Below are positions 1-64,000 of a stretch of 64,000 nt of DNA, piece after piece. Location: positions 2,420,001 through 2,484,000 of the forward strand of contig NZ_CP119566.1 of assembly GCF_029277445.1 (NCBI RefSeq), written 5' to 3'. The stretch is from Pararhizobium qamdonense. Lineage in GTDB: Bacteria; Pseudomonadota; Alphaproteobacteria; Rhizobiales; Rhizobiaceae. The position numbers were made by a program, and so were the translations under genes. How positions within the stretch are numbered: the first letter of the stretch is position 1; every line of letters starts with the position of its first letter. The notes under the pieces are model-generated. The model ran no database searches, was not told the DNA's origin, and saw nothing but the letters and a program-made list of their open reading frames with translations.

Positions 1-1608
1 AGGAACGACGATGTTGATCGTATTGGGATCGACCACGGCAGCATCGCCCTTGTAGTGCATGACCATCTGCGGGAACATGATGGTGAGCCCGACCATGATG
101 ATCTGGATGCCGACGAACGGGACGGCGCCCCAATAAATCTGCCCCGTCGTGACAGGTTGCGTCACCTTGCCGGTAACCCTGTCGAGATAGGGCACCTTGG
201 CCGCCACCGAGCGCAGGTAAAACAGAGCGAAGCCGAAGGGCGGGTGCATGAAGCTCGTCTGCATGTTGATGCCCAGAAGCACGCCGAACCAGATGAGATC
301 GATGCCGAGCGCATTGGCCGCCGGCACGAGCAGCGGCACGATGATGAAGGCCAGTTCGAAGAAATCCAGGAAGAAGGCCAGGAAGAACACGAGCAGGTTG
401 ACCGTGATCAGGAAGCCGGTTTCGCCGCCGGGCATGGCGACCAGCAGATGTTCGACCCAGATATGGCCGTTGACGCCGTAGAAGGTCAGCGAAAACACCC
501 GCGCGCCGATCAGGATGAACAGCACGAAAGCCGACAGCCGCGTGGTGGCGGCCAGTGCCGAGCGGATCACCTCCATGCTCAGCCGCCCCTTGGCCGCCGC
601 CATGACGAGCGCGCCAACAGCACCCATCGCGCCGCCTTCGGTCGGCGTTGCGATGCCGAGGAAGATCGTGCCGAGCACCAGGAAGATCAGCGCCAGCGGC
701 GGGATCAGCACGATGATGACCTGCTGGGCCAGCCGCGACATCGCATTGACCTTCAGCCCCTTGTCCAGGAGGGCGACGATGTAGATGAAGCCGATACCGA
801 CGGTTGCGCCGAGAATATCGGCGTTTTCGCCATGTGCCGGGTAGAGATAGATATGGGCGGCATAGGCAAAGCCGGCCGCCACGATCAAGGCGATGATCAG
901 CGAGGTGACGCCGGAGCCGAGCGTGCGGGCTTCGAGCGGCAGGGCCGGCATGGAATCGCGCCGGACGAAGGTCATGATCAGGATATAGAGCATGTAGAGC
1001 CCGGTCAGAACCAGGCCGGGGATGAGCGCGCCGGCATACATGTCGCCAACGGAGCGGCCGAGCTGGTCGGCAAGGACGATCAGGACCAGCGATGGCGGGA
1101 TGATCTGTGCGAGCGTTCCGGACGCGGCAATGACGCCGGAGGCGACGCGGCGGTCATAGCCGTAGCGCAGCATGATCGGCAGCGAGATCAGGCCCATGGC
1201 GATGACGGATGCGGCAACCACGCCGGTGGTTGCGGCCAGAAGTGCGCCGACGAAAATGACCGCATAGGCAAGACCGCCCCGGATCGGGCCGAACAACTGG
1301 CCGATCGTGTCGAGCAGGTCTTCGGCCATGCCCGAGCGTTCCAGCACGATCCCCATGAAGGTGAAGAAGGGAATGGCGAGCAAAGTGTCGTTCGACATCA
1401 CCCCCCAGAAGCGATCGGGCAGGGCGTTGAGCAACGGCCAGGACAGGTTGATCGAGCCGCCGGACAAGGGCGCCAGTTCCACGCCGATGATGAAGAACAA
1501 AAGACCGTTGGCAGCCAGCGAAAAGGCGACGGGATAGCCAAGCAGCAGAAAGATGATCAGCGACACGAACATGATCGGCGCGAGATTGACGGCGATGAAT
1601 TCCATCAT
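1..1608 (-). CDS. dctM: TRAP transporter large permease, DctM family (3' end outside window)
   Basis: The reverse strand reads as one open frame of 536 codons with no stop before the window edge, so the C-terminus is missing. The product is a very hydrophobic protein with many predicted membrane helices, starting MMEFIAVNLAPIMF and containing GYPVAFSLAANG and the polar-in-membrane motif FFTFMGIVLERSGMAEDLLD typical of DctM subunits. DctM forms the transport channel of tripartite ATP-independent importers, driven by the sodium or proton gradient. The start ATG (1608-1606) overlaps the dctQ stop in an ATGA arrangement, so the two are translationally coupled. No dctP binding-protein gene lies upstream of dctQ; it may lie beyond the window edge. 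The substrate cannot be read from the sequence. Confidence 0.93.
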   Translation of the reverse strand, partial: MMEFIAVNLAPIMFVSLIIFLLLGYPVAFSLAANGLLFFIIGVELAPLSGGSINLSWPLLNALPDRFWGVMSNDTLLAIPFFTFMGIVLERSGMAEDLLDTIGQLFGPIRGGLAYAVIFVGALLAATTGVVAASVIAMGLISLPIMLRYGYDRRVASGVIAASGTLAQIIPPSLVLIVLADQLGRSVGDMYAGALIPGLVLTGLYMLYILIMTFVRRDSMPALPLEARTLGSGVTSLIIALIVAAGFAYAAHIYLYPAHGENADILGATVGIGFIYIVALLDKGLKVNAMSRLAQQVIIVLIPPLALIFLVLGTIFLGIATPTEGGAMGAVGALVMAAAKGRLSMEVIRSALAATTRLSAFVLFILIGARVFSLTFYGVNGHIWVEHLLVAMPGGETGFLITVNLLVFFLAFFLDFFELAFIIVPLLVPAANALGIDLIWFGVLLGINMQTSFMHPPFGFALFYLRSVAAKVPYLDRVTGKVTQPVTTGQIYWGAVPFVGIQIIMVGLTIMFPQMVMHYKGDAAVVDPNTINIVVP

Positions 1609-2180
1609 GGGCGTGCCTCCGGAACGGTGACATCGTCAAGCGGCGCATGGGTCGGCACATAGGGCGTCGGATCGTCCATATTGCCGGTCATGATTGCCAC
1701 CTTCTTGATGATCTCGGAGACGCCCTGGAGCGCCAGAAGCACGAAGCCGGCCAGGAGGATGGCCTTGGCCGGCCAGACGATCAGGCCGCCGGCGCTGGAA
1801 GACCCCTCCTGCGAGCGAACCGACATCAGCACGTAGGGGATGAGGTAATAGGTCATCAAAAGCACGAAGGGCATCAGGAAGAAGACATGCCCGAACAGGT
1901 CGATCCAATGCTGGGTGCGGCGCGAAAACTTGCCGTAGACCACGTCGATGCGGATATGTTCGTTCTGGCTAAGCGTGTAGGCGGCCGCGAGCATGAAGGC
2001 GGCCCCGAACAGGTACCATTGCGCCTCCAGCCAGGCGTTCGACGACATGTTGAATATCTTCCGGATGATGGCGTTGCCGGCGCTGACCAAGACGGCCACC
2101 AGGATCAGCCAGGAGACTGATTTGCCGATGATTTCCGTGACACGGTCAATGAGCCTGCTGAACCCGAGCAGTGCGGTCAT
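1605..2180 (-). CDS. dctQ: TRAP transporter small permease, DctQ family
   Basis: A 191-residue membrane protein with four predicted helices (about residues 18-37, 48-67, 90-112 and 132-152) and the central signature EHIRIDVVYGKFS, characteristic of DctQ subunits. DctQ pairs with DctM in the inner membrane and helps the periplasmic binding protein dock. The gene precedes dctM on the reverse strand with a 4-base ATGA overlap. The C-terminal tail after the last helix is polar and proline-rich. It is one of the larger DctQ types, which often go with binding proteins for organic acids, but this is only a family-level association. Confidence 0.92.
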   Translation of the reverse strand: MTALLGFSRLIDRVTEIIGKSVSWLILVAVLVSAGNAIIRKIFNMSSNAWLEAQWYLFGAAFMLAAAYTLSQNEHIRIDVVYGKFSRRTQHWIDLFGHVFFLMPFVLLMTYYLIPYVLMSVRSQEGSSSAGGLIVWPAKAILLAGFVLLALQGVSEIIKKVAIMTGNMDDPTPYVPTHAPLDDVTVPEARP

Positions 2181-2290
2181 ATAGGTTCCTCCCCGCTAAG
2201 CTGATTGTCGATTTTTATGGCCAAGCCTAGCCACAGTGCCGATTTCAAGCCCTGTTTCAAGTCTGGTTTCCGATTTTCCGGCCTAGTCCG

Positions 2291-2377
2291 CCACCGTCAT
2301 ACCAAAGTCGCATATAGGCTTTCCGCCTTTGCCTAAAGCTTGGGCAAAAACTGTGGGAAACCAGCGTATGACGGTGG
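2291..2377. repeat. 87-bp imperfect palindrome with 12-bp perfect terminal inverted repeats
   Basis: CCACCGTCATAC at 2291-2302 is repeated in perfect inverse as GTATGACGGTGG at 2366-2377. The interior is also partly self-complementary (TTTGCC against GGGCAAA around the centre near 2340). It sits in the 342-bp gap between the divergent dctQ and GH43 genes, and the rest of that gap shows no gene. It could be a small miniature inverted-repeat element or a structured regulatory site; no flanking target duplication is obvious. Confidence 0.6.
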
Positions 2378-2522
2378 ATGACGTGGGCTGGATTGCGCCC
2401 GCAAGACCAGTGGCCGGCCGAGTCGAAAAGGCAGGGATGCCGCTCGCGGAACCGGGCAGGGGTTGAATTTCCCATCGGTTTGAGGCCGTATGGCGTTCCG
2501 AGAAACATGAGGTACGTCCATC

Positions 2523-4142
2523 ATGACCGCGACGATCCGCAATCCGATCCTGCCCGGTTTCAATCCGGACCCCTCGATCTGCCGCGTCGGCGATGACTAT
2601 TATATCGCCACCTCGACCTTCGAATGGTATCCGGGCGTGCAGATCCACCATTCCCGCGATCTGGTGAATTGGACCCTGGTGCGTCGGCCGCTGGAACGGG
2701 CGAGCCAGCTCGACATGCGCGGCAATCCCGACAGCTGCGGTGTCTGGGCGCCGTGCCTGTCGTTTGCGGACGGTCTGTTCTATCTGGTCTATACCGACGT
2801 CAAGCGCTTCGACGGCAATTTCAAGGACGCCCACAACTACATCGTCACGTCACCAACGATCGAAGGCGCATGGTCGGAGCCGGTCTATGTCAATTCCTCA
2901 GGCTTCGACCCGTCGCTGTTTCACGATGACGACGGGCGCACATGGTTTCTCAACATGCAGTGGAACCACCGCACCGAGAGTTTTGGCGGCGCGCCGAAAT
3001 CCCCGGCCTTCGACGGCATTCTCCTGCAGGAATGGGACCCCATCACGAAAACGCTGACCGGCCCGATCCGCAATATCTTTGCCGGCAGCGCGCAGGGGCT
3101 TGTCGAGGGGCCGCATCTGTTCAAGCGCGACGGCTGGTACTACCTGACCACGGCCGAAGGCGGCACCGGTTACGATCACGCGGTGACCATGGCGCGCGCC
3201 CGAACCATCGAGGGTCCCTACGAGATGCACCCGCAGACGCATCTGATCACCTCCAAGGACAATCCGGAAGCGGCGCTGCAAAGGGCAGGGCATGGCCAAT
3301 ATGTCGAAACGCCGGATGGCCAGGCCTACCACACCCACCTGACCGGGCGGCCGCTTGCGCCGCACCGGCGCTGTACGCTCGGGCGCGAGACGGGCTTGCA
3401 GAAATGCGTCTGGGGCGATGACGGCTGGCTTTATCTTGCACAGGGCGGTGTCGTGCCCGCGGTCGATGTTCCGGCGCCGGGCGAGGCCGCCGTCATCGAG
3501 AAACGCTCACGCTTGGAAACGGGGTTCGATGGCCCGCATTTGCCGATGGAGTTCCAATGGCTGCGCACGCCGGTGCCGGAGCGGATCTTCTCGCTGACGG
3601 AGCGGCCGGGGCATCTCAGGCTGTTTGGCCGCGAAAGCATCGGCAGCTGGTTCGAGCAGGCGCTGGTGGCGCGGCGCCAGGAACATCACGCCTTTCGCGC
3701 CGAAACCGTGGTCGAATTCGCTCCGGACACCTATCAGCAGGCGGCGGGGCTCACCCACTATTACAACCGCCACAAATTCCATGCGATCGTGGTGACGCTG
3801 CATGAACAACTCGGCCGGGTGGTGACGATCTTTTCGTGCAATGGCGATTTTCCCCATAGCCGCATGACCTTCCCGGTCGAAAGCGGCGTTTCCGTGCCCG
3901 TAGGCTGGGTGCATCTGGCCATGGAGATCCGCGACAACGATCTGCAGTTCTTCTGGCACCCCGAAGGAGACCCGGACTGGCGCAAACTTGGCCCCTTGCT
4001 CGATGCCGGTATGGTCTCCGACGAGGGCGGCCGGGGCGAACATGGCTCGTTTACCGGCGCTTTTGCCGGTGTCTTCGCCTTCGACACATCGGGCAGGGCG
4101 CAGGTGGCGGATTTCAGCCGATTTTCCTATGAGGCGCTTTGA
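2523..4142 (+). CDS. Glycoside hydrolase family 43 beta-xylosidase-like enzyme
   Basis: A 539-residue cytoplasmic protein without a signal peptide. It opens with IRNPILPGFNPDPSICRVGD, where Asp16 in NPDPSI matches the GH43 catalytic base. The transition-state Asp lies in GFDPSLFHDDDG and the general acid Glu in LVEGPHLFKRDGWYYL. The C-terminal half resembles the beta-sandwich domain usual in the long GH43 xylosidases (XynB type). The family releases xylose or arabinose from short xylo-oligosaccharides inside the cell; the exact substrate is not certain. A GAGGT ribosome-binding site precedes the ATG at 2523. The gene is divergent from dctQM, which might import a related substrate, though nothing shows co-regulation. 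Confidence 0.9.
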   Translation: MTATIRNPILPGFNPDPSICRVGDDYYIATSTFEWYPGVQIHHSRDLVNWTLVRRPLERASQLDMRGNPDSCGVWAPCLSFADGLFYLVYTDVKRFDGNFKDAHNYIVTSPTIEGAWSEPVYVNSSGFDPSLFHDDDGRTWFLNMQWNHRTESFGGAPKSPAFDGILLQEWDPITKTLTGPIRNIFAGSAQGLVEGPHLFKRDGWYYLTTAEGGTGYDHAVTMARARTIEGPYEMHPQTHLITSKDNPEAALQRAGHGQYVETPDGQAYHTHLTGRPLAPHRRCTLGRETGLQKCVWGDDGWLYLAQGGVVPAVDVPAPGEAAVIEKRSRLETGFDGPHLPMEFQWLRTPVPERIFSLTERPGHLRLFGRESIGSWFEQALVARRQEHHAFRAETVVEFAPDTYQQAAGLTHYYNRHKFHAIVVTLHEQLGRVVTIFSCNGDFPHSRMTFPVESGVSVPVGWVHLAMEIRDNDLQFFWHPEGDPDWRKLGPLLDAGMVSDEGGRGEHGSFTGAFAGVFAFDTSGRAQVADFSRFSYEAL

Positions 4143-4167
4143 AACGAGGTTGCAAGTTTGCGCGTTG

Positions 4168-4213
4168 TATCAGTTAATGCTTATAATTAACTGATATCAT
4201 TACAATTTTGTAA
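4168..4213. promoter_or_regulatory. AT-rich inverted repeats upstream of the RcnB-like gene
   Basis: TATCAGTTAAT (4168-4178) and ATTAACTGATA (4186-4196) form a perfect 11-bp inverted repeat with a 7-base spacer, followed by the palindrome TTACAATTTTGTAA (4200-4213). The stretch is much more AT-rich than its surroundings and lies 70-115 bases before the start at 4284. It may be an operator/promoter region, or a terminator for the GH43 gene; which one cannot be told from sequence. Confidence 0.4.
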
Positions 4214-4283
4214 TTTTATGTTTCAGTTTCCGTTCATCTTTGCAGGCGTAGATTCAGGGTGTCAAAAACGAAAGGACACCCCG

Positions 4284-4637
4284 ATGAAACGTCTGATGAT
4301 TGCGCTGGTTGCAAGCTCCTTCCTGACAGCACCGATGGCTTTCGCCCAGCCGGCGCGGCCCTTCGAAGTCGCTCAGGCCAAGGAGCGCCATGTCGAAAAA
4401 CGCGTTTACAGAAACGGCAATACCAAGATTGTTGAAAAGAACGTCGTTGTTAAGAAGCGCTGGGCGCGCGGTCAGCGCCTATCTGCGGCAGAACGCCGCC
4501 GCATTGCCGCCGTTAACGATTACCGCCGCTACAAGCTGCGCGCGCCGCCGCGTGGACAGCAGTGGGTTCGCGTCGACAACAACTTCCTTCTGATCAGCGT
4601 CGCCACCGGCGTCATCGTCAATCTGGCAACGCGCTGA
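4284..4637 (+). CDS. Small secreted RcnB-like protein
   Basis: A 117-residue protein starting MKRLMIALVASSFLTAPMAFA, a clear signal peptide with likely cleavage after the AFA at residues 19-21. The mature part is strongly basic (KRVYRNGNTKIVEKNVVVKKRWARG), then has RAPPRGQQWVRVDNNFLLISVATGVI, the pattern of the RcnB/YohN periplasmic family. RcnB in E. coli modulates nickel/cobalt efflux, but rhizobial relatives are mostly uncharacterised, so a metal role is only suggestive. The ATG at 4284 was chosen because an AAAGGA site lies just before it. Residues 25-30 read PFEVAQ, a hexapeptide also found near the N-terminus of the OmpA-family protein at 55.5 kb. Confidence 0.8.
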   Translation: MKRLMIALVASSFLTAPMAFAQPARPFEVAQAKERHVEKRVYRNGNTKIVEKNVVVKKRWARGQRLSAAERRRIAAVNDYRRYKLRAPPRGQQWVRVDNNFLLISVATGVIVNLATR

Positions 4638-4655
4638 TCGCTTGATGTGACTGAC

Positions 4656-4689
4656 AAAAAAGGGCGGCGTTGAATGCCGTCCTTTTTTT
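4656..4689. terminator. Bidirectional rho-independent terminator
   Basis: An A6-GGGCGGC arm (4656-4668), a loop of GTTGAAT, and a GCCGTCC-T7 arm (4676-4689) form a stem with one G-T pair and flanking A and T tracts. It lies between the convergent RcnB-like and CobW-family genes and can serve both strands. Confidence 0.85.
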
Positions 4690-4720
4690 GCGAGATTGGG
4701 GCGGCCGTTGTTCCGGCGGC

Positions 4721-5926
4721 CTAATTTGCCCGTGCCGACCAGTCCGTAAACGGGTCCGGCAGTGCCCGCCAGCGATCGGGCGTGAAGGCGTCGGCATCAA
4801 CCAGACACTCATCGAGTTCCGCTTCCAGGTTAGCCTGATCCATCGGATCGGCGCCGATGAAGACGATTTCCTGGCGCCGGTCGCCCCAGACGGGATCGAG
4901 ATAGGGCTTCATCATCGACAGAAAGCCCGGATCATCCGGCCATTGGGCTTTCGGCACGGCCGACCACCACAGTCCCATTTTCGAGGTGCGCACCATCGGC
5001 CCGGCCTGGCTGAGTTCGCCGGCGTGATGCGGCCGTGTCGCCAGCCAGAAGAAGCCCTTGGCCCGTACCACCCCCGGCCAGGGCCGGTGAACGAAATCGT
5101 GAAACCGCGCGGGATCGAAGGGTTTTTTTGCCCGGTAGACGAAGGAGCGGATGCCATATTCCTCGGTTTCAGGAATATGGTCCTTGAAGCCGTTGAGTTC
5201 CTTGTACCAGAGCGGATGCTGCTCGGCCTTGAGCATGTCGAACAGGCCGGTGCCGAGCACTTGCCGCAGCGCCACCTTGCCGAAATCCGTCTCGATCAGC
5301 CGCGCATCGGCATTGAGCCCGGCGATGATTTTGCGGGCGGCATCCCGTTGTTCGGGCGTTGCGCTTCCCGTCTTGTTGAGAATGACGACATCTGCAAATT
5401 CGATCTGCTCGACCAGGAGATCGACAAGCGTGCGGTTGTCGTTTTCCCCGGCAGTATCGCCGCGCTCGGCCAGAAAGTCGGCTGAGGAGTAGTCGCCGAG
5501 CAGGCTGACCGCATCGACCACGGTGACCATCGTGTCGAGCCGGGCGACATCGGCAAGGCTGTTGCCGTGCTCGTCTCGGAATTCGAATGTGGTTGCGACG
5601 GGCAGGGGTTCGGCGATGCCGGTGGATTCGATCAGCAGATAATCGAACCGGTCCTGCTCGGCGAGCTTGCGTACTTCGTTCAAAAGATCGTCGCGCAGCG
5701 TGCAGCAGATGCAGCCATTGGTCATCTCGACCAGCTGTTCCTCGGTCCGCGACAGGTTGGCGCCGCCTTCGCGCACCAGGGCCGCATCGATATTGACCTC
5801 GCTCATATCGTTGACGATGACGGCGACCCGCAGTCCGTCGCGATTGTTGAGGATGTGATTGAGCACCGTGGTCTTTCCGGCCCCGAGGAAGCCGGACAGC
5901 ACAGTGACCGGAAGTTTGTCGGACAT
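4721..5926 (-). CDS. CobW/COG0523-family GTPase, probable zinc metallochaperone
   Basis: A 401-residue G3E GTPase. Walker A is GFLGAGKTT (residues 12-20), the metal-binding CxCC signature is GCICC (about 72-76), and the guanine-specificity site is NKTG, a variant of NKxD. The C-terminal CobW domain has [23 protein letters not shown]0523 proteins use GTP to deliver metal to client enzymes, and Zur-controlled members (ZigA/ZagA/YciC type) act in zinc limitation. Zinc is supported here by the neighbouring znu/zur genes and by a near-perfect Zur-type palindrome 12 bases upstream of the start. The AAGGAT site fits the ATG at 5926. A cobalt role (true CobW) is less likely because the cobalamin genes lie 30 kb away. 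Confidence 0.88.
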
Positions 5927-5938
5927 GCATCTATCCTT

Positions 5939-5957
5939 AATGTTATACTATTACATT
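5939..5957. promoter_or_regulatory. Zur box upstream of the CobW-family gene
   Basis: The sequence AATGTTATACTATTACATT is a 19-bp palindrome whose 8-bp arms differ at one base. It matches the enterobacterial Zur core AATGTTATAnTATAACATT at all but one fixed position. It abuts the ribosome-binding site, so zinc-loaded Zur bound here would block transcription directly. The consensus is from memory of the family; binding is inferred. Confidence 0.75.
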
Positions 5958-5971
5958 CGATGATCTGAAAA

Positions 5972-5997
5972 AGGCGGACCTGGGGCCCGCCTCGTTC
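5972..5997 (-). terminator. Terminator after znuA
   Basis: On the reverse strand AGGCGG (5992-5987) pairs with CCGCCT (5977-5972) around a GC-rich loop and runs into TTTTTC. It lies 20-45 bases after the znuA stop and separates znuA from the CobW-family transcript. Confidence 0.65.
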
Positions 5998-6017
5998 AGT
6001 CGCCTGGGAGGAACGCG

Positions 6018-7013
6018 TCAGCTGCCGGAGGAGAGGCAGGTCTTCAGCGATGTGCCGATCCCCTCCATCAGCTGGAAATAGAGGTCCGGGCCGGCATCGA
6101 GGGTTGCTGCTTCCGGATCCAGCGTGCCGGATTTTGCCGGCGTGCCTTCCAGCACGACATTGACGAGCTTGGGTTCGAACTGCGGCTCGGCAAAGACGCA
6201 GGTTGCGCCGAGTTCGACGATCTTTTCGTGGATTTGCTTCAAACGCGCAGCACCCGGCAGCGTTTCCGGGCTGACCGTGATCGATCCCGCCACCTTCACA
6301 TGATAGCGATGCTCGAAATACTGATAGGCATCATGAAAGACGATGAAGGGCTTGTCCTTGATGGGGGCGACAGTCTCAGCAATCTGTTTGTCGAGCGCAT
6401 CGAGCCGGATGCCGAGCGCCTCCAGATTGGCCTTGTAGGCGGCCGCGTTGTCCGGATCGGCAGCCGTCAGCGTGGCCTCGATCTGTGCAGCCATGGCCTT
6501 GGCATTGGCAGGATCAAGCCACAGATGCATGTCGAATTCGCCCTCGTCATGGTGATGACCGGCTTCTTCATGGGCGTGACCCTCTGCACCCTCTGCGCTG
6601 GCGTCATGCTCGTCGCCGTCGTCATGGGCCTCAAACGCTCCGCCTTCGCGGAATTTCAGCTTTTCAAGACCGGGGGCGTCGTCAAGCTCGACGATCTCAG
6701 CGCCGCTGCCGAGCGATTCCAGCGGCTTTTCCAGAAAGGCTTCCAGCCCGTGGCCGACCCAGAAGACGATGTTGGCCTTTTCCAGGGCTGCGGCATTGGA
6801 CGGTTTCATGCTGTAGGTGTGCGGCGAGGCGGCACCTTCGACGATCAGTGCCGGCTCGCCGACACCCTGCATGATCGAGGCGACCAGGGAGTGGATCGGC
6901 TTGATCGAGACGACGACATTGGGGACTTCGGCATGGGCCGTGCCCGCCGCCAGAAGCATGGAGGGGGCGAATATCAGCGCCGATGTCAAAAGGAGGGAAT
7001 TTTTCAGGCTCAT
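6018..7013 (-). CDS. znuA: Zinc ABC transporter substrate-binding protein ZnuA
   Basis: A 331-residue cluster A-I periplasmic metal-binding protein with a signal peptide (residues 1-28, cleavage near AHA-EV). The likely zinc ligands are His65 (SPHTYS), His163 (MHLWLDP) and His227 (FHDAYQ). Between the first two lies a His/Asp/Glu-rich loop (about 129-160) with runs such as HAHEEAGHHHDEGEFD, the hallmark of ZnuA rather than manganese-binding relatives. Two cysteines (272 and near 325) could form the family disulfide. It captures zinc in the periplasm and hands it to ZnuBC. The gene is divergent from znuC, with two palindromes resembling Zur boxes in the shared intergenic region, so repression under zinc sufficiency is expected. 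Confidence 0.95.
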   Translation of the reverse strand: MSLKNSLLLTSALIFAPSMLLAAGTAHAEVPNVVVSIKPIHSLVASIMQGVGEPALIVEGAASPHTYSMKPSNAAALEKANIVFWVGHGLEAFLEKPLESLGSGAEIVELDDAPGLEKLKFREGGAFEAHDDGDEHDASAEGAEGHAHEEAGHHHDEGEFDMHLWLDPANAKAMAAQIEATLTAADPDNAAAYKANLEALGIRLDALDKQIAETVAPIKDKPFIVFHDAYQYFEHRYHVKVAGSITVSPETLPGAARLKQIHEKIVELGATCVFAEPQFEPKLVNVVLEGTPAKSGTLDPEAATLDAGPDLYFQLMEGIGTSLKTCLSSGS

Positions 7014-7038
7014 GCGGGGACTCCTGTCTTGTAAATCA

Positions 7039-7055
7039 ATGTAATGTTATTACAT
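7039..7055. promoter_or_regulatory. Zur-type palindrome 1 between znuA and znuC
   Basis: ATGTAATGTTATTACAT is a perfect 7-bp inverted repeat around GTT. It ends 26 bases upstream of the znuA start and shares the TAATGTTAT core with the site before the CobW-family gene. Confidence 0.7.
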
Positions 7056-7061
7056 CAATTG

Positions 7062-7076
7062 CGTTATGCTATAACG
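7062..7076. promoter_or_regulatory. Zur-type palindrome 2 between znuA and znuC
   Basis: CGTTATGCTATAACG is a perfect 6-bp inverted repeat around GCT, matching the inner GTTATAnTATAAC part of the Zur consensus. It lies six bases from palindrome 1 and 41 bases upstream of the znuC start, so one site may serve each divergent promoter. Confidence 0.65.
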
Positions 7077-7117
7077 TGTGGCATAGCGGCTGGCAACACC
7101 CCATCCGGATTTTTTTG

Positions 7118-8047
7118 ATGCTGAATTTTCACAAGTCCGACCAGGCAGCGCTCGTCTCGCTCAACAATGCCGGTATCCGCCGCAATGGCCGCTGGCTGGT
7201 GCGCGGCGTCGAGTTTTCGATCAGCAGGGGCGAGATCGTCACGCTGATCGGCCCCAATGGTTCCGGCAAATCGACGACGGCGAAGGCTGCGATCGGCGTC
7301 TTGAAGCCGGACGAGGGCTGGGTCGAGAAAATGCCGGGGCTGAAGGTCGGCTATGTGCCGCAGAAGCTTTCGATCGACTGGACGCTGCCTTTGACCGTGG
7401 AGCGGCTGATGACGCTGACCGGGCCGCTGAAGGGCCGCGAGGTCGAGGAAGCGCTGCATTCGACCGGCATTGCCCATCTTGCCCGCGCCGAGGTGCAGCA
7501 TCTCTCCGGCGGCGAGTTCCAGCGCGCTTTGCTTGCCCGCGCCATTGCCCGCAAGCCTGATCTGCTCGTCCTCGACGAGCCGGTGCAAGGCGTGGATTTT
7601 TCCGGCGAGATCGCGCTTTACGATTTGATCAAATCTATCCGCAACCGGACCGGCTGCGGTATCCTGCTGATCTCCCATGATCTGCATGTGGTGATGGCCG
7701 AGACCGATACGGTGATCTGCCTCAACGGCCATGTCTGCTGTCGTGGCACGCCGCAGATGGTCAGCCAGAGCCCGGAATACCTGAAATTGTTTGGCAGCCG
7801 CGCCGCCAAGTCGCTGGCGGTCTACAGCCACGACCACGACCATACCCATCTGCCGGATGGCCGCGTGTTGCACACCGATGGCAGCATTACCGAACATTGC
7901 CATCCCGGTGATGGCCACCATCACGAGGGTGACCAGGACAGCGGCCACGATCACGGCGGGCAGGATCACGTTCACGGACCCGATTGCGGCTGCGGCTACA
8001 AGAGCCGGCTGCAGGGCTATGACACCAAGGAGAGCGGCCGTGTTTGA
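7118..8047 (+). CDS. znuC: Zinc ABC transporter ATP-binding protein ZnuC
   Basis: A 309-residue ABC ATPase. Walker A is GPNGSGKS (residues 45-52), the signature is LSGGEFQRALLARA, and Walker B is LLVLDEP. A long C-terminal tail after the ATPase core is rich in histidine (SHDHDHTHLPDG, then HCHPGDGHHHEGDQ and HDHGGQDHVHGPDCGCG), which suggests zinc binding or sensing on the cytoplasmic side. ATP hydrolysis drives zinc import through ZnuB. The ATG at 7118 was chosen because the frame upstream crosses the Zur palindromes. The gene overlaps znuB by 8 bases, and its promoter region is shared with divergent znuA. Confidence 0.95.
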   Translation: MLNFHKSDQAALVSLNNAGIRRNGRWLVRGVEFSISRGEIVTLIGPNGSGKSTTAKAAIGVLKPDEGWVEKMPGLKVGYVPQKLSIDWTLPLTVERLMTLTGPLKGREVEEALHSTGIAHLARAEVQHLSGGEFQRALLARAIARKPDLLVLDEPVQGVDFSGEIALYDLIKSIRNRTGCGILLISHDLHVVMAETDTVICLNGHVCCRGTPQMVSQSPEYLKLFGSRAAKSLAVYSHDHDHTHLPDGRVLHTDGSITEHCHPGDGHHHEGDQDSGHDHGGQDHVHGPDCGCGYKSRLQGYDTKESGRV

Positions 8048-8873
8048 CGATTTCTTCACCCGCGCCCTGATTGCAGGCATCGGCCTTGCCATCACCGTCG
8101 GCCCGCTCGGCTGTTTCGTCATCTGGCGGCGCATGGCCTATTTCGGCGACACGATGGCCCATTCCGCGCTGCTTGGTGTGGCGCTGTCACTTCTGCTCGA
8201 TCTCAATCTGATGCTCAGCGTCTTCATCGTTGCCGCCGCCGTGTCACTGCTGCTGTTGCTGCTGCAAAAGCGCGGCGCGCTGTCCACCGATGCGCTGCTC
8301 GGCATTCTCTCGCATTCCTCGCTGTCGATCGGCCTTGTCATCGTCGCCTTCATGACCTGGGTGCGGATCGATCTGGTCGGCTTCCTGTTCGGCGATATTC
8401 TCGCTGTTTCCGAAGCCGATATCGATCTGGTCTGGGGCGGTGGCATTCTGGTTTTGGCGGCGATCGTCTATCTCTGGCGGCCCTTGCTTGCCTCAACCGT
8501 CAATCCGGAACTGGCCGAGGCCGAAGGCCTTCAGCCGGAGCGGGCGCGGCTCTATTTCATGCTTTTGATGGCGCTTGTGATTGCGATTGCCATGAAGATC
8601 GTCGGCATTCTGCTGATCACCTCGCTCCTGATCATCCCGGCAGCCACCGCCCGGCGCTTTGCCACGTCGCCGGAGATCATGGCGGTGCTGGCTTCGGTCA
8701 TCGGGGCGCTTGCGGTCACGGGCGGCCTGTTCGGCTCGCTGCATTTTGATACGCCATCGGGACCGTCGATCGTGGTTGCGGCGATGGTGCTTTTCGTGCT
8801 CAGTCTGCTGCCGTTCGGGCGCAACAAACAGGCAGAGACGGCGATACATTCGACGCATGGAGGACATCACTAA
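8040..8873 (+). CDS. znuB: Zinc ABC transporter permease ZnuB
   Basis: A 277-residue ABC-3 family membrane protein with about eight helices. It starts at GTG 8040 (MFDDFFTRALIAGIGLA), preceded by an AAGGAGAG site inside znuC. The family motif is GDTMAHSALLGVAL near residues 37-50, and KIVGILLITSLLIIPAATAR marks the conserved cytoplasmic loop and helix. It forms the inner-membrane channel for zinc with ZnuA and ZnuC. The gene overlaps znuC by 8 bases, and its TAA stop overlaps the zur ATG (TAATG), so znuC-znuB-zur form one coupled operon. The ATG-like starts further upstream in this frame lie within znuC and are rejected. Confidence 0.93.
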   Translation: MFDDFFTRALIAGIGLAITVGPLGCFVIWRRMAYFGDTMAHSALLGVALSLLLDLNLMLSVFIVAAAVSLLLLLLQKRGALSTDALLGILSHSSLSIGLVIVAFMTWVRIDLVGFLFGDILAVSEADIDLVWGGGILVLAAIVYLWRPLLASTVNPELAEAEGLQPERARLYFMLLMALVIAIAMKIVGILLITSLLIIPAATARRFATSPEIMAVLASVIGALAVTGGLFGSLHFDTPSGPSIVVAAMVLFVLSLLPFGRNKQAETAIHSTHGGHH

Positions 8874-9277
8874 TGGCGGCACAACAGCTCACCAAGAACC
8901 AGTCGCTGGTCCTCGATACGCTCCATCATGCCGAAGGGCCGCTCAGCGCCTATACGATCCTCGACAAGCTGCGCGATCACGGGTTCCGCGCGCCGCTGCA
9001 GGTCTACCGGGCGCTCGACAAGCTGCTGGAATTCGGCCTCATCCACCGGCTTGAAAGCATGAACTCCTTCGTTGCCTGCGCCCATCCGGATCATCATCAC
9101 CACCACGACCATGGCGTGACGGCGTTTGCCATTTGCGAGGATTGCGGCCAGGTGACCGAGATGCATGACGAAGCCATGGAGGAGCGCCTGTCGGTGCTCG
9201 CCGGCAAGCAGCATTTCAAGACCGAGAAGACCACGATCGAGATCCGCGGCCATTGCCAGAACTGCACCGCCGAATAG
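8873..9277 (+). CDS. zur: Zinc uptake regulator Zur (Fur family)
   Basis: A 134-residue Fur-family repressor. The N-terminal winged helix includes LRDHGFRAPLQVYRALDKLLEFGLIHR. The hinge and metal site follow with the run HPDHHHHHDHG, and structural-zinc cysteine pairs are CEDC and CQNC. The family represses zinc uptake genes when zinc is bound. Zur is the right subfamily because the gene closes the znuCB operon and three matching palindromes lie nearby. Being last in the operon, it would be autoregulated through the znuC promoter. A GGGCTG/CAGCCC hairpin (9294-9317) without a T tract follows and may terminate the transcript. Confidence 0.94.
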   Translation: MAAQQLTKNQSLVLDTLHHAEGPLSAYTILDKLRDHGFRAPLQVYRALDKLLEFGLIHRLESMNSFVACAHPDHHHHHDHGVTAFAICEDCGQVTEMHDEAMEERLSVLAGKQHFKTEKTTIEIRGHCQNCTAE

Positions 9278-9326
9278 GCAAAGGACTGTCTTCGGGCTGT
9301 CGCGTTGCGGGCAGCCCCGGCGTCGC

Positions 9327-9857
9327 CTATCCGATGACGGAAAGCCTTGCCGCAAACAGCTGCCATTTTTGGACGTAGCTGTCTGCAGATAGCCGCAAGC
9401 CTGCCACAGCAGCCTCATCCAGCAGCCGGATGGCCTTGGCCGGCGCCCCGACGATCAGCGAATTGTCGGCAAAGACCTTGCCTTCCGTCACCAGCGCATT
9501 GGCCCCCACCAGGCAATTATTGCCGATCACGGCGCCGTTCAGCACCGTTGCGCCCATGCCGATCAGCGAATTGTCGCCGATGGTGCAGCCATGCACGATG
9601 GCGCGGTGGCCGATGGTGCAGCCTTGCCCGATCGTGACCGGTTGGCCGGGATCGACATGGATCACCACACCCTCCTGGATATTGGTGCGGGCGCCGATCC
9701 GGATCAGCGCATTGTCGCCGCGCAGGACCGCACCGAACCAGATCCCGACATCGTCCCCCAATTCGACCTGGCCGATCACATGCGCATCCGGTGCGATCCA
9801 GTAACGGTCTTGGGCAGGGACTGCGGGACGGGTGGTTCCAAGAGCATAAAGCGGCAT
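9327..9857 (-). CDS. Gamma-carbonic anhydrase family hexapeptide protein
   Basis: A 176-residue left-handed beta-helix protein built from hexapeptide repeats such as IGARTNI, IGQGCT and IGNNCLVGAN. The three zinc-binding histidines of gamma carbonic anhydrases are present as His67 (VIHVDPG), His84 (TIGHRA) and His89 (IVHGC). Relatives (PaaY, YrdA, CaiE, CamH) are annotated as carbonic anhydrases or acetyltransferase-like, but few are proven active. The gene stands alone, convergent with zur. A link to zinc through its neighbour is possible, but no Zur-type box was seen upstream of it. Confidence 0.88.
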   Translation of the reverse strand: MPLYALGTTRPAVPAQDRYWIAPDAHVIGQVELGDDVGIWFGAVLRGDNALIRIGARTNIQEGVVIHVDPGQPVTIGQGCTIGHRAIVHGCTIGDNSLIGMGATVLNGAVIGNNCLVGANALVTEGKVFADNSLIVGAPAKAIRLLDEAAVAGLRLSADSYVQKWQLFAARLSVIG

Positions 9858-10144
9858 GTTTTCCCTCTCAAACGGCGGTGATGGTCAGCGCTGCGGCGTC
9901 ATCCACACCGCGTAACACCGGCCAAGCAACAAGCGCCCGGCGGTGCATATCACGGCCGATCTGTACCGCGTGGGCGTCAAAATTGCGACCCACACAATGC
10001 ACGCGGCGACGGGAAAACATGCTCTTGGAATTCATCACCGGCGCAAGCGCCGGCGCGGGGAGGGGATTGCAGTCATCATCGTCAGCCGGCTATCCGTTTG
10101 CGAATAGCGGACGATGGCACCCTGTGAGGGGTGGGGACAGCGCG
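9858..10144. other. Intergenic region without a recognised gene
   Basis: About 290 bases separate the upstream end of the carbonic anhydrase gene from the end of the next small reverse-strand gene. A CCGGCGC/GCGCCGG palindrome lies near 10038-10053. No convincing start with ribosome-binding site or family resemblance was found in any frame. Confidence 0.5.
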
Positions 10145-10342
10145 TCAGCTGCAGACGTAGGCCTGGAGTTGATCGCGTGTCAGAAACCGGCTGTCTGCGC
10201 GGCTATCGGGATGTGTATATTCCAGGCTCGGGACATCGGGAAGTTCCAGTGCCTGACGCACCGTCATGATGCCGACATCCCGGCGATCGCCGCCGCGCTT
10301 CAGGCTGACTTCAACGATCCGATACAGATTTTCCTCTACCAT
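10145..10342 (-). CDS. Small hypothetical protein
   Basis: A 65-residue acidic/basic mixed protein starting MVEENLYRIVEVSLKRGGD. A GGGAG element lies a few bases before the ATG at 10342, in favour of translation. It has no membrane segment, signal peptide or cysteine motif, apart from a Cys near the C-terminus. I do not recognise a family. It stands in a poorly coding region next to genes with stress-type promoters, but shows no such promoter itself. It could be a spurious frame. Confidence 0.5.
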   Translation of the reverse strand: MVEENLYRIVEVSLKRGGDRRDVGIMTVRQALELPDVPSLEYTHPDSRADSRFLTRDQLQAYVCS

Positions 10343-10573
10343 GTGGTTTCTCCCGTCTCTTTATTTTTTTGATTCTGGACTGCAGTAGCTACTCCGAAAT
10401 TGGTTTTTATGAGGCACCTCATCTATTAGCATGCCACACATGAAGAAATCGCAACAGTGATTTCTGAGCAGATGCTTTTATTTGTGCCGGATCGGGACGG
10501 TGCAGTTTGCCCAATGCCGGACGTTCTATTGCGGATTGTTCGATATTGGTTTCACATCGCTGCCCGGCAATCT

Positions 10574-10598
10574 GGAACAATCCTGCCTTTCGCGTGTT
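10574..10598 (+). promoter_or_regulatory. EcfG/RpoE2-type promoter for the 10.6-kb small gene
   Basis: GGAAC (10574-10578) is followed after exactly 17 bases by GTT (10596-10598). This is the arrangement of general-stress ECF sigma promoters in Rhizobiales. Transcription would begin near 10605, just before the AAAAGGAG ribosome-binding site at 10613-10620. Confidence 0.65.
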
Positions 10599-10626
10599 TT
10601 CTTTTCGAACGGAAAAGGAGCGCGAA

Positions 10627-10875
10627 ATGGCAAATGTCAAGAATTTGCGGACCGGCTTTACCGGCGAACTCAATGATACCAGCGGCGTGACGGCCAAGGC
10701 GAAAAAAGCGGCAAACTATGTCAGCGACGAAGCCTCTGCTGTCGTTCAGAGCGCGCAGGACCATCCCTCGGCCACCAGTACGGCCCTTCTTGTCTTTGGG
10801 GCTGCGGCATTCGTTGCCGGTTATCTCATCGGTAGCGCCTCAAACGGCGCTTCAACACGAAGAAGTTACTGGTAA
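10627..10875 (+). CDS. Small membrane-anchored stress protein, YqjD/ElaB (DUF883)-like
   Basis: An 82-residue protein. The N-terminal two thirds is a polar, helix-prone segment rich in Lys, Ala and Ser (KAKKAANYVSDEASAVVQSA). It ends in one membrane segment with glycine spacing, AAFVAGYLIGS, and a short basic tail. This layout is that of the YqjD/ElaB/YgaM family, which bind ribosomes at the membrane in E. coli stationary phase; the match here is by architecture only. A strong AAAAGGAG site fixes the ATG at 10627. The EcfG-type promoter just upstream fits a stress-induced role. Confidence 0.75.
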   Translation: MANVKNLRTGFTGELNDTSGVTAKAKKAANYVSDEASAVVQSAQDHPSATSTALLVFGAAAFVAGYLIGSASNGASTRRSYW

Positions 10876-10899
10876 AGGGTGCTTTGCATCAAATTTGAA

Positions 10900-10928
10900 T
10901 TGATTATTGTGCATCGCAGCATTATAGT
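10900..10928 (+). promoter_or_regulatory. Promoter of the anti-SD small RNA
   Basis: TTGATT (10900-10905) and TATAGT (10923-10928) are separated by 17 bases, an ideal sigma-70-like spacing. The predicted start, about seven bases after the -10, falls at 10935, exactly where the first hairpin of the sRNA begins. Confidence 0.6.
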
Positions 10929-10934
10929 CATATT

Positions 10935-11049
10935 TATCGCAGCCATCCACCTCCTCCCGGAAAGCTGCGATCGACCAGCGGTCACCTCCTCCCGACCGTG
11001 GGTCATTTTCAGAAAGCCTGCCGCACCTCCTCCCGCGGCAGGCTTTTTT
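10935..11049 (+). ncRNA. Three-hairpin anti-Shine-Dalgarno sRNA (cuckoo/CcsR-like)
   Basis: Three successive hairpins each expose the same loop, ACCTCCTCCC. Hairpin 1 pairs ATCGCAGC (10936-10943) with GCTGCGAT (10964-10971). Hairpin 2 pairs CGGTC (10979-10983) with GACCG (10994-10998). Hairpin 3 is a terminator with a perfect 12-bp stem, AAAGCCTGCCGC (11013-11024) with GCGGCAGGCTTT (11035-11046), and a T run to 11049. A well-spaced promoter lies immediately upstream. Repeated CCUCCUCCC loops are the mark of the rhizobial cuckoo RNAs and the Rhodobacter CcsR RNAs, which are stress-linked and can base-pair with Shine-Dalgarno-like sequences. Those relatives usually have two such loops in my recollection; three including the terminator loop is notable. 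Confidence 0.85.
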
Positions 11050-11070
11050 CGTTTTGTGCTCTGCCCAAAA

Positions 11071-11096
11071 GGAACCAAATCCGCTATGGTGCCGTT
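11071..11096 (+). promoter_or_regulatory. EcfG/RpoE2-type promoter for the DUF982 gene
   Basis: GGAAC (11071-11075) is followed after 17 bases by CGTT (11093-11096). Transcription would start near 11103, before the CGGAGGA ribosome-binding site (11115-11121). Confidence 0.65.
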
Positions 11097-11128
11097 CTGG
11101 TCTGGCAAGATATTCGGAGGAGACGCTC

Positions 11129-11371
11129 ATGCCAAATGCCAAATGGTCCAATCCCGTCGAGGTCGGATTTGCTCACAAGGGGTCTCAGGTGGTGCTGGGT
11201 CCGTTCGATGCGCTGGCCTGCCTGATGGAAACCTGGCCCGATCTTCGCGGTCCGCGCTACGTCGCCGCGAGAAGCTTTTGCCGCGCCGCAATCGACGGCC
11301 GCAAGTCGGCAGAAGAAGCCCGCGAGGTCTTCATCGCTGCTGCGCAAGAGGCGAAACTCCAGGCGCATTGA
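11129..11371 (+). CDS. DUF982 family protein
   Basis: An 80-residue soluble protein starting MPNAKWSNPVEVGFAHKGSQ. The family pattern follows: a central VLGPFDALACLMETWPD and then YVAARSFCRAAIDGRKSAEEAREVF. DUF982 is a short family found almost only in Rhizobiales, often in several copies, and its function is unknown. A CGGAGGA site lies seven bases before the ATG at 11129. The upstream EcfG-type promoter suggests membership of the general stress regulon. A GCCAGC/GCTGGC hairpin followed by TTTC (11373-11394) begins at the stop codon and may end the transcript. Confidence 0.85.
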   Translation: MPNAKWSNPVEVGFAHKGSQVVLGPFDALACLMETWPDLRGPRYVAARSFCRAAIDGRKSAEEAREVFIAAAQEAKLQAH

Positions 11372-11689
11372 CGCCAGCGAAAAAGCTGGCTTTCAAAATC
11401 GGGCAGAAAAGGGTTGTGCGCGTGTGCGCCCGCCCGTGGGCTCTGTTTTAGCAGATGCTTGGTACCCCTCGTTAAATAGCTTTCAGTATGGGTCTGCGGA
11501 AAGCGGACCAAAACATCGCCGTTTTCTAAAAACTTATCTCCAATGCTGCCGCCAAACTTCTATCTCGCTTTCAAAACCGCTGCGCTGTATAAGGCCGGAA
11601 TTGGTTAGGCTGTTTGAGCCGCGAGATACCCTTCTCCGCTCACGCGCCTTTTTCTCCATCAGATTGTACCGTCTGCCTTGCGCGCGGGG
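11372..11689. other. Intergenic region before dusA
   Basis: About 318 bases. It begins with the short hairpin described for the DUF982 gene (11373-11390). The remainder, including AT-richer stretches near 11500-11600, shows no supported gene or clear promoter motif. Confidence 0.5.
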
Positions 11690-12817
11690 ATGAAAGAATT
11701 TTTGGCAATGGGCACTGCAGCGATTTCGGCATCGGACAGTACCGCTTCGGCATATTTTCGCGCCCCCGTCTTTGCCGTCGCTCCGATGATCGACTGGACG
11801 GACCGGCACTACCGGTTTCTTGCCCGCCAGCTGTCCAAACATGCCTTGCTCTATACCGAGATGATCGTTTCCGAGGCCATCCTGCGGGGGGACCGGGAGA
11901 GGCTTTTGGGTTTCGATGCGGTGGAGCATCCCGTGGCCTTGCAACTGGGCGGCAATGATCCCGGCAAGATGGCGCGCGCCGCGAGGATCGGCGAAGAGTT
12001 CGGCTATGCCGAGATCAACATCAATGTCGGCTGTCCCTCCGACCGGGTACAGTCGGGCACGTTTGGTGCCTGCCTGATGCGCGAGCCTGCGGTTGTGGCG
12101 GAGTGCGTGGCGGCCATGAAGGCTGCTGTGTCCATTCCCGTCACGGTCAAGTGCCGGATCGGGGTGGACGATCAGGATCCGGAGCTTGCGCTGCGCGATC
12201 TCGTCTCACGGGTGACGCAGGCAGGCGCCGATGCGGTCTGGGTGCATGCCCGCAAAGCCTGGCTACAGGGGCTGTCGCCCAAGGAAAACCGCGATATCCC
12301 GCCGCTGGACTACGATCTCGTTCACCGGCTGAAGGCGGAAAATCCCAGTCTTTTCATTGGTATCAACGGCGGTCTTGGCAGTTTGAATCAAGCAGTCGAA
12401 GAGTTGAACACGGGGACTGCTCTCGACGGCGTCATGCTGGGGCGGGCGCCCTATCATGACAGTGCCATGCTGACGGCGGTGGACGGTGTGTTTCCGCATC
12501 CGGTCTCGGGGGCTGCGCCTTTGGGTGTCAGCAGTGAGGCCTTTACCGCCAACGGCCACCGGCAGTCGCTGGCATTCTGGGACGGGGTGCGGGATGCGAT
12601 GATGGGCTATGCGGCCCGGCATATCGCGTCTGGCGGGCGGTTGATCCATGTGACCCGCCATATGGTCGGCCTCTTCCAGGGCTGGCCGGGCGCCCGGCGC
12701 TTCCGTCAGATCCTGTCGGCGGATGCGACGCGGTCAGGCGCCGGGCCGGAGGTGATTGCCGCAGCGTTTGAGGCGGTGTTTGTTGCGGCAGAGGCGAAGG
12801 AGTTGGTGAGTTTTTAG
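11690..12817 (+). CDS. dusA: tRNA-dihydrouridine synthase A
   Basis: A 375-residue FMN-dependent TIM-barrel enzyme that reduces uridines in the tRNA D-loop. FAVAPMIDWTDRHYR marks the FMN-binding start of the barrel. The catalytic Cys115 lies in NINVGCPSDRVQSGTFGACLM, spaced as in DusA. VTVKCRIGVDD and the GINGGLGSL segment complete the active site. The start is uncertain: ATG 11690 and ATG 11708 are both possible, with no strong ribosome-binding site for either, and homology begins only near residue 23. The TAG stop (12815-12817) lies inside the first unit of the downstream heptanucleotide array, so the end of the gene is part of the repeat. Confidence 0.93.
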   Translation: MKEFLAMGTAAISASDSTASAYFRAPVFAVAPMIDWTDRHYRFLARQLSKHALLYTEMIVSEAILRGDRERLLGFDAVEHPVALQLGGNDPGKMARAARIGEEFGYAEININVGCPSDRVQSGTFGACLMREPAVVAECVAAMKAAVSIPVTVKCRIGVDDQDPELALRDLVSRVTQAGADAVWVHARKAWLQGLSPKENRDIPPLDYDLVHRLKAENPSLFIGINGGLGSLNQAVEELNTGTALDGVMLGRAPYHDSAMLTAVDGVFPHPVSGAAPLGVSSEAFTANGHRQSLAFWDGVRDAMMGYAARHIASGGRLIHVTRHMVGLFQGWPGARRFRQILSADATRSGAGPEVIAAAFEAVFVAAEAKELVSF

Positions 12818-13104
12818 TGAGTAGTGAGTGGTTTTTAGCGAATAGTGAGTAGCGAATAGCGAATAGAAGAGATTGCACTATTCGCTATTCACTATTCACT
12901 ATTCACTATTCACTATTCACTATTCACTATTCACTATTCACTATTCACTATTCACTATTCACCATTCACCATTCACTATTCACTATTCACTATTCACTAT
13001 TCACTATTCGCTATTCGCTATTCGCTATTCACTATTCGCTATTCGCTATTCACTACCCACTACCCACTACCCACTACCCACTACCCACTACCCACTACCC
13101 ACTA
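12816..13104. repeat. Heptanucleotide tandem array with inverted arms, copy A
   Basis: A short left arm of units AGTGAGT and AGCGAAT (12816-12866) is followed by a spacer of about ten bases. Then come about 32 units of the complementary type ACTATTC, with variants GCTATTC, ACCATTC and ACTACCC (12877-13104). The left arm is complementary to the start of the right arm, so the transcript can fold into a long hairpin. It fills most of the gap between the convergent dusA and cspA genes and starts within the dusA stop codon. A second array of the same family lies at 34.4 kb. The units are contiguous with no spacers, so it is not CRISPR. Confidence 0.9.
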
Positions 13105-13121
13105 AAACCTACTCACCAACA

Positions 13122-13151
13122 AAAAAACGGCGCCCCAGAAGGACGCCGTTT
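13122..13151 (-). terminator. Terminator of cspA
   Basis: On the reverse strand AACGGCG (13151-13145) pairs with CGCCGTT (13132-13126), extended by inner C/G pairs, and is followed by a run of T. It lies about 33 bases after the cspA stop codon. Confidence 0.8.
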
Positions 13152-13183
13152 AATTCAGTGTTCGCGGGCAGTCGGATCGAGGC

Positions 13184-13396
13184 TTAGTCGGCCTGGATGT
13201 TGACGGCCTTCGGGCCTTTGCCCATGCGATCCGGCTCGGTGTCGAAGGTGACCTGCTGGCCGTCCTTCAGGGTCTGGAGGCCAGCGGCCTGCAGCGCGGA
13301 GATGTGAACGAACACGTCCTTAGCGCCGCCTTCCGGCGTGATGAAACCAAAACCCTTGTCCTGGTTGAAGAATTTTACGGTGCCCTTGGTGGCCAT
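13184..13396 (-). CDS. cspA: Cold shock protein, CspA family
   Basis: A 70-residue single cold-shock domain protein. It carries both RNA-binding motifs, KGFGFIT (RNP1) and VFVHI (RNP2), within [20 protein letters not shown]. It binds single-stranded nucleic acid and acts as an RNA chaperone. Rhizobia carry several csp copies, and which one this is cannot be decided. The upstream region has no gene for over 500 bases, which leaves room for the long structured leader usual for csp mRNAs. A clear terminator follows. Confidence 0.93.
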
Positions 13397-13920
13397 GGGA
13401 GAAGTCCTTTTTTCCCTTAATGATGTGTCTTCACCCCTGCCAGGGTGGAGACGTTTTTCTTTCCGGTGTTGTCTTTATTTCGGAAAGCCAGTCGGTGAAG
13501 TCACGATAACGGGGAAAGAACGTCTACAGTGCCGTTTTTATCGACACGCCCGGATTACCTCCGGGACCATACAGCCAGTCCAGTCTCCGGGATAGAAAAC
13601 GCCCGAACGCGGAAATATTTGCAGCAAAAAAAGAAAATAGCAAGCGTTTAATCCTTTGCACTCAACCGCCTGGCGGTGCTGCGTCCGGGATGCACCAGGG
13701 CGGGACATTGACAGGGTTTTGCGCGGCGCTGACGCCATGGCCGGGGAAAACCGGACGGCGTCGCGATCTCACCACAATTTGGTCCCGGCAATGTCCGATC
13801 AAGGGGCCGTGTCAGAGTAACGGTTGGCCGCGCCGCATCCGCTTTTGGGTTGATGCCGGGTGGGCTAAAGGGTAGGTCAGGAGCGGACTGGACGAATGCT
13901 GGGACTGAAGAGGTGGCGTC
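13397..13920. other. Intergenic region between cspA and the J-domain gene
   Basis: About 520 bases separate two divergent genes. The part nearest cspA probably encodes its 5' leader. No supported gene was found; open frames here lack ribosome-binding sites and family resemblance. No clear sigma factor motif was recognised. Confidence 0.5.
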
Positions 13921-14499
13921 GTGATCGACCCCTATGAAACGCTGGGACTGGAGCGCGGCGCCGACGATCAGGCGGTCAAGGCGGCCTATCGCAAGCTGGT
14001 GAAGGCGGTTCATCCCGACAGCGGCGGCGAACCGGAGGCCTTCGGCCGGCTGCAGGCAAGCTATGACCTGTTGAAGGACCCCGTGCGCCGCAAGGTCTAT
14101 GACAATACCGGCTATGATCCGCAGCTCGCCGACCCGCGCGACCTGCAGGGCATCCTGAAGCTGGAAACGCTGGTCAACGATTTCATCCTCGACGAGCGCG
14201 AGCCCGGCAGTTTCGACCCCGTCGCCGCCATGCGCCGCAAACTGTCTGATGATATCGTCAAGAGCCGGTTTCACATTCTCGAACTGGAGCGCCACCGCGC
14301 CCGCGTGCGCCAGCATCTCGACCGGCTGGGCCGCCGCCCGGCCGCCGATATTCTCGGCTCGATGCTGCGCACCCGCTCGCAATCGATCGCCGACGCCATC
14401 CGCAGCGCCGAGGCGCAGATCGAGGCGACCGAGCAGGCCTATACGATCCTGGAGGGCTATTCCTACGAACTGGAACGGCTGGAGGCGGCGGCGGAGTAG
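13921..14499 (+). CDS. J-domain (DnaJ-like) protein
   Basis: A 192-residue protein with an N-terminal J domain (residues 2-62), DPYETLGLERGADDQAVKAA, with the HPD tripeptide at HPDSGG that stimulates Hsp70 ATPase. The remainder (about 70-192) is a helical region with heptad character, for example RFHILELERHRARVRQHLDR, and may be a coiled coil. It lacks the Gly/Phe and zinc-finger regions of true DnaJ, so it is a specialised co-chaperone with an unknown client. The start is GTG at 13921, preceded by GAAGAGG about eight bases before it. Confidence 0.88.
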   Translation: MIDPYETLGLERGADDQAVKAAYRKLVKAVHPDSGGEPEAFGRLQASYDLLKDPVRRKVYDNTGYDPQLADPRDLQGILKLETLVNDFILDEREPGSFDPVAAMRRKLSDDIVKSRFHILELERHRARVRQHLDRLGRRPAADILGSMLRTRSQSIADAIRSAEAQIEATEQAYTILEGYSYELERLEAAAE

Positions 14500-14668
14500 G
14501 GCGCGCGTTACGGTGCGGGCTGTCTTTCTCGTGCGGATTCGCAGTTACGCCGTTTGCTGCGGTAGGCGTGGCGGCGAAAGGATTTTTCCTTCTCGCGGCG
14601 GAAGGCGTTGGAGCGGCGCTTATCGCGGGGCGGGTTTTTGGGGGGAGCTTTGGGAGAGCTTGGGGGTG

Positions 14669-14749
14669 CCCCTCACCAACAAAATCTAACACTTAGCCTT
14701 CGGCTAAGATGTTGATTTTGTGTCCTCTCCCGCAAGGGGAGAAGAGAGG
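14669..14749. repeat. Composite palindromic repeat (REP-like), copy 1
   Basis: The element begins CCCCTCACC and contains an imperfect inverted repeat, AACAAAATCTAACACTTAGCC against GGCTAAGATGTTGATTTTGT. It ends with CTCTCCC-GCAA-GGGGAGA. The same layout recurs at 35.8 kb and, with a different middle, inside uvrB at 16.3 kb. The rest of the 357-base gap (14500-14856) shows no gene. Confidence 0.8.
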
Positions 14750-14856
14750 TTGCGGCGCTTTTTGGGGGTACATTCACCCCCGCAGAGGGTGTTGAAGGGG
14801 CAGAGTTTCGTGGGCGGTATTGCTCGTGCTTTTGCCAATATTGCCCTGTCGCGGCG

Positions 14857-15336
14857 CTATTGCGCCCCATCAAACAAAGCACTCAAGCTCCACGGGTATT
14901 CCCCCTGCTGGTTGGCGATGTCATCGACTTTCCAGCCGCCATGTTCCTGGACGAGGGTGTAGTAGAGCGTCACTGGTTCGGAATTCTGGAAGGAGACTTC
15001 GACTTCGGCGGTGCCATCGAGCACGATCGGTTCGCCGATCTCGACATGGGTGGCCTGGCCGTCCTGGCCGGAAATGACCGGGTCGAAATCGATCGTGCCG
15101 CTGTCGCCAGGTTCCGTGGTGTCGGCGTCGTCCTGGAAGCGGGCGTTCAACTGGTCGGAGAAGAACGGGGAATAGAGCGAGGGGGCACTGTCGCTGGTCT
15201 GGGCCGTGTCGTAGCGGTAAAGCGCCTGCAGCAGTGCCTGCGGCGTCTTGTAGGTCTGGGCGGCAGCGGGAGAGGCTGAGAGGGCTGACAGTGCGGACAG
15301 GGCGGACAGGAAGAGAGCGAGGGCGGGCAGGCGCAT
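14857..15336 (-). CDS. Periplasmic hypothetical protein (DUF3828-like)
   Basis: A 159-residue protein with a signal peptide MRLPALALFLSALSALSALS, cleaved probably after the AAA-Q near residue 27. The low-complexity SALSALSALSA run is encoded by a short tandem DNA repeat. The mature part has YKTPQALLQALYRYDT at its start and ends with VTLYYTLVQEHGGWKVDDI. This looks like the NTF2-like fold of DUF3828 proteins, which often end with a GGWKVDDI-type motif. Function is unknown. It stands alone between two repeat-rich gaps. Confidence 0.75.
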   Translation of the reverse strand: MRLPALALFLSALSALSALSASPAAAQTYKTPQALLQALYRYDTAQTSDSAPSLYSPFFSDQLNARFQDDADTTEPGDSGTIDFDPVISGQDGQATHVEIGEPIVLDGTAEVEVSFQNSEPVTLYYTLVQEHGGWKVDDIANQQGEYPWSLSALFDGAQ

Positions 15337-15488
15337 GGGGCTTGATCCTGGGCTTGGGTTGTTTCTGGAGGATTAGCCGATGGGGGGTGGTCTGGCCATG
15401 CTGCATTTTTGGGGGCTTGGGGTGGCGGTGGTGTCTGTTCGTCGGCGGGAGCCGTGAGCGGGGCTATGAGGGGTATGCCGGTGGAAAT

Positions 15489-15721
15489 GGAGTTTGAGGC
15501 GGTGGCCTTCGGCCCCCCTCATCCGCCCTTCGGGCACCTTCTCCCCGCTGGGGAGAAGAGGGAGTGTGGGGCTGGCTGCGGGGTTTTCCCTCGGGAGAGA
15601 AGGTAAGGCAGGGGGCTAGGGGCGGGCTTCCCCCTTCTCCCCAGCGGGGAGAAGTGCCGAGTGAAGCGAGGCGATGAGGGGGCGGCTCGGCGTAGAGGGA
15701 GTTTGAGGTGATGGCCTTTGG
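15489..15721. repeat. Inverted pair of palindromic repeats flanked by 24-bp direct repeats
   Basis: Two copies of an element with the ends CCCCTCAT and CTCCCCGCTGGGGAG lie in opposite orientation, at 15515-15558 and 15634-15681. The pair is bracketed by direct repeats at 15489-15512 and 15698-15721 that agree at 21 of 24 positions (both begin GGAGTTTGAGG). The arrangement is that of a bacterial interspersed mosaic element and resembles repeats widespread in rhizobia (RIME type). It fills the 422-base gap 15337-15758, in which no gene is seen. Confidence 0.8.
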
Positions 15722-15758
15722 TCCCGTCATCGGCACTTTGCATCATTTCTCCCAGCGA

Positions 15759-18700
15759 CTACTGACCCGGCCGGCCCGTCTTTCCCTTGGTTTTCTTCTG
15801 GCGCTTCATATCGCCTGCGTCCTCGTAGGAGCCGGCGCCCGGCTTGGCGCGGATGAAGGGTTTGGCGCCGACGGCGGGGTCGCGCTTTTCCGGTTGGCCT
15901 TCCAGGAGCGGTGCGATGCGTTTTCCGGGCTCGGTCTTCGGCTTTTCCGGCAGCTTGCCCGTGGTGTTCAGCGGCTTTTCGGTGCGGCCGACGGTCATTT
16001 CGTCGAGGCTGTTCTTGCGGAACAGGCTGCTCTGCGGGCGGGCGGGCGTGGCGATGTCGCGGCCCATCTCGTCGAGACCGGGCTTGCGGAAAGTGCTGGG
16101 GACGGTGGTGTCTCCGGGCGCGCCACGCTCACCGGAATCGCCACGATCACGATTCTCACCGGGCTCGCCACGCTCACCGGGCTCGTTCAGGGGTGACGGT
16201 TTGCGGGCCGGGCGGGTCATGTCGGTGCCTGGGCCCATGTCGTCGAGGCTGGGTTTGGCGAAGAGCGAGGGACCCCTCACCACGCTTGCCTCGCCAATCG
16301 GTTGCGCCTCTTGGGGCAAGCCATCCTCTCCCGCAAGGGGAGAGGCAGGTCCGGCGTTTGCCGCACCCTTCTTTTTCGAACCGGTGGGCTTGCCGCTGCC
16401 TTCCATTGCCCTTGCCTCTTGCCGTGCCATCGGATCGTCCATGACGGCGAGTTCGGCGGCCTTGAGGCGCTTGATTTCGTCGCGCAGGCGGGCGGCGGTT
16501 TCGAAGTCGAGGTCGGCGGCGGCGTTGCGCATCTGTTTTTCCAGCGCTTCCAGATGGGCGGCGAGGTTGTTGCCGACCATGTCGGTGATGCCGCCCTTGA
16601 CGCCGCGGATGCCGATATCGGCGCGGACATGGTCCTTTTCGTAGACGGAATCGAGGATGTCGGAAATGCGGGCCTTGACCGATTCCGGGGTGATGCCGTG
16701 GGCCTCATTATAGGCCACCTGCTTTTCGCGGCGGCGCGAGGTTTCCTCCATGGCGCGCTTCATTGAGCCGGTGATCTGGTCGGCATAGAGGATGACCTTG
16801 CCATCGACGTTACGCGCGGCGCGGCCGATCGTCTGGACCAGCGAGGTTTCCGAGCGCAAAAAGCCTTCCTTGTCGGCATCGAGAATGGCGACGAAGCCGC
16901 ATTCGGGGATGTCGAGGCCTTCGCGCAACAGGTTGATGCCGACCAGCACGTCGAACGCACCCAGACGCAAGTCACGGATGATCTCGATGCGCTCCAGAGT
17001 GTCGATATCCGAGTGCATGTAGCGGACGCGAATACCCTGTTCGTGCAGATATTCGGTGAGGTCCTCGGCCATGCGCTTGGTGAGCACGGTGACGAGCGTG
17101 CGATAGCCGGCCTGCGCGGTCTCGCGGATTTCGCCGAGCACGTCGTCCACCTGGGTTTTCGCCGAGCGGACCTCGACGGGCGGGTCGATCAGGCCCGTGG
17201 GGCGGATGACCTGTTCGGCGAAGACGCCGCCGGCCTGTTCCAGCTCCCAGGCGGCCGGGGTTGCCGACACAGCGATCGTATCGGGGCGCATGGCATCCCA
17301 TTCCTCGAAGCGAAGCGGGCGGTTGTCCATACACGATGGCAGGCGGAAGCCATATTCCGCCAGCGTCGCCTTGCGCCTGAAGTCGCCCCGGTACATGCCG
17401 CCGATCTGGCTGACGGAGACGTGGCTTTCGTCGATGAACAGGAGGGCGTTGTCGGGGATATATTCGAACAGGGTCGGCGGTGGCTCGCCGGGGCTGCGGC
17501 CCGTCAGATAGCGCGAATAGTTCTCGATGCCGGCGCAGGAGCCGGTGGCTTCCAGCATCTCGATATCGTAGCGGGTGCGCTGTTCCAGCCGCTGGGCTTC
17601 CAGAAGGCGGCCGCCTTTTTCCAGTTCGGCCAAGCGCAGCTTCAGCTCTTCCTTGATCGACTTGATCGCCTGGTTGAGCGTCGGGCGCGGCGTCACATAG
17701 TGGGAATTGGCGTAGATCTTGACGCTCTTCAGGTCGTCGGTCTTCTGGCCGGTGAGCGGATCGAACTCGGTAATCCCGTCAATCTCGTCGCCGAACATCG
17801 AGATGCGCCAGGCTGCGTCTTCCAAATGCGCCGGGAAGATTTCGATCGTATCACCGCGCACGCGAAAACTGCCGCGCTGAAAATCCATGTCGCGGCGCTT
17901 GTATTGCTGAGCGACGAGATCGGCGAGCAGCTGGCGCTGGTCGAGCCGGTCGCCGACCGTCATCTGGAAGGTCATCGCGGTATAGGTCTCGACCGAGCCG
18001 ATACCATAGATGCAGGAGACCGAGGCGACGATGATGACATCGTCGCGTTCGATCAGCGAGCGGGTGGCGGAGTGGCGCATCCGGTCGATCTGCTCGTTGA
18101 TCGAGGATTCCTTCTCGATGAACGTGTCCGAGCGCGGCACATAGGCTTCCGGCTGGTAGTAATCGTAGTAGGAGACGAAATATTCGACCGCGTTGTCGGG
18201 GAAGAAGTTTTTGAACTCGGAATAAAGCTGGGCGGCCAGCGTCTTGTTCGGCGCCAGGATGACGGCGGGGCGTTGTGTAGCCTCGATCACCTTGGCCATG
18301 GTGAAGGTCTTGCCGGAACCGGTGACGCCGAGCAGGACCTGGGAGCGGTCGCCGTTCGACAGGCCCTCGACGAGATCCTTGATGGCGGTCGGCTGGTCGC
18401 CGGCCGGTTCGAAATCCGACTGCATGCGGATGGCGATGCCGCCTTCGGACTTTTCCGGCCGGGCCGGCCGGTGCGGCGTCCACAGCTTGCCGTCCTTGAA
18501 CAACGGATTGCCGGATTCGATCAGCGCCGAAAGGGCCTCGACGGTGGCGGTGACGGAGCCGGATGCCAGCGCCTCGGCGTCCTCCAAAGAGGTGTTCATG
18601 CCGGACACGGGGTTCAGGCCGGCGGCGGCCCGGGCTTTCGGGTCCGACGTGCCGCCCATGGAGGTCCCACGGGCCGAGCGGCTGGCGCCGACCGTGTCCT

Positions 18701-18938
18701 TGCCGGCCTTGTCCTGCTTCGCCTTCTGGGCGGCGATTTCGACCTTCTTGCGGTGCTTGCCCGCCTTGGAGGCGACGTCGTGGCGCGTCTCGATCGTCTC
18801 GGCTTCGGCCATGCGCTGCAGTTCGTTGGCCCAATCGGACACATTCGACGACAGCGGGGCGCCTTCGAACGACGCCTGGGGGGCCTCCTCGAAGCCGCCA
18901 AGGTCGGGACGGGGGGATTTTTTCGGTGCTTTCGACAT
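15759..18938 (-). CDS. uvrB: Excinuclease ABC subunit B, extended rhizobial form
   Basis: A 1059-residue UvrB, about 390 residues longer than the E. coli protein. UvrB verifies DNA damage and loads UvrC in nucleotide excision repair. The conserved core starts near residue 170. Walker A is GVTGSGKT (204-211), the damage-probing beta-hairpin includes [19 protein letters not shown], and the UvrC-binding UVR motif is near 795-830 ([20 protein letters not shown]). Extensions are a charged N-terminal 170 residues and a tail of about 230 residues. The tail holds a segment encoded by a palindromic repeat (864-889), a Gly-X-Y run like collagen (GERGEPGEN, about 916-943), and three F-KP-LDEMG-like repeats. 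ATG 18938 ([15 protein letters not shown]) is preferred over a start 20 codons upstream. Confidence 0.95.
16274..16346. repeat. Palindromic repeat translated within uvrB
   Basis: CCCCTCACC at 16274 and CTCTCCC-GCAA-GGGGAGAGG ending at 16346 match the ends of the elements at 14.7 and 35.8 kb. The middle is a different inverted repeat (GCTTGCC with GGGCAAGC). The 73-bp element lies in the uvrB tail without interrupting the frame and encodes about 25 residues, including [20 protein letters not shown]. Confidence 0.75.
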
Positions 18939-19048
18939 GCGGGGAATATGGAGAGAGTCCGGTGAAATGTGAAGGGGGCGATGAGGTCGAAAAGGCAAGG
19001 GTATGGCGGGCTACTGCCAGTTTCTGACTTGAGCTGTTTGCGCCGGCA

Positions 19049-20359
19049 TCAGGCGGTCCGGCCTTCGGGCGCGTGTGGTGCGACGCTGTTGCGCCAGATC
19101 AGAAACGGCACTAGCGCCAGGATGGCAATCGCGCCATGCACCCAATAGGCCAGCGCAAAGCCATAGGTCTGTACCAGCCAGCCGGCGACGATATTGCTGG
19201 TGGAGGCGCCAATGCCCTGCACCGTCATGACGGCGGCCAGGCCGACATTGAAGCGGCCGGAGCCGGACAGGATGCGCTCGGCGGCAATCGGCGTGGCGAT
19301 GCCGATCAGCCCGGCGCCGAGGCCATCGAGGATCTGCACGGGATAGACCATCCAGAAATCGCCGATGCTGCCGGCGATCGCGCCCCGGATGGGCAGGGCG
19401 CAGAGCGCGATGATGAAGACGGCGGCCAGGCCGAAACGGCGGATCAGAAAGGGAGCGGCGATGGCCGCGCCGATCATCGTCAGCTGCGCGACGCCGGTGA
19501 TCAGCGCCGTGGTGCGAAACGGTGTTCCCAGTTCGACGGAGAACTGCTGGGCAACCAGGCGGCTGATCGGCGCATTGCCGAAGTGAAAGACCAGCATGAC
19601 CACGGCCAGAACGACGAGACCGGGCGTGCCGATCAGCACCGAATAGCCGGACGGGCCAGGTGCGCCGTCGTCATGGCCAAGGCCACGGGCGACCTTGTGG
19701 TCGATCTTGGCGGGATCGATCATCAGGGCCGCGCCGACGGCGCCGATGGCGGTGATGATCATCAAGGCGATGATGCCGCCCATGCCGAAGAACACGGTGG
19801 CTGCGTAGACGCCGGCCAGCGACACGACATTGCCGGCATGGTTCCAGAACTCGTTGCGCGACACCTGTGCCGGAAAGGCGGCCTCGCCGACAATGCCCAG
19901 CGTCAGGCCCATCAGGGCCGGACCGATGACGGCACCGACGATCGCCGTGACCGTCTGGCCGCCGACGACGACGGAGACATTGGGAATGGCCAGCGTCAAA
20001 AGCGCCGCCACGGTGACCAGGATTACCGGCACGATGACCAGCAGCCGCTTGTATACCGTGCCATCGACGAGTGCCCCGAACAGCGGCGTCGAGACCATGC
20101 CGAGAATGCCGCCGAAGGTGGCGATCATGCCGAGCGAGAACGGCGACCAGCCGTTCGTCGCCAGATAGGCATCGAGGAAAGGGCCAAGCCCGTCGCGGGC
20201 ATCTGCCAAAAAGAAGTTCAGCGCAGCAAGCGCGATCAGCGGCGTTCCCGCCCTGACAGAGGTGGAGGATGGCGACAAGCGAAGTCTCCCGGTGGCGATG
20301 AGCGAAGGGTTGTCAAGGGCAATATCAGGCTGGCAGAGGGCCGTCTTTGAGCGTTGCAT
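19049..20359 (-). CDS. Major facilitator superfamily transporter
   Basis: A 436-residue inner-membrane protein with about 12 predicted helices. The region LIALAALNFFLADARDGLGPFLDAYLA opens the first helix, and LFGALVDGTVYKRLLVIVPV matches the MFS loop 2-3 region (GxLxDrxxxRrxl). The second half repeats the pattern at PFLIRRFGLAAVFIIALCAL. The subfamily resembles bacterial drug or sugar efflux carriers with the N-terminal motif FFLADARDGLGP. The substrate is unknown. ATG 20359 (MQRSKTALC) was chosen because the upstream part of the frame crosses the promoter of the divergent gene. Confidence 0.87.
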   Translation of the reverse strand: MQRSKTALCQPDIALDNPSLIATGRLRLSPSSTSVRAGTPLIALAALNFFLADARDGLGPFLDAYLATNGWSPFSLGMIATFGGILGMVSTPLFGALVDGTVYKRLLVIVPVILVTVAALLTLAIPNVSVVVGGQTVTAIVGAVIGPALMGLTLGIVGEAAFPAQVSRNEFWNHAGNVVSLAGVYAATVFFGMGGIIALMIITAIGAVGAALMIDPAKIDHKVARGLGHDDGAPGPSGYSVLIGTPGLVVLAVVMLVFHFGNAPISRLVAQQFSVELGTPFRTTALITGVAQLTMIGAAIAAPFLIRRFGLAAVFIIALCALPIRGAIAGSIGDFWMVYPVQILDGLGAGLIGIATPIAAERILSGSGRFNVGLAAVMTVQGIGASTSNIVAGWLVQTYGFALAYWVHGAIAILALVPFLIWRNSVAPHAPEGRTA

Positions 20360-20484
20360 TCGTTCAGTTTCCGGCAGAGACGAAAATGCCGGAAAGCGGT
20401 AAAAGTTCCACCGCGACCGGCGCCTTCCGGTCCGTCTGAAAAAGCCGCAATCCGCTCTGAAATTCGGCCTTGAAGTTGTTTGCG

Positions 20485-20509
20485 GGAACGGTACATGCTT
20501 GCCACCGTT
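20485..20509 (+). promoter_or_regulatory. EcfG/RpoE2-type promoter for the DUF486 gene
   Basis: GGAAC (20485-20489) is followed after 17 bases by GTT (20507-20509), preceded by CC to give CCGTT. The predicted transcript start near 20515 lies just before the AAGGA ribosome-binding site (20525-20529). Confidence 0.6.
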
Positions 20510-20536
20510 TGCCATCGCACTCCCAAGGATTCGAAT

Positions 20537-20890
20537 ATGCCTTTTTCATTGAATACGGCGGCCGTCCTGCCGATCGTGCTGCTCGTCCTGTCCAACATTT
20601 TCATGACCTTCGCCTGGTACGGGCACCTCAAATTCACCTCGTCGCCACTCTACATGGCGATTATCGCCAGCTGGGGCATCGCCTTCTTCGAATATTGCCT
20701 GGCGGTTCCGGCCAACCGGATCGGCCATGAGGTCTATTCGGCGGCACAGCTGAAGACGATGCAGGAGGTGATCACACTGGTGGTGTTTGCGATTTTCTCG
20801 GTGTTCTGGCTGAAGGAATCGCTGACCTGGAACCATGCCATCGGATTCTGCATGATCGCGGGCGGTGCGGCTTTCGTGTTCAAGGGCTGA
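20537..20890 (+). CDS. DUF486 family membrane protein (DMT superfamily)
   Basis: A 117-residue protein with four predicted membrane helices, starting MPFSLNTAAVLPIVLLVLSN. The family signature is TFAWYGHLKF followed by SWGIAFFEYCLAVPANRIG. The C-terminal half reads FSVFWLKESLTWNHAIGF. DUF486 proteins belong to the drug/metabolite transporter superfamily as half-size units and are uncharacterised. ATG 20537 has an AAGGA site at 20525. An EcfG-type promoter upstream suggests induction in general stress. Confidence 0.87.
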   Translation: MPFSLNTAAVLPIVLLVLSNIFMTFAWYGHLKFTSSPLYMAIIASWGIAFFEYCLAVPANRIGHEVYSAAQLKTMQEVITLVVFAIFSVFWLKESLTWNHAIGFCMIAGGAAFVFKG

Positions 20891-20966
20891 GGTCCGCTCC
20901 GGCCGGATCGTACGAGGCTCTCACATCAGGGCTGGTCTATCGGCGAGGATGTGATACCGGACGGGC

Positions 20967-21737
20967 ATGCTGCTTCTGAAACTCACGCTCGTTCCGTTCT
21001 TTCTTCTCGTCGTCTCGATGGCCGCCGTGCGCTGGGGACCCGGCGTGGCCGGCTGGCTGGCCGGTCTGCCGATCGTGGCCGGGCCGATCCTCTATCTGCT
21101 GGTGCTCGAGCATGGTCCGGTGTTCGGCGCCGGGGCTGCGGCCGCCGCCTTGTCGGCGATCTTCGCATCGGAGGCGTTCAACCTCGCCTATGCCTGGACA
21201 TGCCGCAGATTTCATTATGCGGTTGCGGCCGTGATGGGACTTGCCGCGTGGTTCATCGCGGCCTTCACTCTCACCAGCCTGCCGGGATCGCCGTCCATTG
21301 CGCTGGGCGTGGCGCTGCTTGGCGTTGTCTCAGCGCAGACTTTCCTGCCGCGAACCCAGGCGGCCGCCAAGGTCATATCGATCACCCGCACCGATCTCGT
21401 GATGCGCATGATCTCCGGCGCCGTACTGACGCTGGCGGTGACGATGCTGTCGGTGTCGCTGGGGGCACAGTGGAGCGGCGTACTCAGCGTGTTTCCGCTG
21501 CTTGGGCTGATCCTGTCGGTATCGTCGCAGCGCGCCTATGGCCCGGATTTCGTCGTCCGGCTGCTGCGCGGCATGGTGCTCGGACGGTTTTCGTTTGCGG
21601 CCTTCTGCCTCTGCCTGATCTGGACGCTGCCCGGACAGAATGCCGAGATCGCGTTCCTGATCTCGTCGCTGGCATCTGTCACGGTGCAATGGGCGAGCCG
21701 GCAGATCGCTGCAGCCCTTCGCCGGGCCGCAGCGTAG
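20967..21737 (+). CDS. Hypothetical multi-pass membrane protein
   Basis: A 256-residue protein with about eight predicted helices, starting MLLLKLTLVPFFLLVVSMAA. The GPGVAGWLAGLPIVAGPI segment in the first hairpin is the most distinctive motif. A central cytoplasmic loop has RTQAAAKVISITRTDLVMRM. It lacks a signal peptide and known transporter signatures, and I do not recognise a characterised family. It follows the DUF486 gene by 76 bases on the same strand and could be co-transcribed with it. Confidence 0.75.
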   Translation: MLLLKLTLVPFFLLVVSMAAVRWGPGVAGWLAGLPIVAGPILYLLVLEHGPVFGAGAAAAALSAIFASEAFNLAYAWTCRRFHYAVAAVMGLAAWFIAAFTLTSLPGSPSIALGVALLGVVSAQTFLPRTQAAAKVISITRTDLVMRMISGAVLTLAVTMLSVSLGAQWSGVLSVFPLLGLILSVSSQRAYGPDFVVRLLRGMVLGRFSFAAFCLCLIWTLPGQNAEIAFLISSLASVTVQWASRQIAAALRRAAA

Positions 21738-21740
21738 AAA

Positions 21741-22637
21741 TCAGTCGGAACCGCCAAACAGCGTGTCGAGGATCTGGCCTTCCAGCCGGGCCAGTTCAGG
21801 CGCGCCGTGGCGGCGGGGGCGTTCCAGCGGGATATCCAGATCCAGCGCGATCCTGCCGTGATCGATGACGATGACGCGGTCGGCGAGCGCCACGGCCTCG
21901 GCGACATCATGGGTGACCAGAACGGCGGTAAACGCCTGCTGCTGCCAGATGCTTTCGAGCAGGTGCTGCATTTCGATGCGGGTCAGCGCATCGAGCGCGC
22001 CGAGCGGCTCGTCGAGCGCCAGGATATAGGGATGGGCGACCAGCGCGCGGGCAAGCGCGACACGCTGGCGCTGGCCGCCTGACAGCACGGAAGGCCATTC
22101 TTCGGCGCGGTCGGCCAGGCCGACTTCGCTGAGGATGGAAAGCGATTTTTCGCGCGCTTGCGCGCCTTTGGCGATGCCGGTGAGGCCCACCTCGACATTC
22201 TTGGCGATCTTTGCCCAGGGCAGCAGGCGCGGTTCCTGGAACATGATGCGGGTGCGGTTTTCACCTTCCGCGCCCTTGTTGACCGTTAGCGTGCCGGATG
22301 TCGGCTTGTCGAGGCCGGTCAACAGCCGCAGCAGCGTGCTCTTGCCGCAGCCGCTCTTGCCGATGACGGCAATGAACTGGCCGGCGGGTACATCGAGATC
22401 GATATTATCGAGCACCGTCTTGTCGCCGAATTTTCGGCTGATGCCACGGAAGGAAAAGGCGATGTCGCGGTTTTCGCGTTCGCGCGGCTGGGGCGCGGCA
22501 TAGGGAAACCATTGGCCCGGCGCCGTTTCGCGCAGCGCGCGCGCTTCCGCCGTTTCTTTTGCCGAGTGCGCTGAGGCTGGGTGTGCTGTGGCCGGATGCG
22601 CTGGCTTGTTTTTTTGATCGAGGGCGATGACGGACAT
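21741..22637 (-). CDS. ssuB: Aliphatic sulfonate ABC transporter ATP-binding protein
   Basis: A 298-residue ABC ATPase with an N-terminal extension of about 55 residues rich in Ala, His and Pro (HPATAHPASAHSAKE). Walker A is GKSGCGKST, the signature [15 protein letters not shown], and Walker B ILALDEP. The sequence AVIGKSGCGKSTLLRLLTGL and the two-part Q-loop FQEPRLLPW match SsuB/TauB-type importers. It powers uptake of alkanesulfonates as a sulfur source. It is the last gene of ssuA-ssuC-ssuB. The monooxygenase genes ssuD/ssuE are not in the window. Confidence 0.9.
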   Translation of the reverse strand: MSVIALDQKNKPAHPATAHPASAHSAKETAEARALRETAPGQWFPYAAPQPRERENRDIAFSFRGISRKFGDKTVLDNIDLDVPAGQFIAVIGKSGCGKSTLLRLLTGLDKPTSGTLTVNKGAEGENRTRIMFQEPRLLPWAKIAKNVEVGLTGIAKGAQAREKSLSILSEVGLADRAEEWPSVLSGGQRQRVALARALVAHPYILALDEPLGALDALTRIEMQHLLESIWQQQAFTAVLVTHDVAEAVALADRVIVIDHGRIALDLDIPLERPRRHGAPELARLEGQILDTLFGGSD

Positions 22638-22671
22638 GTTCGGTACTCCGTATTTTTCGTTTCGCGATGGG

Positions 22672-23454
22672 TCAGGCGGTCTGGAAGGCGGGATGCCATT
22701 GCAGCGTCAACCGTTCCAGCAGCCTGGCGAAGCTGTCGGCGAGCTTGCCGAGCAGCGCGTAGATCAGGATCGACAAGACGACGACATCGATCAGCAGGAA
22801 TTCGCGCGCTTGCATGGCCATGTAACCGAGGCCGGAGGAGGCGGCGATGGTTTCGGCGACGATCAGCGTCAGCCACATGATGCCCAGCGCATAGCGCAGG
22901 CCGACGAAGATGGCGGGCAGGGCGCCGGGGAGAATGACGCGGAAGAACAGCGTGGTGCGCGACATGCCGTAGACACGGCCCATCTCGACCAGCTGCGGAT
23001 CGACGCTCTGGATGCCGAGCAGCGTGTTGACATAGATCGGGAAGAACACGCCGAGCGCCACGAGGAAGAGCTTTGCCTCCTCGTCAATGCCGAACCACAG
23101 GATGACCAGCGGGATAAGTGCCAGATGCGGGATATTGCGGACCATCTGCAGGGTCGTATCGGTCAAGTTGCGCGACAGGCCGGAGAGACCATTGGCAAGA
23201 CCGAAGATCAGGCCGATCGAGCCGCCGATCACAAAGCCGGACAGCGCGCGGGCGGTGCTGACGCCGATATTGCGGATGAGTTCGCCGGACAGCAGCAGAC
23301 GCCAGAAGGCTTCGGCAACGGCGGAGGGGGCGGCCATGACATTCGGCGAGATCAGCCCGGTGCGGGCGGCAATTTCCCAGGCAAGCACGATCAGGGCCGG
23401 CAAAAGCCAGCCGGTGCCATTGCGCAGGATCGAGTGACCGGTGGATTTCATCAT
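22672..23454 (-). CDS. ssuC: Aliphatic sulfonate ABC transporter permease
   Basis: A 260-residue inner-membrane protein with about six helices. The EAA loop, where the ATPase docks, is MGRVYGMSRTTLFFRVILPGALP. It starts MMKSTGHSILRNGTGWLLPA with an AAAGGG site just upstream. This is the SsuC/TauC family of sulfonate, taurine and nitrate permeases. It is separated from ssuA by a 154-base gap with a strong hairpin, and from ssuB by only 34 bases. Confidence 0.9.
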   Translation of the reverse strand: MMKSTGHSILRNGTGWLLPALIVLAWEIAARTGLISPNVMAAPSAVAEAFWRLLLSGELIRNIGVSTARALSGFVIGGSIGLIFGLANGLSGLSRNLTDTTLQMVRNIPHLALIPLVILWFGIDEEAKLFLVALGVFFPIYVNTLLGIQSVDPQLVEMGRVYGMSRTTLFFRVILPGALPAIFVGLRYALGIMWLTLIVAETIAASSGLGYMAMQAREFLLIDVVVLSILIYALLGKLADSFARLLERLTLQWHPAFQTA

Positions 23455-23560
23455 CTGCCCTTTACTTCACGCGTTTCCGTCATTCTGCAAACGCGAAAAC
23501 ACTTTGTCTGATTGTTTCACCGCAAGACCGCAGCGGATGCGCGCTGGAACGTTCTCTTGC

Positions 23561-23584
23561 GTGCCGGCCCGGATCGGCCGGCAC
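23561..23584 (-). terminator. Intercistronic hairpin between ssuA and ssuC
   Basis: GTGCCGGCC (23561-23569) and GGCCGGCAC (23576-23584) form a perfect 9-bp stem with a 6-base loop, 25 bases after the ssuA stop. No T tract follows, so it is more likely a partial terminator or an RNA-stabilising 3' end that raises SsuA over SsuCB. Confidence 0.6.
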
Positions 23585-23608
23585 GCTGCCGCATTTCCTG
23601 GGAGGAAA

Positions 23609-24577
23609 TCAGTTCGACGGTGCCGTCCAGACGGCATCGGCGATGGTGATCTGCTTGGGGATCAGGCCGAGCTTGAAGAAACGGTCGGCAGTCTGCTGCT
23701 GGCTGGCGACGATCTGCGGGGTGATCGGCTCGATGCCGAACTTGGTGCGGTTGGCGGCGATCGTCTGGGCTTCGAGCGGCACGCCGGTGACCTCGTGCAG
23801 GGCTTCGGCCACCTTGTCGCGGTTGGCATCCGCCCAGACTGCGGCTTCCTTCAGGGCGGCGATGGTGGTGGTGACCGTTTCGGGATGGTCCTTGGCGAAG
23901 TCGCGATTGGCCAGGAAATAGGTTTTGACATCCAGCGCCTGCGCCGACGTCGTCAGAACGCGCGGCTTGTAGCGGGTTTCGGCGATGGCGAAGAAGGGAT
24001 CCCAGACGGCCCAGGCATCGATCTTGTCGCTGGCAAAGGCGGCCGCCGCATCGGCGGGGCTCAGATAGACCGGAGTGACGTCCTTGAATTCGATGCCGGC
24101 TTTTTCGAGCGCAGCGACGACGAGATTATGGGCCGAAGTGCCCTTGCCGACGCCGATTTTCTTGCCCTTGAGATCGGCGAGAGACTGGATCGGCGAGTCC
24201 GGCTTGACGAAAATCGCTTCACCGGCGCCATTTGCAGGAAGGGCGGCAACATAGGTGATGGCGGAGCCTGCGGCTTGGCCGAAGATCGGCGGCGCATCGC
24301 CGGTCCAGCCGACATTGATCGAGCCGACATTTAAGGCCTCGACCAAAGGCGGACCGGCGGTGAATTCGACCCAGGAGACGGTGATCCCCTTCGGTTCAAG
24401 TGCCTTTTCGATGATCTGCTGCTGGCGGGCGATGACTGGCAGGCCGGTCTTCTGATAGCCGATCTTGAATTCGGTCAGTTCGGCGGCGAGCGCGGCTGTT
24501 GCAGACAGGCCGGTGGCGGAAAGCAGGCTGGCGGCAACAAGGCCGGCGCCGAACAGGCGTCTTGTCAGTGTGAGCAT
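23609..24577 (-). CDS. ssuA: Aliphatic sulfonate ABC transporter substrate-binding protein
   Basis: A 322-residue periplasmic binding protein with a signal peptide (RRLFGAGLVAASLLSATG, cleavage near ALAA at 30). The family motifs are FKIGYQKTGLPVIARQQQ, WVEFTAGPPLVEALNVGSIN and GVGKGTSAHNL. The WDPFFAIAE segment contributes to the sulfonate pocket in SsuA. It begins the ssuACB operon with an AGAGGG site at the start. A second SsuA-like protein, about the same length and with the same motifs, is encoded alone at 48.7 kb. Confidence 0.92.
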   Translation of the reverse strand: MLTLTRRLFGAGLVAASLLSATGLSATAALAAELTEFKIGYQKTGLPVIARQQQIIEKALEPKGITVSWVEFTAGPPLVEALNVGSINVGWTGDAPPIFGQAAGSAITYVAALPANGAGEAIFVKPDSPIQSLADLKGKKIGVGKGTSAHNLVVAALEKAGIEFKDVTPVYLSPADAAAAFASDKIDAWAVWDPFFAIAETRYKPRVLTTSAQALDVKTYFLANRDFAKDHPETVTTTIAALKEAAVWADANRDKVAEALHEVTGVPLEAQTIAANRTKFGIEPITPQIVASQQQTADRFFKLGLIPKQITIADAVWTAPSN

Positions 24578-24734
24578 CGATCCCTCTTAGTCGTTGGCGG
24601 AGACGCTTCTCCGCGTGATGTGGGATCATGCTAGTGAAATCTAGCGTGCTTATAGAGTTTATTTATTTTGTAGATTGGACGCGCAGCGAAACGCTTTTCC
24701 GTGAGCGCAGGACATTGGGGGATTTTTCCGCCGC

Positions 24735-25322
24735 TCAGTCCAGCAAATCGAAGGCGCGAAAAATCCAGACGACTTGATAGGTGAGCCCGGCAATCAGGAA
24801 GGCGGCGTGAAAACGGCGGTTGGCGGTCAGGGCCGCGATGATGCAGAGCAGGATATAGACGGCGTTTCGCAGCGGGTATTCCACGCCGTAGGACAGGAAA
24901 TACTGCTTGCCCTTGACGGCGGTGTCGATGAGATCGACGGCATAGGCGAGCGCCAAAAAGCCGAAGAACCAGGCGCGGCGCGACATGAAATAATGCTCAT
25001 AGCCGCTGTAATCCTCCATCGAAGTGGGAAACAGGAGGACGCAGAGGAAAAAGAAGATGCAGCAATAGGAAATGACGAAGAGATAGACGCTGAAATCGAT
25101 CACCGGCACCGAATGCAGCCGGTACTCCCACCACCAGAAATAGATCAGGAACAGGAACATGAAAAGCACCCAGCCAAGGTGCAGCCAGTAGATCCTGGTC
25201 TTGCCGGGATGCTGGACGAACAGCGCAAGGCCGGTGAGCAGCCTGGCCATCGAGAGGCTGATGACCATGCCCATGACGACGCGAATATGCGAGAAAATCT
25301 GCGGATCGACGGGCTGGTCCAT
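24735..25322 (-). CDS. Hypothetical membrane protein
   Basis: A 195-residue protein with about six predicted helices and many aromatic residues (FMFLFLIYFWWWEYRLHSVP). It starts MDQPVDPQIFSHIRVVMGM at 25322, with an AAAGGC element upstream. The helix segment IRVVMGMVISLSMARLLTGL shows a regular Gly/Met pattern. I do not recognise a characterised family. The gene lies 34 bases downstream of the thioesterase gene on the same strand and may be co-transcribed with it. Confidence 0.75.
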   Translation of the reverse strand: MDQPVDPQIFSHIRVVMGMVISLSMARLLTGLALFVQHPGKTRIYWLHLGWVLFMFLFLIYFWWWEYRLHSVPVIDFSVYLFVISYCCIFFFLCVLLFPTSMEDYSGYEHYFMSRRAWFFGFLALAYAVDLIDTAVKGKQYFLSYGVEYPLRNAVYILLCIIAALTANRRFHAAFLIAGLTYQVVWIFRAFDLLD

Positions 25323-25356
25323 GGCTTGGGCCTTTATGAGTGCCGGGCTTTCAGGA

Positions 25357-25743
25357 TCAGGCCTCGGGCGGCACCGGTTTTGGATGGCCGGTCTCGTCGA
25401 GCGCCACCATGACAAACAGCGCATCGGTGACCTTGTCCATCCGGTCGGAAAGATAGCGCTGCGCCCAGACCTCGACCTTCAGCGTCATCGAGGTGCGCCC
25501 GACCTTGACGACATCGGTGTAGATGCACAGCGTATCGCCGATCTTGACCGGCATTTCGAAGGCCATTTCCTTGACGGCGGCGGTGACGACGCGGCCGCGG
25601 GCGCGCTCGGCGGCGCGGATACCGCAGGACAGATCCATCTGCGCCATGACCCAGCCGCCGAAAATATCGCCGGCGGCATTGGCATCGGCCGGCATGGCCA
25701 GCGTGCGCAGGGTGAGGTCGCCGTTCGGTTTGGCCATGGTCAT
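25357..25743 (-). CDS. Acyl-CoA thioesterase, YciA-type hotdog fold
   Basis: A 128-residue single hotdog-domain protein. The catalytic and CoA-binding stretch is LAMPADANAAGDIFGGWVMAQMD, where Asp in AAGDIFGGW is the general base of YciA-type thioesterases. The downstream VVTAAVKEMAFEMPVKIGD and VEVWAQRY strands complete the fold. It hydrolyses acyl-CoAs in the cytoplasm with broad range; the natural substrate is unknown. Confidence 0.9.
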   Translation of the reverse strand: MTMAKPNGDLTLRTLAMPADANAAGDIFGGWVMAQMDLSCGIRAAERARGRVVTAAVKEMAFEMPVKIGDTLCIYTDVVKVGRTSMTLKVEVWAQRYLSDRMDKVTDALFVMVALDETGHPKPVPPEA

Positions 25744-25943
25744 CGCTCTCCGTTTGATGCGATGTAACCTGAGGAGCCGCGATCGGAAAAGACCCCCAAG
25801 GTAAATATCCCGGCCTTGTGTTGCAGAACTCCGGAATGAACAAAGGGTAAATCGGCTATCCTCAATTTTAGGGGTATCCTGTTAGGAAGTTCGAAAATTC
25901 CAGACGGTATCGTGCGGCCATAAATCTGAGGGGGATTGGCTGT

Positions 25944-27758
25944 ATGAAACATTTCCGCATTTCCGTGCGCCTGTATGCGCTGGTGGGGCTGGCGCTTTTG
26001 ATGATGGCTGCCGTGATGACGCTGGGGCTGTTCGAGGAACAGGACAAGCTGGTGGCGCAGCGCAAGGCCATGCTGGAGGCGATGAACGAGAACGCGGTGA
26101 CCGTGTTCAATGCCTATTACAAGCAGGAACAGGCCAGCACGCTGAGCCGCAACGACGCGCAGGCGCGCGCCATCGAGGCGATCCAGGCGATGCGCTATCA
26201 AGATAGCGGCTATTTCTTCATCACCGACATGAAGAGCATGATGATCATGCACCCGATCAAGCCGGCCCTTGATGGCACCGACCAGACGGAGAACAAGGAT
26301 CCGACCGGCAAACGCATCTTCGTCGAGTTTGCCAAAAAGGTTGCCGCCGAGGGCAAGGGGTTCGTCGATTATTATTGGCCTAAGCCCGGCGCCGAGGAGC
26401 CGGTGTTGAAATATTCGCATGTGGCGGGATTTGCGCCCTGGGGCTGGATCGTCGGCACCGGCGTCTATGCCGACGACCTGGCCGCCATGTTTACCGAAGG
26501 CCTGATCCAGGTCGCCGTCATCTGCGTATTCGCCGCGCTGGTCATTCTGCTTGCGGCTTTCTCCATCGTGCGTAGCGTCGTTGGTCCGATCGAGCGGCTG
26601 AAGGCTTCGATGCGGGCGATTGCCGATGAGGATGTGTCGTCAGCCGTTCCGGAAACCGGGCGCAAGGACGAGATCGGCCAGATGGCCGCTGTTCTCGTGG
26701 TGCTGCGCGATTCCGTCAAGGAGCGCATCGGTATGCGGCAGCGCGAGGCCGAGCAGCAGAGCCAGCTCGATGCCGAGCGGCGCAGCAACGAAAACCGCGC
26801 CCAATCGGACGCGCAGACGCAGGCCGATGCCATGGCGGCGATCGGCAGTGCGCTGGAGAAATTGGCCAGCGGCGACCTGACGGCCGAGATCGCCACGATC
26901 GCGCCGGAATATTCCAAGCTGCGCGATGATTTCAACACGGCCGTTGGCGCGCTGCGCGGCGTCATCCAGTCGATCGCGCATTCGACCGAGGTGGTCTATG
27001 GCAGCGCCGGTGACATTTCCGAAGCGGCCAACAACCTGTCACGCCGCACCGAGCAGCAGGCGGCCGCACTCGAAGAGACGGCGGCGGCACTCGACGAGAT
27101 CACCTCGACGGTCAGGAGCGCATCCGACCGCGCGGCCGAAGCCCGCGAAATGGTCGATGAGACCAAGGGCAGCGCTGCCAAATCCGGCGATATCGTCCGC
27201 AACGCTATTGCCGCGATGACCAGGATCGAAGGTTCCTCCACGAAAATCAGCCAGATCATCGGCGTCATCGACGAGATCGCCTTCCAGACCAATCTTTTGG
27301 CGCTGAATGCCGGTGTCGAGGCGGCGCGTGCGGGCGAAGCAGGGCGCGGCTTTGCCGTCGTTGCGCAGGAAGTGCGCGAATTGGCCCAGCGGTCAGCCGG
27401 TGCCGCCAAGGAGATCAAGGAGCTGATCCGCAACTCGGCCACCGAAGTCGAAACCGGGGTGACGCTGGTGCGCTCGACCGGCGAGGCGCTGACGGAAATC
27501 GAAAAGCTGGTCAACCGGGTGAACGAACACGTAGCCTCGATCGCCACGGCTGCCCGCGAACAGGCGACGGGGCTTGCCGAGGTCAACACCGCCGTCAACA
27601 GCATGGACCAGATGACGCAGCAGAATGCGGCCATGGTCGAGGAGACGACGGCGGCCAGCCAGACCCTGGCGCAGGAAAGCCGCGAGCTGAAAAGCCTGCT
27701 GCAGACCTTCCGCCTGACCGCCGGCAACCGGCAGGCGAACTACAGCCGCGCGGCCTGA
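25944..27758 (+). CDS. Methyl-accepting chemotaxis protein with single Cache domain
   Basis: A 604-residue chemoreceptor. A first helix (about 12-30) leads into a periplasmic sCache_2-type domain (about 33-180) with the motifs [16 protein letters not shown] and [14 protein letters not shown] second helix (about 186-210) precedes HAMP (212-264) and a second HAMP-like unit (about 282-345, [13 protein letters not shown]). The signalling tip is in the MA domain, [20 protein letters not shown]. The C-terminus has no NWETF-type tether for CheR/CheB. sCache_2 receptors usually sense small organic acids, but the ligand here is unknown. Confidence 0.93.
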
Positions 27759-27787
27759 TCGCATCCAAAAAGACGGAAATGCCAATT

Positions 27788-27816
27788 GCCCGCGTTCGAA
27801 AGGACGCGGGCTTTTT
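27788..27816 (+). terminator. Terminator after the sCache chemoreceptor
   Basis: GCCCGCGT (27788-27795) and ACGCGGGC (27804-27811) form a perfect 8-bp stem with an 8-base loop, followed by TTTTT. Confidence 0.88.
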
Positions 27817-27979
27817 CGTGTGTGTGTGTGATGGGTTGGGTTTTCGAGGGAATGTTGGGAAGGTTTGGACGCCGGGTTGACCCGTATGGATTTCCCATGA
27901 GAATGGCGGGGTGACTCAAAGTGCGACAGTGCCGCTCCGCGTTTATCGCTGGGGTGCTGTTGCCAGGGGAGGACTGCGA

Positions 27980-28582
27980 ATGACGCCGTTTCAACGTGTT
28001 ACGATCCGTATTGCCGCGCTGATGGCGCTTTCGCTCGGAGTTTTGAGTGCCTGCACCGTCGCTGTCGATGAGCCCGGTGGGCGGCCCTATCCGCGGCCGC
28101 AGCCTTCGTCCCCGCAGATGTGCACGATGCAATATGATCCGGTTTGCGGCGCGCGCGGCAATACCAGCCGGACTTTCGGCAATGAATGCCAGGCGCGGGC
28201 GGAAGGGTTCCGGGTCATCGGCCGGGGCGAATGCCGGCCGCAAAGGCCCGATTTCGGCGGCGACCGGCCGCAGGTCTGCACGCGCGAATATGCGCCGGTC
28301 TGCGCCCGCCAGGGACGGCGCGAGCAGACGTTTGCGAATGGCTGCATGGCTGAGGCGCAAGGGTTCCGCGTCATCGGGCGCGGCGAATGCGAACGCGGCG
28401 GCGGCCGGCCCGGCGATGAGGGCGGCATGCGTCCGCCGCGCCCGGATCGCGGCCCGCAGGCCTGTACCCGCGAATTCGCCCCGGTCTGCGCCCGGCAAGG
28501 CGGCCGCGAGCAGACATTCCCGAACGCCTGCACGGCGCAGGCTCAAGGGTTTCGTGTGATCGGCAACGGCGATTGCCGCTGA
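27980..28582 (+). CDS. Lipoprotein with three Kazal-type protease-inhibitor domains
   Basis: A 200-residue protein with a lipoprotein signal peptide ending LGVLSAC (lipidated Cys about residue 25). Three Kazal-like domains follow, each with the pattern C-x6-PVC-x-(R/G)...TF-x-N-x-C-x-A-x-A-x-GFRVIG-x-G-x-C. The first is CTMQYDPVCG, the second CTREYAPVCARQG and the third CTREFAPVCARQG. The proline-rich linkers (PQRPDFGGDRPQ, PPRPDRGPQ) separate them. Kazal domains block serine proteases by a substrate-like loop; the reactive loops here lie just before each PVC. A strong AGGGGAGGA site fixes the ATG at 27980. Targets and host relevance are unknown. Repeats 2 and 3 are nearly identical, so a recent duplication is likely. 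Confidence 0.9.
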   Translation: MTPFQRVTIRIAALMALSLGVLSACTVAVDEPGGRPYPRPQPSSPQMCTMQYDPVCGARGNTSRTFGNECQARAEGFRVIGRGECRPQRPDFGGDRPQVCTREYAPVCARQGRREQTFANGCMAEAQGFRVIGRGECERGGGRPGDEGGMRPPRPDRGPQACTREFAPVCARQGGREQTFPNACTAQAQGFRVIGNGDCR

Positions 28583-28593
28583 TCTGAATTGAA

Positions 28594-28640
28594 GGACCGG
28601 ACAATGCGCCCGGGCGAGGGCGTCTTGCCCGGTCCTCTTT
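28594..28640 (+). terminator. Terminator after the Kazal gene
   Basis: GGACCGG (28594-28600) pairs with CCGGTCC (28629-28635), enclosing an inner CAA/TTG match, and is followed by TCTTT. Confidence 0.7.
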
Positions 28641-28665
28641 CTGTTGCTGACGGCTGGAGCTGAGC

Positions 28666-29472
28666 ATGCTGCGCATCCTTTCGTTGAATGCCTGGGGCGG
28701 GCGGGTCCATGCGCCGCTGATGCGATATCTCGCCGAGGTGGATGCGGATGTGATCTGCCTGCAGGAGGTGGCGCGCACGCCGGATGCCCCGTCCGACTGG
28801 CTGATCTATCGCGACCAGGGTGTCGAACTGCCGCAACGGGCCAATCTGTTTGAGGAGATCAGGACGCTTCTGCCGGATCATGACGGGTTCTTCGCACCAA
28901 CGGCGCGGGGTCATCTGTTTGATGGCGAGCGGGCGGTGCCGTCCGAATTCGGGCTGGCGACCTTTGTGCGCAAGTTTTTGACGGTGATCGCGCAGGCTCA
29001 GGATTTCGTGCATGGCACGTTTTCGCCCGACGGCTGGGGGCCGCATCCGCGCGCCCGCAACGCTCATTGCCTGCGCCTTTTCAACCATGAGGACGGGTTT
29101 GCGTTCACCGTCGCGCAGATGCATGGCTTAAGAGAGGTTGCGGGCAAGGGCGATACTCCGGCGCGCGATGCCCAGACGCAGGCGCTGATCGAACTGATCG
29201 GGCGGGTATGGAGTGCAGGTGAGCGGCTGGCGGTCTGCGGCGATTTCAACGTGCTGCCGGACAGCCGGATTTTTTCCGAACTTGCGGCGCTCGGCCTGAC
29301 GGATCTGATCACCGCACGCGGGCATGCCGATACCCGCACGTCCTACTATGAAAAACCGGGGCGTTTTGCCGATTACTTGCTGGTCACGCCGGATATTGAA
29401 GTGATCAGTTTCGATGCTGTGGCCGAGCCGGAGGTGTCCGATCATCGCGCTCTGCTTCTCGATATGCGCTAG
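28666..29472 (+). CDS. Endonuclease/exonuclease/phosphatase (EEP) family protein
   Basis: A 268-residue metal-dependent phosphoesterase of the DNase I-like fold. The usual active-site blocks are present: LSLNAWGG at the N-terminus, CLQEV, the catalytic GDFNVLPDS, and the terminal SDHRALLLDM. It has no signal peptide, so it acts in the cytoplasm. The family covers nucleases, inositol phosphatases and sphingomyelinases, and the substrate cannot be chosen here. It stands on its own between two terminators. Confidence 0.87.
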   Translation: MLRILSLNAWGGRVHAPLMRYLAEVDADVICLQEVARTPDAPSDWLIYRDQGVELPQRANLFEEIRTLLPDHDGFFAPTARGHLFDGERAVPSEFGLATFVRKFLTVIAQAQDFVHGTFSPDGWGPHPRARNAHCLRLFNHEDGFAFTVAQMHGLREVAGKGDTPARDAQTQALIELIGRVWSAGERLAVCGDFNVLPDSRIFSELAALGLTDLITARGHADTRTSYYEKPGRFADYLLVTPDIEVISFDAVAEPEVSDHRALLLDMR

Positions 29473-29632
29473 GGAAGCCGCACGCGAGGCAACAATCTGG
29501 CGGGCGTCATTGGATAAGGGGCAGGTTGTCAAATTTTTTTTCCGTTGCCGTGTCGATCCGCAGCAGGGCCGTTCGTCGTGATGATACGGGCCGTAAGCTC
29601 GTACAACACATGGACCCTCAAGGAGACAGGCA

Positions 29633-30034
29633 ATGCCCAAGATGATTTTCGTCAATTTGCCGGTGCGCGAACTGGCGGCTGCGATCCGCTTCTATCAGGC
29701 GATTGGATGCCAGAAGAACGATCAGTTCAGCGACAACAGTTCGGCCAGCATGGTTTGGTCGGAGACGATTACGTTCCAGCTGGCAACCCCCTACTATTTC
29801 GCAACCTACACGCCGAAGGCGATTGCCGACGCGCATGCAACGACGGAGGTGCTGCTCGCCTTGTCGATCGACAGCCGGCAGGAGGTGGACAGATTGGCTG
29901 ACGCGGCGGCTGTTGCGGGCGGCAAGGCTGACATTCGCGAGCGCCAGGACAGCGGCTTCATGTATAACCGTGCGATCGCAGATCCTGACGGCCATAACAT
30001 CGAATTGATGTGGATGGACATGGGCGCGGCCTGA
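29633..30034 (+). CDS. VOC family (glyoxalase/dioxygenase-like) protein
   Basis: A 133-residue single-domain protein of the vicinal oxygen chelate fold. It starts MPKMIFVNLPVRELAAAIRF and carries the later beta-alpha-beta motif FMYNRAIADPDGHNIELMWM. DPDGHNIE is the typical second metal-side motif, and the Glu in IELMWM is a likely metal ligand. Members act as glyoxalase, dioxygenase or resistance proteins; this subfamily is usually annotated only as VOC. An AAGGAG site precedes the ATG. Confidence 0.85.
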   Translation: MPKMIFVNLPVRELAAAIRFYQAIGCQKNDQFSDNSSASMVWSETITFQLATPYYFATYTPKAIADAHATTEVLLALSIDSRQEVDRLADAAAVAGGKADIRERQDSGFMYNRAIADPDGHNIELMWMDMGAA

Positions 30035-30257
30035 GCACGGAGCTCCAACCCGGCGTCTGCTGCTGTCACCCATTTCCAGTGACGGCAGCGAAAGCCTTCG
30101 TTTACCATGTTTGCTTAAAATCCGCTTCAGTGACGGCCATTCCCGCCCGGCGCCCGCCTTTCGACACAGGCGGACCGCAGGTTGTTCTTGAGGGCCAGGC
30201 AGGGATGGGGCGGCGCGATGGTGCATTCTGGTGCATCCTCATCGGTAGAGGCGGCAA

Positions 30258-31547
30258 GTGAGTATGGCGTATGTTTCCCTTTTCCGGCGGCCTGTGGCGG
30301 TGTTTTTGCTGTCGTTATCGCTGACCACCTGTTCGACGGACGATCTGACGCCGCCGGGGCGGGTCGATTCGTCGGCACGGGTGAGTGCCATCAAGCCGGT
30401 GAACGGTCATGCGCGCGGTTCGCGCGAAAATCCCTATCCGGCGGCCCAGACACCGGTTGCGACGTTTTCTGAAAATTCCGACGATGCGGTCCCGGCCGAT
30501 CCGGGGCTACAAGGCGCCAGCCGGCGCCTGCCGATGATCGACAGCGAACCCACGCAACAGCCGCTTGCCGGTGGACAGCCGATGACGGTTCCGTCTGAAG
30601 GCGTCAATATGGACGCGATGATGGGCGTCGAAACCGGATCAACGCAGGTTGTCGGCCTGGCCGAGGAACAGAACCGCGATTACGGCCGCGGCAATGAGAT
30701 TGCCGAGGGCAATGCCAGCCAGCCGGTGGTTGGCGGGATCGGTGGCGACAGCGTCGAACAGCTTGGCGGGTCACAGGCCATGCAGGTGGCTTCCGCCGAT
30801 CCGAGTTATGACCCCGACCTGCCGCCGCTCAGCGCCGAAAAGCAAGCGGCTGAGGAGGCACGCAAGGCGCAGTTTCTGGACCAGCAGCAGCGCGTGATGC
30901 TGCGCAAGAGCCAAGTTCAGCAGGAGCAGCAGGTGGCGTTCCTGCCGCGTGGGGGCAATCCGCTGGAATCCGAGCCTGATTTTACCGGGCGCATGCCGGC
31001 CTCCGAAGTGGCCTGCCGCCAACGGCTGAAGAAATTGCGGGTGGAATTCACCGATATTCCCCGCATTTCCAACGGAAAATCCTGTGGCATCGACTACCCG
31101 ATCCAGCTGACCGGCCTTTCCGGCGGCATCGACGTCAAGCCCGCCGTCAAGCTCAATTGCGAGGTGACGGAAGCCTTTGCCAAATGGGTGAAGAACGAAC
31201 TCGCACCCTCGGCCCGCTACCGCTACCTGTCCGGCATCAAGACGATCAAGCCGCTTGGGGGCTATTCCTGCCGGACGATGAATTCCAAGCGCGGCAATCC
31301 GATGTCGGAACACGCCCATGGCAACGCCATCGATGTCGGAAAGTTCGTGCTGAATTCCGGCAAGGAAATCGACGTGCGCAAGCCCGGCTTCTTCGCCTTC
31401 CGCGAAAAGGGGCTGCTGAAGGCAGTGCGCAGCGACAGCTGCAAATATTTCAACACGGTGCTCGGCCCCGGCAGCGATCCGCAGCACAAGGACCATTTCC
31501 ATTTCGACCTGAGAGAGCGCAAGTCCGGATACCGGCACTGCGACTGA
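30258..31547 (+). CDS. Extensin-like family protein (secreted or lipoprotein)
   Basis: A 429-residue protein. The N-terminal hydrophobic stretch VAVFLLSLSLTTCS could be a lipoprotein signal. Residues 30-240 are low-complexity and probably disordered. The extensin-like C-terminal domain (about 245-429) has conserved cysteines (EVACRQRL, GKSCGIDYP, YSCRTMNS, SCKYFN) and the pair HAHGNAIDVG and KDHFHFDL. These histidines resemble the zinc site of LAS-type peptidoglycan peptidases, so a cell-wall role is plausible but unproven. GTG 30258 has a GAGG site at proper distance; ATG 30264 is the alternative. Confidence 0.85.
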   Translation: MSMAYVSLFRRPVAVFLLSLSLTTCSTDDLTPPGRVDSSARVSAIKPVNGHARGSRENPYPAAQTPVATFSENSDDAVPADPGLQGASRRLPMIDSEPTQQPLAGGQPMTVPSEGVNMDAMMGVETGSTQVVGLAEEQNRDYGRGNEIAEGNASQPVVGGIGGDSVEQLGGSQAMQVASADPSYDPDLPPLSAEKQAAEEARKAQFLDQQQRVMLRKSQVQQEQQVAFLPRGGNPLESEPDFTGRMPASEVACRQRLKKLRVEFTDIPRISNGKSCGIDYPIQLTGLSGGIDVKPAVKLNCEVTEAFAKWVKNELAPSARYRYLSGIKTIKPLGGYSCRTMNSKRGNPMSEHAHGNAIDVGKFVLNSGKEIDVRKPGFFAFREKGLLKAVRSDSCKYFNTVLGPGSDPQHKDHFHFDLRERKSGYRHCD

Positions 31548-31689
31548 GGTGAGGTGCCCGTAGGTCGCTGCGGCCTGGGTGTGCATGCCGTGCCGCGCGG
31601 TAAGATTTGGTGGCGCGTGGTCACGAATCGAAGATTTCCCGAGGGGAGCGAATGGGGCGAGAGGCTGAAAGGCCGCCCAATTCCGGTTT

Positions 31690-32034
31690 TCAGACCGAGG
31701 ATTTGGTGTCTGTGGACGCTCTTTCCTGATCCTCTTCCAATTCGATCTCCGGGGCGGGTGTCAGCATTCGTCCATGCCGGATGAGGATCACGTCAACGCA
31801 GAAACCATCATAGACATAATCGAGAAGATAATCGCCGACGACCAAGGTCAGGCTGCCCGCGATCCCAAGACCGTGCATTCTGTTTCCCGATTGAGGAAAG
31901 TTTTGAAGTGTTTCCCGAGCCTTTTTCATCGCGAGTGCGAAGTTTCTCGCGGCGGCAGTGTTTCGCCGGCGCAAATACTCCGCTTCCTGACGGACGTAGC
32001 TCGCAGCGTCTTTTGAAAGCCTGACGGGTGTCAT
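31690..32034 (-). CDS. Type II toxin, RelE/ParE family
   Basis: A 114-residue protein with the ParE-like core: helix DAASYVRQEAEYLRRRNTAAA, then GNRMHGLGIAGSLTLVVGDY, and the last strand YVYDGFCVDVILIRHGRM. The final HGRM matches the end of the RelE/ParE fold. The C-terminal tail after residue 95 is acidic and probably disordered (EIELEEDQERAS). It overlaps its antitoxin gene by four bases (ATGA). ParE toxins poison DNA gyrase and RelE toxins cut mRNA; which applies is unknown. Confidence 0.87.
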   Translation of the reverse strand: MTPVRLSKDAASYVRQEAEYLRRRNTAAARNFALAMKKARETLQNFPQSGNRMHGLGIAGSLTLVVGDYLLDYVYDGFCVDVILIRHGRMLTPAPEIELEEDQERASTDTKSSV

Positions 32035-32291
32035 GCCACCTTGCCGGAAACGATCCGATCGATATCGGCAAGGACGTCATCCATGTCTTCGTGTTCGCCG
32101 TTGAGAATTTGGTCACGACCCTCGATCGCGGCCAAGATGCCGGAACCCTCGTTCATGAGATAGGTTCTGAGCGCCCGGACGATGATGTAGCTCCTGGAGC
32201 GCTCCGTCGCTTCGGCAATGGTTTCGATGTCCGACACGATATCCGAGGGTATTCGAAGGGTGACCGATTCTGAGGTACTCGCATGCGGCAT
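32031..32291 (-). CDS. Antitoxin, ribbon-helix-helix (CopG-like) family
   Basis: An 86-residue protein. The N-terminal ribbon-helix-helix is SESVTLRIPSDIVSDIETIA followed by RSRSYIIVRALRTYL. The C-terminal part (EHEDMDDVLADIDRI) would wrap the toxin. ATG 32291 was chosen because AAGGAG lies six bases upstream; an ATG six bases earlier would abut the site directly. The antitoxin comes first, as is usual for ParD/ParE-type pairs, and would repress its own promoter. Confidence 0.87.
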   Translation of the reverse strand: MPHASTSESVTLRIPSDIVSDIETIAEATERSRSYIIVRALRTYLMNEGSGILAAIEGRDQILNGEHEDMDDVLADIDRIVSGKVA

Positions 32292-32718
32292 GACCATCTC
32301 CTTGGCTGTGTAAGACAATGTAAGACAAACCATTCTGCCGTGCAAGTTATGATAAATAGGCAGGCAGTGAAGCGGGCCGCGCGCTCATATTTCGATCAGC
32401 TGCGCGCAAAAAAATGGCCGGTGAAAACCGGCCTAAAATGAACCTTTCCGAAAGGGGGACTGCCGGAGGTTCTTGCAAATCACGTGAGTCGTGTCTGTCT
32501 CACGGCGCGAACATGACGACGGTCCGTCACCGTTTGATGACAGACGGGCTCAAGCGGAAAAAACGCGGTTTCTGAAACCAAAGGGAACAGGCGGTTACGG
32601 CGTTGCGGATGGTGTTGACGATGTGTTTTCGTCTTTTCTTGATTTGGCAGCTGAAATTTTCGAAAGAACGCCCCATATAGAGCATCTCTTTCCGCCTCCT
32701 TTCCCCGGAACATATTTC
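32292..32718. other. Intergenic region with several hairpins
   Basis: A 427-base gap between the divergent antitoxin and ABC genes. It holds GGCCGG/CCGGCC (32416-32433), GAACC/GGTTC (about 32441-32475) and CGTGAG/CTCACG (about 32483-32506). These could form a terminator or a small structured RNA, but no promoter or U-tract pattern makes this certain. No gene is supported. Confidence 0.4.
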
Positions 32719-33645
32719 ATGGCGCCCATCGTTTCCGTTTCCAATCTGGTGAAGACCTATGCGTCCGGCTTTCAGGCGCTGAAGGATGTCAGTCTCGATA
32801 TCGAGGAGGGCGAGATCCTGGCGCTTTTGGGGCCGAACGGCGCCGGCAAGACGACGCTGATCTCGATCATCTGCGGCATCGTCAATCCGAGCGGCGGCAC
32901 GGTGCTGGTCGGCGGCCATGATGTCGTCAAGGATTTTCGCGCCACCCGCTCGATGATCGGCCTGGTGCCGCAGGAGCTGACCACAGACCAGTTCGAGACG
33001 GTGTGGAACACGGTATCGTTTTCGCGCGGGCTGCACGGCAAGAAGCCGGACCCGGCCCATATCGAGAAGGTGCTGAAAGATCTGTCGCTGTACGACAAGA
33101 AGGACAGCATGCTGCGTGAGCTTTCCGGCGGCATGAAGCGCCGGGTTCTGATTGCCAAGGCGCTGTCGCATGAGCCGCGCGTGCTCTTTCTGGACGAGCC
33201 GACCGCCGGTGTCGATGTCAACCTGCGCAAGGACATGTGGAAGGTGGTTGAGAAGCTGCGGGAAACCGGCGTCACCATCATCCTGACCACCCATTATATC
33301 GAGGAGGCCGAGGAGATCGCCGATCGCGTCGGCGTCATCAATGGCGGCAAGATCCTTCTGATCGAACAGAAGAAGGAGCTGATGAAGAAGCTCGGCCGCA
33401 AGCAGCTGCGGATCGACCTGCAGGAGAAACTTCTGGCCATTCCCGAGACGCTGTCATCCTACGACCTGACGATCGAGGACGACGGCCAGAGCCTGATCTA
33501 TGACTATGATACGTCCGGCGAGCGCACCGGCATCACCACGCTGTTGACGGCGCTGGCGGAGGCTGGCATCCGGCTGAAGGACATCTCGACACGGCAGAGT
33601 TCGCTCGAGGATATTTTCGTCGAACTGGTGGGAGCAAAAGCATGA
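32719..33645 (+). CDS. ABC transporter ATP-binding protein (YadG-like exporter)
   Basis: A 308-residue ABC ATPase. Walker A is GPNGAGKT, the signature [16 protein letters not shown], and Walker B VLFLDEP, followed by [13 protein letters not shown] and the H-loop [16 protein letters not shown]. The last 80 residues form a C-terminal domain as in ABC-2 exporters. ATG 32719 ([14 protein letters not shown]) begins the homology; the long open frame upstream is in a structured gap. It overlaps the permease gene by four bases. The pair resembles E. coli YadGH and NodIJ-like exporters, but the substrate is unknown. Confidence 0.9.
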
Positions 33646-34403
33646 ACCTCGAAGCGGTCAAGTCGATCTATTTCTTCGAGATGGCGCGCACGCGCCGCAC
33701 GCTGTTGCAAAGCGTCGTCTCGCCGGTCATCTCGACCTCGCTCTATTTTATCGTCTTTGGCGCGGCCGTCGGATCGCGCATCCAGGAAATCGACGGTGTC
33801 TCCTACGGCGCCTTCATCACGCCCGGCCTGATCATGCTGACCTTGCTGACGCAGTGCATCGGCAACGGCTCGTTCGGCATCTATTTCCCGAAATTCACCG
33901 GCACGATCTATGAGCTGCTGTCGTCGCCGGTCTCGATGACGGAGATCGTGCTGGGCTATGTCGGGGCGGCGGCGACCAAGGGCATGATGATCGGCCTCAT
34001 CATCCTCGGAACGGCCTCGCTGTTCGTCGATCTGTCGATCGCCCATCCGTTCGTGATGCTGCTGTTCTTCGTGCTGACGGCCGTAACCTTCAGCCTGTTC
34101 GGCTTCATCATCGGCATCTGGGCCAAGGATTTTGAGCAGCTGAACCTCATCCCGATGCTGGTCATCCCGCCGCTGGTCTTCCTGGGCGGCAGCTTCTATT
34201 CGGTCAACATGCTGCCGCCGTTCTGGCAGGCGGTCAGCCATTTCAATCCGGTGCTCTATCTCATCAGCGGTTTCCGCTGGAGCTTCTTCGAGATCGCCGA
34301 CGTCAACCCGGTGGTCAGCTTTGCGATCATCATCGTGTTTCTGGCGGTGCTGATGGGGCTGCTGACGTGGATCTTCAAGACGGGATACCGGCTGCGGAAC
34401 TGA
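33642..34403 (+). CDS. ABC-2 type transporter permease (YadH-like)
   Basis: A 253-residue membrane protein with six helices of the ABC-2 family. It has an N-terminal [21 protein letters not shown] and the family motif [19 protein letters not shown]. The conserved [19 protein letters not shown] leads to the last hairpin. It starts with an ATGA overlap with the ATPase gene, so the two are coupled. The TGA stop at 34401-34403 forms the first base of the adjoining heptanucleotide array. Confidence 0.9.
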
Positions 34404-34572
34404 ATAGGGAATAGTGAGTAGTGAATAGTGAATAGTGAATAGTGAATAGTGAATAGTGAATAGTGAATAGTGAATAGGAATAAAACTAATCACTACTTAC
34501 TACCCACTACTCACTACTCACTACTCACTACTCACTACTCACTACTCACTACTCACTATTCGCTATTCGCTC
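34402..34572. repeat. Heptanucleotide tandem array with inverted arms, copy B
   Basis: About ten units of GAATAGT (34404-34476) are followed by an A-rich spacer and about eleven units of ACTACTC or ACTATTC (34492-34570). The two arms are complementary with G-T pairs and can form a 70-bp stem. The array runs from the TGA of the permease gene (34401-34403) to the reverse-strand TGA of the glycosyltransferase (34573-34571). It therefore fills the whole space between two convergent stop codons. It is related to the array at 12.8-13.1 kb. Confidence 0.92.
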
Positions 34573-35710
34573 ACTGCGCCACTTCTTCCAGTTCACAGGC
34601 CTTCGTGTCGATCGTCATGGCGTTACCGCGCCAGACGAATGCGCCACTGCCCCAGCTCCGGATCCAGACCAGCGGCAGCATGATGTCGCGCACGAGGATG
34701 GCGGGCAGGGAGAGGAGCGATACGCGCCAGCCCTTGGCCAGGCCAAGGGCCAGTTCCGGCAGGTAGATCGCAGCGGCGACGGCCAAGGCGACGGCAAAGA
34801 CATTGACGCCTGCGAGATGAGCTGCGGCGATTGCAAGGAGGAGGGGCGGCAGCGCGCCGAGCAGAATTTCCGGTGCGAAGAACAGCGGAAAGGTGACGCG
34901 GCGCAGGCGTGCCCATCGTGCCTGGCGCGACCATATGTCATGGCGGGTGCGGCTGCCGAGCGGCTGGTCGAAGGGGGAGGATACAAGATGGACCTTCAAC
35001 CCGAGACGATTGACCAGCTTGGTTGCGGCGGCATCCTCGGCAATCTCGGCGGCGAGCGCTTCAATGCCGTTATGTGAGTCAAGGAGAGGTTTGAACCACA
35101 GCATGCTCTTTCCCTGTGCAAATCCGAGCCCGATCGCTTCGCCGGTATATTGCCAGCGGGCCTGATGCGTGTTCAGGAACATGCATTCGACCTCGGCCCA
35201 GAAACCGTCCGGCCGTGATCCGATCGGCGTCGAGCACACCACACCTGTGTTCTTGCGCCAACCCGCCATGAGGTGAGCCACGTAGTCCTTCGGCATCAGC
35301 ACGTTGGAATCGGCAAGGATCACCCAGTCGTGCCGGGCGGCTTTCCAGCCCTTCACACAGTTGTTGAGTTTTGGATTGGCACTGATCCGGTCGTCGCCGG
35401 TCAGGATGCGCGTGGGAATGCCGTGATTGGCAGCCATCGCCCGGCGTATCTCGCCGATGACAGGATCGCGCGGATTGGCGACGCAAAAGATCAGCTCGTA
35501 ATCGGGCCAGTCGAGCGAAAAGGCGCGCGCGAGCGTATCGGATGTGAATGCTTCTATGCCGCGGGCGGGCACGACGATTGAGACCGGCGGCCGCTTCTGG
35601 ACTGGCGGAGCCGGCTCCCCGCTTGGCGCCATTCGCCAGCCGGCGATGATGATACTGACGACATTGACCAGGATGAGGATTGCGGCCGCAGCGGCCAATG
35701 CGATGATCAT
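34571..35710 (-). CDS. Glycosyltransferase, glucosylceramide synthase-like (GT21)
   Basis: A 379-residue membrane-anchored GT-A enzyme. An N-terminal helix (1-24) precedes PPVSIVVPARGIEAFTSDTL. The GT21/GT2 aspartates lie in LADSNVLMP, and the D-x-D-like and (Q/R)xxRW motif appears as RQARWARL. The C-terminal part has four or so further helices. This set matches the bacterial ceramide glucosyltransferases described in Agrobacterium, which make glucosyl- or galactosyl-lipids for the outer membrane. Acceptor choice cannot be seen. The gene ends at the heptanucleotide array. Confidence 0.82.
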   Translation of the reverse strand: MIIALAAAAAILILVNVVSIIIAGWRMAPSGEPAPPVQKRPPVSIVVPARGIEAFTSDTLARAFSLDWPDYELIFCVANPRDPVIGEIRRAMAANHGIPTRILTGDDRISANPKLNNCVKGWKAARHDWVILADSNVLMPKDYVAHLMAGWRKNTGVVCSTPIGSRPDGFWAEVECMFLNTHQARWQYTGEAIGLGFAQGKSMLWFKPLLDSHNGIEALAAEIAEDAAATKLVNRLGLKVHLVSSPFDQPLGSRTRHDIWSRQARWARLRRVTFPLFFAPEILLGALPPLLLAIAAAHLAGVNVFAVALAVAAAIYLPELALGLAKGWRVSLLSLPAILVRDIMLPLVWIRSWGSGAFVWRGNAMTIDTKACELEEVAQ

Positions 35711-35845
35711 ACACAGTCCCCTTGCTCGCTCAGCTGCTTCTTGACGAATCCGCAGCAGCTGAGCTATCCAGCAACATCATTGTCATATGACGCGCGGATG
35801 ACAGGCGGTGCTTTAAAGAGACGCGTCGCTGGGAAACGAAGCGAG

Positions 35846-35921
35846 CCCCTCACCAGCAAAATCTAACACTTAGCTGAAGCTAAGATGTTGATTTTGCGTC
35901 CTCTCCCGCAAGGGGAGAGGG
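35846..35921. repeat. Composite palindromic repeat (REP-like), copy 3
   Basis: The element begins CCCCTCACC, has the inner inverted repeat AGCAAAATCTAACACTTAGC against GCTAAGATGTTGATTTTGC, and ends with CTCTCCC-GCAA-GGGGAGAGGG. It is nearly identical to the copy at 14.7 kb and ends eight bases from the protease stop. It lies in the gap before the glycosyltransferase gene. Confidence 0.8.
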
Positions 35922-35928
35922 AGGGCCG

Positions 35929-36633
35929 TTAATCCCGCAGGCGCAGCTCATCCGTCTGCATCTGCAAAAAATCCAGGGTCGACAGAAAGCTCATGCCGAG
36001 CAGGCTCTGATCGAGCTTGCCTTCTTCCGTGACCATGGCCTGGATGTTGTTGCGCACGATCGGGCCGATGGCGACTTCGGCGAGGGTTATGGGGGCGGCG
36101 CGGGCTTCGCCGTTGGCGGTGGAGACCCGTTGAGTAAACGCGAGGCCGGCGGGGTTGAGGCCCAGCGTTTGGGCATCCTCGTAGGAGAGCGCGACGCGGC
36201 TGGCGCCGGTATCGACCAGCATCTGGACGGTTTCGCCATTGACGGTGACAGGCGTTTCGAAATGGCCGTTCAGCACCTTGTGCAGCACGACCTCCTGGAT
36301 GCCCTCATTGTCGGTGAAGACGGCGGCGCGGCCGGGAATAAGGCCGGCGACCAGTCGGTTGCCGAAGGATTGCAGGTCGGTGCGGTAGAGATAGCCCGAG
36401 ACAAGAACGAGGATGATCAGCACCCAGATGCCGAACTGGCGCAGCGTCTCGCCGATATTGTGGCGGCGGCTTTGCACGATGCCGGTGGCAAACATCGTGG
36501 CGATGGCGCCGAGCGTCACCAAGCGGCCGAAATCGTCGTTCAACATGCCGAACGTGCGGCCGCTGTCGTGGTTGAGGATGAGAAAGACGAGGCCGACAGC
36601 AAGGATGCCCAGAACAATGGTCAGTCTCGTCAT
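35929..36633 (-). CDS. Clan AA aspartic protease, TIGR02281 family
   Basis: A 234-residue membrane protein with three N-terminal helices (about 4-20, 36-52, 66-83) and a retropepsin-like domain. The catalytic motif VDTGAS includes Asp141, and LLGMSFLSTLDF ends the fold. A single DTGAS motif implies that it works as a dimer. The group is common in alphaproteobacteria but has no defined substrate. Its start overlaps the DUF1289 gene in an ATGA motif. Confidence 0.9.
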   Translation of the reverse strand: MTRLTIVLGILAVGLVFLILNHDSGRTFGMLNDDFGRLVTLGAIATMFATGIVQSRRHNIGETLRQFGIWVLIILVLVSGYLYRTDLQSFGNRLVAGLIPGRAAVFTDNEGIQEVVLHKVLNGHFETPVTVNGETVQMLVDTGASRVALSYEDAQTLGLNPAGLAFTQRVSTANGEARAAPITLAEVAIGPIVRNNIQAMVTEEGKLDQSLLGMSFLSTLDFLQMQTDELRLRD

Positions 36634-36854
36634 TCGCCGGTGACCCTTTCGCGTGCCATACGGGTCCGGCGCGTTTCGCGGCGCGGCTTGCGCTCCAGCG
36701 TTTCCAGCCGGGCGCCGAGGCTCTCCATGATGTCGCGGCGTTCTTGCGGCGTGAACAGCGTCCAGCCGCCGATCTCATCGCGCGTGCGGCCGCAACCGAA
36801 GCAATATCCGGTTTTCATATCGATCGAACAGACGAGAATGCAGGGTGTTTCCAT
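36630..36854 (-). CDS. DUF1289 family small Cys-rich protein
   Basis: A 74-residue protein starting METPCILVCSIDMKTGYCFGC. The four cysteines (5, 9, 18, 21) form the typical C-x3-C-x8-C-x2-C metal site of DUF1289. The following TRDEIGGWTLFTPQERRDIM is also typical, and the C-terminal third is strongly basic. The function is unknown. ATG 36854 was chosen over a TTG 21 bases upstream. It is transcribed with the protease gene, with overlapping stop and start. Confidence 0.9.
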   Translation of the reverse strand: METPCILVCSIDMKTGYCFGCGRTRDEIGGWTLFTPQERRDIMESLGARLETLERKPRRETRRTRMARERVTGE

Positions 36855-36902
36855 CAGGTTCGGTAATCCGGGCAAACAGTTGTTCCAACTTATATCGTCG
36901 TT

Positions 36903-37697
36903 TCAAATTGCCAGCGCAAGGGCCGCGAAAACGGCGATTTCGGTCAATTGTTGTGTGGCACCGATTGTGTCGCCGGTATGGCCGCCGATCTTGCCATCGA
37001 CAATTTGGCTGAAGGCAGGGACCGTGACGGCAAAAGCGGCGATGGCAAGGACGGTGGCCGGCAGCGACGCGCCGGACAAAAGCAGCAGGATTGCGGACGA
37101 CACGACGCCGGAGATCAGCGCGAATGTGACTGCCGATGCCTGCGGTTCGCCGGCTGACGCCGCAACGCCGTCGTGCCGGGCGGGCGGCAGTTTCGACCAG
37201 TGCCAGACCATGGCGGTGCGGCTCAGCGCGGCAGCGGCCAGTACCAGCAATCCCGCACCCGTCGGCGATACCAGCGGCAGCACTGCAGAAAGCGCCGATA
37301 CTCGCAGCCCGAAGGAGAGGATGAGGGCGACGGCACCGTAGGAGCCGATGCGGCTGTCCTTCATGATGACGAGCGCCTTTTCCCGGGTCCTGCCGCCGCC
37401 AAGGCCATCGGCGGTATCGCTGAGGCCGTCCTCGTGCAGGGCGCCGGTGATCAGCGCCTGGACGGCAACTGCGGCGAAGGCAGTGAACAGGGGCGAAACA
37501 TCGAGCGCGCTGAAGACCGACACGATGGCGGCGGCAGGCAGCACGATCAGCAGGCCAGCCAGCGGAAAGGCACGCACGGCGCGGCTGAGGCGGCCATCGA
37601 AATTGACGAAATGACGCTGCGGCATGTGGATCCGGCTGAGAAACGCCACCGAGCGGGCCAGGTCATCGATGAAATCGCGGATATCGAACATGAACAT
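36903..37697 (-). CDS. cobS: Adenosylcobinamide-GDP ribazoletransferase CobS
   Basis: A 264-residue inner-membrane enzyme with about six helices. The conserved loop is ITGALHEDGLSDTADGLGGGR, whose acidic residues bind magnesium. Another conserved block is MKDSRIGSYGAVALI. It joins alpha-ribazole to adenosylcobinamide-GDP, the last assembly step of coenzyme B12. It lies divergent from cobT, whose product prepares the other half-substrate. No clear cobalamin riboswitch was seen in the 170-base gap between them. Confidence 0.95.
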   Translation of the reverse strand: MFMFDIRDFIDDLARSVAFLSRIHMPQRHFVNFDGRLSRAVRAFPLAGLLIVLPAAAIVSVFSALDVSPLFTAFAAVAVQALITGALHEDGLSDTADGLGGGRTREKALVIMKDSRIGSYGAVALILSFGLRVSALSAVLPLVSPTGAGLLVLAAAALSRTAMVWHWSKLPPARHDGVAASAGEPQASAVTFALISGVVSSAILLLLSGASLPATVLAIAAFAVTVPAFSQIVDGKIGGHTGDTIGATQQLTEIAVFAALALAI

Positions 37698-37867
37698 CGT
37701 CCCCCAGACCGGGCCGCCCCCGGCGAATCGGTGTTTTCAAGCCGATCATGCGACGGCGGCACGAACCGGCGCAAACCCCGTTGCCGGATTCATCGCAGCA
37801 CTTTATGAGGAAGCACCTTTGCGAAGCCAAGCTTTGCCGATGACGAGACGATACAAGGATTTACACC

Positions 37868-38884
37868 ATGAGTGCCAGCGGCCTGCCGTTCGACGATTTC
37901 CGTGAATTGCTGCGAAACCTGCCGGGTCCGGACAGTGCGGCGCTGGTGGCCGCGCGCGAGCGCGATGCGCAGCTCACCAAGCCGCCGGGCGCGCTGGGAC
38001 GGCTTGAGGAAATCGCGTTCTGGCTGGCGGCCTGGACCGGCAGGGCGCCGGCCGTCAACCGGCCGCTGGTGGCGATCTTTGCCGGCAATCACGGCGTCAC
38101 CCGCCAGGGCGTCACGCCGTTTCCGTCCTCTGTGACGGCGCAGATGGTGGAGAATTTCGCAGCCGGCGGCGCTGCCATCAACCAGATCTGCGTCAGCCAT
38201 GATCTGGGCCTGAAGGTGTTCGATCTGGCGCTGGAATATCCGACCGGCGATATTACCGAGGAAGCAGCGCTTTCGGAGCGCGATTGCGCGGCAACCATGG
38301 CGTTTGGCATGGAGGCGGTTGCCGGTGGCACCGATCTTCTATGCATCGGCGAAATGGGCATCGGCAATACGACGATCGCGGCCGCGATCAATCTGGCGCT
38401 TTACGGCGGTACCGCCGAGGAATGGGTAGGTCCCGGCACCGGATCGCAGGGCGAGGTTCTCGCCCGCAAGATCGCTGCCGTCGAAAAGGCAGTGACGCTG
38501 CATGGCGACCATCTTTCCGATCCGTTCGAGGTGCTTCGGCGCCTCGGCGGCCGCGAGATTGCCGCGATGGCCGGTGCCATCCTTGCCGCGCGCATGCAGA
38601 AAATTCCTGTCATCATCGACGGCTATGTCGCAACCACGGCGGCGGCGATCCTGAAGGCTGCCAATCCGGCAGCGCTCGATCATTGCCTGATCGGCCATGT
38701 CTCGGCAGAGCCCGGCCATATGAAGGCGATCGAAATGCTCGGCAAGACGCCGCTTCTGGCGCTCGGCATGCGGCTGGGCGAGGGCACGGGCGCAGCGCTG
38801 GCTGCCGGCATCGTCAAGGCGGCGGCTGCCTGCCATTCCGGCATGGCGACCTTTGCGCAGGCCGGCGTCAGCAACAAGAGCTGA
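37868..38884 (+). CDS. cobT: Nicotinate-nucleotide-dimethylbenzimidazole phosphoribosyltransferase
   Basis: A 338-residue enzyme that makes alpha-ribazole phosphate for B12 synthesis. Conserved parts are LTKPPGALGRLEEIA, FAGNHGVTRQGVTPFPS, CIGEMGIGNTTIAAAI and the C-terminal LGMRLGEGTGAALA, whose Glu is the catalytic base in the Salmonella enzyme. The naming follows the Salmonella scheme; in the Pseudomonas denitrificans scheme it is CobU. It is divergent from cobS. Confidence 0.95.
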   Translation: MSASGLPFDDFRELLRNLPGPDSAALVAARERDAQLTKPPGALGRLEEIAFWLAAWTGRAPAVNRPLVAIFAGNHGVTRQGVTPFPSSVTAQMVENFAAGGAAINQICVSHDLGLKVFDLALEYPTGDITEEAALSERDCAATMAFGMEAVAGGTDLLCIGEMGIGNTTIAAAINLALYGGTAEEWVGPGTGSQGEVLARKIAAVEKAVTLHGDHLSDPFEVLRRLGGREIAAMAGAILAARMQKIPVIIDGYVATTAAAILKAANPAALDHCLIGHVSAEPGHMKAIEMLGKTPLLALGMRLGEGTGAALAAGIVKAAAACHSGMATFAQAGVSNKS

Positions 38885-39067
38885 TCTTTCAAAAGTTGCC
38901 TGCGATGGTGGGTCACGCCGGGGCTTGATAGGCCAGGGCTTCTCACCTATTCGGGAGCGGCGATCCATTCGAATGATGGTGGCCCGTCCTGTCCGTATTC
39001 ACGGTGCATTCAGGCTGATGTCAGTATCGCGTGTTCCTTGCGGCGGTGTAGAGAGCAAGGAGCGAGC

Positions 39068-39484
39068 ATGTATCTGAACGAGGACTATCGTGGAATGGCC
39101 AGTGAGAAGCCGGTAAAAAAGCAGACGGGAATCCGGCATTTCTTTGCGGCTGCCACCTATTCCTTCGGCGGTGCCAAGCGGCTGCTCGGCGAAGCGGCGT
39201 TTCGCCATGAGCTCGGCGCCTTTGCCATCGCGATGGTCGCATTTGCCGTGACGGGTGCAACCCTGTTCCAGTATGTCGCGGCCTTCGTGTTGTTCCTGCT
39301 GATGATCGCATTCGAGGCGCTGAATACGGCGATCGAGGAAATCGTCGATCGCGTTTCGCCGGAAATTTCAGAAATGGGCAAAAATGCCAAGGATCTGGGC
39401 TCGCTCGCCTGCCTGTGCATGATCCTCGCCAATGCGGGCTATGTCGCCTATGTCGTGGTTCTCTCCCATCTCTTCGGTATTTGA
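39068..39484 (+). CDS. dgkA: Diacylglycerol kinase
   Basis: A 138-residue inner-membrane kinase with three predicted helices. The catalytic signature is [21 protein letters not shown], near residues 83-105, with the metal-binding Glu in EALNTAIE. It phosphorylates diacylglycerol released by periplasmic glucan or lipid A modification. ATG 39068 has AAGGAG at five bases; the N-terminal 20 residues extend beyond the E. coli protein. No neighbouring gene suggests an operon. Confidence 0.92.
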
Positions 39485-39609
39485 AAATGGCCTGTGCTGC
39501 TTTTATTCCCTCTTCAACAGTCAAATTTAATTGAGTGATTTCTTTCTTTCCTGACGCTCATCAAAGTTGACGGAAATATCAGGATTATATACCGGGGCCG
39601 CCGGACAAG

Positions 39610-40659
39610 ATGGTCCGCAGAAAACTCGGAGTGGTTTCCATGACAATTTCCTTCTTAGGTTCAGCAGGCGCGATGGCGCTCGCGGCCCTTTTCGCCGGCA
39701 CGGGCGCGACCGTTGCGCTCGCTCAGGACGATATCGGCATCGTCGTCTATAATGCGCAGCACGAAAGCCTCGGCGTCGCCTGGGCCGAAGCCTTTACCAA
39801 GGAAACCGGTATCAAGGTGACGCTGCGCAAGGGCAGCGATATGGAATTCGCCAACCAGATCGTCCAGGAAGGGGCCGCATCGCCGGCCGACGTGTTCCTG
39901 ACGGAAAATTCGCCGGCCATGTCGCTTGTGGATGGCGCCGGGCTGTTCGAGCCGGTCGCCGCCGATACGCTGGCGCAGGTGCCCGAGAATTTCCGCCCGT
40001 CGAACGGCCATTGGACCGGCGTTGCCGCCCGCTCCACTGTGTTTGCCTATGACAAGACCAAGCTGACCGAAGACAAGCTGCCGAAGTCGATGCTGGATCT
40101 GGCCGATCCGAGCTGGAAGGGCCGCTGGGCCGCTTCGCCGTCCGGCGCCGACTTCCAGGCGATCGTCAGCGCGCTTCTGTCGCTGAAGGGTGAAGAGGCG
40201 ACGGCCTCCTGGCTGAAGGCGATGAAGGAAAACTTTACCGCCTACAAGGGAAATTCGACGGCGATGAAGGCCGTCAATGCCGGGGAAGTCGAAGGGGCGG
40301 TGATCTATCACTACTACTATTTCGGCGATCAGGCGAAGACCGGCGAAAACAGCAGGAATGTCGCGCTGCATTTCTTCAAGAACGAAGATCCCGGTGCCTT
40401 CGTCAGCATTTCCGGCGGCGGCGTGCTCGCGTCCAGCCAGCACAAGGAGAATGCCCAGAAATTCCTCGCCTGGATCACCGGCAAGGGCGGGCAGGGCATC
40501 CTGCGCGATGGTACCTCGTTCGAATATGCCGTCGGCAATGGCGAAGCCTCCAACAAGGCCCTGCCGGCTCTCTCCGAGCTGCAGTACCCGAAGGTCGATC
40601 CGGCCACGCTCAACAGCGCAAAAGTCACAGACCTGATGACGGACGCCGGTCTGCTGTGA
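39610..40659 (+). CDS. fbpA: Ferric iron ABC transporter substrate-binding protein
   Basis: A 349-residue periplasmic protein of the FbpA/FutA type. The signal peptide spans about residues 1-38 (VRRKLGVV then a hydrophobic core and AQD). IVVYNAQHESLGVAWAEAFTKE is the typical start of the mature protein. The tyrosine cluster IYHYYYFGDQ supplies iron-binding ligands, and NEDPGAFVSISGGGVL marks the hinge. It binds Fe3+ without a siderophore. Start 39610 is preferred because it supplies the basic n-region; ATG 39640 has a better ribosome-binding site. A strong hairpin separates it from the permease gene. Confidence 0.92.
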   Translation: MVRRKLGVVSMTISFLGSAGAMALAALFAGTGATVALAQDDIGIVVYNAQHESLGVAWAEAFTKETGIKVTLRKGSDMEFANQIVQEGAASPADVFLTENSPAMSLVDGAGLFEPVAADTLAQVPENFRPSNGHWTGVAARSTVFAYDKTKLTEDKLPKSMLDLADPSWKGRWAASPSGADFQAIVSALLSLKGEEATASWLKAMKENFTAYKGNSTAMKAVNAGEVEGAVIYHYYYFGDQAKTGENSRNVALHFFKNEDPGAFVSISGGGVLASSQHKENAQKFLAWITGKGGQGILRDGTSFEYAVGNGEASNKALPALSELQYPKVDPATLNSAKVTDLMTDAGLL

Positions 40660-40721
40660 TAGGCAGAGGCTAAACCTGATCGGAACGCTCCGGTTAGGTA
40701 TCGTCATTCCGGACTACCGGT

Positions 40722-40764
40722 GACATTCGCAGCCGCTCGATCCGGGCGGCTGCGAATGTCGTTT
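40722..40764 (+). terminator. Strong intercistronic hairpin between fbpA and fbpB
   Basis: The arms at 40722-40736 and 40746-40760 are perfectly complementary over 15 bp, with a 9-base loop and GTTTT following. It lies directly before the fbpB start and could act as an attenuator that allows partial read-through. Confidence 0.75.
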
Positions 40765-40768
40765 TGGT

Positions 40769-42376
40769 TTGAAAGCAGAAATTTTGAGCGCCACCGCGTT
40801 TCCTGCCGAGCCCGCCTCCGCCTTGCGCCGGCTGATCATCGCCGCCAAGGGACGGTCCAGGGTTCCCTATCTCGTCGTCACGATCGTTGCCGCCTTCGTG
40901 TCGCTGGTCAGCCTCGTGCCGCTGGGCTTCATTGCCTGGATTTCGGTGCAGACCGGCTGGGAAACCGCCACGAAACTGATTTTTCGCGGCCGTGTCGGTG
41001 AGTTGCTGGTCAATACGGCGCTGCTGGAACTGTGCACATTGCCGATCACCATCGCGATGTCCGTCGCGCTTGCCTGGCTGACCGAGCGCACCGACCTGCC
41101 CGGTGCGAGGCTCTGGTCGATGCTGGCCGTGGCGCCGCTTGCCGTGCCGGCCTTCGTACACAGCTATGCCTGGATCAGCCTGGTGCCGGGCCTGCATGGC
41201 CTGACCGGCGGCGTGCTGGTATCAGTTCTCGCCTATTTCCCGTTTCTCTATCTGCCGGTGGCGGCACAGTTGCGCCGTCTCGACCCGGCGATCGAGGATG
41301 CGGCGGCGTCGCTTGGCCTCAACCCGTGGCAGGTGTTTTTCCGCGCCGTGCTGCCGCAGCTGCGGCTGGCGATCTGTGGCGGCTCGCTTCTGGTGGGCCT
41401 GCATCTTCTGGCCGAATACGGGCTCTATGTGATGATCCGGTTCGACACGTTTTCCACCGCGATCGTCGATCAGTTCCAGTCGGCCTTCAACGGCCCGGCG
41501 GCGAATATGCTGGCCGGCGTGCTGGTATCGTGCTGCCTGCTGCTTCTGGTCATCGAGGCGGTGGCGCGCGGCGGCGAGCGGTATGCGCGGGTGGGGTCCG
41601 GCGCGGCTCGGCCGGCCGACAAACGCCGGCTCGGGCGCATGCTTGTCCCGGCCCTCGCGCTCAATGCGGCAACGGCTGCCCTTGCGATCGGCGTGCCGTT
41701 CGTGACGCTGACGCGCTGGCTCTATATCGGCGGCGGCGACATCTGGCGGATCGATCTTGTCGGCGGCGCGTTCGGGCAGACGGTGCTTTTGGCCATTGCC
41801 GGCGGCATGCTCGCGACGATCGCGGCGGCCCCCATGGCATGGCTGTCGGTGCGCGCGCCGGGGCGGCTGCAGCGGGTGCTGGAAGCGTGCCACTATTATG
41901 TCGGCTCGCTGCCCGGCGTCGTGGTGGCGCTGGCGCTGGTGACGATCACGGTGCGGCTGGTGCTGCCGCTCTACCAGACATTCGCGACGCTGTTTCTTGC
42001 CTATATCATGCTGTTTCTGCCGCGTGCCATGGTCGGGTTGCGCACCAGCATCGCGCAGGCGCCGGTCGAGCTCGAGCGGGCCGCCATGGCGCTTGGCCGC
42101 ACGCCGTTTCAGGCGGTGCGCCAGACGACGATGCGGCTGGCAGCGCCCGGCATTGCCGCCAGCACCGCGCTGGTGGCGCTCGGCATTACCAACGAGCTGA
42201 CGGCAACGCTGATGCTGTCGCCCACCGGCGTCGAGACGCTGGCGACGAAATTCTGGTCGCTGACCAGCGAGATCGACTATGTGGCGGCGGCACCCTATGC
42301 GGTGATGATGGTGCTTCTGTCCCTGCCGCTCACCTTCCTCCTTTACGTGCAATCCAGACGGGCAACCGGACAATGA
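40769..42376 (+). CDS. fbpB: Ferric iron ABC transporter permease
   Basis: A 535-residue protein of about 12 helices, made of two fused permease halves, as is usual for FbpB/SfuB. Each half has an EAA loop: [20 protein letters not shown] in the first and [20 protein letters not shown] in the second. The start is uncertain, because no ATG with a ribosome-binding site lies near; TTG at 40769 and 40784 are both possible, and the weak start may help set low expression. It overlaps fbpC by an ATGA. Confidence 0.92.
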
Positions 42377-43431
42377 CGTTTCTGACACTCGATGCCATCA
42401 GCAAATCCTACGGCCCGACGGTGGCGCTCGACGCCATCGGCATGAACATTGCTGCGGGCGGGCGAACGGCGATCGTCGGGCCGTCCGGATCCGGCAAGAC
42501 GACGCTGTTGCGCATCATCGCCGGTTTCGAGACGCCCGATAGCGGCTCGCTGGTGCTCGACGGCAAGATGCTTGCCGGTCCCGGCACATTGGTTCCTGCG
42601 CACCGGCGCGGCATCGGCATCGTGTCCCAGGATGGCGCGCTGTTTCCGCATCTGACAGTTGCCGACAATATCGGCTTCGGATTGCCGAAGAATGCGCCGG
42701 GGCGCAGCCAGCGGGTCACCGAGCTGATGGAGATGGTGGAGCTTGACGGCGTGATGGCCTCGCGGCGGCCGCATCAGCTCTCCGGCGGACAGCAGCAGCG
42801 GGTGGCGCTCGCCAGGGCGCTGGCGCTGAAACCCCGGCTGATGCTGCTCGACGAACCGTTTTCGGCGCTGGATACCGGGCTTCGCGATACATTGCGGCGG
42901 GCGGTGGCGCGCGTGCTGAGGGCGGCGGGAACGACGGCGATCCTGGTGACGCATGACCAGGCCGAGGCTTTGTCCTTTGCCGATCAGGTGGCCGTGTTGC
43001 GGCAGGGCAGGCTCGTGCAGTTCGGCTCGCCCCGCGCCCTTTACGGCAAGCCGAAAGACCGGGAAACGGCGACCTTTCTCGGCGAGGCCATCCTGCTGGA
43101 TGCGAGCATTGCCTCCGGGCGGGCGCAATGCGCTCTGGGATCTCTGGCGGTCGAAGCGGGGCTGAAATCAGGCAAGGCGACCGTGATGCTGCGGCCCGAG
43201 CAGATCCGGCTGAAGACCGCCGCCACTGGAACCAAGATAGAGGGCCCGTTCGGGCGCGTCGATGACGTCGAGTTCGGCGGCGGCAACTGCATGGTTCTCG
43301 TGCGCATCGATCGCAGTGATCGGGCCATGCCCGACTTCCTGTCGATCAAATGCGTCGGCGCCGACATTCCCGAGCCCGGCGATCTCGTCGGGATCAGCGT
43401 GCAGGGCATGGCGCATGTTCTGCCGGACTGA
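42373..43431 (+). CDS. fbpC: Ferric iron ABC transporter ATP-binding protein
   Basis: A 352-residue ABC ATPase. Walker A is GPSGSGKT (about 36-43), the signature [15 protein letters not shown] and Walker B LMLLDEP, with the H-loop VTHDQAEAL. The C-terminal TOBE region (about 240-352) includes [11 protein letters not shown]. It drives FbpB. ATG 42373 overlaps the fbpB stop. The open frame extends far upstream in fbpB sequence, but that is a shadow. The gene converges on the histidine kinase gene with a six-base gap and no clear terminator. Confidence 0.93.
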
Positions 43432-43437
43432 CATTTT

Positions 43438-44973
43438 CTAAGCGAAGCTTTTGCGGCGGCGCTCGACAGCCGGGGCATCCTCGATGGCCGGGATGCTCTG
43501 AAGAACGCGCTTTGACGGCAGAATGGCGATCGCCTCGGTGCCTTCGCGCAGTTTCGAGCGCAGAAGGAAGTCGCCATTGTGCTTGGCAAGGATCGCCTGA
43601 ACGATCGGCAGGCCAAGCCCCGTTCCCTGTTCGGCGCTCTTGATGGCAATCGAGCCCTGGCCAAAGGCCGACAGCACGACGGGGATTTCGTCTTCGGGAA
43701 TGCCGGGGCCGTTGTCCTTGATGGACAGATACTGGCCACCGCCAGCCGTCCAGCCGACCTTCACCGAAATCTCGCCGCCCGATGGCGTGAATTTCACCGC
43801 ATTCGACAACAGGTTCAGCACCACCTGGCGCATCGCCTTTTCGTCAACCCAGACCGACGGCATGCCATACTCGAACTGTTCGGTGATGCTGATATTCTTG
43901 GTGCGGGCGCGCAGCTGCACCATGCCGATGCAATCCTCGGTGATCTCGACCAGATGGATGGCCTCCTCGTTGAGATCGTATTTGCCGGCCTCGATGCGCG
44001 AGAGGTCGAGGATTTCGTTGATGAGATCGAGCAGGTGCTGGCCTGAGCGATGGATATCGCCGGTATATTCCTTGTAGATCGGATTGTTGAGCGGCCCGAG
44101 CACTTCCGTCGACATCACCTCGGAGAAGCCGAGAATGGCATTCAAGGGCGTGCGCAATTCATGCGACATGGAGGCGAGGAAGCGCGACTTTGCCATATTG
44201 GCTTCCTCGGCGCGGCGGCGCGCCTCATCCGACATCGACTTGGCAACTTCGAGTTCGGCGATCAGATCGTCCTTTTCCGACTGGACAGAGAGGATATGCA
44301 CATTGCCGCGATGCATGCGGTTGGTCATGAAGACGAGGAAGAGCAGCAATGTCAGGAGCACGACGGTCAGCGAGAAATAACCGGAATTGCCGGTTTTAAA
44401 GGTCAGGCCGCTCAGCGCGGCAATGACCGGCACATAGGTGAAGAGCAGGGCATTGCGCAGCAGAAACGTGCCCATGGCCGTGGCCGCGAGCGCAATCAGC
44501 AGCACGGCGGCTTTGTAGATGCCGAAATTGGTTTCGCCGCAGCTATCGCAATCCTGAAAGACGAATGCCGCCCAGCAGAAGCCGATGACGATCTGGGCAA
44601 ACAGGAAACGGCTGCGCCAGTAGGACACCTTGTCTGCTGCGATTTCCACCGCCTTTGCCCGGCGCGCGATCAGAATGCCGATGGCATTCACGCATAAGGC
44701 CGCAATCCCCCAGGGGAGAATATCGAGCTGTTGCGACAGGTAGATGCCGATGCCGGTGACCACGATGATGAAAAGCGGCATGGCGGCTGCGCCGTGCAGC
44801 ATGGTATCGACGTGAAGACCGAGCATCTCCTTGTCGAAGCCGGAGGCATTGGAGGGGCCGGCCTGCAGGCGTTCGCGGGTCGTGCGCACGGCTTTGGACA
44901 CCGCAGTGTTGCGGTGGCTGCGCGATTTATCGACGATATTCTTGTCGGCCGATGTGCTGACGCCCTTACTCAT
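43438..44973 (-). CDS. Sensor histidine kinase, PleC/DivJ-type
   Basis: A 511-residue membrane kinase. Residues about 50-225 contain six predicted helices, followed by a coiled linker (about 225-262). The phosphoacceptor His is in SMSHELRTPLNAILGFSEVM (about residue 272). The ATPase domain has N-box NLLSNAVKF, G1 DNGPGIP and G2 GTGLGLPIV. SHELRTPLNAILGFSEVM plus GPLNNPIYKEY is the pattern of the PdhS/PleC/DivJ group that acts on the cell-cycle regulator DivK, so a polar cell-cycle role is possible. No response regulator is adjacent. ATG 44973 (MSKGVSTSADKN) was chosen; longer frames upstream overlap the divergent gene. Confidence 0.88.
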   Translation of the reverse strand: MSKGVSTSADKNIVDKSRSHRNTAVSKAVRTTRERLQAGPSNASGFDKEMLGLHVDTMLHGAAAMPLFIIVVTGIGIYLSQQLDILPWGIAALCVNAIGILIARRAKAVEIAADKVSYWRSRFLFAQIVIGFCWAAFVFQDCDSCGETNFGIYKAAVLLIALAATAMGTFLLRNALLFTYVPVIAALSGLTFKTGNSGYFSLTVVLLTLLLFLVFMTNRMHRGNVHILSVQSEKDDLIAELEVAKSMSDEARRRAEEANMAKSRFLASMSHELRTPLNAILGFSEVMSTEVLGPLNNPIYKEYTGDIHRSGQHLLDLINEILDLSRIEAGKYDLNEEAIHLVEITEDCIGMVQLRARTKNISITEQFEYGMPSVWVDEKAMRQVVLNLLSNAVKFTPSGGEISVKVGWTAGGGQYLSIKDNGPGIPEDEIPVVLSAFGQGSIAIKSAEQGTGLGLPIVQAILAKHNGDFLLRSKLREGTEAIAILPSKRVLQSIPAIEDAPAVERRRKSFA

Positions 44974-45114
44974 GATCTCATACGCGTTAACGGAATCCGT
45001 TGAACTGTAAGGGGGAATCCTTAAGAAGTTGCTGCGATGTCCTGGTTTTTCATCGGATATGTCCCGGTATGAATCGAATTGGCAATGTCGCAAGGGTAGG
45101 TCATAAGAACTGTC

Positions 45115-45711
45115 ATGAAGTGCGTATTCCTGATCATCCGCGACCTGCTCCTGACCGCGCTGATCCTTTTGTTCGTGGGGCTTGTGGCGGTGCGGCTCGA
45201 GGCGCCGCAGGAGGCCTTGTCCGGCCGCGTGCGGGTTGTCGATGGCGATACGCTGGTGCTTGACGGCCAGCGTATCCGGCTGGTGGGTATCGATGCGCCG
45301 GAATTGCGGCAGGTCTGCCGGCGTAACCAGCAGGAATGGCCCTGCGGCGGCGCGGCCAGGACCTATCTTACAAACCTGATCGGCAATGCCCAGGCGACCT
45401 GCGATGCCGAGGGCAGCGATCGATATCAGCGGCTTCTTGCCGTTTGCCGGGTTGCAAACCGCAGCCTCAACGCGGCGATGGTCGATGGCGGTTATGCCGT
45501 GGCATTCGGGGACTACGAAAGCCAGGAAGCCGTTGCCCGGCAAAAGCGGCTCGGAATTTGGGACGGCACGTTCGACGCGCCACGCACATGGCGCCAGACG
45601 CATGGTGGAATGGACGAGATGCCCCATATTCCGGAGGGATGGCTGGGCAAGCTTGTGTCACGGATCGGCGAGGCGATCGGGACTGTAATGTCAAAGGTAT
45701 GGCATGAGTGA
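45115..45711 (+). CDS. Thermonuclease (SNase) family protein, membrane-anchored
   Basis: A 198-residue protein with one N-terminal helix (about 7-26), then the staphylococcal nuclease domain: RVVDGDTLVLDGQRIRLVGI, DAPEL, and DRYQRLLAVC. The Arg in IRLVGIDAPE, its Glu and the Arg in the DRYQRL motif match the catalytic trio. The domain likely faces the periplasm and cuts nucleic acid with calcium. It overlaps the next gene by eight bases, suggesting one transcript with the DNA-repair-like protein. Confidence 0.9.
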   Translation: MKCVFLIIRDLLLTALILLFVGLVAVRLEAPQEALSGRVRVVDGDTLVLDGQRIRLVGIDAPELRQVCRRNQQEWPCGGAARTYLTNLIGNAQATCDAEGSDRYQRLLAVCRVANRSLNAAMVDGGYAVAFGDYESQEAVARQKRLGIWDGTFDAPRTWRQTHGGMDEMPHIPEGWLGKLVSRIGEAIGTVMSKVWHE

Positions 45712-46363
45712 CGGCCGGGAGGATGGACGTGACGGGCAGGCGGATGGGCTGGAAGGCCTGCGGGCGGCGATTGCAGCCTGCCGGATCTGCCGCGATGCGC
45801 CGGCACGGGGGCCTGACGACCGCCTGCCGCACGAACCACGCCCGGTCGCCGTGATCTCATCGGCAGCCCGCATCCTGATCTCCGGCCAGGCGCCCGGACT
45901 GCGCGTCCACGAAAGCGGTCTGCCGTTCAACGACGCGTCGGGCGACCGGCTGCGGCAGTGGCTCGGTGTTGACCGCGCTACGTTCTATGATCGCAACCTC
46001 TTTGCCATCGTGCCGATGGGTTTCTGTTTTCCGGGGTATGACGCGCATGGCAGCGACTTGCCGCCGCGCCGGGAATGCGCGCCGCGCTGGCGCCGCGAGG
46101 TCGTGGATGCCATGCCGCAGATCGAGCTCGTGCTCGCCATCGGCCAATATGCGCAGGGCTGGCATCTGGGTGAGCGGCAGGCCCGCACCATGACCGAAAC
46201 CGTGCGCAACTGGCGCGCGCATCTTGGGTCCAATACCGGGCCGCCGGTCCTCGCGCTGCCGCATCCAAGCTGGCGCAATACCGGCTGGCTGAAGAAAAAT
46301 CCTTGGTTTGCCGAGGATGTCCTGCCGGTGCTGCGCGAGCGAGTGGAAAAATTGATAATCTGA
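45704..46363 (+). CDS. Uracil-DNA glycosylase family protein
   Basis: A 219-residue protein of the UDG superfamily. Motif 1 is ISGQAPGLRVHESGLPFND and motif 2 is LPHPSWRN (the HPS block that contacts the base flip). The N-terminal CRIC pair is not matched by the full four-cysteine cluster of family 4 enzymes, so it is not a typical Fe-S UDG. It likely removes uracil or related bases, but the reaction is not proven for this subgroup. It follows the thermonuclease gene with overlapping ends. Confidence 0.85.
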   Translation: MSDGREDGRDGQADGLEGLRAAIAACRICRDAPARGPDDRLPHEPRPVAVISSAARILISGQAPGLRVHESGLPFNDASGDRLRQWLGVDRATFYDRNLFAIVPMGFCFPGYDAHGSDLPPRRECAPRWRREVVDAMPQIELVLAIGQYAQGWHLGERQARTMTETVRNWRAHLGSNTGPPVLALPHPSWRNTGWLKKNPWFAEDVLPVLRERVEKLII

Positions 46364-46428
46364 AACAATTTTCTTTCATTTGCTGAATTTGACGCTATAG
46401 AGAGAATAATATTCGAAGGGGTGTCTTA

Positions 46429-46917
46429 ATGGATCGTCTTGACCGCAAAATCCTGCGCCTGTTGCAGGAGGATTCCACGCTCGCCGTTGCCGACCTGGCT
46501 AAAAAGGTCGGCCTGTCCACCACGCCCTGCTGGCGCCGCATCCAGAAGATGGAAGAGGATGGCGTGATCCGGGGCCGTGTGGCGCTTCTCGATCCGGCGA
46601 AGGTCAATACGAAAGTCACGGTCTTCGTGTCGATCCGCACCAACACCCATTCGATCGAATGGTTGAAGCGCTTTTCCGAAGTGGTCGGCGAGTTTCCGGA
46701 AGTGGTCGAATTCTACCGCATGAGCGGCGATGTCGATTATCTCCTGCGCGTCGTCGTGCCCGACATTGCCGCCTATGACGCCTTCTACAAGAGGCTGATC
46801 ACCAAGATCGAAATCCGCGACGTCTCATCGGTCTTTGCGATGGAGCAGATCAAATATACCACGCAGCTGCCGCTGGACTACATGGTGATCGACCAGGCGA
46901 AGTCCAGCGAGGACTGA
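46429..46917 (+). CDS. Lrp/AsnC family transcriptional regulator
   Basis: A 162-residue regulator. The N-terminal helix-turn-helix is MDRLDRKILRLLQEDSTLAV followed by LAKKVGLSTTPCWRRIQKME. The C-terminal ligand-binding (RAM) domain has EFPEVVEFYRMSGDVDYLLR. Such proteins form octamers and sense amino acids. The AT-rich stretch immediately upstream (46365-46410) may carry its own promoter and autoregulatory site. The target genes are not indicated by the neighbours. Confidence 0.93.
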   Translation: MDRLDRKILRLLQEDSTLAVADLAKKVGLSTTPCWRRIQKMEEDGVIRGRVALLDPAKVNTKVTVFVSIRTNTHSIEWLKRFSEVVGEFPEVVEFYRMSGDVDYLLRVVVPDIAAYDAFYKRLITKIEIRDVSSVFAMEQIKYTTQLPLDYMVIDQAKSSED

Positions 46918-46997
46918 GCCCGGGCGTCTTTGGCATGAGGCGTGCTTGCGGGGACTTTGCCGGGCGCTTATGTTCAATGCGTTGAACGGAGGTTGCG

Positions 46998-47270
46998 ATG
47001 GGCATTGTGGAGAAAGTGACGGTGTCGTTGCCGCAGGAAACTGCCGAGTTCCTCCGGTCCGAGGTGGAAAACGGTTCCTATGCTTCACCAAGCGATATTG
47101 TTGGTGAAGCCGTCCAGGAATGGAAGGAACGGCGCGATCTCCTGGGATATTCCCCTAAAGAGCTTAACATCTTAGTCAGCGAAGCCGAGGGCAGCGGCTC
47201 CAGCCCATTTGCGACAATGGATGAGCTGAAAGCCGAGGCACGCCGCCTTTATTTGTCCACGCAGAGATGA
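46998..47270 (+). CDS. Antitoxin, ParD-like (CC2985 type)
   Basis: A 90-residue protein with the ParD start VEKVTVSLPQETAEFLRSEV and NGSYASPSDIVGEAVQEWKE, a ribbon-helix-helix domain. The C-terminal half (LKAEARRLYLSTQR at the end) would bind the toxin. A GGAGG site lies eight bases before the ATG. It precedes the toxin by 11 bases. The pair is unrelated in sequence to the one at 31.7-32.3 kb apart from the shared fold. Confidence 0.9.
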   Translation: MGIVEKVTVSLPQETAEFLRSEVENGSYASPSDIVGEAVQEWKERRDLLGYSPKELNILVSEAEGSGSSPFATMDELKAEARRLYLSTQR

Positions 47271-47281
47271 AGCGCTGATAG

Positions 47282-47575
47282 ATGCGTATCCTCGTGCGCA
47301 CCGGAGCAGCCGACACTGATCTGATTGATGTATGGATCTATCTTGCTCCGAGAAACCTGGCAGCGGCTGACCAACTCCTCGACACATTTCAAAAAGGTTT
47401 CGAGCGGCTGCTTATCTATCCTGAGTCCGGCCAGCGCCGTGATGACATATCACCAGGGCTACGGCATTTGACGCTTGGAAATCACCTCATTCTTTACCGT
47501 TACGACGGGGAGGCTGTGACGATCCTGAGGGTCCTTCATGGCCGCCGGAATATCACGCCAGACAGCGTCGAATGA
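47282..47575 (+). CDS. Type II toxin, ParE family
   Basis: A 97-residue protein. The core pattern is RTGAADTDLIDVWIYLAPRN, LIYPESGQRRDDISPGLRHL and ILYRYDGEAVTILRVLHGRR. The terminal VLHGRRN is typical of ParE proteins, which inhibit gyrase. It ends 19 bases before the stop of the convergent dehydrogenase gene. Confidence 0.9.
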   Translation: MRILVRTGAADTDLIDVWIYLAPRNLAAADQLLDTFQKGFERLLIYPESGQRRDDISPGLRHLTLGNHLILYRYDGEAVTILRVLHGRRNITPDSVE

Positions 47576-47593
47576 CGCTCCGCTGAACGGTCC

Positions 47594-48466
47594 CTATTTG
47601 CTTTCCAGCCGCGCCAGAAGCGACGACGTATCCCAGCGCTTGCCGCCCATGTCCTGCACATCGGCGTAGAACTGATCGACGAGTGCCGTAACCGGCAGTT
47701 TTGCGCCGTTGCTGCGGGCTTCGGTCAGGACGATGCCGAGGTCCTTGCGCATCCAATCGACGGCGAAGCCGAAATCATATTGGCCTGCGTTCATCGTCTT
47801 GTGCCGGTTTTCCATCTGCCAGGAGCCGGCGGCGCCCTTGGAAATCACCTCGATAACCTTCTCGATGTCCAGACCGGCCCGTTTGCCGAAATGGATGCCT
47901 TCGGCAAGACCCTGGACGAGGCCGGCGATGCAGATTTGGTTGACCATCTTGGTCAGCTGGCCGGAGCCGGCCGGTCCCATCAGGCCGACCATGCGGGCAT
48001 AGGCGTCGATGATGGGTTTGGCGCGCTCGAACACGGCGGGATCGCCGCCGCACATCACCGTCAGCACGCCGTTTTCAGCACCCGCCTGGCCGCCGGAGAC
48101 GGGCGCGTCGACGAAATGGGCGCTGCGGGCGGTGGCGGCCGCATCGAGTTCGCGGGCAACCTCGGCGGAGGCCGTGGTATTGTCGATAAAAATGGCGCCG
48201 GCCTTCAGCGTTTCGAAGGCGCCGCCCTTGCCCGTCGTCACCGAGCGCAGGTCATCGTCATTGCCGACACAGCAGAACACGAAATCGGCGCCTTCAGCCG
48301 CTTCGGCCGGTGTCGCAACCGCGCGTCCGCCAAATTGCGCCGCCCATTTTTCGGACTTCGCGGCCGTGCGGTTATAGACCGTCAGCGCGTGACCGCCCTT
48401 GACCTTGAGGTGACCGGCCATCGGATATCCCATGACGCCAAGACCAATGAACGCGACATTTGCCAT
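47594..48466 (-). CDS. NAD(P)-dependent beta-hydroxyacid dehydrogenase family protein
   Basis: A 290-residue two-domain enzyme. The dinucleotide-binding motif is GLGVMGYPMAGHL (8-20). The substrate motif FVDAPVSGGQAGAENGVLTV and the catalytic Lys in GSGQLTKMVNQICIAG follow. The C-terminal helix has KDLGIVLTEA. The family includes 3-hydroxyisobutyrate dehydrogenase and tartronate semialdehyde reductase (GarR); which one this is cannot be settled. No catabolic operon is adjacent. Confidence 0.9.
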   Translation of the reverse strand: MANVAFIGLGVMGYPMAGHLKVKGGHALTVYNRTAAKSEKWAAQFGGRAVATPAEAAEGADFVFCCVGNDDDLRSVTTGKGGAFETLKAGAIFIDNTTASAEVARELDAAATARSAHFVDAPVSGGQAGAENGVLTVMCGGDPAVFERAKPIIDAYARMVGLMGPAGSGQLTKMVNQICIAGLVQGLAEGIHFGKRAGLDIEKVIEVISKGAAGSWQMENRHKTMNAGQYDFGFAVDWMRKDLGIVLTEARSNGAKLPVTALVDQFYADVQDMGGKRWDTSSLLARLESK

Positions 48467-48722
48467 TCGAACACTCCCGAAATTCCATTTCTCCGAGACT
48501 TAACCGATGCGGATCAGGCGGGGAAGGGCCGTTGTGATCGCGGCCAGTCAAAAGCGGTTTCGAAACGGTTTTGCGGCAAAATCAAATCCGCCACGTCAAA
48601 TTTTGCCGAAATCCGCTCATTCTGAATATTTATAATGTCGATAGAATTTATCGTTTGATCCATCCTTGGTTTCAAAGGCCCTGCTGGACAGCCGGGCAGG
48701 CACGACAGGAGAGGTCACGTTG

Positions 48723-49694
48723 ATGTTTACCCGCAGACAGACATTGTCACTTTTGAGCGCGGCCGCAGCGGTCGCAGTCCTGCCCTCGACCCGCAGCGTC
48801 TCGGCTGCCGAGCCACTTAAGGAACTGCGCTTCGGCTGGCAGAAGAATGGCGTCCTGGCGCTCGCCAAGGGCACTGGTGCGCTGGAGAAGCGCTTTGCCG
48901 ATCGCGGCATCACCGTGACCTGGGCTGAATTCTCTTCGGGCCCGCCGCTGCTGGAGGCGCTTGGCGCTGGCGCGATCGATTTTGGCCCGACCGGCGACGT
49001 GCCGCCGCTCTTTGCCCAGGCGGCAGGCGGCAACCTGCTCTATGCCGGCACCTATAAGGGGTCATCGGCCGGTTCGGCTATTCTCGTGCACAAGGATTCG
49101 CCATTTCAGACGGTCGCCGATCTCAAGGGCAAGCGCGTCGCCTTCAAGCGGGGCTCGAGCGCCCATAATTTTACCGTCAAGGCGCTGCGCAAATCTGGTC
49201 TTGGCATTACCGACATCGAGGCTGCCGATCTCTCGCCCTCGGATGCGGCCGCAGCCTTTGCCAGCCGGCAGATCGACGCATGGTCGATCTGGGATCCGTA
49301 TTTTGCTGTGGCGGAAAAGGACCCGAACACGCGGGTGCTGACCACGGCCGAGGGGATCGTCGAATCCTGGAGCTACTTCCTCAGCAATGGCGACTTTGCC
49401 GCCGCCCATGGCGACGTGCTGGGCGACATTCTCGACGAACTGGCAAAGGTCGGGGCGGCCGCGCAGAACGATCTTGACGGGACGGTTGCGGCGCTTTCGA
49501 AGATCACCGGCGTGCCGGAGGAGATCCAGCGCGTGGTGCTGACGCGCAAGGATTTCAGTCTTGCGGATGTGTCCACGCTCGGCCCGGATGCGGCCGCCTA
49601 CCAGCAGGCGCTGGCCGACGAGTTCTTCCAGCTGCAGATCATTCCGAAACAGCTGACGGTCAGCGATATCATCTGGAAGGGCCGGGCAAGCTGA
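48723..49694 (+). CDS. Orphan aliphatic sulfonate-type substrate-binding protein
   Basis: A 323-residue periplasmic protein similar throughout to the SsuA at 24 kb. Motifs are LRFGWQKNGVLALAKG, TWAEFSSGPPLLEALGAGAI and FKRGSSAHNF, plus WDPYFAVAEKD. It has a twin-arginine-like signal peptide (FTRRQTLSLLSAAAAVAV), unlike SsuA. No permease or ATPase lies next to it, so it either uses the ssuBC system or acts as a separate receptor. ATG 48723 has an AGGAGAGG site upstream. Confidence 0.85.
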   Translation: MFTRRQTLSLLSAAAAVAVLPSTRSVSAAEPLKELRFGWQKNGVLALAKGTGALEKRFADRGITVTWAEFSSGPPLLEALGAGAIDFGPTGDVPPLFAQAAGGNLLYAGTYKGSSAGSAILVHKDSPFQTVADLKGKRVAFKRGSSAHNFTVKALRKSGLGITDIEAADLSPSDAAAAFASRQIDAWSIWDPYFAVAEKDPNTRVLTTAEGIVESWSYFLSNGDFAAAHGDVLGDILDELAKVGAAAQNDLDGTVAALSKITGVPEEIQRVVLTRKDFSLADVSTLGPDAAAYQQALADEFFQLQIIPKQLTVSDIIWKGRAS

Positions 49695-49772
49695 GACGGC
49701 GCGCGGCCGTCAGCCACGCTCCGGCATCCCTGCCTCGGGTTTAATGCCGGGATTGATAGTGCTGATGCAGCA

Positions 49773-49806
49773 ACCCGGCCTGCGCCGGGTCGAAAAAATC
49801 TTTTGA
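49773..49806 (+). terminator. Terminator after the orphan SsuA-like gene
   Basis: ACCCGGC (49773-49779) and GCCGGGT (49784-49790) form a 7-bp stem with a CTGC loop. A mixed A/T-rich tail (CGAAAAAATCTTTT) follows, so termination is likely but not certain. Confidence 0.65.
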
Positions 49807-49974
49807 TACAACGGCTTGGCTTGACTTGGTCATAGCAGATGCGTCCAAAATGACGACGATCCCTGGAGATTGCTTCTAACCGGTGCTTGAAGACGGGTGT
49901 TTGCGCCGTATGTCCTCCCGGGGCAGACGTATCGCGGCTGCCGTATTCCTGTTGATCTTCGGAAGGACAATTCC

Positions 49975-50355
49975 ATGGCCGATCGTCTGAACGCTTCGTG
50001 CCGCTGCGGCGGTGTCAAATTTTCAATTCCGGTGGAATCCGCCGGAGTGTTCTGCTGTCATTGCGGCGATTGCCGCAAGGCGCATGGCAATTACATGGCG
50101 GTGATCGGTGCGCCGCGTGACGATGTCCAGTTCGAGGCCGACGGCACCCTGCAATGGTACGGCTATTCCGACAAGGCCAGGCGCGGGTTCTGCTCGACCT
50201 GCGGCAGCCGGCTTTTGAAGGACAATATCGGCACCGACCTCCTGATGGTCTCGGCCGGCGTCATCGATGGCGATACGGGCAAGAAGATCGTCAAGAACAT
50301 CCTGACGGAGTTCAAGGGCGACTGGTACGAGCTGCCGGAGGTTCACGGCGCCTGA
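49975..50355 (+). CDS. GFA family (CENP-V/glutathione-dependent formaldehyde-activating-like) protein
   Basis: A 126-residue protein. Zinc-binding cysteines appear as CRCGGVKF, CCHCGDCRKAHG and CSTCGSRL, the order of the GFA fold. ATG 49975 has a GGAAGGA site upstream. The GFA (Gfa) enzyme joins formaldehyde to glutathione in some bacteria, but most family members are unassigned. No formaldehyde gene neighbours are present. Confidence 0.88.
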   Translation: MADRLNASCRCGGVKFSIPVESAGVFCCHCGDCRKAHGNYMAVIGAPRDDVQFEADGTLQWYGYSDKARRGFCSTCGSRLLKDNIGTDLLMVSAGVIDGDTGKKIVKNILTEFKGDWYELPEVHGA

Positions 50356-50364
50356 GCGCCGTCC

Positions 50365-51177
50365 TCAGCGCAGTCTTGCGATCACCAGATGACCTGCGAT
50401 CGGCGCGCCTTCTTCCTTGCGCACGGTGATATCCGTGAGCTCGACGATATCGAAGCCGATCGCATCGAGCCTTTCGCGCACATAGGTTTCGGCATGGGCG
50501 AAACGCTGGTTCGGACCGACCATGAAGCTGCGGCCGGCAAAGGTGTCCGCAGGCAGGGTTTCGCTTGAGAAGATGAACAGGCCACCGGCATTCATATTCT
50601 CGGCGGCGCCGAAAAACAGGGCTTCGAGCGCGCCGAGATAGGGCAGCACGTCAGTCGCTGTAACGAGATCGAAGGGCTCATCGTCATTGTCCTCGAGAAA
50701 ATCGACGACCTCGGCCACATAGAGCGTCTCGTAGACGTCCTTTTCATGGGCAATCTCGACCATGTTTTCCGACAGGTCGATGCCGGTAATATCCTCGGCC
50801 ATGTCGCGCAGGGCGCTGCCGGTGAGGCCCGTGCCGCAACCGAGATCGAGCACGCGTGCAAACGGGCCGAGGTTGAGCGCCTGCAACCTTTGCCGCACCA
50901 GCATCGGCACGTGGTAGTCGAGCTGTTCGACCAGAACATCCTCGAACACATCGGCATGCTGATCAAAGAGCGTGGCGACATAGGCGTCGGGTGCCTTGTC
51001 GGGCGTCTCGCCGCGCCCCATCGAGGCAATCCGGACGGCAGCGCCGCCGTGATCGTCGGGGTCGATCGCCAGCACTTCTTCATAGGCTTTGACAGCCGCC
51101 TCGACGTCGCCGGACTTTTCCAAGGCGAGCGCGCGGTTATAGGCTTCGGCGAGGGCTTCTTCATCGATCTTCTGCAT
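50365..51177 (-). CDS. SAM-dependent methyltransferase with TPR-like N-terminus
   Basis: A 270-residue protein. Residues 5-50 form a helical TPR-like unit (YNRALALEKSGDVEAAVKAY, EEVLAIDPDD). The class I methyltransferase domain has motif I VLDLGCGTGLTG, then GIDLSENMVEIAH and LVTATDVLPYLG. The substrate is unknown; similar proteins are called methyltransferase or NodS-like. It is convergent with the GFA gene (nine-base gap). ATG 51177 (MQKIDEEALAEAYN) was chosen as the start of the TPR unit. Confidence 0.85.
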   Translation of the reverse strand: MQKIDEEALAEAYNRALALEKSGDVEAAVKAYEEVLAIDPDDHGGAAVRIASMGRGETPDKAPDAYVATLFDQHADVFEDVLVEQLDYHVPMLVRQRLQALNLGPFARVLDLGCGTGLTGSALRDMAEDITGIDLSENMVEIAHEKDVYETLYVAEVVDFLEDNDDEPFDLVTATDVLPYLGALEALFFGAAENMNAGGLFIFSSETLPADTFAGRSFMVGPNQRFAHAETYVRERLDAIGFDIVELTDITVRKEEGAPIAGHLVIARLR

Positions 51178-51343
51178 GGCGGCGTGTTTACGGCGCAGAT
51201 CGGCGTTTGGCAATGAAAAACCCGCAAAGCAGGGCATTCTGGCGCTCAAAACACGTGCGCTGATGGCATGTGCAGGATTTCTTGATTGTGATCTTTGCTG
51301 GCTGCTGGTCTTATCGCGCCTCCATGGACATGAGGAGACGACA

Positions 51344-52048
51344 ATGACGGATCAAAAGGTTGCAATCATCACGGCAGGCGGATCGGGCATGGGTGCCGTT
51401 TCGGCGCGCCGGCTGGCGGCGGAAGGGTATCATGTCGCCATCCTCTCCTCGTCCGGCAAGGGTGAAGCCCTGGCGCAGGAACTCGGCGGCATCGGTGTGA
51501 CCGGCTCGAACCAGTCGAATGACGATCTGAAGCGTCTGGTGGATGCGGCCCATGACAAATGGGGCAGGGTGGATGCTCTGGTCAATTCCGCCGGCCACGG
51601 CCCGCGTGCCCCCGTGCTCGATCTGAGCGACGACGACTGGCACAAGGGCATGGAGGTCTATTTCCTCAATGTCGTGCGGCCCACCCGGCTGGTGACGCCG
51701 ATCATGCTGGAGCAGAAATCCGGCAGCATCGTCAATATCTCCACCTATGCCACGTTCGAGCCCGACCCGCTGTTTCCCACATCCGGCGTTTTTCGCGCCG
51801 GGCTTACGGCGTTCACCAAGCTGTTTTCCGACAAATATGCCGGCGACAATATTCGAATGAACAACGTCCTGCCGGGCTTCATCGACAGCCTGCCTGCGAC
51901 TGAAGAGCGGCGCCTGCGCATTCCCATGGGCCGTTACGGCACATCGGAAGAAGTGGCCGAGCTGGTGGCGCTTCTGGCGACCGACCGCGGCGGCTACATT
52001 ACCGGCCAGAACATCCGCATCGACGGCGGCATCACCCGGTCGGTCTGA
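51344..52048 (+). CDS. SDR-family protein lacking the catalytic Tyr and Lys
   Basis: A 234-residue Rossmann-fold protein of the short-chain dehydrogenase family. It has the cofactor motif TAGGSGMG (usually TGxxxGIG) and NSAG for the usual NNAG. In the active-site region NISTYATFEPDPLFPTSGVF, the expected catalytic Tyr falls on the Ser of TSG, the Lys falls on the Arg of FRAGL, and the catalytic Ser is Thr. It may therefore have lost classical activity or use another mechanism. Similar proteins are annotated as FabG-like in rhizobia. An AGGAG site precedes the ATG. Confidence 0.83.
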   Translation: MTDQKVAIITAGGSGMGAVSARRLAAEGYHVAILSSSGKGEALAQELGGIGVTGSNQSNDDLKRLVDAAHDKWGRVDALVNSAGHGPRAPVLDLSDDDWHKGMEVYFLNVVRPTRLVTPIMLEQKSGSIVNISTYATFEPDPLFPTSGVFRAGLTAFTKLFSDKYAGDNIRMNNVLPGFIDSLPATEERRLRIPMGRYGTSEEVAELVALLATDRGGYITGQNIRIDGGITRSV

Positions 52049-52093
52049 TTGTACTCAGAGCGCGGGTTGTACTCAGGGCGCGGGGCGGGGGCA

Positions 52094-52360
52094 TCAATTG
52101 ATGATGAACTCGCCCTTGAGCGCCCGCCAGTCGGTGGCCGAAATCAGCCTGCGGTGGACATAGCGCACCGAGTGCAGCGGCCCTTCCAGCTTTTCCTGCC
52201 AGAATTTGAGAAAGCTCTTCATTTCCGGAAACTCCGGCGCCAGGTCGTAGTGCTGCCAGATATAGGTTTGCAGGAAAGCCGGATGATCGGGCATCCGGTA
52301 TAGAATCTGGGCCGTCGTCAGGCCATAACCCTTGAGCTGCAGTTCCATTTCGTTCGTCAT
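52094..52360 (-). CDS. Usg-like family protein
   Basis: An 88-residue protein with the Usg pattern LQLKGYGLTTAQILYRMPDH, LQTYIWQHYDLAPEFPEMKS and GPLHSVRYVHRRLIS. Usg was named for a small gene in the Caulobacter tryptophan operon; its function is unknown. ATG 52360 (MTNEMELQLKG) has an AGGT element upstream. No tryptophan gene is nearby here. Confidence 0.87.
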   Translation of the reverse strand: MTNEMELQLKGYGLTTAQILYRMPDHPAFLQTYIWQHYDLAPEFPEMKSFLKFWQEKLEGPLHSVRYVHRRLISATDWRALKGEFIIN

Positions 52361-52515
52361 GCCGGACCTCATTTTGTTCAATGATGGTCCCTACGATTGA
52401 AGCATGGAAATGGTTAGCTGGATATTAACAATGCATCACGGGAAAACAAAATAACGTTCAAAATCAAGTGTTTGGCAGCATGGGTTGGAGAGTGCTGCCA
52501 AACGGTTCGTTGGTC

Positions 52516-53346
52516 TCACCGCTTCAAATGCCGTGTCAGGCGGGTTTCGATCCAGGCCCAGAGATTGCGCAGCAGTTCCACCATGATCAGGTAGAGGACG
52601 GCGGCCCAGAGGTACATCTGGAAATCATAGGTGCGGGAAAAGGCGCGGCGGGTTTCGCCCATCAGGTCGAAGACGGTGACGATCGCGACGATGGCCGAGC
52701 CCTTGATCATCAGGATGATCTCGTTGCCATAGGGCCGAAGGGCGACGATCATCGCTTGCGGCAGGATGATCTTGAAGAAGGCAACGCCTTTGGGCAGGCC
52801 AAGGGCGGCGGCGCCTTCATGCTGGCCGCGCGGCACGCTTTCGATGGCGCCGCGCAGGATTTCGGCCTGGTAGGCGGCGGTGTTCAGCGTGAAGGTGAAG
52901 AGTGCGCAGAACCAGGCATCCTTGAACAGCGACCAGAGCCCGACGGCCTCCAGATAGGGCCGGAAACTGCCCAGGCCGTAATAGACGAGGAAGAGCTGGG
53001 TGATCAGCGGCGTGCCACGGAAAAAATAGACATAGCCATAGGCGATCCAGGACAGAACCTTGTTTTTGGTCATCCGGCCATAGGCGATCGGCAGCGAAAG
53101 GATTGCGCCCAGCACGATCGAAATGCTGACCAGCGTCAGCGTGACGCGCAAGCCGGACAGGAAGCTCGGGCCGTATTTGGCGAATTTTTCAGGGCTCCAG
53201 GAATCGACGACGAACAGGAAGATGCCGACGGAGACAGCCAGCCAAACGCCGAGCAGGGCGCGGCCAAGCAGGCGGCTGAACGTGTAACGCCTTACCGCTT
53301 CCGGCGGTGGCGGCAGGGCAGGCAGCATGGTTTCGGCATGGCTCAT
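52516..53346 (-). CDS. Polar amino acid ABC transporter permease (HisM/ArtM-type)
   Basis: A 276-residue inner-membrane protein with five or six helices. The family motifs are LRVTLTLVSISIVLGAIL, YVYFFRGTPLITQLFLVYYG and the EAA-like loop GQHEGAAALGLPKGVAFFKI. It starts at 53346 with an ATGA overlap with the preceding permease gene; a longer frame upstream reads through that gene and is rejected. It forms the second half of the permease dimer. Confidence 0.9.
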   Translation of the reverse strand: MSHAETMLPALPPPPEAVRRYTFSRLLGRALLGVWLAVSVGIFLFVVDSWSPEKFAKYGPSFLSGLRVTLTLVSISIVLGAILSLPIAYGRMTKNKVLSWIAYGYVYFFRGTPLITQLFLVYYGLGSFRPYLEAVGLWSLFKDAWFCALFTFTLNTAAYQAEILRGAIESVPRGQHEGAAALGLPKGVAFFKIILPQAMIVALRPYGNEIILMIKGSAIVAIVTVFDLMGETRRAFSRTYDFQMYLWAAVLYLIMVELLRNLWAWIETRLTRHLKR

Positions 53347-54146
53347 CGGGCAACCTCCGCACGTTTGGTCCAGCGTTCGAGCGCCGAGAAGACGAACGAC
53401 GATACCATCGCCAGGATGAGGAAGAGGAGGCAGGCGATCGAGAAGAATTCGAAGGCATTCTTGGTGACGCGGGCAGCGACACCGGTCTGGCGCAGGATAT
53501 CCGGCAGGCCGATGACGGAGACGAGGGCCGTGTCCTTCAAGAGCGCCATCCAGAGATTGCCAAGTCCCGGCAGCGCGATGCGCACCAGCTGCGGCAGGAC
53601 GATGAGCCGCATGGTCTTGCCGCGATGTAGGCCGAGCGCATCGCCGGCCTCGTACTGGCCGCGCGGAATGGCCTTGAAGGCGGACAGGAGCACTTCCGAG
53701 CAATAGGCGGAGAAGACGACGCCGAGCGCAATCATGCCGGCGATGAAGGCATTGATCTCGACCGGCCCTTCATAGCCCATGGCCGCCATCGCCTGCTGGG
53801 CGACGATCTGCAGCCCATAGTAGACGATGAACAGCGTCAGAAGCTCCGGCAGGCCGCGAAAGATCGTGGTGTAAATATTGGTCGCCAGCCGTAGAGATTT
53901 TTCTTCCGATTGTTTTGCCAGCGCGATGAAGAAGCCGAGGAAAAGCCCGATCGGCAAGGTGCAGATCGCCAGGCTCGCGGTGATCATGAAACCATAGGCG
54001 ATCTCGTCGCCCCAACCGGTATCGCCGCAGGCCAACAGCGTCTCTTGCGCGAATAGCCGGAAGATGCCGATCGGGCCGCACATCGGATCGATGATGCTGG
54101 CGAACCACGAGACAATGGAAGAGAGGGCAGCAAAAGCAGCCTGCAT
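53343..54146 (-). CDS. Polar amino acid ABC transporter permease (HisQ/ArtQ-type)
   Basis: A 267-residue membrane protein. Motifs are TIFRGLPELLTLFIVYYGLQ and the EAA-like IPRGQYEAGDALGLHRGKTM. It follows the binding-protein gene after a gap of 173 bases that holds a hairpin, and overlaps the second permease by four bases. No ATP-binding subunit gene follows, so the ATPase (HisP/ArtP/GlnQ-type) must be encoded elsewhere. Confidence 0.9.
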   Translation of the reverse strand: MQAAFAALSSIVSWFASIIDPMCGPIGIFRLFAQETLLACGDTGWGDEIAYGFMITASLAICTLPIGLFLGFFIALAKQSEEKSLRLATNIYTTIFRGLPELLTLFIVYYGLQIVAQQAMAAMGYEGPVEINAFIAGMIALGVVFSAYCSEVLLSAFKAIPRGQYEAGDALGLHRGKTMRLIVLPQLVRIALPGLGNLWMALLKDTALVSVIGLPDILRQTGVAARVTKNAFEFFSIACLLFLILAMVSSFVFSALERWTKRAEVAR

Positions 54147-54270
54147 CAGTCTGATTTCCCCTGTATCGCGTCTTTTGCGCGCTTATTGTTATTCTGCGTT
54201 GTCAAACCGGATACTCGTCAGATCAATGCGGCACCAGAATGCGCCGCACTAAACTCACGAGAATCTAGAA

Positions 54271-54295
54271 TGGCGGAAGGGCAGGCCTTCCGCCA
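54271..54295 (-). terminator. Intercistronic hairpin after the amino acid binding-protein gene
   Basis: TGGCGGAAGG (54271-54280) and CCTTCCGCCA (54286-54295) form a perfect 10-bp stem with a 5-base loop, 25 bases after the stop of the binding-protein gene. On the reverse strand the stem is followed by TTCTAGATT, not a clean T tract. Confidence 0.65.
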
Positions 54296-54319
54296 TCATA
54301 TTTCAGCAACAGCTCAAGA

Positions 54320-55102
54320 TTAATCGCCGTAAACGTCGAAGTCGAAATATTTGTCAGCGACTTCCTTATACTTGCCATTGGCGCGGATGGCTGCAATCGC
54401 CGTGTTGAACTTGTCCTTCAACGCGGTATCGCCCTTGCGCACGGCAATGCCGGCACCGATGCCGTTGATTTCCGGATCGGGCTTCAGGGCCTTCAGGAGC
54501 TTGCAGCAAGCGCCATCGGCCGTCTTCAGCCACGATGTCAGGACGACGACGTCATCGATGACCGCATCGACGCGGCCATTGGCGACGTCAAGCTTGTACT
54601 CGTCGGGGGTCGGATAGAGCTTCAGCTCCGATTCCTTGAAGAAGGCTTCGGCATAGTTGGAGTGCGTCGTCGAGGACTGTGCGCCCAGCGACTTGCCGGC
54701 GAGGCCAGCTTCGGTCGCTTCGGTGATCGGCGAATCCTTCGGAACGACGATGGCCGGGCCGGTATTGTAGTATTTGTTGGTGAAATCGACCTTTTCCATC
54801 CGCTCCGGCGTGATCGACATCGAAGCGATGATGGCATCGAACTTCTTGGCGAGCAGAGCCGGAATGATGCCGTCCCAATCCTGGGTGACGAAGGTGCATT
54901 CGGCCTTCATCTCGACGCAGAGCGCCTTGGCGATATCGACATCGAAGCCGGTCAGGGTGCCGTCGGCTTCCAGATTGTTGAAGGGCGGGTAGGCGCCTTC
55001 CGTACCGATGACGATTTTTTCGCCATCGGCCATGGCGGAGCCTGCCATCAGCGCGAAAACGGCAGCGGAAGCGGCCATGGCGAGACGTCTGGAAATACGC
55101 AT
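54320..55102 (-). CDS. Polar amino acid ABC transporter substrate-binding protein (ArtJ/HisJ-type)
   Basis: A 260-residue periplasmic protein with a signal peptide (SRRLAMAASAAVFALMAGSA, cleaved near AMA-DG). The mature protein starts KIVIGTEGAYPPFNNLEADG, then has FDVDIAKALCVEMKAECTFV and DFTNKYYNTGPAIVV, all typical of lysine/arginine/ornithine-type binding proteins. Cys residues near 62 and 69 could pair. A cationic amino acid or octopine-like ligand is likely, but the exact ligand is unknown. It starts the three-gene transport operon. Confidence 0.92.
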   Translation of the reverse strand: MRISRRLAMAASAAVFALMAGSAMADGEKIVIGTEGAYPPFNNLEADGTLTGFDVDIAKALCVEMKAECTFVTQDWDGIIPALLAKKFDAIIASMSITPERMEKVDFTNKYYNTGPAIVVPKDSPITEATEAGLAGKSLGAQSSTTHSNYAEAFFKESELKLYPTPDEYKLDVANGRVDAVIDDVVVLTSWLKTADGACCKLLKALKPDPEINGIGAGIAVRKGDTALKDKFNTAIAAIRANGKYKEVADKYFDFDVYGD

Positions 55103-55486
55103 TGTGATCCTCTCTGTTGGCGGACAGCCGGTTTCTTGTTCTTAACGGCCGCCGGTAAGCCAACCGTCTTTGCGGTCGGGCTGGCGCGATATTCCTACGC
55201 TTTAAATGGAAAAATCAACAGTAAAGCAGTGCTGCCTTGATGAAAAGTCTGCACATCTTCATGCCGTCGCACTGGTTGCGCCGGGATGCAGGCCTATGTC
55301 TGGCGAAGATGAACGTAACATTCATGCTGAGTTAATGCAGGTTTCGCTAATCAACCATGTCTGATTTGAGCCGGTTCGCCTTTTTTTCACCGCCTGGCCT
55401 GTCCAAAGAGCGGTGAGGGACGGACGGTGGGGATGCCCCTCCGGTTCAACGCAACGAAAACGGGACCTCTGAAGGAGGAGACATTT
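55103..55486. other. Intergenic region between amino acid importer and OmpA-family gene
   Basis: About 385 bases between divergent genes. It is relatively AT-rich around 55190-55340 and probably holds both promoters. No small gene or repeat was recognised. Confidence 0.5.
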
Positions 55487-57712
55487 ATGAGCATCCGATC
55501 CAAACTTTTCGCCACCGTGGCGTTTCCCATGCTGTCGATTTCGGTCGCCATCCAGCCGGCTTTGGCCGACAGTCTGATGAAGCCGTTCGAAGTCGCGCAG
55601 GAAGATGGCGCAGCGCAAGCCGATGGCGGCGAACAGGCGCCGGAAGACGTGATCAAGAAGCGCCGCCCGCGCGCCGAACAGTCCGAAGAACAGCCGGCGG
55701 AAAACCAGGAACAGGAGCCGAGCCGCGCCGAGCGCCGCAAGCAGCGCGCCGAACAGCAGCAGGAGCAGGCTCAGCCCGAACAGGAAGCCCAGCCGGCGCA
55801 GGAAGAACAGCCAAGCCGCGCCGAACGCCGCAAGCAGCGGGCTGAACAGCAGCAGCAAGAGGAACAGGCCCAGCCGTCCGGCGACGATGGCGCCGCAGCG
55901 GCTGCCGAAGAAAAGGCCAGGGCGCGTGCCGAGCGCAAGAAACAGCAGGCCGAACAGCAGCAGGAGCAGCCCTCCGGTGACGACGGCGCTGCAGCGGCTG
56001 CCGAGGAAAAGGCCAAGACCCGTGCCGAGCGCCGCAAGCAGAAGGCTGAGCAGCAACAGCAGGAGCAGCAATCCGAACAGGCGCAGCCCTCTGGGGACGA
56101 TGGGGCGGCAACGGCTGCCGAAGAGAAGGCCAAGGCCCGCGCTGAACGCAAAAAACAGCAGGCCGAGCAGCAGCAGGAAGAACAGGCTGAGCCTTCCGAT
56201 GATGACAACAGCAAGGCTTCCCGGCAGGAAAAAGCCAGGGATCGTGCCGAGCGCAAGAAGAAGTTGGAGGAAGAGCAGCGGACTGCTCCTTCGCGCGACG
56301 ACGCGGAACTACAGAAAGCCGCCGAGGAGAAAGCGCGTATCCGCGCTGAAAGAAAGGCGCGCGAACAGGCCGAGCAGCAGGAGGAAGGTCAGCAGGATGG
56401 CCAGGAGCCGGCAGCCGGGGGCGCTTTGCGTCCGGCCATCGACGGTGATGCGGAGCCCGCCAAGCGTCCCGATCGCCGCAAGCCGATCCCGGAGGTTGTC
56501 GATACCCGCAGCCAGGAGGAAAAGCAGGAGATCGCCCGCGATCCATCCAAGAGCGACGAAACCGTCGTGCTTCCGGTCGACAATGGCGCAGCCGTTCTCG
56601 ACAGCGACAAGGATGCCGACAATGCCGACGGCAATGCGCGCGAAAACCGCCGCAAGCAGCGTGAGCGTGCCCGTGCAGAGGACGATAATGTCGAGGTTCC
56701 GAAGAGCGATGCCGAAGCGCAGTCGCGGCGCAACGACCGCCGTCCGACCCGCGAGGAACTGGGCGCCAATCTGAAGGAAGAAGGCCGCCGTGTCGACCGG
56801 GAGCCGGAATTCGGCGTCAACGACCTGATCGATGCCTTTACCGGCAATGGCGGACGGCGTCCGCGCATCGATGAGAGCCGCGACAACCGCACGGTTATCG
56901 ATTTCGGCGACCAGATCATCGTTCGAAGCGACGACCGCCCGCGTCTGCGCCGCAACGCGCAGGAAACCTACTATGAAGAATTGTCGCGCGGCCGGTCCCG
57001 CGAGACGATCGAGCGGCCGAACGGCGTGCGGATCGTGACGGTCTACAATCGCTACGGCGATATCATGCAGCGCTCGCGGATCGACCAGGACGGCCGCGAA
57101 TATCTGATGATCTATGCGCCGGAAGCCGATGAGGGTCCGCGCCCGCCGGCCTATGACGTCGGTGAGGATCTGCCGCCGATGCGCCTGCGCGTGCCGGTTC
57201 GCGATTACATCATCGATACGTCGAGCGAGCCTGACCGCGATTACTATGACTTCCTCGCCGAACCGCCGGTGGAGCAGGTCGAGCGTACCTATACGATCGA
57301 CGAGGTGAAGAACTCTGCCCGTATCCGCGACAAGGTGCGCCGTATCGATCTTGATACGATCACCTTTGCGACCGGCAGCGCCGAAGTTCCGTTGTCGCAG
57401 GCAAAAACCCTGCGCAAGGTGGCCGATGCGATGCTGGAAGTGATCGAGAAGGATCCGGGCGAAACCTTCTTCATCGAAGGCCATACGGATGCCGTCGGTG
57501 GCGACGAGCCGAACCTGGTGCTCTCGGACGAGCGCGCCGAATCGGTCGCTTCGCTGCTGAGTGAAGTCTATGACATCCCGGCCGAAAACCTGGTCACACA
57601 GGGCTATGGCGAGCGTTTCCTGAAGGTGCGCACGCAAGGGCCAGAGCAGGAGAACCGTCGCGTGACAATCCGCCGCGTGACGCCGCTGGTCCGTCCGGTG
57701 GCCCAGAAATAG
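55487..57712 (+). CDS. OmpA-family outer-membrane protein with long Gln/Arg/Glu-rich repeat region
   Basis: A 741-residue protein. The signal peptide is MSIRSKLFATVAFPMLSISV, cleaved near ALA-D at about 26. The start of the mature part has PFEVAQEDG. Residues about 70-300 consist of repeated units such as RAERRKQRAEQQQ and EEKARARAERKKQQAEQQQ, joined by PSGDDGAAAAAEE, forming a likely long charged coiled coil. A linker follows. The OmpA C-terminal peptidoglycan-binding domain is at about 620-734 (FATGSAEVPLSQAKTL, then FIEGHTDAVGGDEPN and GYGERFLKV). GAAGGAGGAG is just before the ATG at 55487. It is unusual for its repeat length and has no beta-barrel, so it is probably a periplasmic tether. 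Confidence 0.88.
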   Translation: MSIRSKLFATVAFPMLSISVAIQPALADSLMKPFEVAQEDGAAQADGGEQAPEDVIKKRRPRAEQSEEQPAENQEQEPSRAERRKQRAEQQQEQAQPEQEAQPAQEEQPSRAERRKQRAEQQQQEEQAQPSGDDGAAAAAEEKARARAERKKQQAEQQQEQPSGDDGAAAAAEEKAKTRAERRKQKAEQQQQEQQSEQAQPSGDDGAATAAEEKAKARAERKKQQAEQQQEEQAEPSDDDNSKASRQEKARDRAERKKKLEEEQRTAPSRDDAELQKAAEEKARIRAERKAREQAEQQEEGQQDGQEPAAGGALRPAIDGDAEPAKRPDRRKPIPEVVDTRSQEEKQEIARDPSKSDETVVLPVDNGAAVLDSDKDADNADGNARENRRKQRERARAEDDNVEVPKSDAEAQSRRNDRRPTREELGANLKEEGRRVDREPEFGVNDLIDAFTGNGGRRPRIDESRDNRTVIDFGDQIIVRSDDRPRLRRNAQETYYEELSRGRSRETIERPNGVRIVTVYNRYGDIMQRSRIDQDGREYLMIYAPEADEGPRPPAYDVGEDLPPMRLRVPVRDYIIDTSSEPDRDYYDFLAEPPVEQVERTYTIDEVKNSARIRDKVRRIDLDTITFATGSAEVPLSQAKTLRKVADAMLEVIEKDPGETFFIEGHTDAVGGDEPNLVLSDERAESVASLLSEVYDIPAENLVTQGYGERFLKVRTQGPEQENRRVTIRRVTPLVRPVAQK

Positions 57713-57749
57713 CCATAGTCCGGTCTCTCTGCTAGAGATGCCCTGAGCG

Positions 57750-57780
57750 ACGGCCCGGTGCGCAAGCGCCGGGCCGTTTT
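57750..57780 (+). terminator. Terminator after the OmpA-family gene
   Basis: ACGGCCCGG (57750-57758) and CCGGGCCGT (57769-57777) form a 9-bp stem with a 10-base loop, followed by TTT. Confidence 0.8.
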
Positions 57781-57836
57781 GCGTGGTGTTGTTCCCCATC
57801 CCGGCACTCCTGCCGGATTGCATTCGCGAGTTTCCG

Positions 57837-58571
57837 ATGAAAACTGTTCTTGCCGCTCTTTTGATCAGCATGTCCGCCGGTCACGCCTGTCTGGCTGCAA
57901 CCCGGCTGGTGGAGCCGAAGCTGCGGCTTGAAAGCCAGGCGAAGGGGGCCGCACCGCGCGTTGCCCTGACATTCGATGCGTGCAGCGGCAAGACCGACGC
58001 GCGCATCCTGTCGACCCTGATCGAGAACCGCATCCCTGCGACGATCTTCGTGACGGCGCGCTGGCTGAAACGCAACGCCGCAACCATGGCCATCTTCAAG
58101 GCGCATCCGGATCTGTTCGAGATCGAGAATCACGGGGCGATGCATGTTCCGGCGGTCGATCGTCCGGTCTCGATCTATGGCATTGCGGCGGCCGGCAGTG
58201 CGCAGGCGGTTGCGGCGGAAGTTGCCGGCGGTGCGGGCGCGATCGAGGCCGAAGGCCTGCAGCCGCACTGGTTCCGGGGCGCAACGGCGAAATATACCCT
58301 GTCGTCGATCGGGCAGATCCGGCAGATGGGATTTCGCGTCGCCGGCTATTCGGTGAATGGCGATGGCGGTTCGCTGCTTGCGGCAGGCGCTGCACAAAAG
58401 CGGTTTGCCTCTGCCAAGGACGGCGACGTGATCATTGCCCATATCAACCAGCCGGCGCATGCGGCCGGCGACGGCGTCGTCAAGGGCATCCTCGACCTGA
58501 AAACCAAGGGCTACACGTTCGTGCGTCTCGAAGAAGCGACCGAGGACGGCAGCGACGACACGACGAACTGA
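57837..58571 (+). CDS. Polysaccharide deacetylase family protein with altered motif
   Basis: A 244-residue secreted protein. The signal peptide is KTVLAALLISMSAGHACLA. Motif 1 reads LTFDACSGK, in which the usual second Asp of TFDD is Ala; motif 2 keeps the zinc ligands as ENHGAMH. The remaining NodB-like fold includes HWFRGATAKYTLSS and GDVIIAHINQPAHAAGDGV. The change may alter catalysis, although TFDAC variants form a recognisable subgroup in rhizobia. Its polymer substrate is unknown. It has its own start downstream of the OmpA terminator. Confidence 0.87.
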   Translation: MKTVLAALLISMSAGHACLAATRLVEPKLRLESQAKGAAPRVALTFDACSGKTDARILSTLIENRIPATIFVTARWLKRNAATMAIFKAHPDLFEIENHGAMHVPAVDRPVSIYGIAAAGSAQAVAAEVAGGAGAIEAEGLQPHWFRGATAKYTLSSIGQIRQMGFRVAGYSVNGDGGSLLAAGAAQKRFASAKDGDVIIAHINQPAHAAGDGVVKGILDLKTKGYTFVRLEEATEDGSDDTTN

Positions 58572-58581
58572 TCGCCGAAAA

Positions 58582-59118
58582 TCATTCCGGCTGTTTTGCC
58601 AGTCCCGTGGTCTGCTCGATGAAATCGGCGATCGCCAGCGTGTCGTTCAGATCGAAGACCGTGAGGCCGCTGTCTTCGACCGGGTGATCGGCGGCAATCG
58701 CGACAATGTGCGGATCTGTGGGAGCGAGCGGTTCGCGGTTCCTGGAGTCCAGCCGCCGGGCCTCGATCTTCGGGATCGGCTCGCGCTTGTAGCCTTCGAT
58801 CAGCACGAGATCGCAGGGCGCCAAGCGCGCAAGAATTTCCGGGAATGTCGGCTCGGGCGCACCGCGCAACTCGTGCATGATGGCATAGCGCGTGCCCGAG
58901 ACGATGGTCACCTCATGGGCACCGGCCTCGCGATGGCGAAAGCTGTCGGCGCCGACCTTGTCGATGTCGAAATCATGGTGGGCATGCTTGACCGTCGAGA
59001 CGCGGTAGCCGCGGCGCGTCAGTTCGGTGACAAGGCGCACGGCAAGACCGGTCTTGCCGGAATTCTTCCAGCCGGCGATGCCGAAGACTTTTGGACCCAT
59101 GGTTTCCAGCTCTGTCAT
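58582..59118 (-). CDS. mobB: Molybdopterin-guanine dinucleotide biosynthesis protein MobB
   Basis: A 178-residue P-loop GTPase. Walker A is GWKNSGKTGL (about 17-26). HHDFDIDKVGADSFRHREAG and DLVLIEGYKREPIPKIE match MobB. It binds GTP and assists MobA in adding GMP to molybdopterin. Its start overlaps the mobA stop, so mobA-mobB are translationally coupled. Confidence 0.93.
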   Translation of the reverse strand: MTELETMGPKVFGIAGWKNSGKTGLAVRLVTELTRRGYRVSTVKHAHHDFDIDKVGADSFRHREAGAHEVTIVSGTRYAIMHELRGAPEPTFPEILARLAPCDLVLIEGYKREPIPKIEARRLDSRNREPLAPTDPHIVAIAADHPVEDSGLTVFDLNDTLAIADFIEQTTGLAKQPE

Positions 59119-59771
59119 TGCTCAAGCCCCTCGATCAGCGGCAACCAGCGCTGCGCCATTTCAAGGTCTGCCTTTGTGTTGATATTGAAGAACGGGTCGA
59201 TCGGGCCGTCCACGGTTTCGATCACCGGGAATTCGGCCTTTTCAAACGGGTGGCTTTCGATGAAACCACGCACCCGGCGCTTTTCGTCGGTCAGGAGCCA
59301 ATGTTCGAGCGCATCGGCCAGGGCAACCGGCCAAAGCGCAAAGACCGGATGCATGATGCCGGCCGAAGTGGCAACGGCGATCTGGCCGGGGCGGGTCAGC
59401 GCCTGTTGAAGCCGGGCAACGAGATCACGCGGAAAGAATGGCGTGTCGGTCGGAACGGTAGCGATGTGGCTGGCAATCGGCAAATGCCGCGCCGCATGCC
59501 GCATTCCCGACAGCACCCCTGCCATCGGCCCGACATGGCCCGGAACCGTATCGGCAAACACGGTGATGCCGGGCGCAAGGTTCAAGCCACCTTTATTGCT
59601 GTTGACGCTGAGGCCGTCCGTCTGGGGCGCGAGACGTTCGATGACATGGTGCACAAGCGGCTTATCCCCCAGCATCACTGCGGCCTTGTCCTCACCCATG
59701 CGCGACGACAGGCCGCCGGCGAGCACGACGCCACGTGGGAGATGAGATGGCGGGCTTGCCGGTAGGCTCAT
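59115..59771 (-). CDS. mobA: Molybdenum cofactor guanylyltransferase MobA
   Basis: A 218-residue nucleotidyltransferase. The GTP-binding signature is VLAGGLSSRMGEDKA (about 16-30), then HVGPMAGVLSGM and TVPTDTPFFP. It attaches GMP to molybdopterin to form the bis-MGD cofactor used by nitrate reductase and DMSO reductase family enzymes. ATG 59771 was chosen over an upstream start that lacks family resemblance. It is followed by mobB. Confidence 0.94.
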   Translation of the reverse strand: MSLPASPPSHLPRGVVLAGGLSSRMGEDKAAVMLGDKPLVHHVIERLAPQTDGLSVNSNKGGLNLAPGITVFADTVPGHVGPMAGVLSGMRHAARHLPIASHIATVPTDTPFFPRDLVARLQQALTRPGQIAVATSAGIMHPVFALWPVALADALEHWLLTDEKRRVRGFIESHPFEKAEFPVIETVDGPIDPFFNINTKADLEMAQRWLPLIEGLEQ

Positions 59772-59796
59772 GACACTGTCCTGCCTTTTGATAGGT

Positions 59797-60702
59797 TCAT
59801 TTCGGCGATCCCGGTTGCGATTGCTGCGCAAGCGCGATCCGGCGCTTGTTTTCGCGGGCGAATGTATAAAGCCCCGAACCGATGATGATCGCAACGCCGG
59901 TGACCATCCATACATCCGGCTCCTCGGCAAAGAACAGGATGCCGATGCTGATCGACCAGATCAGGCTGGTATAGCGGAACGGCGCTACGATGGCGATTTC
60001 GCCGTTGCGCATGGCCAGAACGATACATTGATAGCCGACTAACAACAGCAGGCTGGCCCCGGCCAGAATGCCGATCGAGGTCATCGTCATCGGTTGCCAG
60101 CCGCCGAGCGGCACGATGAGAATAGCACCGGTTACGGTGATCACGGTGGCGGTAATCACGGAAATGAACAGGGAGGGGATCGCAGGATCGATCCGGCGGG
60201 TGCACAGATCGCGGATCGCTGCGAAGACGACGGAGACGACGACGCTTAAAGCCGCGACTGTGAAGCCTTCCGGGCCGGGCCTGAGAATGATGAGCACGCC
60301 AACAAAGCCGATGAGGATCGCCAGCCAGCGCCGCCAGCCCACGGGTTCACCGAGAAACAGCGCCGCCCCCAAAGTGACCGCCAGCGGCAGCGCCTGTAGG
60401 ATCGCCGAGGCATTGGCGAGCGGGATCTGCCCGAGTGCATAGATATAGGAGATGGAGGCGCCGACCTCGGCGGCGATCCGCAGCGCAATGACCGGCGAGC
60501 GGATCAGCCGGAACGAACGCAACGCGCCGAAATGGCGCGCCAAGAGCAGAACCAGCACCGATGTGAAGAAGCCGCGCACCAGCATGATCTGGCCGGCATT
60601 CATCACGCCGGTGACGGACTTGATCAGCGCGTCGTTGCAGGTGAAGCCTGCCATGGCCAGGCACATGAAGATGGCGCCGCGGAAATTTGCGGTAGGTTGC
60701 AT
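59797..60702 (-). CDS. EamA/DMT family transporter
   Basis: A 301-residue protein with ten predicted helices in two EamA repeats. The first is GAIFMCLAMAGFTCNDALIK, and the second centres on WSISIGILFFAEEPDVWMV. LGQIPLANASAILQALPLAV is a conserved middle segment of RhaT/EamA carriers. The substrate is unknown. The C-terminal tail is polar and basic (RENKRRIALAQQSQ). It lies 25 bases upstream of mobA on the same strand and could be co-transcribed, though a functional link is not obvious. Confidence 0.88.
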   Translation of the reverse strand: MQPTANFRGAIFMCLAMAGFTCNDALIKSVTGVMNAGQIMLVRGFFTSVLVLLLARHFGALRSFRLIRSPVIALRIAAEVGASISYIYALGQIPLANASAILQALPLAVTLGAALFLGEPVGWRRWLAILIGFVGVLIILRPGPEGFTVAALSVVVSVVFAAIRDLCTRRIDPAIPSLFISVITATVITVTGAILIVPLGGWQPMTMTSIGILAGASLLLLVGYQCIVLAMRNGEIAIVAPFRYTSLIWSISIGILFFAEEPDVWMVTGVAIIIGSGLYTFARENKRRIALAQQSQPGSPK

Positions 60703-61157
60703 TCTTTTTACAGGTCCGTTCTCATCGCTGCCCGGTTTCTTGAAACAGCGATGCGGCGGGCTTCAAGTCTGCGCTGCTGGTCGTTGCCTATCTCTAAAGC
60801 ATCGGCGTTTGTTTTATGCAACTGCTATCCCGGTTCTGTTTAAATTGATGGCAGCACTGCAAGAATAGCCAATTCCATTCTCTTTGTAGAACCGTGAAAT
60901 ATGGCCCTGCCGAAATTTTGAGCGCGCTTTTAAACCCTGGGATTTTTGGCGAAATATTAAGTTTCGCTGCCTATCGTGATCAAATTCCGCTGCCCTTCGC
61001 ATGATGCGAATAAGGTTGACGTAACGGACACCTATGTCCGCTCGCCTCAACCGGATGACATTCCGATCAGCGCCATGGCTGCGCCCCGGTTCGTTCGTTC
61101 TCAACCAGAGAGCAATCTGGCGGAAATGTCCGATTTGCTCAACATCTGGAGTTCGGA
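60703..61157. other. Intergenic region before the second chemoreceptor
   Basis: A 455-base gap between divergent genes. It is AT-richer than its surroundings near 60850-60960 and probably holds the chemoreceptor promoter. No gene, repeat or clear sigma-factor motif was recognised. Confidence 0.5.
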
Positions 61158-63710
61158 ATGTCCCTGATCGATCGCTCTTTGCAGCGTCTGCGCATTGTCA
61201 CCAAGGTTTTGCTGTTCGTGGTGCCGCTGGTGGCGCTGATTGCCGGTATCGGCCTTGTCGGATATTTTACCGCAAGCACGCTCAACGGCCATATGACCGT
61301 GACGCGCGAAACGATCAACAATCTCTCCGACTTCCAGTCGCTGCGCAGCGGGCTGCAGAATTTCTCAGACAATCCGACCGAAGAGACACGCGCGACGCTG
61401 GCAAACCGGATCGACGAGCAGGAAAGCGGCATCCGCACGCTCGACGGACTGCTGACGGCGGGCGAAGACAAGGCGAAGGTTCACCCGGTCGTGTCGCTGG
61501 GTGAGGCCATGCGCGGTCAACTAGACAAGCTCTGGTCGATCAAAACCGAGCGCGACGCGGTCACGGCATCGCTTGATGCGGCGCTGGCCGATATGACGGC
61601 GCAGGGCAACACCGCCTTCAAGCAGATCGATATTTTGCGCAAGGAATCCGGCGAAAAGGAATCCTTTGCCAAGGCGCTGCTGTTTGACGCCGCCGCATAC
61701 CAGGGCCTTGCCGAACGCATCAAGAAATTCCGCTTGCCGGTCACCATGGCGATCGCCCCGGATGCCAAGGTGCAGCAGGCAACCACGCTGATGCCGCATC
61801 TTTTGAAGCAGATTACCGAGGCCGAGAAGATCGCCTCCGACAAGGTTTTGTTGAGGATCGCCGAGGTGAAGGCGGATACGAAGGTCATTCAGGATATTCT
61901 GGCCAGCAGCGACGCCAACGACGTCAAGAAGACGCAGCTGAGTTCGGCGCTGATCAAGTTTTCCAAATATGAATCCGACTTTGCCAAGGAAGCCGTGACC
62001 AATTCGGATACGGCCGCCAAGCGCTTCGTCGGCATGGACAGCGAAATCTCTACCTTGAAAACGCTGATCGGCCTGATGAACGAGACCTTCAAGGGCCTCG
62101 ACGACACGCGCCTGCATATCAGCGAACTGCACCGCAAGCTGGATACGGAAAGCCGCGCCAGTGTCATGACCGATATCGCATCCGTGCGCGAAAGCGTGGC
62201 GAAACTGTCGGACCTCGGCGCCAAGAATGCGGCGCTGCGCGATCTCGCCGGCAAGCTTGCGCCATCCCTGACGCAGATCGATACCGGGACAGCCCAGCTG
62301 ATCGATGTCGGCGCCCGCTGGCAGGCGGCAAAAGCTGACGCCGCAGCGCTGGTGGCCGATGCCAGCCAGACCCTCGAGAATTTCGTCAGCAGCGCCCAGG
62401 AGGCCGGCAAGAAGGACAGCCAGCGTTCCGCCGATGTCTCGATCATCGCCATGGTTGCCGGAACGCTGCTTGCCATCGTCGGCGGCCTGATGCTGATCGA
62501 AACGCTGCGCGGCCCGTTGAAGCGCGTGACCGAAACGATGACGCGGCTTGCCAATGGCGATCTTGAGGTTGCCATCGAAGGCCGCAACCGCGGCGACGAA
62601 ATCGGCGACATGGTGCGCTCGGTTGCCGTCTTCCGTGACAATGCGGTCGAAAATGTCCGGCTGGGGCAGGAGGCGGAAGCCGCCCGCACGCTCTCGGCCG
62701 AAGAGGAAGGCCGCCGCCGCAAGGAGCGCGCCCGCATCGAGGCCGATCAGATGGAAGCGCTCACCGCGCTGTCGGACGTGCTGGCCAAGCTTGCCGACGG
62801 CAATCTGGAAGAGGGCATGGCGGAAGATCTTTCCGAAGATTACATCGTCATGGCCCGCACCTATAACAATGCGGTGGACGCGCTGCGCGCGACGCTGATC
62901 GACGTCCGCACGGTGACCGACGAAATCACCAGCGGTACGGGCAACCTTGCGACCTCGGCTGATGACCTCGCGCGCCGCACCGAGCAGCAGGCCGCAGCGC
63001 TGGAGGAAAGCTCGCGCGCCCTTGGCCAGCTGACGGAGATCGTCCGCTCGACGGCGGAAAGCGCGCGCAAGACCACCGTCTCGGTCGATCAGACCCACAG
63101 CTATGCCAAGCATTCCGGCGAAGTCGTCGCCAAGGCGATCGATGCGATGGCGGCGATCAACAAGTCGTCCGACAAGATCTCGACGATCATCGGCGTCATC
63201 GACGAAATTGCGTTCCAGACCAACCTTCTGGCGCTGAATGCCGGGGTCGAGGCGGCGCGGGCCGGCGAGGCGGGCCGCGGCTTTGCCGTCGTTGCCCAGG
63301 AAGTCCGCGAGCTTGCGCAGCGCTGCGCAGGTGCTGCCCGCGAGATCAAGGGGCTGATCTCGGAAAGCTCCGTGCAGGTGCGCGGCGGCGTGGAACTGGT
63401 GCAGGAAACCGGCAATGCGCTCACCGTCATCAACCAGCATATCTCGACCATCCACCAGCTGGTCAGCAACATCGAATCGGCCGCCGCCGATCAGTATCGC
63501 GGCCTCAACGAGGTCAATCAGGCGGTGCGCGAAGTCGAGCTGATCACCCAGCAGAACGCGGCCATGGTCGAGGAAAACACCGCCGAAATCCACGGCCTTC
63601 GCCATCAGGTTGATATTCTCAACGAGAAGATCGAACGCTTCAAGACGGGCACCAGCCGCTCGGTCTCGGGCGGCCGGGTGCAGGGATATGGCCGGAGTTA
63701 CGCTGCGTAA
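61158..63710 (+). CDS. Methyl-accepting chemotaxis protein with long helical sensor domain
   Basis: An 850-residue chemoreceptor. Helix 1 (about 15-38) leads to a long, mainly helical periplasmic domain (about 40-425), with no Cache or 4-helix-bundle signature I can name; it may be of the helical bimodular (HBM) type. Helix 2 (about 428-448) is followed by HAMP (about 449-500), a second HAMP-like segment (LAKLADGNLEEGM), and the signalling domain with [20 protein letters not shown]. The C-terminus has no NWETF tether. It resembles rhizobial receptors that act in general taxis; the ligand is unknown. The MA domain tip is identical to that of the receptor at 25.9 kb. Confidence 0.9.
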   Translation: MSLIDRSLQRLRIVTKVLLFVVPLVALIAGIGLVGYFTASTLNGHMTVTRETINNLSDFQSLRSGLQNFSDNPTEETRATLANRIDEQESGIRTLDGLLTAGEDKAKVHPVVSLGEAMRGQLDKLWSIKTERDAVTASLDAALADMTAQGNTAFKQIDILRKESGEKESFAKALLFDAAAYQGLAERIKKFRLPVTMAIAPDAKVQQATTLMPHLLKQITEAEKIASDKVLLRIAEVKADTKVIQDILASSDANDVKKTQLSSALIKFSKYESDFAKEAVTNSDTAAKRFVGMDSEISTLKTLIGLMNETFKGLDDTRLHISELHRKLDTESRASVMTDIASVRESVAKLSDLGAKNAALRDLAGKLAPSLTQIDTGTAQLIDVGARWQAAKADAAALVADASQTLENFVSSAQEAGKKDSQRSADVSIIAMVAGTLLAIVGGLMLIETLRGPLKRVTETMTRLANGDLEVAIEGRNRGDEIGDMVRSVAVFRDNAVENVRLGQEAEAARTLSAEEEGRRRKERARIEADQMEALTALSDVLAKLADGNLEEGMAEDLSEDYIVMARTYNNAVDALRATLIDVRTVTDEITSGTGNLATSADDLARRTEQQAAALEESSRALGQLTEIVRSTAESARKTTVSVDQTHSYAKHSGEVVAKAIDAMAAINKSSDKISTIIGVIDEIAFQTNLLALNAGVEAARAGEAGRGFAVVAQEVRELAQRCAGAAREIKGLISESSVQVRGGVELVQETGNALTVINQHISTIHQLVSNIESAAADQYRGLNEVNQAVREVELITQQNAAMVEENTAEIHGLRHQVDILNEKIERFKTGTSRSVSGGRVQGYGRSYAA

Positions 63711-63725
63711 CCAGCGTTCCCAACG

Positions 63726-63762
63726 AAAAAGGCCGCCTGATATCATCCAGGCGGCCTTTTTT
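63726..63762. terminator. Bidirectional terminator between chemoreceptor and moaA
   Basis: AAAAAGGCCGCCTG (63726-63739) pairs with CAGGCGGCCTTTTT (63748-63761) with an 8-base loop. A and T tracts on both sides let it serve both convergent genes. Confidence 0.9.
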
Positions 63763-63781
63763 GCGTCCTGTGGGCGACGAA

Positions 63782-64000
63782 TCAGCCGCCCGTAACGCTC
63801 ATATGTCTTGCAACCGCCGGCTTGTTGCGGGTGCGGTCGATGATGAAGTCGTGGCCTTTCGGTTTGCGGGTGATGGCTTCGTCGATGACGGTGGAGAGGT
63901 AGGCGTCGTCTTCGGAGGCTCGTAGCGCCGTGCGCAGGTCGGCGGCGTCGTTCTGGCCGAGGCACATGTACAGTGTGCCAGTGCAGGTAAGGCGGACGCG
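63782..64000 (-). CDS. moaA: GTP 3',8-cyclase MoaA (C-terminal end only)
   Basis: The last 72 residues of MoaA, cut at the window edge. The sequence [18 protein letters not shown] includes one cysteine (MCLG) that matches the C-terminal 4Fe-4S cluster ligands. The end [11 protein letters not shown] carries the essential terminal GG. MoaA starts molybdenum cofactor synthesis by a radical-SAM rearrangement of GTP. With mobAB four kilobases away, the region serves molybdoenzymes. The initiator and first cluster lie outside. Confidence 0.92.

Follow-up and report, generated by a model that had tools for sequence, protein, structure and literature searches.

An ar14-family small RNA of Pararhizobium qamdonense with three anti-Shine-Dalgarno loops and a candidate PhaR-type operator in its promoter

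Cuckoo RNAs have been defined, in work cited in PMC4504443, as RNAs of two to four hairpins whose loop motif is conserved and whose helices are not. The ar14 family (RF02344) is that of NfeR1 of S. meliloti (Smr14C2, SmelC397), for which PMC10746234 describes three anti-Shine-Dalgarno (anti-SD) motifs that act as redundant seeds, their pairing at the translation start silencing SMc03121, SMb20442 and ntrB; the same source describes the NfeR1 promoter as having an NtrC site as well as a box for LsrB, and the LsrB consensus is cited in PMC8844928 as GCAT-N3-TG-N3-T. Repeated CCUCCUCCC loops are also found in CcsR1-4 of Rhodobacter sphaeroides (RF02791), which according to PMC8307010 are processed from the transcript of ccaF1, a DUF1127 gene. 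Accumulation of polyhydroxybutyrate (PHB) is reported in published work to sequester the regulator PhaR (AniA) and thereby relieve repression. The Bradyrhizobium PhaR consensus given in PMC6201568 is the 12-mer TGCRNYGCASMA, and PMC12542648 gives a longer palindrome for S. meliloti PhaR along with gel-shift results for its operators, among them that of mmgR, which is rated there as bound 'Efficient' by His6-PhaR.

The whole stretch of DNA that we analysed, here called the window, is 64 kb long, and the motif CCTCCTCCC occurs in it exactly three times, always on the plus strand (10950, 10985 and 11026) and within a span of 85 nt. One hundred shuffles of the window held a mean of 0.71 occurrences, with three or more anywhere in 7 of them, and two occurrences within 100 nt on one strand were seen in 0/300 first-order Markov simulations of the window. 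When the RNA of 10932-11052 was folded, three hairpins were obtained with exactly ACCUCCUCCC unpaired in each, at an energy of -56 kcal/mol as compared with -29.4 +/- 3.4 for shuffles (z -7.9; 0/200 as low). A preliminary description of this DNA had proposed three hairpins that expose one anti-SD motif, and this is borne out by both the motif count and the fold. The parts of the RNA are as follows.

10932-11050, plus strand: ar14-family sRNA (RF02344), by Rfam match; likely transcript about 10935-11049
10936-10971, plus strand: hairpin 1, loop ACCUCCUCCC at 10949-10958, by fold; both-side changes in 6 of 11 pairs among orthologues
10973-11004, plus strand: hairpin 2, loop ACCUCCUCCC at 10984-10993, by fold; both-side changes in 3 of 10 pairs
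11011-11048, plus strand: hairpin 3, the intrinsic terminator, loop ACCUCCUCCC at 11025-11034, by fold and sequence; 12 of 14 pairs invariant

The third stem has 14 pairs and leads directly into TTTTTT at 11044-11049, so that fold and T-run agree with the earlier proposal that the terminator stem itself bears the third loop. A simple terminator scan listed nothing, because the loop of hairpin 3 is of 10 bases and the scan accepts loops of 3-8. The transcript would be about 115 nt long and start near 10935, ends that we infer from the -10 box and the T-run. The only candidates for a gene overlapping the RNA were mechanical ORFs of at least 80 aa, namely two minus-strand frames that begin with TTG and one plus-strand frame that begins with GTG, and these were rejected; Rfam gave no match on the minus strand at gathering cut-offs.

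An Rfam scan of the whole window at gathering thresholds (cmscan) returned a single RNA, ar14, at 97.3 bits against 58.8, with the model matched over its full length (positions 1-123 of 123). It is virtually certain that the RNA at 10932-11050 belongs to this family. Under relaxed Rfam limits CcsR1 reached 23.4 bits (cut-off 65.3) and ar7 34.1 bits (cut-off 60), and two further matches to other families were likewise under their cut-offs. Where the preliminary description had assigned the RNA to the cuckoo or CcsR RNAs, the ar14 score upholds the cuckoo, anti-SD kind and the CcsR1 score speaks against the other half. Set against the cuckoo definition, which we have from a paper citing it, hairpin number and loop fit, helices 1 and 2 vary and helix 3 is near-invariant. 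The anti-SD motif in the terminator loop had been thought unusual; the alignment shows that the ar14 consensus itself carries the motif there, and it is therefore the family norm.

Compared by description, the window copy shares with NfeR1 the three CCUCCUCCC-loop hairpins, the terminator hairpin, the full model match and a sigma-70-type promoter; it differs in that it lacks an LsrB-type box, carries a PhaR-type operator between its -35 and -10 boxes and is flanked by a gene for an 82-aa protein and a DUF982 gene. With CcsR1-4 it has the repeated loops in common, whereas those RNAs are processed from a longer transcript and the window RNA has its own promoter.

The genome (6.24 Mb, 5 contigs) contains 9 ar14 matches, 7 of which are above cut-off. 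Four of these seven copies carry a fourth CCTCCTCCC upstream (C2:860295, C2:308891, C3:66840 and C4:207490), and two others form a tandem pair on C1 (2834756 and 2835051). Three of the four-motif copies fold as four clean hairpins, and the best fold of the copy at C4:207490 is without hairpin 1; in hairpin number they are like SmelA099 as described in PMC3927594. They differ from the window copy in having one motif more and the LsrB consensus in all four promoters. The exact 33-nt terminator hairpin is common to the window copy and three of the four, and hairpin 1 of the window copy resembles theirs, which suggests that the window copy is related to the four-motif class as a sibling short of one module. 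Beyond this genome, ar14 was found above cut-off in all 26 genus genomes, in 137 of the 151 family genomes sampled (at E 0.001 in 146) and in 1 of 289 sampled class genomes, that one being the source genome (15 at E 0.001, the 14 others being below cut-off). The exact terminator 33-mer was seen in 18 of the 151 family genomes, representing 13 genera.

The downstream neighbour of the RNA served to locate orthologous loci, taken as the best DUF982 match in each genus genome (n=26, including the source genome and one of the same species). The preliminary description had pointed to loss of the loops in related strains as a check, and the outcome was mostly favourable: 20 of the 26 loci keep all three motifs intact upstream of DUF982, one (L074) keeps a single motif intact, its first loop being altered and its third containing Ns, one (L086, genome G004) is decayed and four (L081, L090, L091 and L092) have no motif here, the DUF982 proteins of L090-L092 being just 63-64% identical. 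What is left at L086 is a stem resembling the terminator and a palindrome resembling a PhaR site; the three CCTCCTCCC loops are lost. Since one genus genome has only a decayed copy and four lack it at this locus, the copy is dispensable. Among 48 named loci with the same protein, 10 had three motifs upstream, 1 (L013) had one motif and 37 had none, the last group including L018 with a DUF982 protein 84% identical. The ten three-motif loci are Rhizobium sp., Pararhizobium and Rhizobiales records with DUF982 proteins 83-100% identical (fully so in Rhizobium sp. Root483D2), and they probably overlap with the genus genomes.

In each of the 20 intact orthologues the fold has three hairpins, and the motif is unpaired at no less than 0.86. 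Covariation was assessed against 500 shuffles in an alignment of these 20 sequences, which has 19 distinct rows and was scored on the 35 pairs of the window-copy structure. It was found that 98.3% of the pair cells are kept and that 9 pairs show changes on both sides; each of these, and the covariation score, was matched by 0/500 shuffles, and 24/500 attained the observed number of further pair types. Structures slid along the alignment pair in at most 53%. The double changes are all in helices 1 and 2 and much of the signal comes from the divergent L087-L089, in a set of related, not independent, genomes. We conclude that the structure of the RNA covaries across a conserved locus. The terminator hairpin is near-invariant in stem and loop, while stems 1 and 2 vary.

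The genes on either side and the sites ahead of them are listed below.

10574-10598, plus strand: weak EcfG-like site of the upstream gene, GGAAC-N16-TGTT, by pattern match
10627-10875, plus strand: upstream neighbour, 82-aa protein; DUF3185 match at E 0.015, below its cut-off
11071-11096, plus strand: EcfG-like promoter of the DUF982 gene, GGAAC-N17-CGTT, by pattern match
11129-11371, plus strand: downstream neighbour, DUF982 protein (Pfam PF06169, 5.8e-22)

The 82-aa protein gave no Pfam match at 0.001 and no NCBIfam match at 0.1, and the label 'ElaB/YqjD-like' was a guess by eye that no model supports. Both EcfG-like sites were recognised with what we take to be the EcfG consensus. The strict pattern is present before DUF982 in 14 of the 26 genus genomes and a relaxed one precedes the upstream gene in 22 of 26, so the EcfG-type promoters that had been noted as flanking the RNA are indeed found and conserved; they serve the neighbours and not the RNA.

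Upstream of the RNA itself we identified the following elements; promoter distances given below were measured from one reference point in every copy, 18 nt ahead of its first motif.

10880-10888, plus strand: a second TGC-N2-YGCA element, 30 bp upstream of the one in the spacer; TGC-N2-YGCR in 20/20 orthologues
10900-10905, plus strand: -35 box TTGATT, by promoter scan
10904-10924, plus strand: candidate PhaR/AniA-type operator TTATTGTGCATCGCAGCATTA in the -35/-10 spacer, by likeness to the mmgR operator and to the consensus
10923-10928, plus strand: -10 box TATAGT, spacer 17, by promoter scan

The promoter had been called ideal. It is only fair, since TTGATT-N17-TATAGT scores 9/12 and two minus-strand sites in 10500-11400 equal it (shuffle mean 0.3). 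In the spacer, 10904-10924 agrees with the operator of S. meliloti mmgR at 18 of 21 positions; elsewhere in the window the best agreement is 14/21. The mmgR RNA itself is of a different family, which we take to be alpha-r8. The same 21 bases are the sole full match in the window of the S. meliloti PhaR consensus (expected 0.45; pattern present in 36/100 shuffled windows). Of the 20 orthologues, 17 retain this consensus at -27 to -30, and L075, L083 and L084 miss it. At L086 a match to the palindrome lies at roughly the corresponding place. The Bradyrhizobium 12-mer also matches the window copy, on both strands (10910 plus and 10907 minus) and nowhere else in the window, and is present in 16 of the 20 orthologue promoters, four being without it. 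Its mere presence proves little, because shuffled windows contain it 1.19 times on average and two or more times in 31/100. Genome-wide there are 138 matches of the 12-mer as compared with 39 of the reversed pattern; it is not confined to promoters, since among ten stretches around 12-mer sites the site was inside a long ORF in three (L143, L144 and L146). The PhaR consensus is thus loose, and the case depends on place, conservation and likeness to mmgR. The second element at 10880-10888 does not fit the 12-mer in the window copy. In the window copy and its orthologues TGC-N2-YGCR is found at about -52 (20/20) and about -22 (19/20), 29 to 31 bp apart, the latter falling between the -35 and -10 boxes.

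The genome encodes one PHB_acc_N protein. Two Phasin_2 genes were found, each with the 12-mer (at C1:2902435 and at C1:3828947-3828979) about 45-105 nt ahead of its likely start. Given the conserved, mmgR-like operator in the spacer and the PhaR-type sites at both phasin genes, we lean towards the view that the window copy would be repressed by PhaR and freed when PHB builds up. The promoter would then point to PHB and carbon status more than to oxidative or heat stress. A limited literature search found no published link between PhaR and ar14; in the two retrieved texts where NfeR1 and AniA co-occur, the passages on AniA concern mmgR.

We also looked for mRNAs that the loops could pair with. 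Within the window the best hint of a target is the DUF982 gene, whose start region is predicted to form a duplex with the loop of -14.1 kcal/mol, a value equalled by 2% of 3000 random window segments. The ntrB gene, a target in S. meliloti, was rejected on its start-region pairing (-5.8 kcal/mol; 53% of random segments equal), and the phasin mRNAs were likewise set aside at an ordinary -6.7 kcal/mol. Perfect GGGAGGAGG sites before an ATG numbered 4 genome-wide against 2 for the reversed pattern, and as one of the 4 is the minus strand of the RNA itself we see no excess of such sites.

From these observations and the described relatives the following mechanism can be proposed. An ar14 ('cuckoo') RNA of about 115 nt would act in trans, its three identical, redundant loops mimicking the 16S anti-Shine-Dalgarno sequence and pairing with the purine-rich ribosome-binding sites of several mRNAs, whose translation would be blocked. 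The terminator hairpin would both end the RNA and supply the third loop. PhaR (AniA) would sit between the -35 and -10 boxes and repress the sigma-70-type promoter; PHB granules would draw PhaR off, and the RNA would therefore be made when carbon is stored. Taken as a whole, a trans-acting anti-SD ar14 RNA that blocks ribosome sites, with a promoter most likely repressed by PhaR, is in our judgement a probable account of the locus. The loose consensus, the orthologues that do not fit it, the lost copies, the poor pairing with ntrB and a northern result from S. meliloti (below) lower the confidence that we place in PhaR control and in any essential role, and leave the family assignment unaffected. 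A broader proposal, which we would give an even chance, is that PhaR directly represses ar14 anti-SD RNAs in the plural, that is the window copy and perhaps the tandem pair and three of the four four-motif paralogues, as a carbon-storage switch of translation; in three of those four the 12-mer overlaps the LsrB consensus.

The same anti-SD RNA could instead be under LsrB/NtrC or other control, as for NfeR1, with the TGC-N2-YGCA elements being remnants of a LysR-type box. The four-motif paralogues lend this some weight, as all four have GCAT-N3-TG-N3-T, 56-57 nt upstream of the reference point, overlapping TGC-N2-YGCA at the same distance. However, within 110 nt upstream the LsrB consensus is absent from the window copy, from all 20 of its orthologues and from both members of the tandem pair, the LsrB box in the form TGCA-N6-GCAT is found in 0/20 orthologues and not in the window copy over that distance, and a site between -35 and -10 that matches the mmgR PhaR operator at 18 of 21 bases is in the place of a repressor; we consider such control unlikely. 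It is improbable that the RNA mainly serves to control its neighbour DUF982, which starts about 80 nt past the RNA end. The ribosome site of that gene, GGAGGAG at 11116-11122, is complementary to the RNA loops, a 7-nt match to each; the -14.1 kcal/mol of its duplex was reached by 4 of 48 long window ORFs, none of which has GGAGGAG before its start (0/48; a rough count with the first ATG as start). Yet the site, CGGAGGAG, is retained at L081 and L086, loci where the RNA is absent or decayed, and related RNAs work in trans according to PMC10746234.

With 7 copies above cut-off in the genome and decay at L086, the window copy might be a functionless duplicate that is silent or decaying, and it could be silent given that, as reported in PMC7143759, only 1 of 6 S. 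meliloti NfeR1 copies was reliably detected by northern blot under the conditions tested; but its loops are invariant and its stems covary in 20 orthologues and the promoter elements are kept, and this reading seems to us distinctly improbable. The repetition of identical loops would also suit a protein sponge, for example for a CcaF1-like DUF1127 RNA-binding protein. The tandem ar14 pair adjoins two DUF1127 genes, and in Rhodobacter CcsR1-4 share a transcript with ccaF1, which encodes an RNA-binding protein (PMC8307010). Against this, the loops of NfeR1 were shown in PMC10746234 to act through their pairing seeds, and we regard a sponge in place of an antisense RNA as highly improbable. Antisense action of an ar14 RNA, most likely under PhaR, is our preferred reading.

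The RNA family and the loop mechanism are known; what is new here is the PhaR-type operator in the promoter and a plausible wiring. The ar14 copies share their loops and would differ in their regulators, with LsrB-type boxes on the four-motif copies and a PhaR-type operator on the window copy, so that several inputs would feed into a single output. This is a suggested answer to why one genome keeps seven copies. Should PhaR control hold, the storage of carbon would have a direct link to the translation of the mRNAs that the RNA targets, and if it holds for several copies, RNAs that block ribosome sites would be released together on carbon storage.

At L142:1157-1575 and 1795-2588 (G000:C1:2834756-2836187) the tandem ar14 pair precedes two small DUF1127 genes, the first of which has a PhaR 12-mer before it. 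A perfect 12-mer stands 147-150 nt upstream of the first member of the pair at 11/11 loci (the source genome and the ten best genus matches). On a comparison by description, the surroundings of this pair (C1:2834756/2835051), which include a DUF1127 gene preceded by a PhaR 12-mer, resemble the neighbourhood of nfeR1 (near SMc02051) more than those of the window copy do. In S. meliloti the PhaR site of SMc02051 is about 0.5 kb from nfeR1, provided that the source papers share coordinates (PMC12542648); PMC12542648 has 0 mentions of SMc02051 as a DUF1127 protein. As ccaF1, co-transcribed with the Rhodobacter CcsR RNAs, is a DUF1127 gene (PMC8307010), the association of these sRNAs with DUF1127 may be old.

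About 40-150 nt before the first ar14 match of the tandem pair (L001 and L057-L066) there is a conserved stretch that comprises the perfect PhaR 12-mer (11/11), a CTATAT or CTATCT box and some 70 conserved bases. Rfam at gathering score gave nothing in this stretch in L142; the stretch may belong to an extended leader or form an RNA of its own. Elsewhere in the window, at 12876-13104 just past the DusA gene, we noted a tandem array of a 7-base unit, with about 26 copies of CACTATT followed by about 8 of CACTACC.
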